Shown: positions 1 through 50,617 of the stretch, one piece after another
How positions within the stretch are numbered: the stretch's first letter is position 1
Layout of the letters: every line of letters starts with the position of its first letter
Assembly: GCA_017940575.1 (NCBI GenBank)
Contig: JAGAYJ010000015.1
Coordinates: 81,083-131,699, forward strand
Direction: 5' to 3'
Origin: Bacilli bacterium
Lineage (GTDB): Bacteria > Bacillota_I > Bacilli_A > RF39 > UBA660
Length of the DNA stretch: 50,617 bases
Made by a program: the position numbers and the translations under genes
The notes under the pieces: model-generated
What the model was told of the DNA's origin: nothing
Databases searched by the model: none
Seen by the model: the letters and a program-made list of their open reading frames with translations, nothing else

Positions 1-35
1 TTGATATTAAATGGTATAATTAAATAGGTGATAGA

Positions 36-194
36 ATGAAAAAGAAGGATAAAAAACTAGATTTAAAATTAAAAATATTAAAGCAAACTAGATCAAGAGA
101 TATTATGCCAAGACCTACTGTATTTGAAGATAAAACAAAGTATAAAAGAAGTAGACAAAAAGTTTTAAATAGAAATATGATCAACAATGATTAA
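36..194 (+). CDS. small basic protein, 52 aa, unknown
   Basis: I do not recognise this gene. It starts at an ATG preceded by AGGTGAT with good spacing, and an extended -10 (TGG TATAAT, 12-20) lies just upstream, so it looks translated. The product is very rich in Lys and Arg with almost no hydrophobic run, which suggests a soluble nucleic-acid or ribosome-associated peptide rather than a membrane protein. It ends 3 nt before the tRNA-Thr gene, so the two may share a transcript. Function is unknown. Confidence 0.6.
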   Translation: MKKKDKKLDLKLKILKQTRSRDIMPRPTVFEDKTKYKRSRQKVLNRNMINND

Positions 195-197
195 TAT

Positions 198-273
198 GCT
201 GGAATAGCTCAGTTGGTAGAGCAGCTCCCTCGTAAAGAGCAGGTCGTAGGTTCAAGTCCTATTTCCAGCACCA
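198..273 (+). tRNA. tRNA-Thr(CGU)
   Basis: A full cloverleaf can be folded. The acceptor stem GCTGGAA pairs with TTCCAGC, the D stem GCTC with GAGC, the T arm carries GGTTCAAGTCC, and the 3' CCA is encoded. The anticodon loop is CTCGTAA, giving anticodon CGT (231-233), which reads ACG threonine codons. The base pair closing the anticodon loop is a C228-A236 mismatch; the other four anticodon-stem pairs are intact. A CGU isoacceptor serves a codon that is rare in so AT-rich a genome. Confidence 0.95.
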
Positions 274-331
274 TATTAAAAATTATATTTAAACTAATTA
301 TTTAGAATTTATTATAAATTGGAGGTAAACT

Positions 332-796
332 ATGGAACTTGTAAATAAAGATTATGTTTATTTATCAAAATTTGATATATTTGATAATATGAATAAAGCA
401 TTTGAAAAAAAAGAATTAGATATGTATAATTATTTTCAAAATTTAACAGATAATTTATTTAGATATGAAAAGTATAACAAATTTGTTGACTCCTTATATA
501 TTCCTGTTAGTGAAATATCAAATATTAAAGTTCTGATATCAAGACAAACAATATTAAATGCATATTTGTATTCTAATATAAATAAGGATTTCTTAATATC
601 AACGGATTTAGAGAAATTCTTAAGCAAAAGATATATTTCATGCGAAGAACTTGGAAGTTTATCTGATTATGTTTTAATGCATGGAATGGATATTAATGAA
701 TATTATGACGGAGAAATTAAAAGATTAATCTATATGGATAATGCTTTTCAATATGACTTTATTTACAAAGATAAAGAAAAAGTATTAAAAAAATAA
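332..796 (+). CDS. hypothetical protein, 154 aa
   Basis: Unrecognised. GGAGGT sits 8 nt before the ATG. The protein is soluble-looking: rich in Asn, Asp, Lys and Tyr, with no signal peptide or membrane segment and apparently all-helical. It lies alone between tRNA-Thr and a promoter at 835-863. No catalytic motif is visible and I do not assign a function. Confidence 0.7.
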   Translation: MELVNKDYVYLSKFDIFDNMNKAFEKKELDMYNYFQNLTDNLFRYEKYNKFVDSLYIPVSEISNIKVLISRQTILNAYLYSNINKDFLISTDLEKFLSKRYISCEELGSLSDYVLMHGMDINEYYDGEIKRLIYMDNAFQYDFIYKDKEKVLKK

Positions 797-834
797 ATGC
801 GTTTTATTCTTTATATGAATTAAATAAAACAATC

Positions 835-863
835 TTGAAAAAAGATTGATTATACTATATAAT
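835..863 (+). promoter_or_regulatory. sigma-A type promoter for the 879 gene
   Basis: TTGAAA (835-840), a 17-nt spacer and TATAAT (858-863), 15 nt before the ATG at 879. The -35 lies in the loop side of a small hairpin (CAATCTT...AAGATTG). Confidence 0.7.
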
Positions 864-878
864 TAAGTTGGTGAGAAT

Positions 879-1436
879 ATGAAAAAAATATTTAATTATA
901 GTTTTTTAATGAGTTTGTTATTTATTGGAATAGATAATATTTATGCATTAGATAGAACATGTGTTAAGTGTGGTGATGGAATGGAGATACCTTCATTACT
1001 ACCTAACTTTGTTTCTAAATTAATATTAATTGCTCAAATTGCAGTTCCTATCATTTTAATTGTTACAGGAATGATTAGATATTTAAAAGCTGTTATGAGT
1101 GGGGATGATAAAGTTATAAAAGAGACTAATTCATCTTTTATTAAAAGTATTATAGCTGCAGTTGCTGTATTTATATCAATTACTATAGTTAAGACAGCAT
1201 TTAATGTATTTGATCAAGCTAATGCTGATGGCGATGGAGCAACTAACAGTTGTGTAACATGCTTTATAACAGGTAATTGTCAATCTACTGCATGCATTGA
1301 TAGAAATGGTAATGCAGATGGTACAGTTATAAAAAATTGTGCTGATGCACAAACTTCCGATGAATGTAATGAAATAGATAATTGTAAATGGGGATATAAT
1401 GGTTCTAGTAATATGAATTGTTATTACGCACCATAA
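879..1436 (+). CDS. exported two-helix Cys-rich protein, TrbC/VirB2 pilin-like
   Basis: The N-terminus is a signal peptide (about residues 1-24, ending at an Ala in YALDR). Two hydrophobic helices follow at roughly 45-68 and 88-108, joined by a short charged loop: the layout of TrbC/VirB2-type conjugative pilins and related small membrane proteins. About ten cysteines lie outside the helices, two just after the signal peptide and eight in the polar C-terminal tail, so an extracellular disulfide-bonded domain is likely. No other secretion or conjugation gene is nearby, so the pilin analogy rests on topology only. It is transcribed from its own promoter at 835-863, and engB follows 19 nt downstream. 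Confidence 0.6.
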   Translation: MKKIFNYSFLMSLLFIGIDNIYALDRTCVKCGDGMEIPSLLPNFVSKLILIAQIAVPIILIVTGMIRYLKAVMSGDDKVIKETNSSFIKSIIAAVAVFISITIVKTAFNVFDQANADGDGATNSCVTCFITGNCQSTACIDRNGNADGTVIKNCADAQTSDECNEIDNCKWGYNGSSNMNCYYAP

Positions 1437-1455
1437 GCATTAAAAGGGTGATATT

Positions 1456-2037
1456 ATGAAAATAACAAGTGTCGATTTAACAATCAGTGCTGTAAGACGT
1501 AGTCAATATCCAACAGATAAAAAACCAGAGTTTCTACTTGTTGGTAGATCGAATGTTGGCAAAAGTAGTTTTATAAATACAATTATAAATCGTAAGAATT
1601 TTGCTCGTACATCATCACAACCTGGTAAAACACAAACAATAAATTTTTATCTAGTTAATGATTCATTTTATTTAGTAGATGCTCCTGGATATGGATTTGC
1701 TAAATTATCTAAAACTAAAAGAAAAAAATTTGGCCTTATGATGGAAGACTATATTACAAATCGTGATAATTTAAAACAAGTATTTATGTTAGTAGATTTT
1801 AGACATAAAGCATCTCAAGATGATATTATGATGTATAATTTCTTAAAATACTATAAAATACCTGTTACAATAGTTGCAACTAAAGCAGATAAGATTGGTA
1901 TTACAAAGCATCAATCTCAAAGAAATTTACTTTTAAATGATTTAGACTTAGTTGTTGGAGATGACTTTTTGGTATTTTCAAATGTAACTAAAGCTGGTAA
2001 ATCAGAAGTACAAGAAAAAATTGAAAGAATAATCTAA
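1456..2037 (+). CDS. engB: ribosome biogenesis GTPase EngB/YsxC
   Basis: TrmE-Era-EngA-EngB family GTPase acting in assembly of the 50S ribosomal subunit. Visible motifs are G1 GRSNVGKSS (about residues 30-38), the switch I region with SSQPGKTQT, G3 DAPGYG, and G4 TKAD. At 193 aa the length matches the bacterial family. The ATG follows GGGTGAT. The gene ends in a hairpin (2047-2080) that also holds the ribosome binding site of the next gene. The larger ribosome GTPase gene der lies one gene downstream. Confidence 0.97.
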   Translation: MKITSVDLTISAVRRSQYPTDKKPEFLLVGRSNVGKSSFINTIINRKNFARTSSQPGKTQTINFYLVNDSFYLVDAPGYGFAKLSKTKRKKFGLMMEDYITNRDNLKQVFMLVDFRHKASQDDIMMYNFLKYYKIPVTIVATKADKIGITKHQSQRNLLLNDLDLVVGDDFLVFSNVTKAGKSEVQEKIERII

Positions 2038-2046
2038 CAATTAATT

Positions 2047-2080
2047 AAAACTCACATAAAATAAATTAGGTGAGTTTTTT
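2047..2080 (+). terminator. intrinsic terminator of engB, overlapping the next RBS
   Basis: AAAACTCAC (2047-2055) pairs perfectly with GTGAGTTTT (2070-2078), followed by more T. The 3' arm contains most of the AGGTGAG ribosome binding site for the gene at 2082. Confidence 0.75.
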
Positions 2081-2081
2081 C

Positions 2082-2537
2082 ATGAAAATAAAGTTTGATA
2101 ATAATAAATATATTATTTATTTAAATAAACTACAAACAAGCGTATTTGAAAATATAAATGATTTAGAGGATTACTTTATAAATTTGCTTAGTCAAATAAA
2201 GAATAAGTATAATATTGATATGAATGGACTATATAATTTAAATATATATTTGGATGACTATTATGGTTCTATTATGGAACTAATTAATATAGATAGTTTT
2301 GAGTATTATTTAACTAGAGAAGTTGATTTAAACATTAAGATAATTAAAAGTAGTTTTTTATATGAAATTGATAACTTTAATTTTGATAAAAATAAGTTTG
2401 ATTACTTTTTAAATGATAAAAAAATATATTTGAAAATTAAAAATGATATAAGTGATAAAGATATGTATATTTTACTTGAAAATAGTAATCTTATATATGA
2501 TACTGAAAAATTAATTTTATCTTCTAAAAAAATATAA
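2082..2537 (+). CDS. hypothetical protein, 151 aa
   Basis: Unrecognised. I start it at ATG 2082, because the upstream in-frame GTG (2070) lies inside the AGGTGAG ribosome binding site. The protein is soluble-looking, rich in Asn, Asp, Lys, Ile and Tyr, with no membrane segment. The alternating hydrophobic pattern suggests a small alpha/beta fold, but no family motif stands out. It sits between two ribosome-assembly GTPase genes, engB and der. Its binding site is folded into the engB terminator stem, so translation may be weak in read-through transcripts. Confidence 0.7.
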   Translation: MKIKFDNNKYIIYLNKLQTSVFENINDLEDYFINLLSQIKNKYNIDMNGLYNLNIYLDDYYGSIMELINIDSFEYYLTREVDLNIKIIKSSFLYEIDNFNFDKNKFDYFLNDKKIYLKIKNDISDKDMYILLENSNLIYDTEKLILSSKKI

Positions 2538-2541
2538 TATA

Positions 2542-2550
2542 TGTTATAAT
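2542..2550 (+). promoter_or_regulatory. extended -10 promoter of der
   Basis: TGTTATAAT, with no convincing -35 box, 23 nt before the der ATG. The same element recurs at 3916, 7970, 12161, 43412 and 47177. Confidence 0.6.
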
Positions 2551-2573
2551 ACTACTGATTAAGAGGTGATTTT

Positions 2574-3893
2574 ATGAAAAAACAAACCATTGCTCTTGTT
2601 GGAAGACCTAATGTTGGTAAAAGTACTATTTTTAATCGTATAATAGGTAGTAAAATAGCTATTATTGAAGATACTCCAGGTGTTACAAGAGATAGAATAT
2701 ATGGAAATGCTTTATTTAATAATCATAGTTTTTATTTGATTGATACAGGTGGTATTGATATGGAATTCGCATCATTTAATGATGAGATAAAAGTACAAGC
2801 AGAACTAGCAATCGATGAAGCTGATGTTGTTATATTTGTTGTTGATGGTAAAGAAGGATTAACTAGTAATGATTTTGTAGTTAGAGATATGCTTATTAAA
2901 TCAAATAAAAGAGTAATAGTTGCTATTAATAAAACAGATAGTAAAGATTTTAAAGATCACCTATATGACTTTTATGAACTTGGATTTGAAGAATATATAA
3001 ATGTTTCTGGTGAACAAAATATGGGTATATTTGATTTACTTGAATCAGCAACCCGTGACTTTAAAGAGACTAGTGATGAATATAAACCAGATACAATTAA
3101 ATTTTCAATTATAGGAAGACCTAATGTTGGAAAAAGTAGTTTAGTAAACGCAATACTAAATGAAGATAGATCAATTGTATCTAATATTGCAGGAACTACT
3201 AGAGATTCTGTTGATACACCATTTACATACCATTCTAGAGATATGGTTGTAATAGATACCGCTGGTATGAGAAAAAAAGGCAAAGTATATGAAAAAATAG
3301 AAAAATATAGTTTACTTAGATCAATGAAGGCGATTGATAGATCTGATGTATGTGTCATTGTAATAAATGCAGAAGAAGGTATTATTGAACACGATAAACA
3401 TATAGCAGGTTATGCTATAGATGCTGGTAAAGCTGTAGTAATAGTTGTAAACAAATGGGACGTTGTTGATAATAAAGATGCTGAGATGAAAAAGTGGAAA
3501 GCTCTAATAGCAGAAGAATTTGCATTCATGACATATGCACCTGTAGTATTTTTATCAGCTTTAACTAAAAAAAGAATACATACACTTATGCCAGAGATAT
3601 TAAAGGTATATGATAATGCACATAAAGAGATTAAAACAAGCCTACTTAACGATGTTATAATGGATGCATATCAACTTAATATACCACCTTCATATAAAAA
3701 CAAAAGACTTAAAATCTATTTTTCAAATCAAGTAAGTACTTGTCCGCCAACATTTAATATATCAGTTAATTCAAAAGGACTTGTTCACTTCTCATATGAA
3801 AGATACTTAGAAAACAAGCTAAGAGAGTCATTTGATTTTGAAGGAACACCAATTGTAATTAATTTTAAAAATAAAGGAGAAATAGAAAGTTAA
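2574..3893 (+). CDS. der: ribosome-associated double GTPase Der (EngA)
   Basis: Essential tandem-GTPase factor for 50S subunit maturation. The first G domain has G1 GRPNVGKST (about residues 10-18), DTGG and NKTD. The second has G1 GRPNVGKSS near residue 181, DTAG and NKWD. The C-terminal KH-like domain follows, including the typical PPSYKNKRLKIYF stretch. At 439 aa the length is normal. It is transcribed from the extended -10 at 2542, and its terminator stem encloses the stop codon. Confidence 0.98.
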   Translation: MKKQTIALVGRPNVGKSTIFNRIIGSKIAIIEDTPGVTRDRIYGNALFNNHSFYLIDTGGIDMEFASFNDEIKVQAELAIDEADVVIFVVDGKEGLTSNDFVVRDMLIKSNKRVIVAINKTDSKDFKDHLYDFYELGFEEYINVSGEQNMGIFDLLESATRDFKETSDEYKPDTIKFSIIGRPNVGKSSLVNAILNEDRSIVSNIAGTTRDSVDTPFTYHSRDMVVIDTAGMRKKGKVYEKIEKYSLLRSMKAIDRSDVCVIVINAEEGIIEHDKHIAGYAIDAGKAVVIVVNKWDVVDNKDAEMKKWKALIAEEFAFMTYAPVVFLSALTKKRIHTLMPEILKVYDNAHKEIKTSLLNDVIMDAYQLNIPPSYKNKRLKIYFSNQVSTCPPTFNISVNSKGLVHFSYERYLENKLRESFDFEGTPIVINFKNKGEIES

Positions 3894-3910
3894 CTATTTC
3901 TTTTTTTTTA
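3879..3910 (+). terminator. intrinsic terminator of der, spanning its stop codon
   Basis: GAAATAG (3879-3885) pairs with CTATTTC (3894-3900), followed by nine T. The TAA stop (3891-3893) lies in the loop. Confidence 0.8.
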
Positions 3911-3915
3911 ATTAG

Positions 3916-3924
3916 TGTTATAAT
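3916..3924 (+). promoter_or_regulatory. extended -10 promoter of the 3941 gene
   Basis: TGTTATAAT directly after the der terminator and only 16 nt before the next ATG, implying a leader of about ten nucleotides. Confidence 0.55.
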
Positions 3925-3940
3925 TAAAATAGGTGAGAAT

Positions 3941-4366
3941 ATGAATAAACAAAAGTTAATGCGCTACGTACTTATGAAAAAGGAAAAAGAAATGGGAATT
4001 GAATTAGAAAAAGAACAAGTGGAATTCTTTAATGAAATGGAGAAAGTTTATAATAGTGATCCAATACTTAAAGAACAAATCAATTCACTTGTTAATGCAA
4101 GTAGTATGAGAGATGCTAATAATATTTTAGCAGGTAATAACAAAAAAGAAGCATTCACTCCATATGTAGAAGATAATATAAAACCTGTTGATATTGATAA
4201 TGAGGTATCAGGAGGTGGTGAGATAGCACCAACTCAGGCAGAAACCTCTAAAGTATTAGTTAAAACACAAAATAGAAAAGCTGGATATGTAGATGCTTTT
4301 GTTATGGCTCTTGTTACAGGCTTTGTTGGTGGAGTTGCTACTACAGTATTATTTATTTTATTATAA
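3941..4366 (+). CDS. tail-anchored membrane protein, 141 aa, unknown
   Basis: Unrecognised. AGGTGA precedes the ATG. Residues 1-60 are charged and probably helical (many Glu and Lys). A variable Asn/Gly-rich linker follows, and residues about 116-141 form one hydrophobic helix rich in Gly and Val that reaches the C-terminus. With no signal peptide, a cytoplasmic domain anchored by a C-terminal helix is the natural reading. It has its own promoter and terminator, so it is monocistronic. Confidence 0.7.
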   Translation: MNKQKLMRYVLMKKEKEMGIELEKEQVEFFNEMEKVYNSDPILKEQINSLVNASSMRDANNILAGNNKKEAFTPYVEDNIKPVDIDNEVSGGGEIAPTQAETSKVLVKTQNRKAGYVDAFVMALVTGFVGGVATTVLFILL

Positions 4367-4386
4367 GAACACTAAGTTCTTTTTTT
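4365..4386 (+). terminator. intrinsic terminator
   Basis: AAGAAC (4365-4370), loop ACTAA, GTTCTT (4376-4381), then T5. It overlaps the stop codon of the 3941 gene. Confidence 0.7.
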
Positions 4387-4466
4387 GTAAAATTATGTCA
4401 AAAAATTTATAATTGCTTGAAATTGATAATTATATATTATATTATCAATATAGGGAGGGGATTAAA

Positions 4467-4661
4467 ATGATTTACCCATCAATTGATAAATTATTGAATA
4501 AAGTGGGATCTAAATATTTACTAGTGAATCTAGTATCTAAAAGAGTAAAAGAAATGGAAGAAAAAAGAAACTATCAACTTCCTGAAAGTGATTATGTTTC
4601 TAAAAAAAATATAGGAAGAGCACTAGAAGAAGTATCAAAAGATATGATTAATCTAAAATAA
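4467..4661 (+). CDS. rpoZ: RNA polymerase omega subunit
   Basis: Small subunit that helps assemble and stabilise RNA polymerase by clamping the beta' C-terminus. The diagnostic opening MIYPSIDKLLNKV, the central SKYLLVNLVSKRVKE and the closing IGRALEEV are present; 64 aa is typical of Firmicutes. I use the ATG at 4467 behind the strong AGGGAGGGG site; an upstream in-frame TTG would add 18 residues the family lacks. In Bacilli rpoZ usually follows gmk; here it is separate from gmk. It shares a bidirectional terminator with convergent sspI. Confidence 0.92.
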   Translation: MIYPSIDKLLNKVGSKYLLVNLVSKRVKEMEEKRNYQLPESDYVSKKNIGRALEEVSKDMINLK

Positions 4662-4685
4662 AAAAGCCAATTAGGCTTTTTTTAT
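4661..4685. terminator. bidirectional terminator between rpoZ and sspI
   Basis: AAAAAGCC (4661-4668), loop AATTA, GGCTTTTT (4674-4681), flanked by A-rich and T-rich runs so it can work on both strands. It touches the stop codons of both convergent genes. Confidence 0.8.
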
Positions 4686-4877
4686 ATTTTCGTGAATTAT
4701 TTCAACAATTTCATTTCTAAAGTTATCATCACTATTATTCCAAAGCATTTCAAATAAAACACCCAAACCTGGAAGTACTACTTCATCTTTTGATGTAACA
4801 GATGCTATAACAGTCTCTTTTACATCCATTATATTACACTCTTTTAAATTTTTAATTATATAGTCTCTTATACTCAT
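4671..4877 (-). CDS. sspI: small acid-soluble spore protein SspI
   Basis: Minor SASP of the SspI family, made in the developing forespore. The hallmark block VVLPGLGVLFEMLW is intact in the centre, preceded by an amphipathic N-terminal region and followed by an acidic helix ending in IIHENIKKA, as in Bacillus SspI; 68 aa is a family-like length. A strong GGAGGGT site precedes the ATG. The last codons KKA-stop form one arm of the terminator shared with rpoZ. SspI outside a spore former would have no known role, so this is one of the strongest hints of sporulation in the window. Confidence 0.92.
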   Translation of the reverse strand: MSIRDYIIKNLKECNIMDVKETVIASVTSKDEVVLPGLGVLFEMLWNNSDDNFRNEIVEIIHENIKKA

Positions 4878-4978
4878 ATGTACCCTCCAAATATATTTTG
4901 ATTATTTAATATTTTTTTATACAAAAAAGTTTTCTTTTTTTAAAAATAAATGTATAATGAATATAGGAGGATGATAAA

Positions 4979-5530
4979 GTGATAGCATTAGTTATTATAC
5001 TTGTAGTTGTTGCACTTATTATATTCTGGTTAATTGGTGCATATAACGCATTAGTATCTTTAAGAAATAAAGTTAGAGATCAATGGTCTCAAATAGATGT
5101 ACTTCTAAAAAGAAGATCTGATTTAATTCCTAACTTAGTTGAAACTGTAAAAGGTTATGCAGGACATGAATCAGGTACACTAGAAGCTGTTATTGCTGCT
5201 CGTAATAAAGTAGTTGCAGCACCATCTAAAGAAGAAGAGATGAAGGCTAGTGGTGAATTAACTGGAGCTTTAAATAGATTATTTGCTTTAGCTGAATCTT
5301 ATCCTGATTTAAAAGCAAATACTAACTTTATGGACTTACAAAATAACTTAAAAGATACTGAAGATAAAATTTCATATGCAAGACAATTCTATAATGATGC
5401 AGTTATGAAATATCAAAATAAAATAGAAATGTTTCCTACTAATATTGTAGCTGGAATGTTTAATTTTAAACCAGAAAAATTCTTTGAAGCATCTGAAGCT
5501 GAAAAAGAAACACCAAAAGTTGAGTTTTAA
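4979..5530 (+). CDS. lemA: LemA family membrane-anchored protein
   Basis: LemA proteins have one N-terminal transmembrane helix followed by a long helical cytoplasmic domain; the function is not established. Here residues about 2-24 are hydrophobic, then the typical NKVRDQWSQIDVLLKRRSDL and LIPNLVETVKGYAGHE stretch, and near the C-terminus ISYARQFYNDAVMKYQNKIE and the FPTNIVAGMF motif. It uses a GTG start at 4979 with AGGAGG 8 nt upstream; the ATG at 4971 would stop after three codons. A -10 TATAAT lies at 4953-4958. LemA often neighbours DUF2207/TPM-domain genes; in this window the DUF2207 gene is 27 kb away. Confidence 0.95.
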   Translation: MIALVIILVVVALIIFWLIGAYNALVSLRNKVRDQWSQIDVLLKRRSDLIPNLVETVKGYAGHESGTLEAVIAARNKVVAAPSKEEEMKASGELTGALNRLFALAESYPDLKANTNFMDLQNNLKDTEDKISYARQFYNDAVMKYQNKIEMFPTNIVAGMFNFKPEKFFEASEAEKETPKVEF

Positions 5531-5557
5531 AAACAAGTAATTTTACTTGTTTTTTTA
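5529..5557 (+). terminator. intrinsic terminator of lemA
   Basis: AAAACAAGTAA pairs with TTACTTGTTTT across a short TT loop, then T. It overlaps the TAA stop. Confidence 0.8.
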
Positions 5558-5588
5558 AATGTGTTAAAATTTATATGGAGGTAATAAT

Positions 5589-6143
5589 ATGCGTGATATA
5601 TTTAATAATTATTTTAAAATAACATTTGCATCATCAATTTTATACTTAGTATTTGGACTATTACTTTTCTTTAATCCAGAAGGAGTAATTGTTACAATAT
5701 CAGTTATTATAGGAGCCATCTCAATGATATTTGGTATATTTGAAATTATAATGTATACAAAAACTAATTCACATGCAGCACTTACTCTTGGAGCATTTAC
5801 ATTTGTTGCTGGATTAATTTTATGCTTAAATACAAATATACTAGCTACAATTATACCAATGATTATAGGTGTAGCACTTCTAATGCAAGGTATTAAAAAA
5901 TTAGAAATAGCCGCAGCTTTTAAGGAAAAAAGCCATGATAATTGGCTATATATGTTTATAGCAGCAACACTAACAATTATAGTTGGACTTATTTTATTTA
6001 TAAATCCAATATTAGGAGCTGTTATAACAACACAAATAGTAGGTGCTTTTATAGCAGTTTATGCTGTTATTGATATAATTGATAATATAGTTATTAAGAA
6101 AAAATACAAAGAAGTAATTAAAATAATTGATGAGGTAAAATAG
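5589..6143 (+). CDS. HdeD/DUF308-type six-helix membrane protein
   Basis: Almost the whole 184-aa chain is hydrophobic: about six membrane helices in two similar halves. The LLFFNPEGVIVTISVIIGAI motif in the first half and LILFINPILGAVITTQIVGA in the second match the internal repeat of DUF308/HdeD proteins. The biochemical role of Firmicutes members is unknown. A basic tail (VIKKKYKEV) points to a cytoplasmic C-terminus. GGAGGT precedes the ATG. The next gene starts on the last base of its TAG, so the two are co-translated. Confidence 0.8.
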   Translation: MRDIFNNYFKITFASSILYLVFGLLLFFNPEGVIVTISVIIGAISMIFGIFEIIMYTKTNSHAALTLGAFTFVAGLILCLNTNILATIIPMIIGVALLMQGIKKLEIAAAFKEKSHDNWLYMFIAATLTIIVGLILFINPILGAVITTQIVGAFIAVYAVIDIIDNIVIKKKYKEVIKIIDEVK

Positions 6144-6331
6144 TGTTAGAATGGAAAAAGGGATTTATTAAACCAAATAATACAAAAATAGTAACACCAC
6201 TTAAAATTAAAAGTGATACTGAAAAAATTGAGGAAATTAAAAAAAGACTTCATCCAAATAATTTTACTTTTAATTCAAATAATTGTGTAAATCATATGGA
6301 TAGGGTAAATAATTTAAAAAAATTAAAATAG
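6143..6331 (+). CDS. small hypothetical protein, 62 aa
   Basis: Unrecognised. The GTG start shares its G with the TAG stop of the DUF308 gene, and GAGGT lies 8 nt upstream. The product is basic, soluble and without hydrophobic segments; residues are mostly Lys, Asn, Ile and Thr. Coupled translation with the membrane protein upstream suggests an associated cytoplasmic partner, but this is inference from position only. Confidence 0.6.
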   Translation: MLEWKKGFIKPNNTKIVTPLKIKSDTEKIEEIKKRLHPNNFTFNSNNCVNHMDRVNNLKKLK

Positions 6332-6352
6332 TAAGCATTTGCTTACTATTTT
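6327..6352. terminator. bidirectional terminator containing two convergent stop codons
   Basis: AATAGTAAGC (6327-6336), loop ATTT, GCTTACTATT (6341-6350). The palindrome places a TAG stop for the plus-strand gene at 6329-6331 and a TAG for the minus-strand gene at 6346-6348. Confidence 0.8.
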
Positions 6353-7179
6353 ATTATTCTATATAAATTGAATGATGGACGATTATTTAATCTAAAACTA
6401 TATTTGTATGTTCCAATACCATTTGATATAATCATTTTGCTTTTATCCACAGTATAAGTGGAATCTATATATTTTTTTGCGCCTTCATTTTTTATTATAC
6501 CACCAATAATAGGAAGTCTAACTTGTCCATTTAATGAGTGACCAGCCAGTATTAAATTAAAAGAATTATGATTAAATTTATCAATAAAGTCAGGTTCATG
6601 CATAAGTAGTATACTATAATTTGGCTTATTGTTTTGTAAAAATTCATTAGTTGTTTTTAACTTTTCATCAATAGAAGTTTTATCTTTAATATTAGAACTC
6701 ATGCCAGCAAGTAAAATATAGTCTGTATCTTTTGTATAAATTAACTCATAACTATTACTAATATCTTTAAAACCACTGTTATTTATTATTTCATCAAAAC
6801 CATCTATATCATTATCACCTTTAATTGTGAATTTACCGATACTCGCATCTATTTCACTTAAAATAGAAGATATTTTTTCATATTCTTTAGAATCTAGTTT
6901 TATATTTGTAAGTAAATCTCCTGTTAAAACTACAATATCAGGTTTAGTTTGATTGATTTTTTTAACTAATTCTTTTAGTTCTTTTTCATGAGTTGTTCTT
7001 CCATAATGTATATCTGTTATATGTACAATTTTTAAACCATAAAAATCATCACTTAAATTATTATATTTTATACTTTGTTCATTAACTTTTATTCCAGATA
7101 CACCTATATATCTACTATAAAGTAATACAACAATTATTATAAATAATATAATTGTAAAAAATTCAATTATTCTTTTCAT
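6346..7179 (-). CDS. membrane-anchored metallophosphoesterase (YkuE-like), variant motifs
   Basis: Calcineurin-like phosphoesterase with an N-terminal membrane anchor (about residues 5-24), the layout of YkuE-type enzymes. Visible motifs are ITDIHYG (metal ligands D and H), LTGDLL, LLMHEPD and LAGHSLNGQ. Two motifs depart from consensus: the usual GNHD is GDND, losing the catalytic His, and the usual GHTHGGQ is GHSLNGQ, losing its second His. The fold is clear, but activity may be altered or lost. 277 aa is normal for the family. It lies downstream of a CPBP protease gene on the same strand with a terminator-like hairpin between. Confidence 0.85.
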   Translation of the reverse strand: MKRIIEFFTIILFIIIVVLLYSRYIGVSGIKVNEQSIKYNNLSDDFYGLKIVHITDIHYGRTTHEKELKELVKKINQTKPDIVVLTGDLLTNIKLDSKEYEKISSILSEIDASIGKFTIKGDNDIDGFDEIINNSGFKDISNSYELIYTKDTDYILLAGMSSNIKDKTSIDEKLKTTNEFLQNNKPNYSILLMHEPDFIDKFNHNSFNLILAGHSLNGQVRLPIIGGIIKNEGAKKYIDSTYTVDKSKMIISNGIGTYKYSFRLNNRPSFNLYRIIK

Positions 7180-7203
7180 AGTATCACCATAAAAATTATA
7201 TCA

Positions 7204-7234
7204 TAAAAAAGACACTTCTAAAATAGAAATGTCA
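7204..7234 (-). terminator. intrinsic terminator of the CPBP protease gene
   Basis: On the minus strand GACATTTCTA pairs with TAGAAGTGTC (one G-T pair), followed by T6. It overlaps the last codons of the 7218-7907 gene. Confidence 0.7.
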
Positions 7235-7907
7235 TAAATTGAATTGCCATTAAGATTCCATTATGCATAAAGTGAAATCCCATTGATACAAATATATTAT
7301 CAGTTTTATAAAGCATAAGAGCAAATACAATACCTAGTGCGGAATATGGAATTAAATAGAATATATCAAGAGCTGTAGTCATAGATGTTATAACATGTAA
7401 AGATCCAAATACTAAACCTGATACTATAACAAATACGATATTTTTTCCACATATATTTCTAATGCCTTGACGAAATACTAACTCTTCTACAATAGGTGCG
7501 AATATTACAGCTGATATATATACATAAATTGGATTTACTTTAAATAAATTTCTAACATTTTCTTCATTACCTGCAATACCGCCATTAGATAGAAGAGCTA
7601 AAATTGTATTACTAAATACCATTACTATAAAACCTGTTAAATAATATTTCATTGATTTAGAATAATATTCTTTGTGATGCTTTAAAATATCTTTAAAATC
7701 ACGTTCTATTTTTTTATTAAATATTATTAAAATTATACATAGAATTAGTAGTTCATATATAGATATATATATAACTTTTATTTCTCTTGGTAAACTATTT
7801 ATATCAACACCTATAATATCGAAAGGAATAGTCGCACACATGTTTAAGAAAAAATAAGTAAATAAAGCACCTACTCCTAGTAATACTTCTTTTAATCTAT
7901 CTTTCAT
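7218..7907 (-). CDS. CPBP family intramembrane metalloprotease
   Basis: Abi/CAAX-type polytopic membrane protease. The three conserved motifs are present: EELVFRQGIR (EExxxR), FGSLHV (FxxxH) and HFMHNG (HxxxN), set within several hydrophobic helices. Members process prenylated or other membrane substrates in eukaryotes; bacterial members have varied roles, often in bacteriocin immunity or signalling, and the substrate here is unknown. 229 aa is a usual length. AGGTGAT precedes the ATG on the minus strand. It diverges from the rimP operon. Confidence 0.9.
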   Translation of the reverse strand: MKDRLKEVLLGVGALFTYFFLNMCATIPFDIIGVDINSLPREIKVIYISIYELLILCIILIIFNKKIERDFKDILKHHKEYYSKSMKYYLTGFIVMVFSNTILALLSNGGIAGNEENVRNLFKVNPIYVYISAVIFAPIVEELVFRQGIRNICGKNIVFVIVSGLVFGSLHVITSMTTALDIFYLIPYSALGIVFALMLYKTDNIFVSMGFHFMHNGILMAIQFMTFLF

Positions 7908-7969
7908 ATAATCACCTAATTAATTATAGCAAAAAAATATAAAAAAAGATACCAATTTTGATTATTATG

Positions 7970-7978
7970 TGTTATAAT
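7970..7978 (+). promoter_or_regulatory. extended -10 promoter of the rimP-infB operon
   Basis: TGTTATAAT. Unlike other copies of this element it is followed by a longer leader (56 nt to the ATG) that carries a hairpin. Confidence 0.6.
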
Positions 7979-7989
7979 AGTTCTATCAA

Positions 7990-8017
7990 AAAGAGTGAGC
8001 AGAAAAGCCCACTCTTT
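7990..8017 (+). promoter_or_regulatory. rimP leader hairpin
   Basis: AAAGAGTG (7990-7997) pairs with CACTCTTT (8010-8017). An inner GC pairs with GC after an A-C mismatch. A GAGTGGGC-type hairpin just before rimP is, as I recall, common in Firmicutes and may regulate or mark the operon leader. No T run follows, so it is not a terminator; GGAGG and the ATG follow 8-17 nt later. Confidence 0.6.
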
Positions 8018-8034
8018 AATATAGTGGAGGAAAT

Positions 8035-8283
8035 ATGATAGAAGAAAAAATAAGAAATTTACTTGAAGGTGTCATCAGGGATAACAATTACACATTATAT
8101 AAAGTAGAATATGTAAAAGAAAATAACATGATGTTTTTAAGACTTTACATTGATAAAGAAGGTATTATGGATATTGAAGATTGTGTAACTGTATCTAATT
8201 TAGTAAATCCTATTTTAGATAAAGAGGACCCAATTGATGAAAGTTATATTCTAGATGTTTGTTCGAAGGGAGATAATGATTAA
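8035..8283 (+). CDS. rimP: ribosome maturation factor RimP, N-terminal domain only
   Basis: RimP helps mature the 30S subunit. The product, 82 aa, matches the RimP N-terminal domain: VIRDNNYTLYKVEYVKEN, then the DIEDCVTVSNLVNPILD motif and YILDVCSKGDND. Normal RimP proteins are about 150 aa with a second, SH3-like domain; here the chain stops exactly where the conserved SPGLDR-like hinge (SKGDND) would lead into it. The following sequence is already nusA, so the second domain is absent rather than frameshifted downstream. First gene of the rimP-nusA-rnpM-infB operon, behind GGAGG. Confidence 0.88.
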   Translation: MIEEKIRNLLEGVIRDNNYTLYKVEYVKENNMMFLRLYIDKEGIMDIEDCVTVSNLVNPILDKEDPIDESYILDVCSKGDND

Positions 8284-8284
8284 A

Positions 8285-9439
8285 ATGAATACAAAAGAAT
8301 TTAAAAAAGCCGTAGATCTTTTATATGAAGAAAAAGGTATTGATAAAGAAACTATATATGAGGCTATGGAAGCTGCCTTAACTGCTGCATATAAGAAAAA
8401 CTATAATTCACTTTCTAATGTTAGAGTTGAAATAAATAGAGAAACTGGAGATATAAAAGTATTTTCATTTAAAACAGTAGTTGATAGAGCTTTAGAAGAA
8501 AAATATAAAAAATTTAGTGATATAGATTTTTCAACAATAAGTGATGATGATGATACTGATGAAGAAGTATTACCATTCGTATTTGATGAGAGAATTCACT
8601 TAACTTTAGAAGATGCTAGAAAAATAGTTCCTGATATAGAACTAGGTGATACTATAGAAGAAGAAGTAACTCCAAAAGATTTTGGTAGAGTTGCTGCAGC
8701 TACAGCTAAACAAGTAGTCGTACAAAAAATTAGAGAAGCTGAGAAAAACGTTATAATTGGTGAATTTGCTGATAAAGAAGGTGAAATGGTAGTTGGTCTA
8801 GTTGCAATGGAAGACGTTAGAAACTACTATATTGACCTAGGAAAAACTCAAGGAATTCTTCCTAAATCAGAAATTATACCAGGTGAGACTATTAAAATGG
8901 GATCATCTATTAAAGTATATATTACAAAAGTTGATTCAAATAATAAAGGACCTATCATTTTGCTTTCTAGAAAACACTATGGTTTTGTAAAAAGATTATT
9001 TGAACTTGAAATTCCAGAGATTAATGATGGAATAATACTTGTATATAGTGTTGCAAGAGAAGCAGGAGTTAGAACTAAAATTGCAGTTTACTCTGAAAAC
9101 GAAAGAGTTGATGCAGTTGGTTCTTGTATAGGAGAGCGTGGTTCTCGTATTAACCATATAATTGAAGAGTTAAATGGTGAGAAAGTAGATATAGTTGAAT
9201 ATACTAAAGATTCAGCTAAATTTATAGAAAATGCTTTATCTCCAGCACATGACTTACATGTATTTATTACAGATGAAGATAAAAAAGAAGCAATGGTTAT
9301 TGTTAATGATGAAAACTTATCTTTAGCTATTGGTAGAAAAGGATTAAATGTAAGACTAGCATCTCGCTTAACACACTATAAAATTGATGTTAAAACAATT
9401 GAAGAAGCAAGAGAATCTGGAATTAATATAGTTGAGTAG
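8285..9439 (+). CDS. nusA: transcription termination/antitermination factor NusA
   Basis: NusA binds RNA polymerase and nascent RNA and modulates pausing and termination. In order: the N-terminal polymerase-binding domain (KGIDKETIYEAMEAALTAAY, VTPKDFGRVAAATAKQVV), the S1 domain (about residues 130-200) and two KH domains with IGERGSRINHII and AIGRKGLNVRLASRL. It ends after KH2, as in Gram-positive NusA without the acidic repeats. I use ATG 8285 from homology. ATG 8276, in frame and overlapping the rimP stop, is also possible; the AAGGGAG site lies 3 nt from the first and 12 nt from the second. Confidence 0.96.
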   Translation: MNTKEFKKAVDLLYEEKGIDKETIYEAMEAALTAAYKKNYNSLSNVRVEINRETGDIKVFSFKTVVDRALEEKYKKFSDIDFSTISDDDDTDEEVLPFVFDERIHLTLEDARKIVPDIELGDTIEEEVTPKDFGRVAAATAKQVVVQKIREAEKNVIIGEFADKEGEMVVGLVAMEDVRNYYIDLGKTQGILPKSEIIPGETIKMGSSIKVYITKVDSNNKGPIILLSRKHYGFVKRLFELEIPEINDGIILVYSVAREAGVRTKIAVYSENERVDAVGSCIGERGSRINHIIEELNGEKVDIVEYTKDSAKFIENALSPAHDLHVFITDEDKKEAMVIVNDENLSLAIGRKGLNVRLASRLTHYKIDVKTIEEARESGINIVE

Positions 9440-9447
9440 GTGATTTA

Positions 9448-9705
9448 ATGAAAAAAATTCCTCTTAGAACATGTGTAGTTACACGTGAAAAACTTGAAAA
9501 AAAAGACCTTATTAGAGTTGTTAGAACACCAGATAGAGAAGTTGTTATTGATGAGTCTGGAAAACTTAATGGTCGTGGTGCTTATTTAAAAAAAGATATA
9601 GATGTCATAAATAAGGCAGAAAAGAATAAAATATTAAATAAGCATTTAGAAGTAGAAGTTAAAAGTGATGTTTTTGAAGAGTTAAGAAGAATAATAGAAA
9701 AGTAG
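9448..9705 (+). CDS. rnpM: YlxR/RnpM RNA-binding protein
   Basis: Small DUF448 protein, described as an RNA-binding modulator of RNase P in Bacillus. Signature [11 protein letters not shown] at the N-terminus, LIRVVRTPD in the middle and the GRGAYLKKD motif are visible; 85 aa is typical. It lies 8 nt after nusA and 10 nt before infB. The L7Ae-like gene ylxQ (rplGA), which normally follows it, is missing from the operon. Confidence 0.93.
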
Positions 9706-9715
9706 AGGTGATAAT

Positions 9716-11812
9716 ATGATGTCAGTTAAAGAATACGCACTTGATGTAAATAGAACTCTTAATGAAATTTTAAGAAAATGTCAAGAATTAGGTATTACAG
9801 CTGAGGAAGATTACATGCTTACTGAAGATGAAATAGTGGAACTTGATAATGCACAATTTGATGATGAAGAATTAGATGAAATGGTTGATGAGTTAGCAGA
9901 AGCATATGTTAAAAAAGAAAAAATCAATCAAGAAAATAGTACAGCAAAGAAGAAAAACAAAAAGAAAGCTGAAGAAGTTATTAATAATCAAAATATATTA
10001 GCTGATAAGAAAAAAGAAATGTATAAAAATAAATCTAAATTAAAATCTAATGAAAATGAGATAGATGAAAATGTTATTTTATATAAAGACAATATGTCTA
10101 TAAAAGAATTTGCAGATAGACTAAATATTGATTCAAAAGAGATTATAAAAAAATTATTTGCACTTGGTATTATGGCAAATGTTAATAATGCAATAGATTT
10201 TGATAATGCATCACTAATCGCAATGGATTATGATAAAGAGTTAAAAAGAGAAGAAGAAACTAATATTGCTAACTTTGAAGAATATGAAGTTAAAGATGAT
10301 CCAAAAGATTTAGTTGAAAGACCTCCAGTTGTAACAATTATGGGTCACGTAGATCACGGTAAAACTACACTTCTTGATACTATTAGAAAATCTAATGTAG
10401 CAGGTGGTGAAGCTGGTGGTATCACTCAAGCAATAAGTGCATATCAAATTATTTATAAAAATAAACCAATTACATTTATAGATACTCCAGGACATGCAGC
10501 ATTTACAGAAATGCGTGCTAGAGGTGCATCTATTACAGATATTGTAATTATAATTGTTGCAGCAGATGATGGTGTTATGCCTCAAACTAGAGAAGCAATA
10601 GATCATGCTAAAGCAGCAGGAGTTCCAATTATGGTTGCCGTAAATAAAATAGATAAACCAGGAGCTAATCCAGATAGAGTAATGCAAGAATTAACTGATT
10701 GTGGACTAGTTCCAGATAACTGGGGTGGAGATACAATATTCACAAATATTTCAGCACTAAACGGAACTGGAATTGATGAATTGTTAGATAATATTTTACT
10801 TATTGCAGAGATGAATGAATATAAAGCTAATCCTAATAGATATGCTATGGGTACAGTAATTGAATCTAAACTTGATAAACAAGTAGGACCTGTTTGTACA
10901 ATTCTTATTAATAATGGAACACTTAGACTAGGGGATCCTATAGTAGTAGGTACAACTTACGGTAAAGTTAGAACATTAAAAAATGATTTGAATGAAGAAA
11001 TTACTATAGCTCCTCCTTCAATGCCAGTATCTATTACAGGTTTAAATGATATACCAGAAGCTGGAGATAAATTCATGGCATTTGAATCAGAAAAACAAGC
11101 AAGAGCTGTTGGAGAGGAAAGAAAAACATCTCAAAGACTAAAAGATCATAAAGCTCAACAAGCAGTAACACTTGATGACTTATTCTCTAAAATCAATGAA
11201 GGTTTAAAAGAAATTAACGTTATTATTAAAGCTGATGTTAATGGATCTAGTGAAGCTGTTAAAAACTCATTAGAAAAAATTGAAGTTGAAGATGTAAGAG
11301 TAAAAGTAATTAGAAGTAGTGTTGGAGCAATTACTGAAAGTGATATTGTTTTAGCTAAAGCTAGTGATGCAATTATCATTGGATTTAATGTAAGACCATC
11401 TAATACTATTCGTGATTATGCTAAAGAACAAGGCGTAGATATTAGACTTTATAACATCATTTATAAAGTAGTTGAAGAGATGGAGTCAGCTATGAAAGGT
11501 ATGTTAGAGCCTATATATGTTGAGAAAGTTACAGGATCAGCTGAAGTTAGACAATTATTTAAATTTTCTAAAGTTGGTACAATTGCAGGATCTTATGTAA
11601 TTGATGGTGTAATTAAAAGAGATGCTAAAGCAAGAATTATACGTGATGGTATAGTTATATATGATGGTGATATTAACTCAATACAAAGAGAAAAAGATAC
11701 AGTTAAAGAAGTTAAAAAAGGACTTGAATGCGGTATTACTATTGAAAACTTTAATGATATAAAAGTAGGAGATATCATTGAAGGATATGAAATGGTGGAA
11801 CAAGAGAGATAA
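9716..11812 (+). CDS. infB: translation initiation factor IF-2
   Basis: GTPase that delivers initiator fMet-tRNA to the 30S subunit. Two short IF2-N modules are visible (about residues 3-50 and 122-175) joined by a Lys-rich linker, shorter than in many bacteria. The G domain starts near residue 200 with [18 protein letters not shown] and NKIDKPGA. Domains II, III ([14 protein letters not shown]) and IV (fMet-tRNA binding, [18 protein letters not shown]) follow. At 698 aa it is a compact bacterial IF-2. AGGTGAT precedes ATG 9716, with a second ATG at 9719. It closes the operon; rbfA, truB and ribF do not follow. Confidence 0.98.
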
Positions 11813-11815
11813 TTT

Positions 11816-11846
11816 AAAGTACAACTTATATGGTTGTACTTTTTGT
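11816..11846 (+). terminator. intrinsic terminator of the rimP-infB operon
   Basis: AAAGTACAAC (11816-11825) pairs with GTTGTACTTT (11833-11842), then T-rich sequence. Confidence 0.85.
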
Positions 11847-11865
11847 ATCTATAAACTACATTATC

Positions 11866-11895
11866 TTGACAAAATATTTCGTATGAGGGTATACT
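11866..11895 (+). promoter_or_regulatory. orphan sigma-A promoter before the gene remnant
   Basis: TTGACA (11866-11871), 18-nt spacer, TATACT (11890-11895). It now drives only the decayed reading frame at 11899-12111. Confidence 0.65.
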
Positions 11896-11898
11896 TTA

Positions 11899-12111
11899 AC
11901 TTCCGTTATTAATAAATTAGGTGAGATAACAAATAGAGGAAAAGTAACTTAGTCTTTAAATACATCAACTAAATCTTATACAATTCCAAAGGGATATCAT
12001 GATGGAACTGGAACAGTAAATGTTAATAAAGGTGATACTATTTTTTATAAATTATGTGCATCATCAATTGGTAAGAGCGCAAAATCATATAGTTTTATGG
12101 CAGCACCATAA
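11899..12111 (+). pseudogene. decayed surface/phage-tail-like repeat protein fragment
   Basis: One frame reads INKLGEITNRGKVT, then a TAG at 11950-11952, then SLNTSTKSYTIPKGYHDGTG and onwards to AASSIGK-like and SFMAAP sequence before TAA at 12109. The join TNRGKVT-x-SLN...SYTIPKGYHDGTGTV closely resembles a repeat I recall from Firmicutes phage-tail and surface proteins (TNRGAVT...SYTIPAGYHNGSG). So the TAG interrupts a once-continuous module. No start codon with a binding site serves the fragment, although an AGGTGAG lies at 11920-11926 and a promoter upstream. It ends before a terminator. TAG is a normal stop elsewhere in the window, so recoding is unlikely. Confidence 0.6.
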
Positions 12112-12121
12112 TTTAAAGATG

Positions 12122-12153
12122 AAAAATACGAGAATTTTACTCGTATTTTTTTC
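12122..12153 (+). terminator. intrinsic terminator after the gene remnant
   Basis: AAAAATACGAG (12122-12132), loop AATTTTA, CTCGTATTTTT (12140-12150), then TT. Confidence 0.85.
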
Positions 12154-12160
12154 TATTTAA

Positions 12161-12169
12161 TGTTATAAT
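12161..12169 (+). promoter_or_regulatory. extended -10 promoter of prfB
   Basis: TGTTATAAT, 20 nt before the prfB ATG at 12190, immediately after a terminator. Confidence 0.6.
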
Positions 12170-12189
12170 TATTTAGAGTAGGTGAAGAT

Positions 12190-13291
12190 ATGGAAATAAG
12201 TGAATTATTAAATATATATAATGACTACAAAATAAGAATAAATGATTTATGGAGGTCACTTTGACACAGATAAATTAAATGCTAGATTAAAAGAGTTAGA
12301 AGAAAAAACTAATGATCCTAACTTTTGGTCTAATAGAAGAGAAGCAGAAAAAGTCATAAATGAAATAAATAGTATAAAGAAGAAAATAGATAATGTATCA
12401 TCTCTAAAAGAAAAAATACTAAGTAATTTAGATTTGATTGAAGAATTAAAAAATAATGATGATGTAGAACTTAGAAATTTAGTAGAAGAAGAAGTTGAAT
12501 ACATTAATGAAGTACTTGATTCATTAGAAGTAGAAATACTTTTATCTGGTAAATATGATAGATCAGATTGTATAATGGAACTTCATTCAGGAGCAGGTGG
12601 AACTGAAGCTTGTGATTGGGTTAATATGTTATATAGAATGTATGATAGATGGTGTTTTAAACATAACTATAAAATTGAAGTTTTGAATGAGGAAGTTGGA
12701 GATACTGCAGGACTTAAAAGTATTACTTTAATGATTAAAGGAATAAATGCATATGGATATTTAAAGAGTGAAAAAGGAGTACATAGATTAGTTAGAATAT
12801 CACCTTTTGATTCAAATTCAAGAAGACATACGTCATTCGCATCAGTAGATGTAATACCTAATTATGAAACTGATGATATTGATATAGAAATTAAAGATTC
12901 TGATATTAGAGTTGATGTATATAGAAGTAGTGGAAAAGGTGGACAAGGTGTAAATACAACTGATTCTGCTGTTAGAATTACACATATACCTACTAAAATA
13001 GTTGTTACTTGTCAAAACGAAAGAAGTCAAATTCAGAATAAAGCAACTGCTATGATGGTTCTTAAAAATAAACTTTATCAATTAGAACTTGAAAAAAGAG
13101 AAAGTGAATTAGTATCATTAAAAGGTAATTTAGATGATATTAACTTTGGCTCACAAATCAGAAGTTATGTAATGCATCCATATTCTATGGTGAAAGATCA
13201 TAGAACAAATGTTGAAACATCAAATGTTGATAAAGTAATGGATGGAGATATTGATATATTTATAAGTTCATATTTGAAGGAAGTGAAATAA
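12190..13291 (+). CDS. prfB: peptide chain release factor 2, made by programmed +1 frameshift
   Basis: RF2 ends translation at UGA and UAA. The first 24 codons (12190-12261) run into an in-frame TGA at 12262-12264. A +1 shift that skips T12262 continues as LDTDKLNARLKEL and gives 366 aa, the usual RF2 length. The RF2 anticodon-like SPF tripeptide (VRISPFDSNS) and the catalytic GGQ loop (SGKGGQGVNT) are both present. The signal is the classical one: GGAGG, three bases, CTT TGA C. Because RF2 itself reads UGA, low RF2 favours the shift. AGGTGAAG precedes the ATG. yitT starts on the last base of its stop. Confidence 0.97.
12251..12265 (+). promoter_or_regulatory. programmed +1 frameshift site of prfB
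   Basis: Internal Shine-Dalgarno-like GGAGG (12251-12255), spacer TCA, slip codon CTT (12259-12261), stop TGA, then C (12265). Spacing and sequence match the known RF2 autoregulatory site. Confidence 0.96.
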
Positions 13292-14202
13292 TGTTTTTAA
13301 AAAAGAGAAAAGAATATGTAGATGAAATATTTAAGAAAATTCAAAATAAAAATCTGATATATAGATATTTTAGTTTATTATTAGGATGTTCTTTAATGGC
13401 GTTTGCATTTGATTTATTCTTTGCTCCAAATAATGTAGTTTATGGTGGATTATCTGGTATTTCAATAGTATTAAATAGAACATTTAATATGGATAAATCA
13501 ATGTTTGTACTTGTTGCATCATTAATACTTTTATTTGTAAGTTATTTTACACTTGGTTGGGAAAAAACAAAAGGTTCAATTGCTGGTTCAATTATTTTTC
13601 CTATTATGATGAGTATTTTAGATCCAATAGCAAGTGTAATTGATTTTAATACAGATAATATTTTACTAGTAATAGTATTTGGTGCCTTAATTACAGGATT
13701 TGGTAGTGGTATTAATTTTAAATCAGGCTTCTCAACTGGAGGTACTGATATAATAAATCAAATAGTTGCAAAATATGGTAAAATGTCTATTGGTAAAGCT
13801 ATGTTACTAACTGATGGGATAATAGTACTAGGAGCAGGATTCTTCCTAAGTGATAGATATTATGCATTTGAAAATGTAATGTATGCCATAATTGTTTTAT
13901 ATATTATTAGTTTAATTGCTGATAAAGTTATACTTGGAATATCTCAATGTAAAGCATTTTATATTGTTACTGAACATGAAACAGATGTAAAAAAATATAT
14001 AATGAATCATTTAAGTAGTGGTGTAACTGTCTTAGATGGTAGAGGAGGTTACACAGGAGATCATCAAAAGGTTATCATGTGTATAATACCAACAAAAGAT
14101 TATTTTTTAGCTAAAGAAGGAATTTTAAGTATTGATCCAAAAGCTTTCTTCTTGGTAACAGATGCCTATGAAGTAAGTGGTGGAGTAAGGAGGAACGCAT
14201 GA
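13291..14202 (+). CDS. yitT: YitT family membrane protein
   Basis: Five or six membrane helices occupy about residues 25-215, including the FAPNNVVYGGLSGISIVLN and the GSGINFKSGFSTGGTDIINQ motifs of the YitT family. A C-terminal DUF2179 soluble domain follows (VTEHETDVKKYIMNHLSSGV, GGYTGDHQKVIMCII). The function of the family is not established. 303 aa is normal. Its ATG overlaps the prfB stop by one base, and its TGA overlaps the ftsE ATG by 4 bases, so it is translated within one operon with RF2 and FtsEX. Confidence 0.93.
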   Translation: MFLKKRKEYVDEIFKKIQNKNLIYRYFSLLLGCSLMAFAFDLFFAPNNVVYGGLSGISIVLNRTFNMDKSMFVLVASLILLFVSYFTLGWEKTKGSIAGSIIFPIMMSILDPIASVIDFNTDNILLVIVFGALITGFGSGINFKSGFSTGGTDIINQIVAKYGKMSIGKAMLLTDGIIVLGAGFFLSDRYYAFENVMYAIIVLYIISLIADKVILGISQCKAFYIVTEHETDVKKYIMNHLSSGVTVLDGRGGYTGDHQKVIMCIIPTKDYFLAKEGILSIDPKAFFLVTDAYEVSGGVRRNA

Positions 14203-14906
14203 GTTTAATAAAAATGAGTCATGTCAAAAAAGTATATAAGACAGGTGTTACTGCTATATATGATCTTGACCTTGCAATAGAAAAAGGAGAATTTGTATTT
14301 ATTATAGGTTCTACTGGATGTGGAAAATCAACATTAATTAAAATGCTTTATAGAGAAGAAAAACCAACAAGTGGTACTATTTTAGTAGGTGGATTAAATG
14401 TTGGTAAAATAAAAAATAGTAAAGTATATAAATTAAGAAGAAAACTAGGTGTAGTATTTCAAGACTATAAGTTACTTCAAAAGTCAACAGTATATGAAAA
14501 TGTAGCATTCGCACTTGAAGTTTTAGGTACACCAAAATCTGAAATATATCAAAAAGTTGTTAAAGTATTAGATTTAGTTGGTCTTAAGCATAAAGCTAAT
14601 AATTATCCAAACCAATTATCTGGTGGAGAACAACAAAGAGTTGCTATAGCTCGTGCTATTGTAAATGGCCCAAAATTACTTATTTGTGATGAGCCAACAG
14701 GTAATCTAGATGAGATAACTAGTATGGAAATTATGAAAGTATTAGAGGCAATCAATCAAATGGGTACAACTATTATAATGGTTACTCATGATACTGATAT
14801 AGTAAATAAGTTAAAGAAAAAGACAATCTTACTTGATAGTGGACGTATTTTAAAAATATTTGAGAAAGGAACTTATAATCATGAAAACATTAAGAATTCT
14901 AAGTAG
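14199..14906 (+). CDS. ftsE: cell division ATP-binding protein FtsE
   Basis: ABC ATPase that pairs with FtsX at the membrane to control peptidoglycan hydrolysis. Walker A is GSTGCGKST (about residues 37-45), the signature is LSGGEQQR, Walker [13 protein letters not shown] and the switch His lies in MVTHDTD. The FtsE-typical [16 protein letters not shown]-like opening is present. 235 aa is slightly long for FtsE, owing to a basic C-terminal tail. It overlaps yitT by 4 nt and ftsX by 26 nt. Confidence 0.97.
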
Positions 14907-15780
14907 AAGTTTTAGAGATGCTTTAAAGGGAGTATTTAGAAACTTTTCATTATCACTTGCTTCTATATCATGTATTACAATTACCTTGCTTGTTGTCTCA
15001 CTATCACTAATACTTTCTAGTAATGTAAATAATATAGCATCTCTAATAGAAGAAGATGTAACTATAGTAGCTTTTTTGGATGTTGATATAACTGAAGATG
15101 AAACTAATAAAGTTTTAGAAGATATAAAAAAATTAGATAATATAGATGATGTTGAGTTTCAATCTAAAACAGAGATAGCTAGTGAAATGAAAGATTCATC
15201 AGAAGTATATGCTAATATAATGAATGGATGGACTGAGGAAGAAAATCCACTTCAATCAACATATTTAGTAAAAGTTAAAAATATTGAATCAATTGGTAAA
15301 ACAGCAAATGAGCTTAAGAAAATTGAACATGTTGGAACTGTTAAATACGGTGAAGGTATGGTTGAACAATTGGTATCAGTATTTAAAATTGTAAGAAATA
15401 TATCACTTGGAACTGTTGTTGCGCTAATAATTGTTACAGTATTTTTAATTACTAATACAATTAAAATAACAATTTATTCAAGAAAAAGAGAAATAGAAAT
15501 TATGCGTTTGGTTGGTGCATCTAACTTAAATATTAAAATACCTTTCTTATTTGAAGGATTATATTTAGGAATAATGGGGGCAATTATACCAATTGTTGCA
15601 ACATTCTATGCATATTCAATTCTATATGAGAAATTTGATGGTAAAATGTTCTCTGAATTTATAAGACTTGTTAATCCAACACCTTTCTTATATTCAGTAT
15701 CAGGAGTTTTACTTTTAATTGGTATGTTTGTAGGTATGTTGGGAAGTCTTCAAGCTGTTAGAAAATATTTGAAAATTTAA
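14881..15780 (+). CDS. ftsX: cell division permease-like protein FtsX
   Basis: Membrane partner of FtsE. One helix near residues 22-45 is followed by an extracellular domain (about 50-160) with EEDVTIVAFLDVDI and VKYGEGMVEQLV. Three C-terminal helices then follow, with the conserved KITIYSRKREIEIMRLVGAS block between them. I start at ATG 14881 with AAAGGA 10 nt upstream, inside the end of ftsE; an upstream TTG would add seven residues. 299 aa fits the family. FtsX normally activates an EnvC/PcsB-type hydrolase, and none lies next to it here. Confidence 0.96.
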   Translation: MKTLRILSRSFRDALKGVFRNFSLSLASISCITITLLVVSLSLILSSNVNNIASLIEEDVTIVAFLDVDITEDETNKVLEDIKKLDNIDDVEFQSKTEIASEMKDSSEVYANIMNGWTEEENPLQSTYLVKVKNIESIGKTANELKKIEHVGTVKYGEGMVEQLVSVFKIVRNISLGTVVALIIVTVFLITNTIKITIYSRKREIEIMRLVGASNLNIKIPFLFEGLYLGIMGAIIPIVATFYAYSILYEKFDGKMFSEFIRLVNPTPFLYSVSGVLLLIGMFVGMLGSLQAVRKYLKI

Positions 15781-15792
15781 GGAGGGAATAGT

Positions 15793-16206
15793 ATGTTTGA
15801 ACAATTAAGAGAATATTTAAAAAATGAATATAATAATGAAATGAATTTATTCGATAGTTTAAAAGCTCAAATGGAAGAATTAGAAAATAATCTTAAAGTA
15901 GATGATTCTGAAGATGTTTATAAAAGCAGTATAAAAGCTTTAAAGAAAAAATTTGGCATTTTTAAAAGAAATTCAAAGGAATATAAAAATGAGTTATATA
16001 ATATACAATCTGAGTATTATAATAAATTAAAAGATTTTGAAGCAAAACATGATCATTATTTAAATCTAAAAAAAGAGGCATCTCAGATAAATATATATGT
16101 AATTCAAAAGAAATTAGAAAGACTTAATAATGCAAATAGTTTAGAAGATTTAAAACTAACTGAAGAAGATGCTACAAAAATTATGAGTGGAGAAAGAACT
16201 TTTTAG
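15793..16206 (+). CDS. cytoplasmic coiled-coil protein, 137 aa, after ftsX
   Basis: Unrecognised. Nearly the whole chain is charged heptad-like helix (Glu, Lys, Leu, Tyr), predicted as coiled coil over about residues 3-125. There is no signal peptide, membrane helix or catalytic domain. It follows ftsX by 12 nt behind GGAGGG and ends in the operon terminator, so it is expressed with ftsEX. In other Firmicutes the FtsX partner has a coiled coil plus a hydrolase domain and is exported; this protein has neither, so it could at most be an intracellular partner. That is inference from position. Confidence 0.75.
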   Translation: MFEQLREYLKNEYNNEMNLFDSLKAQMEELENNLKVDDSEDVYKSSIKALKKKFGIFKRNSKEYKNELYNIQSEYYNKLKDFEAKHDHYLNLKKEASQINIYVIQKKLERLNNANSLEDLKLTEEDATKIMSGERTF

Positions 16207-16218
16207 TTCTTTTTTTTA
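16193..16218 (+). terminator. intrinsic terminator of the prfB-ftsEX operon
   Basis: AAAGAACT (16193-16200), loop TTTT, AGTTCTTT (16205-16212), then T. The TAG stop lies in the stem. Confidence 0.8.
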
Positions 16219-16249
16219 TATTTTTACATATCATTTAATGGTGATTTAA

Positions 16250-17020
16250 GTGAAATTTAAAATAGGTGATTTAGTAACACGAAATTCTTATAATAATGAT
16301 TTGTTATTTAGAATAAAATCAATTAATAATGATGTATCTATTTTAGAAGGTGTGAATATTAGATTAATTGCTGATAGTAATATTAGTGATTTATCACTAT
16401 ATAATGAATCTAATGATGATGATATTGAATTTTTAAAACGTATTGAGCCTAAAAAAATAGATAGAGATGATTACTTTTATCTACCTGGCAAAATACTTCA
16501 TATTGATGCAGATAAAGAATACTTAAATAGATGTATGAATTTTTATGAAAAGTCAAATATATGGGCAAAAGGAATACTTGAAAGCGAAAAAAATATCTCA
16601 AGTAAAATCATAGAATATTTAGAAGAATATAGACCTGATATAGTTGTTATAACAGGCCATGATGCTTATTTAAAAAAAAGAGGTTCTGATTTAAATTCAT
16701 ATAAGAATAGTTTGTATTTTGTAGATGCTATAAAAGAAGCGAGAAAGTATGAGAAAAGTCATGAGAAACTAATAATTATAGCTGGAGGATGTCAGTCTAA
16801 CTATGAAGAATTAATTAAAGCTGGAGCTAATTTTGCATCTAGTCCTAAAAGGGTTAATATTCATGCTTTAGATCCAGCTATAATAGCATCTACAATAAGT
16901 CTATCTGATATAACTAAAGATATTGACTTAAAAGGTATTTTAGATAAAACAAAATATGGAAGTAGTGGAATGGGAGGTATTAAGACAAAAGGAACTATGT
17001 ATATAGGTTATCCTAGATAA
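16250..17020 (+). CDS. yabG: sporulation-specific protease YabG
   Basis: YabG is a protease of the mother cell that trims spore coat proteins. The family signatures are clear: an N-terminal KIGDLVTRNSYNNDLLFRI barrel-like stretch, ILHIDADKEYL, then PDIVVITGHDAYLKK, LIIIAGGCQSNYEELI and the long conserved ANFASSPKRVNIHALDPA. 256 aa is slightly shorter than Bacillus YabG. It uses GTG 16250 behind ATGGTGA. The order yabG-veg-spoVG is the same as in Bacillus, where other genes lie between veg and spoVG. Confidence 0.94.
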   Translation: MKFKIGDLVTRNSYNNDLLFRIKSINNDVSILEGVNIRLIADSNISDLSLYNESNDDDIEFLKRIEPKKIDRDDYFYLPGKILHIDADKEYLNRCMNFYEKSNIWAKGILESEKNISSKIIEYLEEYRPDIVVITGHDAYLKKRGSDLNSYKNSLYFVDAIKEARKYEKSHEKLIIIAGGCQSNYEELIKAGANFASSPKRVNIHALDPAIIASTISLSDITKDIDLKGILDKTKYGSSGMGGIKTKGTMYIGYPR

Positions 17021-17029
17021 GGAGGATAA

Positions 17030-17272
17030 ATGACAATTGATATAATTAAAGATGAGCTAAATTCACATGTTGGTGATAAAGCTATTATTAAATGTAATAT
17101 GGGAAGAAATAAGTTTGAAAAATATGATGTTGTTATAAAAAAACTATATAATCATATTTTTACAGTAGAAGTAAATATAAACAATTCAAGTTCACTAAAA
17201 TCCTTTTCTTACTCAGATGTTATAAATAAAACAATTAAGATAGATTATGAAAATTTGCAATTTAAAAAATAA
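17030..17272 (+). CDS. veg: Veg family protein
   Basis: Short all-beta protein of the Veg (DUF1021) family, linked in Bacillus to biofilm formation and spore outgrowth, with no defined biochemical activity. The first half (IIKDELNSHVGDKAIIKCN) and the end with FSYSDVINKTIKIDY match the family layout. It lacks the usual Gly-rich GGRRK loop and has MGRNKFEKYDVV instead. 80 aa is normal. AAGGAGGAT lies just before the ATG and yabG ends 9 nt upstream, which supports the assignment by synteny. Confidence 0.85.
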   Translation: MTIDIIKDELNSHVGDKAIIKCNMGRNKFEKYDVVIKKLYNHIFTVEVNINNSSSLKSFSYSDVINKTIKIDYENLQFKK

Positions 17273-17315
17273 TGTTATACAATTAGGTTAGTTAATAACT
17301 GAAAGGAGAGATTTC

Positions 17316-17591
17316 ATGAAAATAACATCAGTTAACGTAAGAATCGCTGAAAGTGCGGACTCTAAAATGAAAGGAATTGCTTCTGTAATTGTTGATGATT
17401 GCTTTGCTATACATGATATAAGAATCATTGATGGTGAAAAAGGATTATTTACTGCAATGCCTAGTAGAAAAACTAGCTCAGGTGAATATAGAGATGTAGC
17501 TCATCCAATTACATCTGATTGTAGACAATTATTTAATGATGCTATCTTAGAAGAATATAATAAACAATTACAATCAAAAACTTCTGAATAA
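17316..17591 (+). CDS. spoVG: SpoVG RNA-binding regulator
   Basis: Conserved site-specific nucleic-acid-binding protein, first known from spore cortex formation and septation control, and present in non-spore formers too. The motifs KMKGIASVIVDDCFAIHDIR, GLFTAMPSRK and YRDVAHPITSDCRQ are nearly invariant. 91 aa is typical. GAAAGGAGAG precedes the ATG. A TGTTATAC element at 17273-17280 may be its own promoter, so it need not depend on yabG-veg transcription. Confidence 0.97.
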   Translation: MKITSVNVRIAESADSKMKGIASVIVDDCFAIHDIRIIDGEKGLFTAMPSRKTSSGEYRDVAHPITSDCRQLFNDAILEEYNKQLQSKTSE

Positions 17592-17602
17592 GAAGTTTTT
17601 TT
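17576..17602 (+). terminator. intrinsic terminator of spoVG
   Basis: AAAAACTTCT (17576-17585), loop GAATA, AGAAGTTTTT (17591-17600), then TT. It spans the stop codon. Confidence 0.85.
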
Positions 17603-17645
17603 CATATTAAAAATTTATTCGCATAAACTTTAGTGGGTGAATAAA

Positions 17646-17924
17646 ATGGATAAAGATATAACATATAATCATAGTATTACAATTAATGAAAGAAAAAGCA
17701 TTAATATAACAGGAGTAAAAAAAATAGATAGTTTTGATGATGAAGAGTTCTTACTTGAAACTATTATGGGATATATTGTAATTAAAGGAGAAGGTTTAGA
17801 GATTATTAAATTAGACACATATCAAGGTAATGTTGCAATAAAGGGTAAGATAAATGGACTTACATATATGGAATCTAACGAAAAAAAAGAAAAAGAATCC
17901 ATAATAAATAAATTATTTAAATGA
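17646..17924 (+). CDS. yabP: sporulation protein YabP (YabP/YqfC family)
   Basis: YabP is needed for proper spore envelope assembly in Bacillus. Family features are an opening HSITINERKSINITGVKKID, then FDDEEFLLETIMGYIVIKGE and the second strand set with GNVAIKGKINGLTYME. 92 aa is typical. I start at ATG 17646 behind GGGTGA, since the upstream GTG lies inside that site. Its TGA overlaps the next ATG by 4 bases. Position before yabQ- and divIC-like genes matches the Bacillus yabP-yabQ-divIC order. Confidence 0.87.
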   Translation: MDKDITYNHSITINERKSINITGVKKIDSFDDEEFLLETIMGYIVIKGEGLEIIKLDTYQGNVAIKGKINGLTYMESNEKKEKESIINKLFK

Positions 17925-18184
17925 GTTTAATTGTTCAAATAAAAACAATTGTTTTATCACTTTTATATGGTGTTTTTATATTTTATTTTTTGTTAATTAA
18001 TAAAAAAATTCTATATAATAAGAATTTATTTGTAAAAATAATGGGTACTATATCAATAGTTTTTTTAATAACTCTTTTATATTTTTTGTTGTTAAAAAAT
18101 ATTAATAGTGGTTATTTTCATATATATGAAATATTATTAATTATCTTAAGTTATTCTTTAATTGCGCTTAAACATAAAAAATGA
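17921..18184 (+). CDS. yabQ: probable spore cortex protein YabQ
   Basis: Small polytopic membrane protein of 87 aa with about three helices (residues 7-27, 38-58 and 66-83) and a basic C-terminus. Sequence alone is weak, because it is short and hydrophobic, but YabQ in Bacillus is a membrane protein required for cortex synthesis and always sits between yabP and divIC, as here. It is translationally coupled to yabP by ATGA. Shorter than Bacillus YabQ. The call rests mainly on synteny. Confidence 0.65.
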   Translation: MSLIVQIKTIVLSLLYGVFIFYFLLINKKILYNKNLFVKIMGTISIVFLITLLYFLLLKNINSGYFHIYEILLIILSYSLIALKHKK

Positions 18185-18205
18185 TATAATTTTTATGGTG
18201 ATAAT

Positions 18206-18646
18206 ATGAGTAAAAAGATGCCCAGAAAAGCCAAAAAAAGGCTCATTGTCTTTGGTATACCTTGTATACTAATAATATTTTACTTTTTCTTTCAGTTGTT
18301 TTTTAATATATATAAAATATATGATTTAAAATTAGAACAACATAGACTTAATACTGAATTAAACAATTTAAAAAAAGAAGAAAAAGAAAAACGCAATGAA
18401 ATAGAAAAATATGAAACTGAAGATGGAATGGGCGGATATATTAGAAAACAATACTCATATTCGAAGAATAATGAATATATTATTAAATTAAATGATTCTG
18501 ATAAATCAGAAGAAAAGGAATTAACATTTAGTGAATATTTAAAAAAAATGATAAGCAATATTAATATAGACTATCCTTATATTATTGTTGGTAGTATTGT
18601 GCTAATTATATTTATTATAATTATAACGTCAAAGAAAAAGAACTAA
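18206..18646 (+). CDS. divIC: DivIC/FtsB-like septum formation initiator with extra C-terminal helix
   Basis: Divisome component of the DivIC/FtsB family. A basic N-terminus (MPRKAKKRL) is followed by a membrane helix (about 13-34), then a coiled coil (about 38-72). The family-like GGYIRKQYSYSKNNEYIIKL region comes next. Unusually, a second hydrophobic helix at about residues 122-141 ends in KKKN, so the C-terminus should return to the cytoplasm, whereas normal DivIC has one helix and ends outside. 146 aa. A TATAAT-like element (18183-18188) and GGTGAT precede it. Its terminator contains the stop. Confidence 0.72.
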   Translation: MSKKMPRKAKKRLIVFGIPCILIIFYFFFQLFFNIYKIYDLKLEQHRLNTELNNLKKEEKEKRNEIEKYETEDGMGGYIRKQYSYSKNNEYIIKLNDSDKSEEKELTFSEYLKKMISNINIDYPYIIVGSIVLIIFIIIITSKKKN

Positions 18647-18660
18647 ATATAGTTCTTTTT
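18635..18660 (+). terminator. intrinsic terminator of divIC
   Basis: AAAAAGAACT (18635-18644), loop AAATAT, AGTTCTTTTT (18651-18660). Confidence 0.85.
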
Positions 18661-18664
18661 AAAA

Positions 18665-18693
18665 TTGACAAAAATATAAGTTAAATGTATTAT
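18665..18693 (+). promoter_or_regulatory. sigma-A type promoter of the first 42-residue-repeat gene
   Basis: TTGACA (18665-18670), 17-nt spacer, TATTAT (18688-18693). Confidence 0.6.
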
Positions 18694-18716
18694 AAATACT
18701 ACTTAGGAGGAATTAT

Positions 18717-19379
18717 ATGGTTTATAATATTTTAACAGTAGAAGAGTTAAGAAAAAATTTAAGATCTAAACTTGAACACTATAACTTTCCAAAGCCTTAT
18801 TTACTTGATATAGATAAAGAAATATATAGAGAAATTATGCTTAACAAAGAAGATAATAGTTTTGCAATACCATTTGATTTAGTAAAAAAACTTGATTTAT
18901 CAAATTTTTCTTTTGATAATGTTAATATCAGATTTTTAAATTTTAAAGGTTCAACTGGTGTAGTTATTAATCCAGAAAATGTATATAATAAGGATTTATC
19001 ATATTGTGTACTTGAAGGTGCAAAAATAGAAGGCTCAATGGATGATGCTATTATTTATTATACAAATTTTAAAGGTACAGAAGGTATAAAGATAAATCCA
19101 CAAAAAATAAGAGGTAAAAATTTAGCAGGTGCTGTTTTAACTGATACAACTATTACTGGACCATTAGATGGAGTTTACATAAGAGGTACTGTTTTTACTG
19201 GATCTAGTGGAGCTATTGTTGACTTAGATAAAATTTATAAGCATGATATTAAGCATACAGAGCTAACTGATGCAAAAATTATATCTGGTGATTTAGCATT
19301 GTCTGATGATTCAGATTATGATAAACTTGATTTTGAAGAACAAAAGGTAAAAAAATATATAAACATTAAAAGAAGTTAA
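18717..19379 (+). CDS. 42-residue-repeat solenoid protein A
   Basis: Unnamed family. An N-terminal helical domain (about residues 1-65, ending VKKLDLSNFSFDNVNI) is shared with the next gene. It is followed by two full and one partial copy of a 42-residue repeat. The repeat has a start like NFKGSxGxxINPxxI, then KDL or KNL, then LxxAxIxGxxD and a hydrophobic strand. The alternation of small, Phe and hydrophobic residues resembles a degenerate pentapeptide-repeat beta-solenoid; 42 residues would equal about two coils. No signal peptide or membrane helix, so cytoplasmic. AGGAGGA precedes the ATG. Function unknown. Confidence 0.8.
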   Translation: MVYNILTVEELRKNLRSKLEHYNFPKPYLLDIDKEIYREIMLNKEDNSFAIPFDLVKKLDLSNFSFDNVNIRFLNFKGSTGVVINPENVYNKDLSYCVLEGAKIEGSMDDAIIYYTNFKGTEGIKINPQKIRGKNLAGAVLTDTTITGPLDGVYIRGTVFTGSSGAIVDLDKIYKHDIKHTELTDAKIISGDLALSDDSDYDKLDFEEQKVKKYINIKRS

Positions 19380-19390
19380 TCTTCTTTTTT
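19368..19390 (+). terminator. intrinsic terminator
   Basis: AAAAGAAG (19368-19375), loop TTAAT, CTTCTTTT (19381-19388), then TT. Stop TAA in the loop. Confidence 0.75.
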
Positions 19391-19446
19391 GTTGTATAAA
19401 TAATATTTTGTGATATAATAAATTCTATTAAAAAGGGAATGATGCT

Positions 19447-20259
19447 ATGTTAAAATATAATCATATTATTGAGCTTAGAACAGCACTTAAAGAGGAATTA
19501 GAAAGTTATATGGGAAAAGACCATATAAAACTAAGTGTTGATGATAAATTGTTAAAAAGAATCTTGATTGAAAATAAAAAGTTTGCAATTGATTTTGAAC
19601 TTGTAAAAAAATTAGATTTAACGGGATTCAAGTTTTTTAATATTGATATTTCTGGTTTAGATTTTACTGGTTCTAAAGGTGTAAGAATAAATCCCCAAAA
19701 GATTCTTAATAAGGATATGCATTTATGTAAATTAAATAGTGTAACAATAAAAGGTTCACTTGATGATGTTTTAATAATTGGAACAGATTTTACTGGTTCA
19801 AATGGTGCAAGAATTAATCCTGAGAAAGTTGCTTTTAAAAATATGAGTTGTGCTAAATTAAATGATGCAAAAATTATATCTGATGTAAAAAATGTTTATA
19901 TTGCAGGTACAGATTTTAGTGGCTGTATTGGTGGCGCTAAAATATATGTTGATGAGGTAATTGATAAGGATTTAAGATATACTATATTTAATGGATGTAA
20001 CTTATATGGAACATTTAGATGGGCTAAAGTTGAAAATACAAATTTTAGTCATTCAAAAGGTGCAGTTCTTGATGCACAAAGATTATATGGTCGAAGTTTA
20101 AACGGAACTAAACTAACTGATGCAGAACTTTTAGGATCATTAACTGGTGTTGATATTAGAAACACTATTTTTTATGGATGTAAAGATAGAAAAATATATA
20201 AATCAACTTGTGAAACTAAAGAACTAATTAAAATAATTAAAGAAGATTTTAAAAAATAG
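19447..20259 (+). CDS. 42-residue-repeat solenoid protein B (paralogue)
   Basis: Tandem paralogue of the gene at 18717. The shared N-terminal domain ends VKKLDLTGFKFFNIDI, then four repeat copies follow (periods 42, 42, 43 and 42). They begin DFTGSKGVRINPQKI, DFTGSNGARINPEKV, DFSGCIGGAKIYVDEV and NFSHSKGAVLDAQRL. A short polar helix (ELIKIIKEDFKK) closes the chain. There are six Cys residues in the repeats; the protein looks cytoplasmic. It has its own promoter region (GATATAATAA near 19411-19420) and shares a terminator with fhs. The extra repeats relative to protein A suggest duplication with repeat gain or loss. Confidence 0.8.
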   Translation: MLKYNHIIELRTALKEELESYMGKDHIKLSVDDKLLKRILIENKKFAIDFELVKKLDLTGFKFFNIDISGLDFTGSKGVRINPQKILNKDMHLCKLNSVTIKGSLDDVLIIGTDFTGSNGARINPEKVAFKNMSCAKLNDAKIISDVKNVYIAGTDFSGCIGGAKIYVDEVIDKDLRYTIFNGCNLYGTFRWAKVENTNFSHSKGAVLDAQRLYGRSLNGTKLTDAELLGSLTGVDIRNTIFYGCKDRKIYKSTCETKELIKIIKEDFKK

Positions 20260-20286
20260 AAGGTTAAAATAATCCTTCTATTTTTT
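20251..20286. terminator. bidirectional terminator between solenoid B and fhs
   Basis: A perfect 13-bp stem: AAAAAATAGAAGG (20251-20263) with CCTTCTATTTTTT (20274-20286). The plus-strand TAG lies in the stem and the minus-strand TAA in the loop. Confidence 0.9.
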
Positions 20287-21886
20287 CGTTATCATCAATT
20301 TTCATATTTAAATATGCTGGAGTTTTTGATAATGCAGGCATATCAATAATACTTCCTAAAAATACTACTATAAATCCAGCACCACTTTTAAGTTCAACAT
20401 TTTTAACTTCAACAGCAAAATCTTTTGGATTACCTAATAGTTTTGGATTATCGGATAAAGAATATTGTGTTTTTGCAATACAAATAGGTAGATTATTTTG
20501 CCCTAAGTTATTAATTTCATTTATTTTTTCTTCAGCTAAATTTGTATAATTAATGGAATTAGCTCCATATATTTCAGTACATATTTTATTGATTTTATCT
20601 TTTATAGGTAAATCTAAATTATATAAAAATTTAAAATTATTTTTATTTTCACATAATTCAATTATTTTTTTAGCTACATCTATAGCACCAACACTACCTT
20701 GATTATAAGCATCTGATACTTCAAATGGGACATTTAAACCTTCTACATGTTCTTTAATAAAATTTATTTCATCTAATGTATCTGTTTTATATTTATTTAA
20801 TACAACTAGTATATTTGAACAATATTTTTTCATATTATCTATATGCTTATCTAAGTTAGATATACCTTTTTTAATATAATCAATATTTGGTATATTTATC
20901 TCTTCTTTAGGAGCATATCCATTATGCTTAAGTGCTTTTATTGTAACATTTATTATTACTAAATCAGGAGTTATATTATTTCTACATTTAATATCAAAAA
21001 ATTTTTCAGCGCCTAAGTCTGCTCCAAATCCAGCTTCTGTAATTACATAGTCAGATAAAGAAAGTCCAAGTTTAGTAGCTATAATAGAATTACATCCATG
21101 TGCGATATTAGCGAAAGGTCCACCATGTATAATGACTGGATTATTCTCTAAGCTTTGAACTAAGTTAGGTTTAATTGCATCCTTTAATACAATTAATAAA
21201 CTATCTACACATTTTAGGTCACGTACATATATAGCTTTATCATCATATGTATATCCAACAAGAATATTATTAAGCCTTTTTCTTAAATCTTCTAAATCAT
21301 TTGAAAGACATAGAATTGCCATAATTTCACTTGCAGCAGTAATTGTAAAATGTTCTAATCTATTATTTAGTTTAACTTCTCTTAAAGCTCTATCGTTAAC
21401 ATCTAAGCATCTTTTAAATAAAATTTTATTAGAATCAATATTTAAGCTGTTTCCTTGATGTATATGATTATCAATTATTGATGAAAGCAGGTTGTTAGCA
21501 CTTGTTATAGCATGCATATCTCCTGTAAAATGAAGGTTAATATCTTCCATAGGTACTACTTGTGAGTAACCTCCACCAGTAGCTCCTCCTTTAACACCAA
21601 ATACAGGTCCCATAGAAGGCTCTCTTAAAACAGCTAATGAATTTTTACCTAAGCTTCTCATTGCGTCATTAATACCAATAGCTAAGGTAGTTTTACCTTC
21701 ACCATATGGAGTAGGATTAATTGATGTTGTAAGAATTAATTTACCACATTTTTTACTCATGTATTTTTTATAATCAATTTTACCTAAGTAGTTTCCATAA
21801 GGAATAATATCGCAAATACCTATTTTCTTTGCAATATCATAAATGTTTTCTTTTTTTGAGTTATATGAAATGTCTATGTCAGTCAT
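20264..21886 (-). CDS. fhs: formate-tetrahydrofolate ligase
   Basis: ATP-dependent enzyme that makes 10-formyl-tetrahydrofolate for purine synthesis and fMet-tRNA formylation. The P-loop TPYGEGKTT (about residues 59-67), REPSMGPVFGVKGGATGGGY, LHFTGDMHAI and the HGGPFANIAHGCNS block are all present. 540 aa is close to the usual 555. AGGTGAT precedes the ATG on the minus strand. It is a single-gene unit ending in a bidirectional terminator. Confidence 0.98.
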   Translation of the reverse strand: MTDIDISYNSKKENIYDIAKKIGICDIIPYGNYLGKIDYKKYMSKKCGKLILTTSINPTPYGEGKTTLAIGINDAMRSLGKNSLAVLREPSMGPVFGVKGGATGGGYSQVVPMEDINLHFTGDMHAITSANNLLSSIIDNHIHQGNSLNIDSNKILFKRCLDVNDRALREVKLNNRLEHFTITAASEIMAILCLSNDLEDLRKRLNNILVGYTYDDKAIYVRDLKCVDSLLIVLKDAIKPNLVQSLENNPVIIHGGPFANIAHGCNSIIATKLGLSLSDYVITEAGFGADLGAEKFFDIKCRNNITPDLVIINVTIKALKHNGYAPKEEINIPNIDYIKKGISNLDKHIDNMKKYCSNILVVLNKYKTDTLDEINFIKEHVEGLNVPFEVSDAYNQGSVGAIDVAKKIIELCENKNNFKFLYNLDLPIKDKINKICTEIYGANSINYTNLAEEKINEINNLGQNNLPICIAKTQYSLSDNPKLLGNPKDFAVEVKNVELKSGAGFIVVFLGSIIDMPALSKTPAYLNMKIDDNEKIEGLF

Positions 21887-21994
21887 AATATCACCTAATT
21901 AATTATATCATTAAGAATAAATTATTTGAATTATTTCTAAAAAATACTATAAAAAAAAATTAAAATGTGTTAAAATGAACATAGGGTGATGATA

Positions 21995-22786
21995 ATGACA
22001 CTTGAAGATGTTAAAGTTGCTTTAGATAGTAATTTAGAATTAACAGATGAGTTAAGAGATAATATTTATGGTTTAGTTCATATCTTCAATGAAAAATATC
22101 CTGATATCTCACTTAACAATTTATGCAATAATTTAAGAACTTTAAAAATAGTTAAATCAAATAAGTTTTTAAATAAAAGAGTATCTAAATATAATTACAT
22201 GACAAATACAATTGAATTCAATATTGATGTTATGAATGAAGGATATGATATGAAACATGTTCTTATGTATGATTTGCTTCAAGTAATTACTAATAATGGC
22301 GTAATGACTGGATTTAATCAAAATGATCAATTTAGAGCTTTAAATGCTGGATATACAGAAATACTTACAAATAATTTAGTTGGAAATGAATCTGATATAT
22401 CTGATTTGGATTCAGAGATAATCTCTACTAATATAATTTCCTATATACTAGGAGATGATATATTATTTAATGCATACTTTAATAATGATGCTAATTTGCT
22501 TACAAATGCAATGTTAGATAAGGGATTTGTTAATATGGACAAAAACTTTGAAATAATGGAAGCAATGAATTATGCTTATGATAATCCAGAAAGTAGAGAT
22601 AAAGTAAATCCGCATGAGCTATGTGTTGAAGTAGCAATTAAATCAGTAATAGATCCAAATACATTTGAACAAATTGGTATGTTAGTTAGTATGTCGCATG
22701 AAGCTAAAGCATATGAAAAAGCTTTAGATGGATTAAAAGCTGCTAAAACTTTAGATAGTGAAATGGATAGAGTAAGAACAATGTAA
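21995..22786 (+). CDS. hypothetical protein, 263 aa
   Basis: Unrecognised. I start at ATG 21995 behind AGGGTGA; the upstream GTG is inside that site. The chain is soluble and mainly helical with many Asn, Asp and Met residues and no signal peptide. A segment YDMKHVLMYDLLQVITNN is reminiscent of the helices flanking metalloprotease sites, but no HExxH or other catalytic motif is present. A TGTTAAAAT element (21967-21975) is a plausible promoter. Monocistronic, with a clear terminator. Confidence 0.7.
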   Translation: MTLEDVKVALDSNLELTDELRDNIYGLVHIFNEKYPDISLNNLCNNLRTLKIVKSNKFLNKRVSKYNYMTNTIEFNIDVMNEGYDMKHVLMYDLLQVITNNGVMTGFNQNDQFRALNAGYTEILTNNLVGNESDISDLDSEIISTNIISYILGDDILFNAYFNNDANLLTNAMLDKGFVNMDKNFEIMEAMNYAYDNPESRDKVNPHELCVEVAIKSVIDPNTFEQIGMLVSMSHEAKAYEKALDGLKAAKTLDSEMDRVRTM

Positions 22787-22801
22787 ATTGTTCTTTTTTT
22801 A
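22774..22801 (+). terminator. intrinsic terminator
   Basis: AAGAACAAT (22774-22782), loop GTAA, ATTGTTCTT (22787-22795), then T5. The loop carries the stop codon. Confidence 0.85.
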
Positions 22802-24703
22802 ATTAATAGGGCCAGTTCCTTTAATATAATAAAGTAATTTTACTTTCTTATCATCTTTAGTTGCTAATTTTCCTGTAATAGGATTGATTATAACTCCTTC
22901 AACATTATCAGGAACACTATACCAAGTATCTTTATCATCTTTTTGATATTCTTCCATTGTATCTATCCATAAATGCTTCATTGCATTTCCAACTTTAACA
23001 TCAACTAATCTATTATCATCATATCCCATCCATATACCTAAAATTGCATTTTTATTATAGCCAAATATTAAATGATCAGTATCTGTAGTACCTGTTTTAA
23101 TAGCATATTTTCTACTCATTTTAGGTGCTATCATTAAACAAGTTGGAGTGTTGTAATCAAGCAAGTTAGAATCATAAGAACTTGTTAAGAGCTCATTTAA
23201 AATGAAAGTTGTACTTTTATCTAGTACTTCTTTTTTTTCACTTTTGTATTTATATAAAACATTACCATCCATGTCTAAAACTTTACGAATAAAATGTGGT
23301 TTAACGCTATATCCTAAATTAGCAAATGTTGAATAAGCTTCAATCATATCTAGTATATTTACTTCATCTGTTCCAAGTGCGGATGAAATATTTTTCTTTA
23401 GATTATTTATGCCTATTTTTTTTGCTGTATTAACGAGCGTATCTTCACCTAAGAATATATGTGTTTTAATTGCGTATATATTATCAGAATAGGCTATTGC
23501 TGCAGGCATACTAATTGGTTTATTTGCATATATATCATTATAGTTTTTTGGACTATATGTTTTTTTATCACTTAAATTAAATGTTGTTTTTTCACTTGTA
23601 AAGATACTTGATGGTGTAAAACCATTTTCTAGTGCTGCATAATATAAAATTGGTTTTATAGTAGAACCTACTTGTCTTACACTTTGTGTGACACGATTAT
23701 ATTCACTTTTAGAAAAATCTTTACCACCGGCTATAGCTTTTATCTCACCACTTGAAGGATCCATTAAAACACTTGCAATTTCTAAATTATCATCAGTTAT
23801 ATATTTACTAATATTTTTATTTAGTATATTATTGGCATTACTATCAAATGTTGTATATATTTTAAGGCCACCTGTTTCTATTAATGATGGTGGAATTGTA
23901 TTTATATTTCTAAGTTCATTCATAACAGCATCTTCAAAATATTTAGAAATTGTTGATTCTTGATTTTCTTCATTTGATTTAAATATTAATTCTTTTTTAT
24001 ATGCATCTGTTGCTTCTTTTTCTGTTATATATTTATTTTTAACCATTAAATTAAGAATAGTCTTTTGTCTTTTTTTAGAGTTTTCATAGTTTGATAGTGG
24101 TGAATAGTTGCTTGGAGATTTTGGAATACCTGCAAGAATTGCTGCTTCTTCTAAGTTCAAATCTTTTGCGTCTTTATTAAAATAGTATTGGCTTGCAGTA
24201 TTAATTCCAAAAACACCACCATAGTTTATAGTATTTAAGTAGCCTTCTAATATAGTATCTTTGCTATAATGTGCTTCTAATCTAATAGTTAGTATTGCTT
24301 CTATTAATTTTCTATTCCAAGTTTTATCAAATGTTAAAAATAAGTTTTTCGCAAACTGTTGTGTTATAGTAGATGCACCTTGCAAGTTATCTTTGTTTAA
24401 TATATTTGTATACATTGCCTTCATAATTCTTAAAATATCAAATCCAAAATGCTTATAGAAATTCTTATCTTCAGCAGATAATGTCGCATCTATTAAATAA
24501 GGTGATATATCATCTAATTTAACCCAGTTACTATTTGTTCCATTAAATAGTTTACTATCCATATCATACATATAATAACTATTCGCACTTTTAATTGGAA
24601 GTTTTGGGCTTACTTTCGCATATATAAAAACTCCTATATATATTAATAATATAAGAATAATTAGAAATATAATCATCTTTAAGAAGCTTTTTAAGAATTT
24701 CAT
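22799..24703 (-). CDS. class A penicillin-binding protein (PBP1A family)
   Basis: Bifunctional peptidoglycan synthase. N-terminal membrane anchor (about residues 7-29), then a GT51 glycosyltransferase domain with the catalytic EDKNFYKHFGFD, GASTITQQFAKNLFL and LEAHYSKDTILEGYLN motifs. The transpeptidase domain carries the serine motif STIK (near residue 346), SDN (near 404) and KTGT (near 535). 634 aa is short for the class, with little after the transpeptidase domain. Its presence shows a real cell wall, consistent with ftsW, murL and murD here. It is divergent from ywiB-argS. Confidence 0.96.
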   Translation of the reverse strand: MKFLKSFLKMIIFLIILILLIYIGVFIYAKVSPKLPIKSANSYYMYDMDSKLFNGTNSNWVKLDDISPYLIDATLSAEDKNFYKHFGFDILRIMKAMYTNILNKDNLQGASTITQQFAKNLFLTFDKTWNRKLIEAILTIRLEAHYSKDTILEGYLNTINYGGVFGINTASQYYFNKDAKDLNLEEAAILAGIPKSPSNYSPLSNYENSKKRQKTILNLMVKNKYITEKEATDAYKKELIFKSNEENQESTISKYFEDAVMNELRNINTIPPSLIETGGLKIYTTFDSNANNILNKNISKYITDDNLEIASVLMDPSSGEIKAIAGGKDFSKSEYNRVTQSVRQVGSTIKPILYYAALENGFTPSSIFTSEKTTFNLSDKKTYSPKNYNDIYANKPISMPAAIAYSDNIYAIKTHIFLGEDTLVNTAKKIGINNLKKNISSALGTDEVNILDMIEAYSTFANLGYSVKPHFIRKVLDMDGNVLYKYKSEKKEVLDKSTTFILNELLTSSYDSNLLDYNTPTCLMIAPKMSRKYAIKTGTTDTDHLIFGYNKNAILGIWMGYDDNRLVDVKVGNAMKHLWIDTMEEYQKDDKDTWYSVPDNVEGVIINPITGKLATKDDKKVKLLYYIKGTGPIN

Positions 24704-24751
24704 ATAATCACCTATATTTTATTATTTATAAAATATTGGAAATTATAACAC

Positions 24752-24779
24752 TTGATAAAATAAAAATATATGGTATAAT
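24752..24779 (+). promoter_or_regulatory. promoter of ywiB-argS
   Basis: TTGATA (24752-24757), 16-nt spacer, TATAAT (24774-24779) with an upstream TG, so it also fits an extended -10. Confidence 0.7.
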
Positions 24780-24801
24780 TACGTTTGAAATGAGTGATTT
24801 T

Positions 24802-25146
24802 ATGGCAAAATGTAGAATTGACTATAAAATAAATAATGAACATTTTAAAACTATAGGAATTTTTAAAAGTAATAGGCTTACATTTATGGAAAATGATATT
24901 AAGTTTAGCATTACTATAAATGATAATTCTTTGGAACTAAGAAGAGAAAATGATGAATATAAACTAAAGATAATACTTGCTGATAAGTCAAGCTGTATAT
25001 ATGAACTTAAAAATATTAATGTTGGAAAACTTAATATAGAAGTTTTAAAAAAATCGCTTGAGATAAAAAATAATTATATTAAAGCAAAATATAAGTTAGA
25101 TGATGCTTTATTTGATTTAGAACTTACTTATGAGGTGATAGAATGA
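24802..25146 (+). CDS. ywiB: YwiB/DUF1934-like beta-barrel protein
   Basis: Small protein (114 aa) made almost wholly of beta-strand-like segments, with the ordering of DUF1934 proteins such as Bacillus YwiB: an opening MAKCRIDYKINNEHFKTIG, then a strand carrying LTFMENDIKFSI, and a closing YKLDDALFDLELTYEVI. Sequence is divergent, and part of the support is its place directly before argS, as in Bacillus. I start at ATG 24802 with weak GAGTGA upstream. Its TGA overlaps the argS ATG by 4 bases. Function unknown. Confidence 0.7.
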   Translation: MAKCRIDYKINNEHFKTIGIFKSNRLTFMENDIKFSITINDNSLELRRENDEYKLKIILADKSSCIYELKNINVGKLNIEVLKKSLEIKNNYIKAKYKLDDALFDLELTYEVIE

Positions 25147-26825
25147 TTATAGATATTTTAAATGAAAAAATAAGTGAAATATTAGGTAATGATAATATTC
25201 ATGTTATTAGATCTAATAGACGTGAGTTATGTGATTATCAATCTGATGATGTTTTTAAACTAGCTAAAATAGAACATAGAAATCCAATGGAAATAGGTGA
25301 AGAGATAGTTGAAAAAATTTGTTCTTCAAGTGATTTTTCAGACTATTTTAAAAGCGTTGAATTTGTACGTCCAGGATTTATTAATATAACTGTAAGTGAC
25401 AAGTTAATTAATAGAGTCTTACGTGATATGATGAATAAGCCTAAATTTGGCCTTAAAACTCCTGAAAAACAAGATACTTTCTTCTTAGATTATGGTGGAC
25501 CTAATGTTGCTAAGCCTCTTCATGTAGGTCACATGAGAACAGCAATAGTAGGTGAGTCTATTAAAAGAATTATCTCTTATATGGGACATAAGACTATATC
25601 TGATGTGCACTTAGGAGATTATGGCCTACAAATTGGACAAGTTATATATGGTATTAAAAAAGATGGTATTGATATAAATGACATAACACTAGAGTACTTA
25701 GAAGAGACTTATCCTAAAATGAGTGCTTTATGTAAAGTAGATGAGACTGTAAAAGAAGAATGTGCTACTATTACTAAAGAGTTACAAGATGGAAATTTAG
25801 AGTATCAAAAGTTATGGAAAGTTATTTTAGAAATATCAGGAAATGATATTAAAAGACTTTATAAATATTTAGATGTGTCATTTGACCTATGGCAAGGTGA
25901 ATCTGATGCATATAAATATATAAGTGCTACAGAAGAATTTTTAAATAGTAAAAATTTAATAGAGGTTAGTGAAGGTGCTAAGATTGTTGATGTAAAAGAA
26001 GATACTGATAAATTAGAAGTTCCACCTTTCTTATTTGAAAAGTCAAACGGAGCATATCTTTATGGTACAACTGATTTAGCGACTATTTATGAGAGAATGG
26101 AAAGATTTAATCCAGATCATATTTTATACATAGTTGACAATAGACAAAGTCTTCATTTTGAACAAGTATTTAGAGTTTGTAAGAAATCTAATCTTACTCC
26201 TAATACTGGACTAGAGTTTTTAGGATATGGAACAGTTAATGGAATGGATGGTAAACCATATAAAACAAGAAGTGGAGATGCTCCAAAATTAGATAGTTTA
26301 TTTAATGAAGTTAAAGAAATATTCCTAAATAAAAGGGAAGAAAATAAGAGTATGGAAGATAGTGATTTAGATATAATAGTTAATGCTATACTTAAATTTG
26401 CAGATCTTCAAAATTCAAGAGAAAGAGATTATATATTTGATATAAATAAATTTTCTAATGTAGTAGGTAAGACAGGTCCATACATTTTATATACAGATTT
26501 ACGTATTAAAAAGATAATTGAAAATATGAATATTAATGAATTATCAGATAATATATATAATGAAGTTGATAGAAACTTAAGACTTGGTTTAACTGAATTT
26601 AATATTGCACTTAATCATGCATATGAAGAGAGAAAACCAAGTTATATAGCTGACTATATTTATAACTTAGCTGTTTTAGTTAATAATTTCTATCAAAATA
26701 ACTATGTTTTAAATGAAGAAAATGAGCTTAAAAAGAATGATTGGTTATATGTTTTAAGCTTAACTAATAAAATGTTAGAGGAATTATTAGACCTTATTAT
26801 GATAAAAATTCCAACATTTATGTAA
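25143..26825 (+). CDS. argS: arginyl-tRNA synthetase
   Basis: Class I synthetase charging tRNA-Arg. Residues 1-110 form the additional N-terminal domain (ending VEFVRPGFINITVSD). The HIGH-type motif is KPLHVGHMRTA near residue 126, the Rossmann core follows, with VHLGDYGLQIGQ, and the KMSKS position holds DGKPYKTRSGD, a degenerate form seen in many ArgRS. The DALR anticodon-binding domain (about 440-560) follows. 560 aa is normal. Translationally coupled to ywiB and followed by rpoE, the Bacillus order. Confidence 0.97.
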   Translation: MIIDILNEKISEILGNDNIHVIRSNRRELCDYQSDDVFKLAKIEHRNPMEIGEEIVEKICSSSDFSDYFKSVEFVRPGFINITVSDKLINRVLRDMMNKPKFGLKTPEKQDTFFLDYGGPNVAKPLHVGHMRTAIVGESIKRIISYMGHKTISDVHLGDYGLQIGQVIYGIKKDGIDINDITLEYLEETYPKMSALCKVDETVKEECATITKELQDGNLEYQKLWKVILEISGNDIKRLYKYLDVSFDLWQGESDAYKYISATEEFLNSKNLIEVSEGAKIVDVKEDTDKLEVPPFLFEKSNGAYLYGTTDLATIYERMERFNPDHILYIVDNRQSLHFEQVFRVCKKSNLTPNTGLEFLGYGTVNGMDGKPYKTRSGDAPKLDSLFNEVKEIFLNKREENKSMEDSDLDIIVNAILKFADLQNSRERDYIFDINKFSNVVGKTGPYILYTDLRIKKIIENMNINELSDNIYNEVDRNLRLGLTEFNIALNHAYEERKPSYIADYIYNLAVLVNNFYQNNYVLNEENELKKNDWLYVLSLTNKMLEELLDLIMIKIPTFM

Positions 26826-26831
26826 AATATA

Positions 26832-26860
26832 TTGACATATACATATAATGTTGCTAAAAT
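26832..26860 (+). promoter_or_regulatory. sigma-A promoter of rpoE
   Basis: TTGACA (26832-26837), 17-nt spacer, TAAAAT (26855-26860). Confidence 0.75.
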
Positions 26861-26892
26861 TAATCACGAGTTATACATAGGAGAGGATTAAC

Positions 26893-27330
26893 ATGAAGTT
26901 AAAAAATATAAACCCTGAAGAATTAGAACTTATGTCATATACTGATATTACATATATGATGCTAAAAGAAACTAAGAAAACAATGAATACACCAACTTTA
27001 TTTAAAGAAATATGTAGTATGTTAGATTTATCTGAATCAACATATGAAGATAAAATAGGTGATTATTATACATCTTTAACAATGGATAAAAGATTTGTTA
27101 TGTTAGACAATAATGAATGGGATATTAGAGATAATCATTCTGTTGAAATTGTTATGGATGAAGATGAAGAAGATGAAGTTGAAGAAGAAACTACAGAAGA
27201 AGAAATAATAGAGGAAGAAGAAGTTAGTGATGATACATTATATGATGATGAATCTGATTTAGATGCTGACGATGATGAACCACTTCCACTATTAGATGAA
27301 GATGAAGAAGAACTAGATATAGAAGACTAG
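26893..27330 (+). CDS. rpoE: RNA polymerase delta subunit
   Basis: Firmicutes-specific polymerase subunit that speeds recycling and tunes response to initiating nucleotides. The HARE-HTH domain spans about residues 1-85 (SYTDITYMMLKETKKTMNTP, LTMDKRFVMLDNNEWDIRD) and is followed by an extremely acidic disordered tail of Asp and Glu, the hallmark of delta. 145 aa is slightly shorter than Bacillus delta. Classical -35/-10 upstream and a GAGAGGA site before the ATG. It lies after argS; pyrG, usual next neighbour, is absent. Confidence 0.95.
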   Translation: MKLKNINPEELELMSYTDITYMMLKETKKTMNTPTLFKEICSMLDLSESTYEDKIGDYYTSLTMDKRFVMLDNNEWDIRDNHSVEIVMDEDEEDEVEEETTEEEIIEEEEVSDDTLYDDESDLDADDDEPLPLLDEDEEELDIED

Positions 27331-27340
27331 TTCTTTTTTT
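27308..27340 (+). terminator. intrinsic terminator of rpoE
   Basis: AAGAACTAG (27308-27316) pairs with CTAGTTCTT (27327-27335), then T5. The TAG stop is in the stem. Confidence 0.85.
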
Positions 27341-27361
27341 GTAAATTAGTGTAAATATATA

Positions 27362-27390
27362 TTGATGTATAAGGCTATATTTTATATAAT
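27362..27390 (+). promoter_or_regulatory. sigma-A promoter of the pilin-like gene
   Basis: TTGATG (27362-27367), 17-nt spacer, TATAAT (27385-27390). Confidence 0.7.
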
Positions 27391-27417
27391 TAAAATGGTA
27401 AAAAATAGGAGGTATGT

Positions 27418-28419
27418 ATGAAAAAAGGGTTTACTTTAATAGAATTACTTGCAGTTATTGTAATACTAGCAATTATAGCATTAATTGCATTTCCAACAAT
27501 CTCAGGCATAGTAGAAAGATCAAGAAAAGGATCAGCGGAACAGTCGGCTAATGGTTATAATGATGCTGTTAATAAACAAATGGCTTTAAATTTAATGGAT
27601 TCTAACGAAGAAAATGACATTAATATAGGAGTTTATGATGCTCCACTAGATAGTTATAATGTTAAAGTAAAAGGTAATAAACCAAAAAGTGGATGGGTAG
27701 AAGTAACTAAGAATGGAGTTAATAGATATTCACTAGTTATAGGTGACTATGTAGTTAGTTATGATGGAGAAACTACAACAGTAGGAAAAGGACGTCCTAT
27801 TGCTAGAAAACCAAAACCAGTAGGAAATACTATTATATATAGATATAGTAATGATCATTTATATCTTGGAGATAAAATAGATTTAGATAATAGAACATAT
27901 ACAAATTATACTAAATATGATTTTGAATCAGGTACAAATATTTCAGCGAATGATACGTATGAAATGTCAGGAATATATTCTACAGATTTAAATGATGTAT
28001 TAAGTATATCAACAAATTATGCTGGATATCCTATTGAAAGTAAAAGTAATCCAGTATATTTAAAACATACTGTAAATAGTGAAGGCATAATAATTAAGTC
28101 CGAGTCTTGTTTAAAAACATCATGGGGTACACTTTGTCAAACTGGTGGAGAAGGAACATATGATGATGTTAATAAAAAATGGAATGATACAAAATATGAA
28201 ACAAAGAAAACAAATCTTTTAGATTTCTTTAATTGGAATAGTGAAAATAATACATCTACATATGATGGATATACATGCCAATTAGCTACTAAATATACAA
28301 CATGTGAAAGTTCTTTGCTTCAGGTTGGTGTTACTCCAATAGGTGCAATATATTCGAATGATTTATCTGTGGATGTTGCATGTATTGTTGATGAAGATAG
28401 TAGGTCTTTATGTAATTAG
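27418..28419 (+). CDS. type IV pilin-like protein with long exposed domain
   Basis: The N-terminus KKGFTLIELLAVIVILAII is a textbook prepilin signal: cleavage after Gly by prepilin peptidase, Glu at position 5 of the mature chain, then a long hydrophobic helix. The rest (about residues 45-333) is polar, rich in Asn, Thr, Tyr and Gly, with five to six Cys near the end, and resembles no named pilin that I recall. Its length, 333 aa, exceeds ordinary major pilins. No prepilin peptidase, ATPase or ComG operon is near, so it is an orphan structural gene. Strong GGAGGT site. No T-rich terminator follows directly. Confidence 0.85.
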   Translation: MKKGFTLIELLAVIVILAIIALIAFPTISGIVERSRKGSAEQSANGYNDAVNKQMALNLMDSNEENDINIGVYDAPLDSYNVKVKGNKPKSGWVEVTKNGVNRYSLVIGDYVVSYDGETTTVGKGRPIARKPKPVGNTIIYRYSNDHLYLGDKIDLDNRTYTNYTKYDFESGTNISANDTYEMSGIYSTDLNDVLSISTNYAGYPIESKSNPVYLKHTVNSEGIIIKSESCLKTSWGTLCQTGGEGTYDDVNKKWNDTKYETKKTNLLDFFNWNSENNTSTYDGYTCQLATKYTTCESSLLQVGVTPIGAIYSNDLSVDVACIVDEDSRSLCN

Positions 28420-28495
28420 TAGCAAGTGCGTGCATTAGACTTATTTGATAGTCTAGAATTCATTAATATGATGAGTGGTATTTATTAAAATATAA

Positions 28496-28523
28496 TTGAC
28501 TAAATAATAATTTAGAGTATAAT
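28496..28523 (+). promoter_or_regulatory. promoter of small RNA candidate
   Basis: TTGACT (28496-28501), 16-nt spacer, TATAAT (28518-28523). No protein gene follows on this strand for about 1.1 kb. Confidence 0.7.
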
Positions 28524-28529
28524 TTAATT

Positions 28530-28617
28530 AGAGACACACTTTATTATGTGTGCTCCAAGTGTTTGCTTAGAACACAACTATTAAATTTCTAATATGTTGT
28601 GTTCTTTTATTTTTTTA
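28530..28617 (+). ncRNA. candidate small RNA of about 85 nt, unknown family
   Basis: A free-standing unit of promoter, two hairpins and terminator. Hairpin 1: GAG-A-CACAC (28531-28539) with GTGTG-CTC (28548-28555), loop TTTATTAT. Then a single-stranded CCAAGTGTTTGCTT. Hairpin 2: AGAACACAAC (28569-28578) with GTTGTGTTCT (28596-28605), topped by TATTA/TAATA, followed by TTTTATTTTTTT. There is no ribosome binding site or plausible reading frame. The lengths and folds do not fit 6S RNA, SRP RNA, tmRNA or RNase P RNA. The start near 28530 is inferred from the -10 position. Confidence 0.6.
28569..28617 (+). terminator. intrinsic terminator of the small RNA
   Basis: A perfect 10-bp stem AGAACACAAC/GTTGTGTTCT with an inner 5-bp hairpin and a T-rich tail. 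Confidence 0.8.
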
Positions 28618-28643
28618 CTAATTATAAAAATTATATAAATTAA

Positions 28644-28666
28644 TAAAAAAAGAGATAAAATCTCTT
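28644..28666 (-). terminator. intrinsic terminator of the def transcript
   Basis: Minus strand: AAGAGAT, loop TTT, ATCTCTT, then T-rich. It touches the stop codon of the 29-aa gene at 28665-28754. Confidence 0.75.
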
Positions 28667-28754
28667 AGTTAAAGTGGTAGTAGATAAGTATTGAGCATAT
28701 ACATGCTAGAAGTATTAATCCTACCACTTTTAAAATAGTTTTCTTCAAAAACAT
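28665..28754 (-). CDS. small single-helix membrane peptide, 27-29 aa
   Basis: Directly after def on the same strand. AGGAGG overlaps the def stop codon and is followed by ATG (2 nt away) and in-frame TTG (8 nt away). The TTG would give MKKTILKVVGLILLACICSI, ending IYYHFN: one hydrophobic helix with a basic N-terminus. The open frame ends exactly at the terminator. I think the TTG is the likelier start by spacing. A real micropeptide is plausible but unproven; function unknown. Confidence 0.5.
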   Translation of the reverse strand: MFLKKTILKVVGLILLACICSILIYYHFN

Positions 28755-28760
28755 TACCTC

Positions 28761-29309
28761 CTATATAAGTCTTATCTCATCTTCTGTATAAAATGGTTTA
28801 TTTTTATCAATTCTATCATAGAATAGAATACCATTTAAGTGATCTATTTCATGTTGAAAGGCTATTGATAATTCTTCTCTAGCTCTAACTCTAATTTTAT
28901 TACCATCCATATCATAACCTTCAACTGTGACTCTTGCATATCTAGGTACATGTCCTTCAATTTCTCTATTAACACTTAAGCATCCTTCTCCAACATCAGC
29001 AGCTATCATTTCTTTTGAATTACTTACTATTGTTGGATTAATAACTACATAGTTGTCAAATTTACCTTCTTCATATTCATCAACTATAACAATTATTCGC
29101 TTTAAAATACCAAGTTGAACAAAAGAAAGTCCCATACCTGGTCTTATGTCATATTTTTCAGAATATTCTTCAATTTGACTATATGTTAAATGTTTAATAA
29201 TATGATCTATTATATCTTTAGTCTCTTGATCAAGTGGAAAAGTAACTTCTTTTGAAACTTCTCTTAAGACTTTATTAGAATCATCTATAATATCCAGTTT
29301 TTTAAACAT
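28761..29309 (-). CDS. def: peptide deformylase
   Basis: Metalloenzyme that removes the formyl group from new proteins, the partner step to formyl-Met made with 10-formyl-THF (fhs is 7 kb away). Motif 1 is GMGLSFVQLGI (usual GxGLAAPQ; the Gln is kept), motif 2 EGCLSV with the metal Cys, motif 3 QHEIDHLNG with HExxH. Start is ATG 29309 behind AGGTGAT; the GTG at 29318 lies inside that site. 182 aa resembles Bacillus DefB-type enzymes. Co-transcribed with the small peptide gene downstream. Confidence 0.96.
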   Translation of the reverse strand: MFKKLDIIDDSNKVLREVSKEVTFPLDQETKDIIDHIIKHLTYSQIEEYSEKYDIRPGMGLSFVQLGILKRIIVIVDEYEEGKFDNYVVINPTIVSNSKEMIAADVGEGCLSVNREIEGHVPRYARVTVEGYDMDGNKIRVRAREELSIAFQHEIDHLNGILFYDRIDKNKPFYTEDEIRLI

Positions 29310-29365
29310 TTTAATCACCTCGAATTCACTATGTATTTTAACACACTTTTAATTATTTATCAAAT

Positions 29366-29388
29366 AAAAAAGGTCAAAAGACCTTTTT
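29366..29388 (-). terminator. intrinsic terminator of the yjcZ-like gene
   Basis: Minus strand AAAAAGGTC, loop TTTT, GACCTTTTTT. It abuts the TAA stop at 29387-29389. Confidence 0.8.
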
Positions 29389-29545
29389 AGTTATTACCAA
29401 AAGAACGAGCTCCAATAATTATAACAAGAAGGATGAATAAAACTAAGATTATACTAGCGCCATATCCACCTGTTTGGTATCCATATCCACCGTATCCACC
29501 GCAACAGCTATTACCGTATCCTTGGTATCCACCGTAATAATACAT
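29387..29545 (-). CDS. YjcZ-family sporulation-associated small membrane protein
   Basis: 52 aa. The first half is Gly/Tyr-rich with a CC pair (YYYGGYQGYGNSCCGGYGGY). The second half is one hydrophobic helix, GASIILVLFILLVIIIGA, ending RSFGNN. This Gly/Tyr head plus FILLVIIIG tail is the signature of YjcZ-type proteins, annotated as sporulation proteins in Bacillus, where tiny relatives sit in the spore coat or membrane. AGGAGGC precedes the ATG. It is a single gene with its own terminator and divergent from ftsW. Confidence 0.8.
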   Translation of the reverse strand: MYYYGGYQGYGNSCCGGYGGYGYQTGGYGASIILVLFILLVIIIGARSFGNN

Positions 29546-29668
29546 AATACGCCTCCTATCTATTCTAATATATTGTATTAAATTAAATAAAAATAGTTAA
29601 TAAATTAGTCTAAACCTTGAATAAAATCTTTTATTTCTATATAATAAGTATGATAGTAGGGTGATTAA

Positions 29669-30838
29669 ATGAAAAAGACAAAACGCTTCATTTCAAATAT
29701 GGATGTGCCTTTATTAATATATAGTTTGATACTTTTTATATTTGGCTTACTTAATATAGTAAATGCATCAAGTCAAGCTGTTGTTATTAGATATGGTACA
29801 GGTATATATGCTTATTTTTATAAACAACTATTGTTTTTAATAGTAGGATTAGTTGCTACTTTATTTATTATTAATATTCCAACTAAAAAGTATTATAAAT
29901 TAATTAAATATGTATATGGGATTGAATTATTATTGCTTTTATATTTGTTTCGTTTTGGTCATTCACATATGGGTTCAATTAACTGGATTGAATTTGGTAA
30001 ATTTAAAATTCAACCAAGTGAATTTGCAAAACCTATAATGATTGTTGCAGTTGCGCTAGTACTGGAGATGTTTCAATCTAAACTTAACAATAATAGAAAA
30101 TATACAAGATCTGATCACTATAAATTAATTGGTATTATTATTTTAATTGGTGCGGTATTTCCAGCCTTTGTTTTCCTAGAAAAAGATTTAGGAACTACTA
30201 TTATTTTATCAAGTATATTTGCTATTATGTTTTTAGCTAGTCCAATACAAAAAGAAGAGAAAATGCAAACAATTATATTTATGTTAGTTGCTTTAATTAT
30301 GGGTGGTTTTGTTTTACTAACTTCAAAAGGTGAAATATTATCTGATACACAAAAAGCAAGATTAGATTTTTATAATCCATGCTCTAAGTATGAAGAAGGT
30401 GGATATCAAATATGTAATGGATTTATTGCAATAAACTCAGGAGGACTTTTTGGTGTTGGAATAGGTAATAGTAAACAGGTATCATATATTCCTGAATCAC
30501 ATACAGATAGTGTATTTGCAATTATAGCCGAAGAATATGGATTTATTATATGTACAGGTATATTTATTTTATACATTTTAGTATTATCTCGTATATTTAA
30601 TTTAGCTTCTAGGGCAGTAAATATTAGAAGTAAATATATTTGCTTAGGAATAGGTAGTTATATAGCTTTACATATACTTGTTAATTTAGGTGGACTTTTT
30701 GGATCAATTCCACTTACAGGAGTGCCACTTCCATATCTTTCTTATGGTGGATCATTTACTTTATCGTTAATGATAGCACTCGCAATTGTACAAAGAATTA
30801 GTATTGAAAAAAACACTGAAAAAATAAAAATAAAATAA
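29669..30838 (+). CDS. ftsW: SEDS peptidoglycan glycosyltransferase (FtsW/RodA/SpoVE)
   Basis: Polytopic (about 10 helices) lipid II polymerase of the SEDS family. Conserved features: GSINWIEFGKFKIQPSEFAK, FLEKDLGTT with the essential Asp, and NSGGLFGVGIGNSKQVSYIP followed by ESHTDSVFAIIAEEYGF. The GVPLPYLSYGGS motif near the C-terminus is typical of FtsW and SpoVE. I cannot separate division, elongation and sporulation members from sequence alone. GGGTGAT precedes the ATG. No PBP partner gene is adjacent. Confidence 0.93.
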   Translation: MKKTKRFISNMDVPLLIYSLILFIFGLLNIVNASSQAVVIRYGTGIYAYFYKQLLFLIVGLVATLFIINIPTKKYYKLIKYVYGIELLLLLYLFRFGHSHMGSINWIEFGKFKIQPSEFAKPIMIVAVALVLEMFQSKLNNNRKYTRSDHYKLIGIIILIGAVFPAFVFLEKDLGTTIILSSIFAIMFLASPIQKEEKMQTIIFMLVALIMGGFVLLTSKGEILSDTQKARLDFYNPCSKYEEGGYQICNGFIAINSGGLFGVGIGNSKQVSYIPESHTDSVFAIIAEEYGFIICTGIFILYILVLSRIFNLASRAVNIRSKYICLGIGSYIALHILVNLGGLFGSIPLTGVPLPYLSYGGSFTLSLMIALAIVQRISIEKNTEKIKIK

Positions 30839-30913
30839 TTATTTACAAATAGTAAAACATATGATATATTTAAACTGAATAGAATATTAATTAGCACATA
30901 TATGTTTGTTGCG

Positions 30914-30938
30914 AAAAAGGTATAATATACCTTTTTTT
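30914..30938 (+). terminator. terminator between ftsW and pdp
   Basis: AAAAAGGT (30914-30921), loop ATAATAT, ACCTTTTT (30929-30936), then TT. Confidence 0.7.
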
Positions 30939-30983
30939 CTTTTAAAAAAAAATATTTTATTGTATAATAAAGATGGTGATAAT

Positions 30984-32261
30984 ATGAATATAATAGATAT
31001 CATAGTAAAAAAGAAGAATAAAGAGGTATTAACAAAAGAAGAGATTGAATATGCTATTAATAGTTATTTAGATGGTACTGTTAAAGATTATCAAATGTCA
31101 GCACTTTTAATGGCAATTGTCTTAAATGGTATGAATATGGAAGAAACTTACTATTTAACTAATGTAATGCTTTATAGCGGAGATGTTAATGATTTATCTG
31201 AAATAAAAGGAGACGTTGTTGATAAGCATTCAACTGGTGGTGTTGGAGATAAAACAACTTTAATACTAGGTCCAATTTTAGCTAGTATGGGTTTAAAAAT
31301 GGCTAAGATGAGTGGTAGAGGATTAGGTCATACAGGAGGAACTATTGATAAATTAGAATCAATAAAAGGCTTTAAGGTTGAGTTATCTCGTGATGAATTT
31401 ATAAAAGAAGTAAATGAAATTGGTATGTCTGTAATTAGTCAATCAGGCAATATTGTTCCAGCTGATAAAAAGTTATATCAACTTCGTGATGTAACTGGAA
31501 CAACAGAATCAATTCCCTTAATCGCATCATCTATTATGAGTAAAAAAATAGCTAGTGGATCTAAAAATATTATAATTGATTTAAAAGTTGGTAATGGTGC
31601 TTTAATGAAAGACTTAGATAGTGCAAGAGAGTTAGCTCATTATATGATAGAAATAGGTAAAAAGTTTGAAAGAAATGTTGTATGTGTTTTAACTAATATG
31701 TCAGAGCCTCTTGGTAAAAATATAGGTAATGGACTTGAAGTGTTAGAAAGTATTGATTATTTAAATGGTAAAGCTTCTCGTGATTTAAAAGAGTTAATTA
31801 CAAAATTAGTTACAGTTGCTATGAAAGTGTCAGTTGGTATGAGTGAAGATGATGCTATAAAATTAATGAATGAAAAAATTAATTCTGGTGAAGCGTTAGA
31901 TAAATTTAAGCAATTTGTAAAAGCACAAAATGGAGATATAGATAATATAGAAATATCTAGTAAAATGTTACAAATTAATTCATCAAAAGAAGGTTTCTTA
32001 AAAAGTATTAATACACTAAAACTTGGAGAATTGGCAAGAAACTTAGGTGCAGGAAGACTTAGTAAAGAAGATGAAATAGATTATGGTGTTGGATTTGTAA
32101 TAAATAAAAAAGTTGGTGATTTAATTTTACCAGGAGAAGAACTATTAAAAGTTTACTATAATAAAAAAGACATTAGAATTGATGAAATACTTTCTTGTTT
32201 TGAGGTAGTTGAAGAGCCTGTTTTAAAGCAAGATATTATTATAGAAGTAATAGGAGGATAG
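30984..32261 (+). CDS. pdp: pyrimidine-nucleoside phosphorylase
   Basis: Phosphorolysis of uridine and thymidine for pyrimidine salvage. The family signature SGRGLGHTGGTIDKLESI is intact, after KHSTGGVGDKTTLILGPILA, and the substrate-binding LRDVTGTTESIPLIASSIMS is present. I start at ATG 30984 behind GGTGAT and after a TATAAT-type -10 (30963-30968); an upstream in-frame start would cross the terminator. 425 aa is close to the normal 433. The next gene begins 1 nt after its stop. Confidence 0.96.
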   Translation: MNIIDIIVKKKNKEVLTKEEIEYAINSYLDGTVKDYQMSALLMAIVLNGMNMEETYYLTNVMLYSGDVNDLSEIKGDVVDKHSTGGVGDKTTLILGPILASMGLKMAKMSGRGLGHTGGTIDKLESIKGFKVELSRDEFIKEVNEIGMSVISQSGNIVPADKKLYQLRDVTGTTESIPLIASSIMSKKIASGSKNIIIDLKVGNGALMKDLDSARELAHYMIEIGKKFERNVVCVLTNMSEPLGKNIGNGLEVLESIDYLNGKASRDLKELITKLVTVAMKVSVGMSEDDAIKLMNEKINSGEALDKFKQFVKAQNGDIDNIEISSKMLQINSSKEGFLKSINTLKLGELARNLGAGRLSKEDEIDYGVGFVINKKVGDLILPGEELLKVYYNKKDIRIDEILSCFEVVEEPVLKQDIIIEVIGG

Positions 32262-32262
32262 A

Positions 32263-33969
32263 ATGAAAAAGATATTATCTTATTTATTAGTTATATTAAC
32301 TACATTTTTATTCATAGGATTAGTTAAAGCTGAATCAATAAGTTCTATAAAAATGGATGTGTATGTTGACTCATTTGGTGATGCTCATGTAACAGAAGTA
32401 TGGGATGCATATCCAACTGAGAAGACTGAATATTATCATGCTTATTATAATATTGGAGAGTCTTCTATTACAGATTTAAAAGTAAAAGATGAAGAACATG
32501 AATATACATATATTGATTGGGATTTAGATGGAACTATTGATGATAAAAAATATCATTATGGATATAATTATGACTATGATGGTGTTGAATTATGCTTTGG
32601 TAAAAGTAGTTACCACCGTCATACATATACACTAACTTATACAATTAAAAACTTTGTATATAATACTCTAGACGATAAACAAGTTATGTATTGGACAATG
32701 CTTAATAAAATTAATCCAGCTCCAAGTGAAGTAGAAATTAAAATATATGGAGATACACCTTTTAGTGATACTTTACCTGTTTGGGGATATGGAAACTATG
32801 GTGGACTTGCATATGTTTATGATGGAGCAATCTATTTATCAAATGATCATTTAAGTAATAGTGATTCAATGGTTTTTTTAGCTGAGTTTGATGAGAAGAT
32901 ATTTAATACTGAAAAAGTATTTAATTATACAATAGATGATATTAAAGAGATGGCAGAAGAAGGAGCTACTCATTATGTAGAAAAAAATAAATCATCCATC
33001 TTTGATGTGATAATGGGCGTTATTGTATTTTTGTTTAATTTTGGAATTTGGTTTATTATTATCATAGCTGCAATACTTTCATCTAAGCCTAATTATGGTA
33101 CAAAAAAATTAAAATTTTCTAAAGATTTTAAAAAACTTCCAACAGGAAATAACTTAAATATGTTTAGAGATTTACCTTGTAATAAAGATATAAAAAGAGC
33201 TTATTGGATAGCTGGTGAATATGGCTTAATGAAGAAGAAAACCGACTTTTTAGGTAGTATGCTTCTTAAATGGATAAAGGAAGAAAAAGTTAAAGTTGTA
33301 AATGAGGCTAAAGGTACAGTGTTTAAGCGTGAAGATACAAAGATTGTCTTTAATACACCTTCAATTGAAACAGGTGATATTAATGAAGATAATTTATATA
33401 AATACATGTATGAAGCAAGTCGTGACGGTATATTAGAGAATAAAGAGTTTGAACGCTGGTGTACAAAACATTATTCTAAAATGCTTAACTGGTTTGATAA
33501 AGTTATCGATAGTGAAACAGATAAATTAGTTAAAGAAGGTAAAATTGATAAAATAGAATCTAATAGCTTATTTAAAAGTACAGAATATAAAGTAAATGAT
33601 TCTATGTATGAAGAAGCAGTTAAAATGGCAGGACTAAAAAAATTCTTTAAAGAATTTGATAATATGTCTGATAAAGAGGCAATTGATGTTCATCTATGGG
33701 AAGAGTATTTAATGTATGCTCAAATATTTGGTGTAGCTGAGAAAGTTGCTAAACAATTTAAAAAACTATATCCAGATGTTATTACTGATTATGATTATAA
33801 TACATTTATATATATTAACTCAGTATCATATTCTGGAATTAGTAGCGCTAGTAGTGCTTATTCAAGAGCTCAAAGCTATTCATCAGGTGGAGGAGGATTC
33901 TCATCTGGTGGAGGTGGAGGAGGTTCCTTTGGTGGAGGAGGAGGCTCTTTCGGAGGAGGATCACGTTAA
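32263..33969 (+). CDS. DUF2207 membrane protein with Gly-rich tail
   Basis: Signal peptide (about residues 1-23), an extracellular beta-rich DUF2207 domain (about 25-220, opening IKMDVYVDSFGDAHVTEVWD), a membrane helix (about 247-270) and a long cytoplasmic alpha/beta region. The C-terminus is a Ser/Gly run of the type GGGGSFGGG that ends in SR. This arrangement defines the family; the function is unknown. 568 aa is normal. Directly follows pdp (1 nt), behind AGGAGGAT. Families of this type often neighbour LemA in other genomes, and lemA is at 4.98 kb here. Confidence 0.85.
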   Translation: MKKILSYLLVILTTFLFIGLVKAESISSIKMDVYVDSFGDAHVTEVWDAYPTEKTEYYHAYYNIGESSITDLKVKDEEHEYTYIDWDLDGTIDDKKYHYGYNYDYDGVELCFGKSSYHRHTYTLTYTIKNFVYNTLDDKQVMYWTMLNKINPAPSEVEIKIYGDTPFSDTLPVWGYGNYGGLAYVYDGAIYLSNDHLSNSDSMVFLAEFDEKIFNTEKVFNYTIDDIKEMAEEGATHYVEKNKSSIFDVIMGVIVFLFNFGIWFIIIIAAILSSKPNYGTKKLKFSKDFKKLPTGNNLNMFRDLPCNKDIKRAYWIAGEYGLMKKKTDFLGSMLLKWIKEEKVKVVNEAKGTVFKREDTKIVFNTPSIETGDINEDNLYKYMYEASRDGILENKEFERWCTKHYSKMLNWFDKVIDSETDKLVKEGKIDKIESNSLFKSTEYKVNDSMYEEAVKMAGLKKFFKEFDNMSDKEAIDVHLWEEYLMYAQIFGVAEKVAKQFKKLYPDVITDYDYNTFIYINSVSYSGISSASSAYSRAQSYSSGGGGFSSGGGGGGSFGGGGGSFGGGSR

Positions 33970-33993
33970 AAAGAGTTTAATACTCTTTTTTTT
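33968..33993 (+). terminator. intrinsic terminator of pdp-DUF2207
   Basis: AAAAAGAGT (33968-33976), loop TTAAT, ACTCTTTTT (33982-33990), then T. Confidence 0.85.
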
Positions 33994-34107
33994 GACAATA
34001 ATTTTACTTTAATAATCATATAATTAAGTTAGATATAACTTATATAAAAACTTTATATCTTTTATTTTTAAAATTTTTATTGTATAATTAAAATAGGAGT
34101 TGAAAAT

Positions 34108-34506
34108 ATGAGAGATAAGAATTTTTCAAATTTAGAGGCCATAGCTAAAAAAAGAGAAGTAATGCTAAATGATGCAATTAAATCTATGGATAGTTTCGAA
34201 GTCATGAAAGCTAGTAATGAAAGTACCATTCAAAAATATAAAATTGATGAGATAAAATATAAAACAACGATTAAAGAACTTAATGAATATATTGAAATCT
34301 ATAAAGGAAAAGTAGATGAGTTAGAAAAAAACAATACGAAAGATGATAAAGAAATTGTAAACCTTAGAAAAAAACTATTACTTCAAGATGCAGATATTTC
34401 AACTCTAAAATCAATATTAGATTTATTTGTTCAAGAATATGGAATTGATAAAGTAATGGAAATTACTAAATTAGAAAAAAAGAAAATAGAAAGTTATTTA
34501 AAATAG
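34108..34506 (+). CDS. coiled-coil protein, 132 aa, unknown
   Basis: Unrecognised. Almost entirely charged helix; a coiled coil spans about residues 50-105 (YKTTIKELNEYIEIYKGKVD). No membrane segment. The last 30 residues (EYGIDKVMEITKLEKKKIES) look like a small separate helical motif. A TATAAT-type -10 (34083-34088) and GGAGTTG precede the ATG. The EIIB-like gene follows 7 nt later, so they are one operon. Confidence 0.72.
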   Translation: MRDKNFSNLEAIAKKREVMLNDAIKSMDSFEVMKASNESTIQKYKIDEIKYKTTIKELNEYIEIYKGKVDELEKNNTKDDKEIVNLRKKLLLQDADISTLKSILDLFVQEYGIDKVMEITKLEKKKIESYLK

Positions 34507-34513
34507 GTGAGGT

Positions 34514-34828
34514 ATGAATTATATTGAATATTTATTAATACTAATTATAATGCTTATAATAGCATTCGCAATTACAAAATCAAAAAAGAAAGATTTTAAA
34601 ATTAATACAAATAAACTTGTTATGTATCTAGGTGGTAGAGATAATATAATTGAATATGAATATAATAAATCAAGATTTATAGTTAATTTAAAAGATGTAT
34701 CAAAAGTTAATAAGGAAGCTATTCAAAAATTAGGAGCTCAAGGTATAGTTGAGATAGAAAATCAACTTAAAATCATCTTAGGAGAAGATGCTAGATTAAT
34801 AAAAAGATATATAGATGAGTTAAAATAA
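34514..34828 (+). CDS. membrane-tethered PTS EIIB-like domain without active Cys
   Basis: One N-terminal membrane helix (about residues 5-22) joins a domain of about 75 residues. It resembles glucose-type PTS EIIB: NKLVMYLGGRDNII, the strand with SRFIVNLKDVSKVNKEAIQK, then LGAQGIVEIENQLKIILGED. The phosphorylated Cys, normally in a CITRLR motif after the first helix, is replaced: the sequence there is YEYNKSRFIV. So the EIIB fold seems kept without chemistry, and no EIIC or EIIA gene is close. Likely a membrane-bound regulatory or scaffold protein; that is inference. AGGTGAG precedes the ATG. Confidence 0.75.
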   Translation: MNYIEYLLILIIMLIIAFAITKSKKKDFKINTNKLVMYLGGRDNIIEYEYNKSRFIVNLKDVSKVNKEAIQKLGAQGIVEIENQLKIILGEDARLIKRYIDELK

Positions 34829-34846
34829 TATTTAACTCTTTTTTTT
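34817..34846 (+). terminator. intrinsic terminator
   Basis: GAGTTAAA (34817-34824), loop ATAATA, TTTAACTC (34831-34838), then T8. It overlaps the stop. Confidence 0.85.
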
Positions 34847-34900
34847 CGACATTTATCGACATAAATAAAATGTATAATTATGTCGAAAGGTGATGATTAT

Positions 34901-36103
34901 ATGTTTAATGGATTAATAATAAATTTGGTTTTAGTAACATTTCCAATTATGCTTTATTTTATATATGTTACTTATTCTAAAACATTAGACTTTAAAAAAA
35001 ATAATTTATTTTTAGATTGTGCATTGATAAGTTCTTATTACTTAATATATAAATTAGGCTATTTTGAAGTTAATGGAATATACTTTATATTAATTGATAT
35101 ATTACTTGTTATTTCATATTTAAAGAAAAGATATATAACATCTTTGATATTATCTATTTTATTAATTAATTATTACTATCATATGTTTAATATAAGTATT
35201 TTTATATTTATATATGAATATATAATGTATTCTTTCTTATACTTTATAATAAAAAAAAGACATCTTTTTATAAATATATTTTCTGTTTTAAAAATAGTTA
35301 TGTTCGTTATTTATTTAATGCTTAGTAATAATAGCTTTAACATTTTAAATATTTTATTTTTACTATTAACATTTATATTAATTATTAATTTTATTGCTTA
35401 TTTGTTTTTACTTACCTCAGATGTTGTATCTTTATATATGGATATTAAAGAAATTGATAAAGAAAAAAGATTAGTTGATTCATTATTTAAAATAACACAT
35501 GAGATAAAAAATCCTATAGCTGTATGCAAGGGTTATTTGGATATGTTTGATATAAATAATACAGATCACTTTAAAAAATATATTCCAATTATTAAATCTG
35601 AAATTAATAGAGTTTTAACACTCTTAGAAGACTTTTTGTCTATATCAAAAATTAAAATTGAAAAAGATGAGATGGATATTTGTTATTTAATAGAAGATAC
35701 AATTAACTGTTTTAAGCCTATTTTAAAAAATAAAAAAATAAAAATTGAGGCTAATAATATAGATGATGAAATTTATATTGTAGCTGATTATAATAGATTA
35801 AAACAAACACTTGTTAATATAATTAAAAATAGTGTTGAAGCAATTAAAAATGATGGTTTAATTAAAATTGATTTAAAGAAAAATAAAAATAGAATATCTA
35901 TTATTATTGAGGATAATGGTGATGGAATGGATAGTTGTGAAATTGATAAAATAAAAGAAGCTTTTTATACAACAAAAGAAAAAGGGACAGGACTTGGTAT
36001 TTACTTATCAAATGAAATTATAAAAGCACATCAAGGTGAACTTAATTATTCATCTATAAAGAATATTGGTACAAAGACAATAATAACACTTCCTTATAAC
36101 TAA
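34901..36103 (+). CDS. orphan membrane sensor histidine kinase
   Basis: About six or seven hydrophobic helices (residues 1-175) form the sensor, with no extracellular domain or PAS. HisKA carries THEIKNPIAVCKGYLD with the phospho-acceptor His near residue 200. HATPase_c shows IIKNSVEAI (N box), EDNGDGMD (G1) and KGTGLGIYLS (G2). The membrane layout and H box resemble Bacillus KinB-type sporulation kinases, which are also unlinked to a response regulator, as here; this is inference. Start is ATG 34901 with AAAGGTGAT upstream and TATAAT at 34873-34878. Confidence 0.92.
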   Translation: MFNGLIINLVLVTFPIMLYFIYVTYSKTLDFKKNNLFLDCALISSYYLIYKLGYFEVNGIYFILIDILLVISYLKKRYITSLILSILLINYYYHMFNISIFIFIYEYIMYSFLYFIIKKRHLFINIFSVLKIVMFVIYLMLSNNSFNILNILFLLLTFILIINFIAYLFLLTSDVVSLYMDIKEIDKEKRLVDSLFKITHEIKNPIAVCKGYLDMFDINNTDHFKKYIPIIKSEINRVLTLLEDFLSISKIKIEKDEMDICYLIEDTINCFKPILKNKKIKIEANNIDDEIYIVADYNRLKQTLVNIIKNSVEAIKNDGLIKIDLKKNKNRISIIIEDNGDGMDSCEIDKIKEAFYTTKEKGTGLGIYLSNEIIKAHQGELNYSSIKNIGTKTIITLPYN

Positions 36104-36162
36104 TAGTCTTTTTTTTTAATTAATTTTATGGTATATTATTTTGAGATAAAAGAGGTGATTTT

Positions 36163-36897
36163 ATGTTAGAAGGCAAATGTGCATTAATTACAGGATGTAC
36201 TAGTTCAATAGGTTCTTCAGTAGCGCATATTTTAGCTTTAGAAAAATGCAATATTATAATTCATTATAATCGAAATGAAGAAAAAGCAAACAATTTAAAA
36301 GAAGAACTAATTAGTAAATATAATGTAAAATGTATGACAATCAAATGTGATTTATCTAATAATGAAGAAATAGAAGAAATGTTTAATAAAATAGATTATG
36401 TAGATATTCTAATTAACAATGCAGCAATAGAATTAACAACTGATTTTATGGATAAAACATACAAGGATTTTAGTAATGTTTTAAATGTTAATTTAGTAGC
36501 GCCTTTTATTCTTAGCAGATACTTTGGAAGTATGATGTATAAAAATAAATGGGGAAAAATTATTAATATTTCAAGTAATAATGCGATAGATAAATATTCT
36601 CCTTCTACTTTAGAATATGATGCTTCTAAAGCTGGACTTATTTCACTTACTCATAATTTAGCTTTAGAGTATGCTCCATATGTAAATGTAAATGCTATCG
36701 CACCAGGATGGATTATGTCTAGTAAAGTTTCAAAATTAAATGAAGAACTAGATGGAATGTTAGAAAGTGAAGAATCTAAAAAAATATTAAAAAATAGATT
36801 TGGTAGTCCTGATGAAGTAGCAACTCTTGTATTGTTTTTAATTAAAAATGATTATATAAATAATGAAGTTATTAGAATTGATGGAGGAAGTTTATGA
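36163..36897 (+). CDS. short-chain dehydrogenase/reductase (FabG/YmfI-like)
   Basis: Classical NAD(P)-dependent SDR of 244 aa. The nucleotide motif TGCTSSIG (residues 10-17; one Gly replaced by Cys or Ser compared with TGxxxGIG), NNAA, the catalytic Ser in ISSNN and YDASKAG with Tyr and Lys are visible, followed by PGWI. Similar to FabG and to the EF-P-modifying reductase YmfI; the substrate cannot be told from sequence. AGAGGTGAT precedes the ATG. Its TGA overlaps ynbB by 4 bases, suggesting coupled expression. Confidence 0.88.
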   Translation: MLEGKCALITGCTSSIGSSVAHILALEKCNIIIHYNRNEEKANNLKEELISKYNVKCMTIKCDLSNNEEIEEMFNKIDYVDILINNAAIELTTDFMDKTYKDFSNVLNVNLVAPFILSRYFGSMMYKNKWGKIINISSNNAIDKYSPSTLEYDASKAGLISLTHNLALEYAPYVNVNAIAPGWIMSSKVSKLNEELDGMLESEESKKILKNRFGSPDEVATLVLFLIKNDYINNEVIRIDGGSL

Positions 36898-38117
36898 TAG
36901 AAGAAAAAGTTGAATTAGCGGAATTAGAACTCAAAGATATATTTAATAAAGTAGATGAAGTGGAATTTTTTAATAGTAAGAAAGTTTTAGATGCCTTTAA
37001 GAAAAATAATTTATCCGAAATACATTTTAATGCAACAACTGGATATGGTTATGATGATATCGGAAGAGATACAATAGAGAGAATTTATGCTGATATATTT
37101 AAAGCAGAAGATGCTTTAGTTAGAAGTCAATTTATATCAGGATCACATGCATTAACTGTTTGTTTATTTGGACTTTTAAGACCAGGTGATTTAATGCTTT
37201 CTATATCTGGTACTCCATATGATACATTACACGAAGTAATAGGTATAAAAGAGAATAATTCATCTTTAAAATCATTTGGAATTGATTATGATGAAATAGA
37301 TTTATTAAATAATGATTTTGATTATGAAAAAATAAAAGACTATTTAAAAAACACAAAAGTTAAATTGATTGAAATACAAAGATCAAGAGGATATTCTAAC
37401 AGAGAAACACTTACTATAGATAAAGTAGAAAAAGTAATTAAGTTAATTAAAAATATTAGCCCAGATACAATTATTATGATTGATAATTGTTATTGTGAAT
37501 TTGTTGATAAAGTAGAACCTACTGAAGTAGGTGCGGATATAATAGTTGGATCACTAATTAAAAATTTAGGTGCTGGAATTGCTCCTAATGGTGCATATAT
37601 AGTTGGTCGTAAAGAATTAGTACATCTTGCAAGTGAAAGATTAAATTTACCAGGTGAGGCTAAAGAAGTTGGTCCATCACTTGGCCAAAATAAATTGATT
37701 TTACAAGGACTTTTTATGGCTCCAAGCGTTGTTGCATCAGCTCTTAAAACATCAATACTTACAAGTTATATGTTAGAAAATTTAGGATGCTTAGTATCAC
37801 CTAAATATAATGAACCTCATGCAGATATAGTATGTGCAATAACATTTAATGATCCAGATAAGCTAATCAAATATGTTCAAGGTATACAAGCAGCATCTCC
37901 AATTGATGCAAATGCTATACCTGAACCTTGGGATATGCCAGGATATAGCGATAAAGTAATAATGGCAAGTGGATCATTTACTCAAGGATCTAGTATAGAA
38001 TTATCTTGTGATGGACCGATTAGAGAACCATATATTGCTTATCAACAAGGTGCACTAACTTATACTTATGGTAAACTTGGACTTATTTCAGCTTTAAAAA
38101 AATTAATAGGTGAATAA
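36894..38117 (+). CDS. ynbB: PLP-dependent YnbB/methionine gamma-lyase-like protein
   Basis: Cys/Met-metabolism PLP enzyme of the YnbB (aluminum resistance protein) family. Visible blocks: FNATTGYGYDDIGRDTIERI, SQFISGSHALTVCLFGLLRPG, MIDNCYCEFV before the PLP lysine region GSLIKNLGAGIAPNGAYI (Lys in SLIKNLG), and GPSLGQNKLILQGLFMAPSV. 407 aa is normal. Substrate uncertain; the family is close to methionine gamma-lyase. Translationally coupled with the SDR gene before it and the 82-aa gene after it. Confidence 0.92.
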   Translation: MIEEKVELAELELKDIFNKVDEVEFFNSKKVLDAFKKNNLSEIHFNATTGYGYDDIGRDTIERIYADIFKAEDALVRSQFISGSHALTVCLFGLLRPGDLMLSISGTPYDTLHEVIGIKENNSSLKSFGIDYDEIDLLNNDFDYEKIKDYLKNTKVKLIEIQRSRGYSNRETLTIDKVEKVIKLIKNISPDTIIMIDNCYCEFVDKVEPTEVGADIIVGSLIKNLGAGIAPNGAYIVGRKELVHLASERLNLPGEAKEVGPSLGQNKLILQGLFMAPSVVASALKTSILTSYMLENLGCLVSPKYNEPHADIVCAITFNDPDKLIKYVQGIQAASPIDANAIPEPWDMPGYSDKVIMASGSFTQGSSIELSCDGPIREPYIAYQQGALTYTYGKLGLISALKKLIGE

Positions 38118-38365
38118 TGGACGAATATATAAAAACAATAAATGTTGAAAAAGACTTTATGCGTGATATTGGAAATGGCATTATGCTAAATAATAAAGAA
38201 GAAGAAATACTTAAAAGAGTAGGAATTAATTATAAAGCTTGTTCATCTCTTAATGATTTATTATTTCAAATTGAAGATTATCTAATAGATTATGAAGATG
38301 ATGAACTAGAAGTTTTATCTTGTAGATTAGCTGAATTTAACTATTATAATAATACGAATAAATAG
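38117..38365 (+). CDS. small acidic protein, 82 aa, unknown
   Basis: Unrecognised. Its ATG shares a base with the ynbB TAA. The product is acidic, helical and soluble, with a cluster DYLIDYEDDELEVLS near the end. Position at the 3' end of the SDR-ynbB operon suggests a role linked to those enzymes, but nothing in the sequence shows what. Confidence 0.65.
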   Translation: MDEYIKTINVEKDFMRDIGNGIMLNNKEEEILKRVGINYKACSSLNDLLFQIEDYLIDYEDDELEVLSCRLAEFNYYNNTNK

Positions 38366-38368
38366 TTT

Positions 38369-38397
38369 AAACACAACCATAAGAGTTGTGTTTTTTC
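38369..38397 (+). terminator. intrinsic terminator of SDR-ynbB operon
   Basis: AAACACAAC (38369-38377), loop CATAAGA, GTTGTGTTT (38385-38393), then TTT. Confidence 0.85.
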
Positions 38398-38456
38398 TTG
38401 ATAAAATATATTTATAATGATATACTTTAAATAGATAATTATAAGGGTATGATAAA

Positions 38457-38687
38457 ATGAAGAAATTTATATTAGGAATTTTAGTTGGATTATTAGTTGG
38501 AACAGGATTAGTTTATGCAGCAACTATTTTTTACGATGCTGAAGAAGTATCATATACACCAAGTGATACTTCTTGGAAAGTATCAACGGTAGATCAAGCC
38601 TTAAACGATATAAAAGCAAAAAGTGGAAGTGCTCTAACTAATTTAAAAAATACGAATATAACAAAAGCAGTATACTATATTGGATAA
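38457..38687 (+). CDS. small exported protein, 76 aa, with YTPSD-type domain
   Basis: A signal peptide or N-terminal helix (about residues 1-22, ending YAAT) is followed by a polar domain with the pattern SYTPSDTSWKVSTVDQALND. I recall this SYTPSDxSWxVxxVxxALxDL pattern as common in uncharacterised exported proteins of gut Firmicutes, usually at the N-terminus of longer proteins; here little follows, so this may be a minimal form or a shortened one. AAGGGTATG-like weak binding site. Own terminator at 38686-38714. Confidence 0.7.
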   Translation: MKKFILGILVGLLVGTGLVYAATIFYDAEEVSYTPSDTSWKVSTVDQALNDIKAKSGSALTNLKNTNITKAVYYIG

Positions 38688-38714
38688 AAGGACTAATTGA
38701 TAAGTCCTTTTTGT
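38686..38714 (+). terminator. intrinsic terminator
   Basis: AAAAGGACT (38686-38694), loop AATTGATA, AGTCCTTTT (38703-38711), then T. It overlaps the stop. Confidence 0.85.
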
Positions 38715-38796
38715 TTTTGAAAATAAATTGCCTAAAAATGTCAAATAAGGTTTATTAAAAACATTATTTTTGATACAATTGATATAGGGTGGTATT

Positions 38797-41700
38797 ATGC
38801 AAGATAATTTAGAAAAATTACTTAAAAAAATTAACTTAGATAATAGTTTATATAAATATTTTGAAGGCGGAAAATTAGATAGAATTATCTTAAATAATAC
38901 AAAGGATAACTGCACTGTAGTGCTTAATTTAAAAGACCACTTAGATTTAGATTTATATTTAAAAATGGAAGAACTTTTAAATAGTTATTTTAAAATAAAA
39001 ACTAATTTAAATATAATATCAGGTGGTAATAACCATAAAGAATTTTATAAATACTATGATTTTTTTGTGGATAAATTAAATATAGAAGAGTTAAAAGGAA
39101 ACGATGATATTTTATATAAAGCAGGTACTCTTACAATTGAAACTAATGATTTAGTTGATAAGACTAAGCTAAAAGAATTAGAAAATTCGCTTAATAAAGT
39201 AGGATATTTAGTTAAAATTAAATTAGAAGAGAAAAAGGAAGTTACTAGACCAGTTATAGTAGAACAACCTGCATTTGAACCAGTTCAAGAGGAAAAAGCA
39301 AAACCTAAATTCAACTATGTAAGAAAAGATAAAGTAAAAGAAGACCATCCAGATGTTTTATATGGAAGACTCATTAATGATACATTTACTCGTATGGATA
39401 CAATAGTAGAAGTTAATCAAACTGTAACTGTTGAAGCGTTTGTATTTGGTAGTGAGCTTAGAGAAATTAAAACAAAAGATGGTAGAGAATTTAAAATATT
39501 AAACTTAAAATTAACAGATTATACAGATAGTATATATGCAACACTTTTCATGAATGGTACAGAAGAAGTTCCTAAAGTAGAAGATGGTAAATGGTATAAG
39601 ATTAGAGCACGTGTTAAAGAAGCTGATAAATATAATCCTGATATATCACTTTCTATTTTAGATATTAATATTTTAGAAAAAGAGATTGAAGAAGTAATAG
39701 ATGATGCACCAGTTAAAAGAGTTGAGTTACATGCTCATACAATGATGAGTCAAATGGATGGTGTAGTAACACCAGATGATTTAGTTAAGACTGCTAAAAA
39801 ATGGGGTATGAGAGGTATTGCTGTAACTGATCATAATGGTTGTCAAGCATTTCCTAATGTATTTAACTTAATAAAAGGAATGAATAAAGGATTAGATGAA
39901 AAAGATAAGTTCTTGGGTATTTATGGTACAGAGCTTACTTTAATAGATGATACAGTTAATATTGTAAAAAGACCAACTAATACAAAACTGTTAGATAATA
40001 CTTATGTAGTATTCGACCTTGAGACTACAGGATTTAATGCAGGTGGTAAAGACTCAATTATTGAAATAGGTGCTGTTAAACTAAAAGACGGAATGATTAT
40101 AGATAGATATGATCAATTAATAGATCCAGAAGTGGAAATTAGTGAACGTATTACCTCTGTCACTAGTATTACTAATGAAATGGTTAAAGGAAAACCAAAA
40201 GAGAAAGAATCAGTAATAGCATTTAAGAATTGGATAGGTGACCTACCTTTAGTTGCTCACAATGCTAAATTCGATACATCATTTTTAGAGATGGCTTATA
40301 AAAAATATGACTTAGGAGAACTAACTAATCCCGTTATAGATACATTAGAGCTATCTCGTACAATGGATAATACTTATGCAAGACATAGTTTATCTGCTTT
40401 AGTTAAAAGATATAATGTTCCTTTTGATGAAGAATCACATCATAGAGCTGACTATGATGCTGAGGGAACTGCTTTAGTATTTGCTAAAATGTTAACTAAA
40501 TTAAATAATACAAACTATGAGTTAATGACAGATTTAGATAAATTAGTATCTAAGGATGAAATACATAAATATGGTAGATCATTCCATGTTAATTTACTTT
40601 GTTTAAATAAAACAGGACTTAAAAACTTATTTAAAATTATATCGTTAGCTAATACTACATATTTATATAAAACACCAAGAATATTAAGAAGTGTTATTGA
40701 AGAACATAGAGAAGGCTTACTTATTGGTAGTGGATGCTATGAATCTGAAGTATTTATAGAAGCAAGAAGTAAATCAGAAGAAGAGCTTGCTAATATAATA
40801 AGTTTTTATGACTATGTAGAGATACAACCACTTGATTTATATTCCCATTTGCTAGAATCAGGTGACTTTGGATCAAAAGAAGAATTAATTGAAGTTGTTA
40901 AAAAAATTATTAAAACAACTGAAGATTCAGGAAAGATAGTTGTTGCAACAGGAGATGTACATCATTTAAAACCTGAAGATAAAATCTATAGAGAAATTAT
41001 AGTTAATCAAAAAGTACCAGGTGGAGGAAGACATCCTTTAGCTCGTTATAATAAAATTCCTAGTTATCATTTTAGAACAACTCGTGAGATGCTATCTGAC
41101 TTTGCTTATTTAGGGGAAGATAAAGCATATGAATTAGTAGTAACTAATACTAATAAAATAGCTGATATGATTAGTGATATTGAAGTTATCATAGATACTG
41201 GTGGAGTACCATTCTCACCACGTGTTAAAAATGATGATGGAACATATCTAGACTGTCCAAGAGTTGTAACAGATTTAGTTTATGAAAAAGCAGAATCATG
41301 GTATGGGTCTCCACTTCCTTATAACATAGAAGAGAGAATTGCTAAAGAGTTATATGGAGATATTGTATTTACGGCTGTTAAATATAACTTAGGCGATAAT
41401 TATACAGATGAAGTTGGATTTAAAACACTTCATGATGTAATATTAAAAGGATCAGATAATACAAAAGGATATGTTAGAGAATATCTAAAGAAAACTATTG
41501 AAGAAGAATTAACTGATGAAGAGTTAGAAAAAAAATTAAAATCTTCACTAGGTGGTGTAATAGGAGCAGGATTCGACCCAATTTATCTAATTGCTCAAAG
41601 ACTTGTTAAAAAGTCTAACAATGATGGATTCTTAGTAGGTTCTCGTGGATCTGTTGGATCAAGCTTTGTAGCAACCATGATGGGTATAACTGAGGTTAAC

Positions 41701-43344
41701 TCACTTCCAGCTCACTATAGATGTCCAAATTGTAAGCATTCAATATTCAATGATGATGATGGTGAAACTTTAGGTAGTAAGTATTCATGTGGAATAGACT
41801 TGCCTAGTAAAAAATGTCCTAAGTGTGGATCTGATATGATTAAAGATGGACAAGATATACCATTCGCTACTTTCTTAGGATTTAATGCTGATAAGGTTCC
41901 AGATATAGACCTTAACTTTAGTGATTTAAATCAAGCAGCAACTCATGAATATACAAAAGTATTATTCGGTGTTGATAATGTTTATAGAGCAGGTACTATT
42001 GGTACAGTAGCTAGTAAAACTGCATTTGGTTATGTTAAAGGATACTGTGAGGATAAAAATATTGTAATGCGTACAGCAGAAGTTGAAAGGTTATCTTTAG
42101 GTTGTACAGGAGTTAAAAGAACTACAGGACAACATCCAGGTGGTATAGTAGTTATACCAGACTATATGGATGTCTTTGACTTTACTCCATTCCAATATCC
42201 TGCAGATGATCCAAATAGTGCTTGGAGAACAACACACTTTGATTACCACAAAATTGAAGACTGTGTACTTAAACTAGATATTTTAGGTCACTCAGATCCA
42301 ACACAACTTAGAATGATTCAAGAAACTACTGGTATGGATGTTACAAAGGTTCCACTTGATGATAAAGAGACTATGGGTATATTTTTGTCCCCTAAACCAT
42401 TAGGTGTAACACCTGAACAAATAATGTGTAATACAGGAACACTTGGTATACCAGAGTTTGGTACTAAATTTACAATCTCAATGGTTGAAGATACAAAACC
42501 TAAAACATTTGCTGAGTTAATTAAAATATCAGGACTATCTCATGGTACTGATGTATGGGTAGGTAACTCTCAAGACTTAGTTAGAAATGGTGTTGTACCA
42601 TTTAGTGAAGTTATAGGTTGTAGGGACGATATCATGGTATACTTAATGTATAACGGACTAGAACCTATTAAAGCATTTAAAATAATGGAGTTTGTCAGAA
42701 AAGGTAGAGCTAGTAAACCAAAAGATCATGAACAATGGCTTGAATATGTTGATTTAATGAAAAAAGAAGGCATAGCTGATTGGTATATAGAGTGCTGTGC
42801 TAAAATTAAATACATGTTCCCAAAAGCACATGCTGCTGCATACGTAATAAGTGCATTTAGAATTGCTTGGTTTAAAGTACATATGCCAGTTCATTATTAT
42901 GCATCTTGGTTCTCAAGCAAGGCAACAGACTTTAATGTAGATGCTATGATTAGAGGATATGATGCAATTAAAAATACATTAATTGAAATTCAAAATAAGG
43001 GCAATGAGGCAACTAACAAAGATGCTGGTGTAGCGGAATCTCTACATCTAGCCTTAGAAGCATCAGCTCGTGGAATTAAGTTTTTAAATGTTGATTTATA
43101 TGAATCAAATGCAAGAACATGGAAACCTAAAGATGATACATCTATGTATCCATCATTCACATCAATAGATGGACTTGGTGAGTCAGTTGCTAATAACATA
43201 GTAGAAGAAAGAGAAAAAAGACCTTTTATATCCATTGAAGACTTCCAAGTTAGATGTAAGGTATCATCTACTATGATTGAAAAGATGAGACTTATGGGAA
43301 TATTTGAAGGAATGCCTGAATCAAATCAATTAAGTTTGTTTTAA
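38797..43344 (+). CDS. polC: DNA polymerase III alpha subunit, PolC type
   Basis: Main replicative polymerase of low-GC Gram-positives. In order: N-terminal domains (1-190), OB fold (about 205-300, VTVEAFVFGSELREI), PHP domain (VELHAHTMMSQMDGVVTPDD) that is split by the inserted 3'-5' exonuclease (about 402-575, VVFDLETTGFNAGGKDSIIE). The polymerase core follows: zinc ribbon CPNCKHS...CPKCGSDM near 974-1010, catalytic PDIDLNF near 1034, and the HHH/tail region ending in the clamp-binding SNQLSLF. 1515 aa is slightly longer than Bacillus PolC. The C-terminal QLSLF peptide fits the beta-clamp motif. It has its own -10 region near 38778. Confidence 0.98.
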   Translation: MQDNLEKLLKKINLDNSLYKYFEGGKLDRIILNNTKDNCTVVLNLKDHLDLDLYLKMEELLNSYFKIKTNLNIISGGNNHKEFYKYYDFFVDKLNIEELKGNDDILYKAGTLTIETNDLVDKTKLKELENSLNKVGYLVKIKLEEKKEVTRPVIVEQPAFEPVQEEKAKPKFNYVRKDKVKEDHPDVLYGRLINDTFTRMDTIVEVNQTVTVEAFVFGSELREIKTKDGREFKILNLKLTDYTDSIYATLFMNGTEEVPKVEDGKWYKIRARVKEADKYNPDISLSILDINILEKEIEEVIDDAPVKRVELHAHTMMSQMDGVVTPDDLVKTAKKWGMRGIAVTDHNGCQAFPNVFNLIKGMNKGLDEKDKFLGIYGTELTLIDDTVNIVKRPTNTKLLDNTYVVFDLETTGFNAGGKDSIIEIGAVKLKDGMIIDRYDQLIDPEVEISERITSVTSITNEMVKGKPKEKESVIAFKNWIGDLPLVAHNAKFDTSFLEMAYKKYDLGELTNPVIDTLELSRTMDNTYARHSLSALVKRYNVPFDEESHHRADYDAEGTALVFAKMLTKLNNTNYELMTDLDKLVSKDEIHKYGRSFHVNLLCLNKTGLKNLFKIISLANTTYLYKTPRILRSVIEEHREGLLIGSGCYESEVFIEARSKSEEELANIISFYDYVEIQPLDLYSHLLESGDFGSKEELIEVVKKIIKTTEDSGKIVVATGDVHHLKPEDKIYREIIVNQKVPGGGRHPLARYNKIPSYHFRTTREMLSDFAYLGEDKAYELVVTNTNKIADMISDIEVIIDTGGVPFSPRVKNDDGTYLDCPRVVTDLVYEKAESWYGSPLPYNIEERIAKELYGDIVFTAVKYNLGDNYTDEVGFKTLHDVILKGSDNTKGYVREYLKKTIEEELTDEELEKKLKSSLGGVIGAGFDPIYLIAQRLVKKSNNDGFLVGSRGSVGSSFVATMMGITEVNSLPAHYRCPNCKHSIFNDDDGETLGSKYSCGIDLPSKKCPKCGSDMIKDGQDIPFATFLGFNADKVPDIDLNFSDLNQAATHEYTKVLFGVDNVYRAGTIGTVASKTAFGYVKGYCEDKNIVMRTAEVERLSLGCTGVKRTTGQHPGGIVVIPDYMDVFDFTPFQYPADDPNSAWRTTHFDYHKIEDCVLKLDILGHSDPTQLRMIQETTGMDVTKVPLDDKETMGIFLSPKPLGVTPEQIMCNTGTLGIPEFGTKFTISMVEDTKPKTFAELIKISGLSHGTDVWVGNSQDLVRNGVVPFSEVIGCRDDIMVYLMYNGLEPIKAFKIMEFVRKGRASKPKDHEQWLEYVDLMKKEGIADWYIECCAKIKYMFPKAHAAAYVISAFRIAWFKVHMPVHYYASWFSSKATDFNVDAMIRGYDAIKNTLIEIQNKGNEATNKDAGVAESLHLALEASARGIKFLNVDLYESNARTWKPKDDTSMYPSFTSIDGLGESVANNIVEEREKRPFISIEDFQVRCKVSSTMIEKMRLMGIFEGMPESNQLSLF

Positions 43345-43370
43345 AAAGTATAATTATTTTTTGAGAATTT

Positions 43371-43412
43371 AAAGGTTTTTAAGCAATTTCTTTGCCTAAA
43401 AGCCTTTTTTTT
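43371..43412 (+). terminator. terminator of polC
   Basis: An imperfect long hairpin: AAAGG-TTTTTA-GCAA (43371-43386) with TTGC-CTAAAAG-CCTTT (43392-43407), then T. Loop TTTC. Confidence 0.8.
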
Positions 43413-43420
43413 GTTATAAT
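43412..43420 (+). promoter_or_regulatory. extended -10 promoter of parC
   Basis: TGTTATAAT, fused to the end of the polC terminator's T run and only 15 nt before the parC ATG. Confidence 0.6.
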
Positions 43421-43435
43421 TGAGTAGGTGATGTT

Positions 43436-45925
43436 ATGGAGACAATACTTAACAAAATATACGATTATTCACTAGAAGAGATAATGGGAGAGAGATTTGG
43501 TAGATACTCTAAATCAATCATTCAAGATAGAGCTCTTCCAGATATCAGAGACGGACTTAAACCTGTACAAAGAAGAATACTATATGCAATGTATAGAGAT
43601 AAAAATACATTTGATAAACCATATAAAAAATCAGCTAAAGCAGTTGGTAATATAATGGGTAATTATCACCCTCATGGTGATTCTTCTATATATGATGCAA
43701 TGGTTCGTATGAGTCAATGGTGGAAACAAAATACTCCATACATTGATATGCATGGTAATAATGGATCAATTGACGGTGACTCTGCTGCCGCAATGCGTTA
43801 TACAGAAGCAAGACTATCAAAAATAAGTATGGAGCTATTAAAAGATATCGATAAAGATACTGTTGATATGGTATGGAACTTTGATGATACCTTAAAAGAA
43901 CCAGTTGTGCTTCCTTCTAAATTTCCTAACTTGCTTGTTAATGGAGCAAACGGAATATCAGCTGGATATGCAACAAATATACCAACACATAACTTAGGTG
44001 AGGTAATAGATGCTACAATAAAAAGAATTGATTCACCAAACTGTAGATTAGATACACTACTTGAAATTATAAAAGGGCCAGATTTTCCAACAGGAGCTAT
44101 AGTAGAAGGTAAAAAAGGAATAATAGATGCCTTTACTACAGGTCGTGGTAAAGTAATGGTTAAATCTAAATGTGAATTTATAAGCTCTAAAGGTAAAGAT
44201 ATGATAGTTGTAACTGAGATACCTTTTGAAGTTAATAAATCAGCTTTAGTTAAAAAAATAGATGAAATTAGAATTGATAAAAAAATAGAGGGTATTCAAG
44301 AGGTATTAGATGAATCTAACTTTGAAGATCCAACTAGAATTGATATCATTTTAAAGAAAGATGCTGACAAGGAATTAATACTAAATTATTTACTAAAAAA
44401 TACTGATTTGCAAGTGTCTTATAACTATAATATGGTAGCTATTAAAGATGGTAGACCAATGACAGTTGGTATTATTCCAATATTAGATGCTTATATTGAA
44501 CATCAAAAAGAAGTAATTACAAGAAGATGTAAATTTGATTTAGATGTTTATAATAAAAGACTTCATATAATAGAAGGATTAATTAAAGCAATATCTATAT
44601 TAGATGAAGTAATTGCGACAATCAGAAAAAGTAAAAATAAAAGTGACGCTAAAGAAAACTTAGTAAGTAAATATGGCTTTACTATGGAACAAGCTGAATA
44701 TATTGTTATGTTACAATTATATCGTTTAACTAATGAAGATGTAGTTGAACTATCAAATGAATATGATGATTTAAAAAATAAAGTAGCTGCACTAAATGTT
44801 ATATTAAGTGATGAGGCTAAATTAAAATCATTAATGAAACATGAACTTAAAAAAGTAAAAGACGAGTATGCAACACCAAGACGTACAGAATTAGTTGATG
44901 AGATAACTGAGATTAAAATTGATACAACTAAAATGATTCCAAAAGAAGATGTAATCGTAGTTGTTACAAAAGAAGGTTATATCAAACGTGTTAGTCCAAG
45001 AAGTATGACAGATAATGAAACTGGACTAAAAGATTCTGATATAGTTATTGGTAAATATAAGATGAATACAATGGATACATTACTAATGTTTACTGATAAG
45101 GGTAATTACTTACACATTCCTGTTTATGAAATACCTGAACTTAAATGGAAAGACTTAGGAAAACACGTAAGTAATGTTATAACTGTATCAAGTGATGAAA
45201 ATGTAATAGCAAGTATTCCAGTATATGATTTTGAAGAAGATGAATATATTACAATATTTACAAAAGATGGTATGGTTAAACGTACTAAGTTATCTGAATT
45301 TAGGGCACTTCGTTATTCAAAAGCAATAACAGCTATTAAACTTAAAGCAGGTGATTTAGTTGCATCTGTTACAAATGAATCAAAAGAATTTACTATGATT
45401 ACTACAACTAATGGTTATGCATTAGCATTTAAAACAGAAGAGATTCCAGTTGTAGGACTTAAGACAAGTGGTGTTAAATCAATTGCTCTTAAAAATGATA
45501 CAGTAGTATCTGGTATGTTATATGATGAGTCACTTGAATACTTAACAATCTTAACTGATAAAGGAACAGGAAAAAGAATTAAGTTAAGTGAATTTAATAT
45601 ATCAACTCGAGCTCGTCGTGGAGATAGAATTATTAAAGATATTAAAACAAATCCTTATCATATAGTATCAAGTTATATCATAAATTATAAAGAAATGCTA
45701 ACAATAGTAGACTTAAAAGATGTATTTGATATTAAATTAACTGAACTATCAATAAGTGATAAAAATTCAGCTGGTTCAAGTATTACAAAAAATAAAATAT
45801 TATCTTCAAATGTAATAGTTGAATTAACTAGTAAAGAAGATAAAATAACTATTGAAAAAGAAAATGCTAAAACAGAAGAGACTGAACATGTTCTTACAAT
45901 AGATGACTTTTTAAAGGATTTATAG
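43436..45925 (+). CDS. parC: DNA topoisomerase IV subunit A
   Basis: Type IIA topoisomerase subunit that decatenates daughter chromosomes. DRALPDIRDGLKPVQRRILY near residue 30, the HPHGDSSIYDAM quinolone-region motif and the catalytic Tyr in AAAMRYTEARL (near residue 122) are present. The C-terminal beta-pinwheel (about 500-800) has several KDGxVKRT-type blades but no GyrA box (QRRGGKG); the best match is TRARRGDR, so ParC is preferred over GyrA. 829 aa fits. Its partner parE is not adjacent: polC lies upstream instead. Confidence 0.93.
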   Translation: METILNKIYDYSLEEIMGERFGRYSKSIIQDRALPDIRDGLKPVQRRILYAMYRDKNTFDKPYKKSAKAVGNIMGNYHPHGDSSIYDAMVRMSQWWKQNTPYIDMHGNNGSIDGDSAAAMRYTEARLSKISMELLKDIDKDTVDMVWNFDDTLKEPVVLPSKFPNLLVNGANGISAGYATNIPTHNLGEVIDATIKRIDSPNCRLDTLLEIIKGPDFPTGAIVEGKKGIIDAFTTGRGKVMVKSKCEFISSKGKDMIVVTEIPFEVNKSALVKKIDEIRIDKKIEGIQEVLDESNFEDPTRIDIILKKDADKELILNYLLKNTDLQVSYNYNMVAIKDGRPMTVGIIPILDAYIEHQKEVITRRCKFDLDVYNKRLHIIEGLIKAISILDEVIATIRKSKNKSDAKENLVSKYGFTMEQAEYIVMLQLYRLTNEDVVELSNEYDDLKNKVAALNVILSDEAKLKSLMKHELKKVKDEYATPRRTELVDEITEIKIDTTKMIPKEDVIVVVTKEGYIKRVSPRSMTDNETGLKDSDIVIGKYKMNTMDTLLMFTDKGNYLHIPVYEIPELKWKDLGKHVSNVITVSSDENVIASIPVYDFEEDEYITIFTKDGMVKRTKLSEFRALRYSKAITAIKLKAGDLVASVTNESKEFTMITTTNGYALAFKTEEIPVVGLKTSGVKSIALKNDTVVSGMLYDESLEYLTILTDKGTGKRIKLSEFNISTRARRGDRIIKDIKTNPYHIVSSYIINYKEMLTIVDLKDVFDIKLTELSISDKNSAGSSITKNKILSSNVIVELTSKEDKITIEKENAKTEETEHVLTIDDFLKDL

Positions 45926-45951
45926 TAAAATATTAAAAGGAGAGTGAAATT

Positions 45952-46161
45952 ATGTTAATAGATATACTTCAAATATTAGGTGGACTTGTAGTTGGTGTTG
46001 TAGTAGGTTTCTTACTTGCTAAAAAATACATGGAAAAATACCTAAAGAAAAATCCACCAGTTAATGAACAAATGATTAAAGCAATGATGAGTGGAATGGG
46101 TAGAACTCCAAGCCAAAAACAAGTTAATCAAATGATGAAACAAATGAATAAATTCATGTAA
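45952..46161 (+). CDS. yneF: YneF family small membrane protein
   Basis: UPF0154 protein of 69 aa. One N-terminal membrane helix (about residues 8-25, [15 protein letters not shown]) is followed by [20 protein letters not shown] and [20 protein letters not shown], the family signatures. Function unknown, widespread in Bacilli. GGAGAGTG precedes the ATG, 26 nt after parC, so it may be in the parC transcript. Confidence 0.93.
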
Positions 46162-46187
46162 GAACTTAAAAATTTAAGTTCTTTTTT
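46160..46187 (+). terminator. intrinsic terminator of parC-yneF
   Basis: AAGAACTTAAA (46160-46170) pairs with TTTAAGTTCTT (46173-46183), then T. It overlaps the yneF stop. Confidence 0.85.
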
Positions 46188-46191
46188 TATA

Positions 46192-46221
46192 TTGACAAAG
46201 CATACAAGTGTTCGCTATAAT
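46192..46221 (+). promoter_or_regulatory. sigma-A promoter of the BRO-family gene
   Basis: TTGACA (46192-46197), 18-nt spacer, TATAAT (46216-46221). The strongest consensus promoter in the window. Confidence 0.8.
46201..46214 (-). promoter_or_regulatory. LexA/DinR-like operator in the promoter spacer
   Basis: The minus strand reads CGAACACTTGTATG. Against the Bacillus LexA consensus CGAACRNRYGTTYG it matches 12 of 14 positions by eye. It lies exactly between the -35 and -10 boxes, where a repressor would block polymerase. Confidence 0.5.
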
Positions 46222-46275
46222 TAAAATGTAGTATGTTGTAAATGATTTTGAAATTTAAAAAAAGGAGGTTTTATT

Positions 46276-47127
46276 ATGAAAGAAAAAATAAAGACAATTT
46301 CAAAATTATTTGAAGGTATGGAGATTAGAAGTGTATGGGATAGTGAAAAGGAAGAATATTATTTTAGCGTTGTTGATGTAATTAAAGCATTAACTAATAG
46401 TGATAATCCACGAAATTATTGGAATATGTTAAAAAAGAGGATGAATGAGGAAGAAAAAAGTGAGTTGTACACAAAATGTGTACAACTGAAAATGAAATCA
46501 TCAAAAGATGGTAAGATGTATAAAACAGATACATTAGATACAGAAGGTATATTTAGACTTATTGAATCAGTACCATCTCCAAAAGCAGAGCCTTTTAAAT
46601 TATGGCTTGCTAAACTTGGTAGACAAAAAGTTGATGAAGCATTTGATCCATCAATTGGTATAGATGAAATGATTGATTTTTATTTAAAAAAAGGTTATAC
46701 GTTAAAGTGGATTGAAACTAGAATAAAAGCAATTATTGATCGTAAAAGACTAACTAAAAAATGGCAAGATGGAGGTATTAAAGGATCTAGTGAATTTGCT
46801 ATCTTAACAAATGCAATTTATAAAGAATGGTCTGGTATGACAGCGAGTGAATATAAAGTTTTTAAAAATATTAGAAAAGAGAATTTAAGAGATAATATGT
46901 CTAGAATAGAAATGCTTCTAACTGATTTAGGTGAACTTACAACTCATGATATTGTAGATAATGAAAAACCAATTGGCTTAAGTGAGAATATAAAAGTTGC
47001 CAAAAGAGGTGGAAATGTAGCTAAAGTTGCAAAAGAGTTATATGAAAAAGAAACAAAAAAAGAAGCTCTATCAAATACTAATAATTTAAATTATGCTTAT
47101 ATAGATGATGAAAAAGTAATAGAGTAG
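46276..47127 (+). CDS. BRO-family (Bro-N) DNA-binding protein, antirepressor-like
   Basis: The N-terminal Bro-N domain (about residues 10-115) has the typical YYFSVVDVIKALTNSDNPRN, then DTEGIFRLIESVPSPKAEPF and KLWLAKLGRQKVDEAFDPS. The second half, with KKWQDGGIKGSSEFAILTN, EWSGMTASEYKVFK and KENLRDNMSRIEMLL, matches the conserved C-terminal region of a widespread chromosomal and phage BRO group. Such proteins act as phage antirepressors or DNA-damage-associated factors; the role in this cell is unknown. 283 aa. AAAGGAGG precedes the ATG. A perfect inverted repeat lies inside the gene (46464-46486). Confidence 0.85.
   Translation: MKEKIKTISKLFEGMEIRSVWDSEKEEYYFSVVDVIKALTNSDNPRNYWNMLKKRMNEEEKSELYTKCVQLKMKSSKDGKMYKTDTLDTEGIFRLIESVPSPKAEPFKLWLAKLGRQKVDEAFDPSIGIDEMIDFYLKKGYTLKWIETRIKAIIDRKRLTKKWQDGGIKGSSEFAILTNAIYKEWSGMTASEYKVFKNIRKENLRDNMSRIEMLLTDLGELTTHDIVDNEKPIGLSENIKVAKRGGNVAKVAKELYEKETKKEALSNTNNLNYAYIDDEKVIE
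46464..46486 (+). repeat. perfect 10-bp inverted repeat inside the BRO gene
   Basis: GTTGTACACA (46464-46473), spacer AAA, TGTGTACAAC (46477-46486). The spacer is too short for a comfortable RNA loop at full pairing, and it is a candidate protein-binding palindrome. It encodes LYTKCVQL of the Bro-N domain. Confidence 0.8.
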
Positions 47128-47176
47128 CTTTAATCTTTAAATTTAAATTACTTTAATTTACTAACTATCATTTACG

Positions 47177-47185
47177 TGTTATAAT
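47177..47185 (+). promoter_or_regulatory. extended -10 promoter of murL-murD
   Basis: TGTTATAAT, 16 nt before the murL ATG. No -35 box at the right distance. Confidence 0.6.
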
Positions 47186-47201
47186 TAATTAGGTGAATTG
47201 T

Positions 47202-48524
47202 ATGGATAAATTTAATGAACTTAGAAATAAATTTGAAAGTATTATATATAAAAAATATGAAATAATAGATGAGGGTGAAGCTTTAAAAATAGTATTTACA
47301 TTTGAGATACCTAATTTAAAAGTATTTACTCCATCTTTAACTATAAATAAAAGTGATATAACTAATGATTCTATAAATAATGATTTACTTAATTCTATAA
47401 TATTCAGAATTGGTATGATAGAGTTAATTAGCTATTATAAATGTGTATGTCCTAAAAAAGTAGTTATAGAAGCTGGATATATTGATTCATTTGAACAAGA
47501 TTGGTTTAAAAAACTATTTTATAATGGACTTGGAGAATTTTTCTATGTAAACGGTATAAGTGTTAGTATAGATGAATTATTTGACTTTGATATTAGAGGA
47601 GAAAAAATTGATATTAAAGATGTAGAATATAAAGGATTTGGTAACTTAATACCTATCGGTGGTGGAAAAGACTCTAATGTAACACTTGAACTTTTAAAAG
47701 ACTATGATAATAAGTGTTTCATGATTAATCCTAAACAAGTACATATTGATTGTGCAGGAGAATTAGACTATTACGCAGTTAAAAGAGTAATTGATAAAAA
47801 CTTAATTGAACTTAATAAGTTAGGCTATTTAAATGGTCATACTCCTTTTAGTGCAATTGTAGCTTTTATTTCATATTTAATGGCTTATTTGACTAATAGA
47901 AAGTATATAGTACTTTCTAATGAAGGATCAGCTAATGAACCAACTGTAATTGGTACTAATATAAATCATCAATACTCTAAAACTTATGAATTTGAGTGTG
48001 ATTTTTATGAATATACAAAAAAATACTTTAATATAGATATTAAATATTTTAGTTTACTTAGACCTATTAAAGAAATACAAATAGCTTATCTTTTCTCTAA
48101 ATATACTAAATATCATAAAATATTTAGAAGTTGTAATGTTGGATCTAAGGAAAATCCTTGGATATGGTGTTGTAATTGTCCTAAATGTTTATTTGTATTT
48201 ATAATTCTAAGAGCATTTATGTCTAGGGAAGATGTAGTTGATATATTTGGGGATAACATGCTAGATAATAAAGAATTAGAAAAATACTTTATAGAGTTAA
48301 TAGGTGAGGCAGAAACTAAACCGTTTGAATGTATTGGAACAATTGAAGAAGTTAGATTTGCAATGAACAGAATAATTAAAAATGATGATTCATATCTATC
48401 TAATCTTTATAAAGAAAAATACTATAAAAATGAGGATATTGATTTATCTAAAATATATTATGAAAATAATGTCGTAGATGAATATTTAGATATTTTAAAA
48501 GAGGCGATTAGAAGTGCAAGATAA
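47202..48524 (+). CDS. murL: probable UDP-MurNAc-L-Ala-L-Glu epimerase MurL
   Basis: MurL converts the L-Glu of UDP-MurNAc-L-Ala-L-Glu to D-Glu with ATP, giving the second residue of the peptidoglycan stem. The family-like features are a PP-loop-type IPIGGGKDSNVTLEL (near residue 150), LNGHTPFSAIVAFISYLMAY, then VLSNEGSANEPTV and NHQYSKTYEFECDFYEY. Next come FSLLRPIKEIQIA, FRSCNVGSKENPW and a Cys cluster CCNCPKC (near 323) with F-x-F after it. These match what I recall of Xanthomonas MurL and its homologues. Start is ATG 47202; the GTG at 47193 lies in the AGGTGA site. It overlaps murD by 11 nt. Confidence 0.85.
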   Translation: MDKFNELRNKFESIIYKKYEIIDEGEALKIVFTFEIPNLKVFTPSLTINKSDITNDSINNDLLNSIIFRIGMIELISYYKCVCPKKVVIEAGYIDSFEQDWFKKLFYNGLGEFFYVNGISVSIDELFDFDIRGEKIDIKDVEYKGFGNLIPIGGGKDSNVTLELLKDYDNKCFMINPKQVHIDCAGELDYYAVKRVIDKNLIELNKLGYLNGHTPFSAIVAFISYLMAYLTNRKYIVLSNEGSANEPTVIGTNINHQYSKTYEFECDFYEYTKKYFNIDIKYFSLLRPIKEIQIAYLFSKYTKYHKIFRSCNVGSKENPWIWCCNCPKCLFVFIILRAFMSREDVVDIFGDNMLDNKELEKYFIELIGEAETKPFECIGTIEEVRFAMNRIIKNDDSYLSNLYKEKYYKNEDIDLSKIYYENNVVDEYLDILKEAIRSAR

Positions 48525-49836
48525 AATACTTGAAAAGTTAAGAAGTTATAATAATATAGCAATACTCGGATATGGAAGAGAAGGTATATCAACATATAAC
48601 TTTATTAGAAAACATGATGAAAATATTAAACTAACTATTTTGGATGCAAGAGAAATTATTCCTGAAGATAAAAATACTTCATATAAAAAATATAATGGAG
48701 AAGAAGATTTAAGAGAATTTGATTTAATCATTAAAACTCCAGGTGTACCTATCTTAGGTTTTAGTGAAAAAACCATCTCTAAAATTACTTCTCAAATGGA
48801 ATTATTATTAGAAGTAAATAGTGATAATGTAATAGGTATAACTGGTACTAAGGGAAAAAGTACAACATCAACTTTAATCTATGATATTTTAAAGGATCAA
48901 ATGGATAAAGTTTTCTTGGTAGGAAATATAGGTGTTCCAGTATTAGATAAAATAGATGAATATGAAGGAGCTACTATAGTAGCAGAGATGTCATCACATC
49001 AATTAGAGACTGTTAAAGTCTCACCTCATATTGGAATTATCTTAAATCTATATTCAGATCACTTAGATCATGCAGGAACATTAGAAAACTATCACGCATC
49101 TAAGATGAATATAATGAGACATCAAAAGATAACTGACTTTGCAATATATGATTTAGATAATGAATATTTAAAAAAACAAGACTTTTCAAATGTTATAGGT
49201 AATAAACTTACTGTATCAATTAATAAAGAAGCAACTATTTATTTAAAAGATAATAATATAATTTTAAATAATGAATTATTATTAAATAGAGAAGATATTA
49301 AAACTGAATTAAAAGGTGATAATAATTTAAAAAATATTATGTTCGCACTACTAGTAGCTAGTTTATATAACTTAGATATAAATAAAGCATTAGTTTCTAT
49401 AAAGAACTTTAAACCACTAGAACATAGAATGGAATATGTTGGTAAATATAATGATATTAACTTTTATAATGATGCTATTGCGACTATCCCTGAGGCAACA
49501 ATAAGTGCTTGTCAAACATTAACTGATGTAGATACTCTAATATTTGGTGGTATGGATAGAGGAATAGACTATACAAAACTAATAGATTATTTAAATAATT
49601 CTAGTATTAAACATTTAATATGTATGCCAACAACTGGACATAAGTTAGCTAAACATCTAGATCAAAATAAAGTAATATTAGTAGATACTCTAAAAGAGGC
49701 TGTGGATAAAGCATTTGAAGTAACAAGCAAAGGAAAAACTTGTATAATGTCTCCAGCAGCATCAAGCTATGAATACTTTAAAAATTTTGAAGAAAAAGGT
49801 AGAACTTATAAAGAACTTGTTAGAACTCACAAATAG
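48514..49836 (+). CDS. murD2: Mur ligase, MurD, likely L-Glu-specific MurD2
   Basis: Mur ligase adding glutamate to UDP-MurNAc-L-Ala in the cytoplasm. N-terminal Rossmann domain (LGYGREGISTYNFI), ATP motif GITGTKGKSTT (near residue 107), EMSSHQLE, NLYSDHLDHAGTLENY and the C-terminal domain with PLEHRMEYV and SPAASSYEYFKNFEEKG. The classical MurD D-Glu-binding motif DSKATN is NDAIATIPEAT here, without the Lys, a form I associate with MurD2, which takes L-Glu. Paired with murL that is the consistent reading. GTG start with GAGG 9 nt upstream, overlapping murL, so co-translated. 440 aa is normal. Confidence 0.88.
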   Translation: MQDKILEKLRSYNNIAILGYGREGISTYNFIRKHDENIKLTILDAREIIPEDKNTSYKKYNGEEDLREFDLIIKTPGVPILGFSEKTISKITSQMELLLEVNSDNVIGITGTKGKSTTSTLIYDILKDQMDKVFLVGNIGVPVLDKIDEYEGATIVAEMSSHQLETVKVSPHIGIILNLYSDHLDHAGTLENYHASKMNIMRHQKITDFAIYDLDNEYLKKQDFSNVIGNKLTVSINKEATIYLKDNNIILNNELLLNREDIKTELKGDNNLKNIMFALLVASLYNLDINKALVSIKNFKPLEHRMEYVGKYNDINFYNDAIATIPEATISACQTLTDVDTLIFGGMDRGIDYTKLIDYLNNSSIKHLICMPTTGHKLAKHLDQNKVILVDTLKEAVDKAFEVTSKGKTCIMSPAASSYEYFKNFEEKGRTYKELVRTHK

Positions 49837-49851
49837 TGGGTTCTTTTTTTG
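49822..49851 (+). terminator. intrinsic terminator of murL-murD
   Basis: AGAACTCAC (49822-49830), loop AAATA, GTGGGTTCT (49836-49844) with one T-G pair, then T7. It spans the TAG stop. Confidence 0.85.
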
Positions 49852-49922
49852 TCTTCTTTTGTCGAAATGGTTGAAATATTTTTTTTATAATATAAAGTAT
49901 ATGCCGCAAGGAGGAGATATCT

Positions 49923-50617
49923 ATGATAGATACAGAAGAAAAATATTATACAGGAAAGTATGATAAAGCATTTAAAGAAATATTTTTAAAAGAATCTAAT
50001 AAAGATTTACTTAAAGTTTTATTGGAGGCAATATTAAATGTTAAGATTTATGATATAAAATTAGAACCAACAGAAAGGTTAAGTAATCATTTAAAAATCA
50101 AGAAAAAAACTTTTGATTGTCTGCTTAATACTAATGAAGGATTAATAGGAATAGAAGTAAATACAAGCCAACCTTCTTATATTCATCCAAGGAATTTTGC
50201 TTATGCATGTGATATGTATAAATCATCAACTACTATAGAAGATAACTATAGTGAAAATATTAATATAATTCAAATTAATTTAAGCTTTGGTTTACCTAAA
50301 AAACAAGAAAGAATTAGAGTATATAAAATGCAAGATGAAAAAGGAAATATGTTTGTTAAAAATTTTAAAATAATAGAGATTAATATGGATTTATATAATA
50401 AAAAATGGTATGATTTAAATAGATTAGAAATGACAACTGAAGAAAAAGAAAAAAATTTAAGTTTGATAATGATAGGGGAAGAAAGAGATAACCTTTTAGA
50501 ATTATCAAAAGAAAATAAGGTGGTGAATAAATATATGGAAGAGCTAGATAGAATTAATAAAGATCCAATATTTAGATGGTCTATATCAGAAGAAGATGAT
50601 CAAAGAATGATTAAAAA
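49923..50617 (+). CDS. Rpn/PD-(D/E)XK nuclease family transposase, runs off the window
   Basis: The first 231 codons are present; the gene continues beyond the window. The opening YDKAFKEIFLKESNKDLLKV, LEAILN, then the nuclease strand pair TFDCLLNTNEGLIGIEVNTS match Rpn-family (PF12784-type) recombination-promoting nucleases. The usual catalytic ExQ or ExK after the Asp is EVN here. These genes spread horizontally and are not linked to transposon ends here. A very strong AAGGAGGAG site precedes ATG 49923, and a TATAAT lies at 49886-49891. Confidence 0.82.
   Translation, partial: MIDTEEKYYTGKYDKAFKEIFLKESNKDLLKVLLEAILNVKIYDIKLEPTERLSNHLKIKKKTFDCLLNTNEGLIGIEVNTSQPSYIHPRNFAYACDMYKSSTTIEDNYSENINIIQINLSFGLPKKQERIRVYKMQDEKGNMFVKNFKIIEINMDLYNKKWYDLNRLEMTTEEKEKNLSLIMIGEERDNLLELSKENKVVNKYMEELDRINKDPIFRWSISEEDDQRMIK

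Follow-up and report, generated by a model that had tools for sequence, protein, structure and literature searches.

A murL-murD2-type gene pair in a small Bacilli genome and its probable role in making stem-peptide D-glutamate, with relatives across Bacillota and Bacteroidota

The window, by which we mean the whole 50,617-nucleotide stretch of DNA analyzed here, is the end of contig C38 in the 1.02-Mb draft genome of an uncultured Bacilli bacterium (40 contigs, 89% complete). Close to its 3' end are two overlapping genes coding for relatives of MurL and MurD2, with the following features.

47179-47195, forward strand: putative TATAAT-like -10 element and AGGTG ribosome-binding-like site 5' of murL, from direct reading of 47171-47225
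47202-48524, forward strand: murL, ATG start, 440 aa; PP-loop GGGKDS at residues 153-158 and a four-cysteine site (C311/C323/C326/C329)
48514-48524, forward strand: 11-nt overlap of the murL end and the murD start, from direct reading
48514-49836, forward strand: gene for a murD2-type ligase, GTG start, 440 aa; the equivalents of K319, K348, and D182 are Ile, Arg, and Asp

The initial annotation reported the 11-nt overlap together with GGGKDSNVTLEL, LSNEGSANEPTV, NHQYSKTYEF, and CCNCPKC in the murL open reading frame and NDAIATIPEAT in that of murD, and direct reading finds all of these as quoted. Such an overlap would be as expected for translationally coupled genes, and an alternative GTG start for murL is present at 47193. 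Upstream of the pair lies a Bro-N family gene (46276-47127), and downstream of it is a PDDEXK_2 transposase-family open reading frame (49923-50615) that runs past the contig end; these flanks suggest that the neighborhood is mobile.

The gene 5' of murD was thought to have MurL features, and this is borne out by its match to the NCBIfam profile NF041275 (MurL; 247.6 bits, E 1.7e-73, model positions 36-395 of 447). This equivalog model (MurL_Xanthmoales) has a curated cut-off of 700 bits that is set for Xanthomonadales; the window protein falls below it and is thus outside the Xanthomonadales equivalog as curated, so that our claim is one of homology and like function. The protein shares 32% identity over 82% of its length with the annotated MurL of Xanthomonas sacchari, and its Pfam match is to DUF6395 (residues 278-424), a domain matched weakly by 58 of 72 MurL sequences. 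A better fit to an unrelated PP-loop family had been considered, but the sequence searches matched MurL and no other enzyme family.

An AlphaFold model of MurL built with 72 sequences (mean pLDDT 94.7, pTM 0.93) has a single significant match in the PDB, the PP-loop protein QueC (7-cyano-7-deazaguanine synthase; Foldseek E 1.7e-4, probability 1.00, TM 0.62 by target length). QueC is also the best match in the viral library BFVD (E 5.1e-5) and is thus the top structural match in both libraries searched. Among the invariant MurL residues are the PP-loop GGGKDS and C311, C323, C326, and C329, the last four in a pattern similar to that of the clustered cysteines in E. coli QueC (CNVGSK...C-x2-C-x2-C against CYNGFK...C-x2-C-x2-C), and we infer that the four cysteines bind zinc. 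MurL is nonetheless about 200 residues longer than QueC, has a different substrate and a different outcome, and has no significant sequence similarity to it; since a profile-based comparison to one QueC sequence fell short of significance (probability 4%), the likeness rests on predicted structure and motif. The prediction for MurL is thus a PP-loop fold like that of QueC, together with a four-cysteine site. QueC, the characterized member of this fold, activates a carboxylate with ATP. The predicted fold would fit ATP activation of a carboxylate by MurL, and carboxylate activation with ATP by a QueC-type enzyme is also discussed elsewhere (PMC13060819). MurL has been reviewed as a protein without known domains, with adenylation of the alpha-carboxylate as the hypothesis of its authors (PMC8788868).

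The window MurD scores 315 bits against TIGR01087 (murD; cut-off 212) and contains the Pfam domains Mur_ligase_M and Mur_ligase_C. Like canonical MurDs, it has the Mur ligase fold and keeps K115, N138, E157, H183, K198, and T321 (E. coli numbering, from an alignment of MurDs to E. coli MurD and X. sacchari MurD2). It departs from them at position 319, where every one of the 110 MurL-linked MurDs, X. sacchari included, has Ile or Leu (Ile in the window enzyme), whereas E. coli and all 30 canonical MurDs of the same family have Lys. Three MurDs encoded away from murL in MurL genomes are of the Ile type too. Loss of this Lys had been proposed as the change expected for use of L-Glu, and E. coli MurD accepts L-Glu once it has the K319T substitution (PMC8788868). 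The proposal holds in that the loss is a perfect marker of the MurL-linked MurDs examined, but less well at the determinant Glu197, which is Asp here.

Both E197D and R358K alter the stereospecificity of X. oryzae MurD2 (PMC8788868). Position 182, which corresponds to X. oryzae E197, is Glu in Xanthomonas MurD2 and Asp in the window enzyme, as it is in E. coli MurD. The other 108 MurL-linked MurDs of Bacillota and Bacteroidota have Glu in 73 cases and Asp in 35, so that Glu182 is not universal among them; Asp is found in 15 of 28 others of the same family and in 20 of 70 elsewhere. Because the Glu197 determinant is Asp in the window MurD, its specificity for L-Glu is only presumably strict. 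Position 348 (X. oryzae R358) is Arg in the window enzyme; we rejected it as a marker of L-Glu use, as canonical MurDs of the same family have Arg too.

A MurD tree separates the two types of enzyme, with the MurL-linked MurDs, the unlinked Ile-type MurDs, and X. sacchari MurD2 on one side of a branch (35 rows; SH-aLRT 98.8) and the E. coli, Bacteroidota, and family canonical MurDs on the other, the X. sacchari and E. coli rows being long-branched. MurL and MurD2 identities correlate over the 110 loci (Mantel r 0.87; 0/999).

The distribution of MurL was compared with that of MurI in 241 genomes sampled from the order, every one of which belongs to the family of the source genome. MurL is present in 35 and MurI over cut-off in 85, and none has both; an overlap of 12.3 genomes is expected (P 5e-8, or P 1.6e-9 among genomes with MurD, with genomes treated as independent, which they are not). 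Stated otherwise, MurI is found in 0/35 genomes with MurL and 85/206 without it, and MurD is present in all 35 MurL genomes. Six genera (g3, g16, g18, g19, g42, and g57) have MurL in some species and MurI in others, and the alternation has therefore happened repeatedly. Ten genomes sampled from a second Bacilli family (f19; 1.2-2.8 Mb, 95-99% complete) have MurL, and a PF01177 racemase was found in none of the ten. Seven MurL genomes of the first family (G073, G122, G125, G157, G199, G207, and G225) code for an extra canonical-scoring MurD beside the MurL-linked MurD2, and MurI is in none of these; they are possibly in a transitional state.

We note that lacking MurI says little by itself about dependence on MurL in this family, since 81 of the 241 genomes (e.g., G001, G002, G005, and G017) have MurD (best E < 1e-50), with MurI, MurL, and D-amino-acid transaminase all absent. 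D-amino-acid transaminase is over cut-off in none of the 241, and a PF01177 racemase is absent too from G001, G002, and G005, which are 96-99% complete. These 81 presumably scavenge or use another route. DapF, for which there is a precedent as a D-Glu source in Chlamydia (PMC5885031), was rejected as the source in family genomes lacking MurI and MurL, being over cut-off in 20/241 and scattered over all groups. A further 38 genomes (e.g., G022, G086, G110, and G111) have no clear MurD (best E > 1e-50), MurI, or MurL and are candidates for wall-less members. The mraY-murD neighborhood was uninformative as a sign of murD loss, with mraY near canonical murD in only 1 of 30 loci.

In the source genome, the initial annotation expected MurI to be dispensable or absent, and profile searches of the 89%-complete draft gave no MurI, PF01177 racemase, or D-amino-acid transaminase (Dat). 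A second, classical murD was also not seen in the draft, where the window gene codes for the sole MurD; such single-gene absences are weak at this completeness. There are three further Mur ligases, which we read from sequence and neighbors as MurE beside MraY, MurC, and MurF beside a D-Ala-D-Ala-ligase-like gene, and a bifunctional penicillin-binding protein and an FtsW/RodA protein are encoded in the window. With MurC, MurE-MraY, MurF-Ddl, and these two proteins, the genome is equipped for peptidoglycan synthesis.

The gene pair extends well beyond the family. A cross-phylum scan with one genome per species matched at least 587 stretches, at least 569 of which encode a MurL relative, and the best 80 of these are from Bacilli, Lachnospiraceae, other Clostridia, and Bacteroidota by record name, with Pseudobutyrivibrio xylanivorans DSM 14809 (Lachnospiraceae) among them. 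This cultured strain has MurL and a single MurD, of the Ile type, and MurI is not over cut-off in it. murD is downstream of murL in 73 of the best 80 loci, directly adjacent in nearly all, and among 39 other MurL loci fetched from the same class as the window, adjacency is kept in 38, with murD2 one gene away in the remaining one; the pairing is thus not due to chance. MurI is over cut-off in none of the 50 MurL genomes from the best 80 loci, compared with 212 of 250 Lachnospiraceae genomes. Seventeen of the 50 have weak MurI-profile matches (≤79 bits), which are taken to be other racemases of the superfamily.

Three genomes (L103, L122, and L136) have MurL but no MurD at E 1e-45 or better, reflecting either assembly gaps or a very divergent MurD. 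Pseudonocardia plasmids carry MurL homologues annotated as hypothetical (NZ_CP010991.1, NZ_CP011869.1, and L153, the last at 3764-5164 of Pseudonocardia alni plasmid pPaSha1), and that of L153 may differ in role, given that no MurD adjoins it. An adjacent murL-murD2 pair is also present at 3878-6536 of MT836755.1 (L154), a record deposited as a bacteriophage from human feces. We rejected it as an instance of phage-borne murL, as it is an unverified, unannotated fecal scaffold and most likely a bacterial contig.

The reactions of MurD2 and MurL have been shown for the X. oryzae enzymes and actinobacterial orthologues (PMC8788868, PMC5808125), and the pair is listed in Gammaproteobacteria, Alphaproteobacteria, and rare actinobacteria (PMC8788868, PMC5808125). 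The literature searched did not turn up any report of MurL in either Bacillota or Bacteroidota. The initial annotation had not seen the pairing discussed for reduced Bacilli, but it is not special to them, being widespread in both phyla. We compared the X. oryzae pair (XOO_1320/XOO_1319) via X. sacchari R1 (NZ_CP010410.1). The gene order is the same as in the window, with an overlap of 20 nt there and 11 nt here; MurL homology extends over most of its length, MurD2 has Ile319 and Arg348, and X. oryzae is reported to be without MurI, as none was found in the source genome. In contrast, the host belongs to another phylum and has a small AT-rich genome, identity is 32% for MurL and about 25% for MurD, and the window MurD has Asp for Glu at 182 (X. 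oryzae E197) and Ser/Tyr for Pro/Phe (P433/F435). It differs from a canonical MurD-MurI system in having Ile for Lys319, a separate tree branch, and no MurI found in the genome.

We consider it very likely that the window genes are a MurD2-MurL module that makes stem-peptide D-Glu, and we infer that their products would catalyze the two Xanthomonas reactions. L-Glu would already be attached to the peptidoglycan precursor and would then be flipped to D-Glu; MurL would use ATP and release AMP, activating the alpha-carboxylate of the attached Glu as an adenylate and so making its alpha proton acidic. By such a route the organism would need no free D-Glu, MurI, or D-amino-acid transaminase. Formation of D-Glu via MurL and MurD was also the initial reading, and it is supported at the sequence level by mutual exclusion with MurI, gene linkage, residue 319, and the MurD tree; every computable check proposed in the initial annotation gave a favorable result. 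In a variant of this explanation, MurD has relaxed specificity and would accept either enantiomer of Glu, the L form being converted by MurL, and environmental D-Glu would be usable too. Asp182 in the window enzyme is in its favor, as are the changed stereospecificity of X. oryzae E197D and the acceptance of L-Glu by E. coli K319T (PMC8788868), but no D-Glu source was found in the source genome and we regard the variant as unlikely.

An ordinary D-Glu-ligating MurD could instead draw on D-Glu that is scavenged or made by a racemase encoded in the missing 11% of the genome, with the MurL homologue playing another role. The genome is indeed incomplete, 81 family genomes have MurD without a known D-Glu source, and the window enzyme shares Asp182 with E. 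coli MurD. This explanation is nevertheless quite improbable in light of the exclusion of MurI from MurL genomes, both within the family (0/35 versus 85/206) and across phyla (0/50), the invariant loss of Lys319, and murL-murD adjacency kept from Xanthomonas to Bacteroidota. The Bro-N and PDDEXK_2 transposase-family flanks raise the prospect that a mobile element carries the pair or left it behind, in which case it would not be the working route. We give this very little credence, however, as neither frame is disrupted, catalytic residues are conserved in both, and the genome, which retains MurC, MurE, MurF, Ddl, MraY, the bifunctional penicillin-binding protein, and FtsW/RodA, shows no MurD other than that of the pair.

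The chemistry of the MurD2-MurL module is already known from Xanthomonas; what appears to be new within the literature searched is its range (hundreds of Bacillota and Bacteroidota), its alternation with MurI within genera, and the QueC-like fold. On balance, we favor a broader picture in which MurD2-MurL is a major third route to stem-peptide D-Glu that has spread horizontally through Bacillota and Bacteroidota and repeatedly alternates with MurI within genera, with MurL a QueC-like PP-loop enzyme recruited for peptide epimerization via carboxylate activation. The predicted fold would offer a structural basis for the proposed adenylation mechanism of MurL, and the Ile/Lys marker at position 319 allows genomes to be sorted by sequence. 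The pathway has been described as limited to relatively few genera and proposed as a narrow-spectrum antibiotic target (PMC8788868); such a target is less selective given that the pair is present in hundreds of Bacillota and Bacteroidota, many of which were sampled from the gut. A 2024 study of reduced Bacilli orders noted missing peptidoglycan precursor steps, such that muropeptide scavenging would be needed unless there are unidentified replacement genes (PMC10868615), and the murL-murD2 pair bears on this gap in the precursor pathway.
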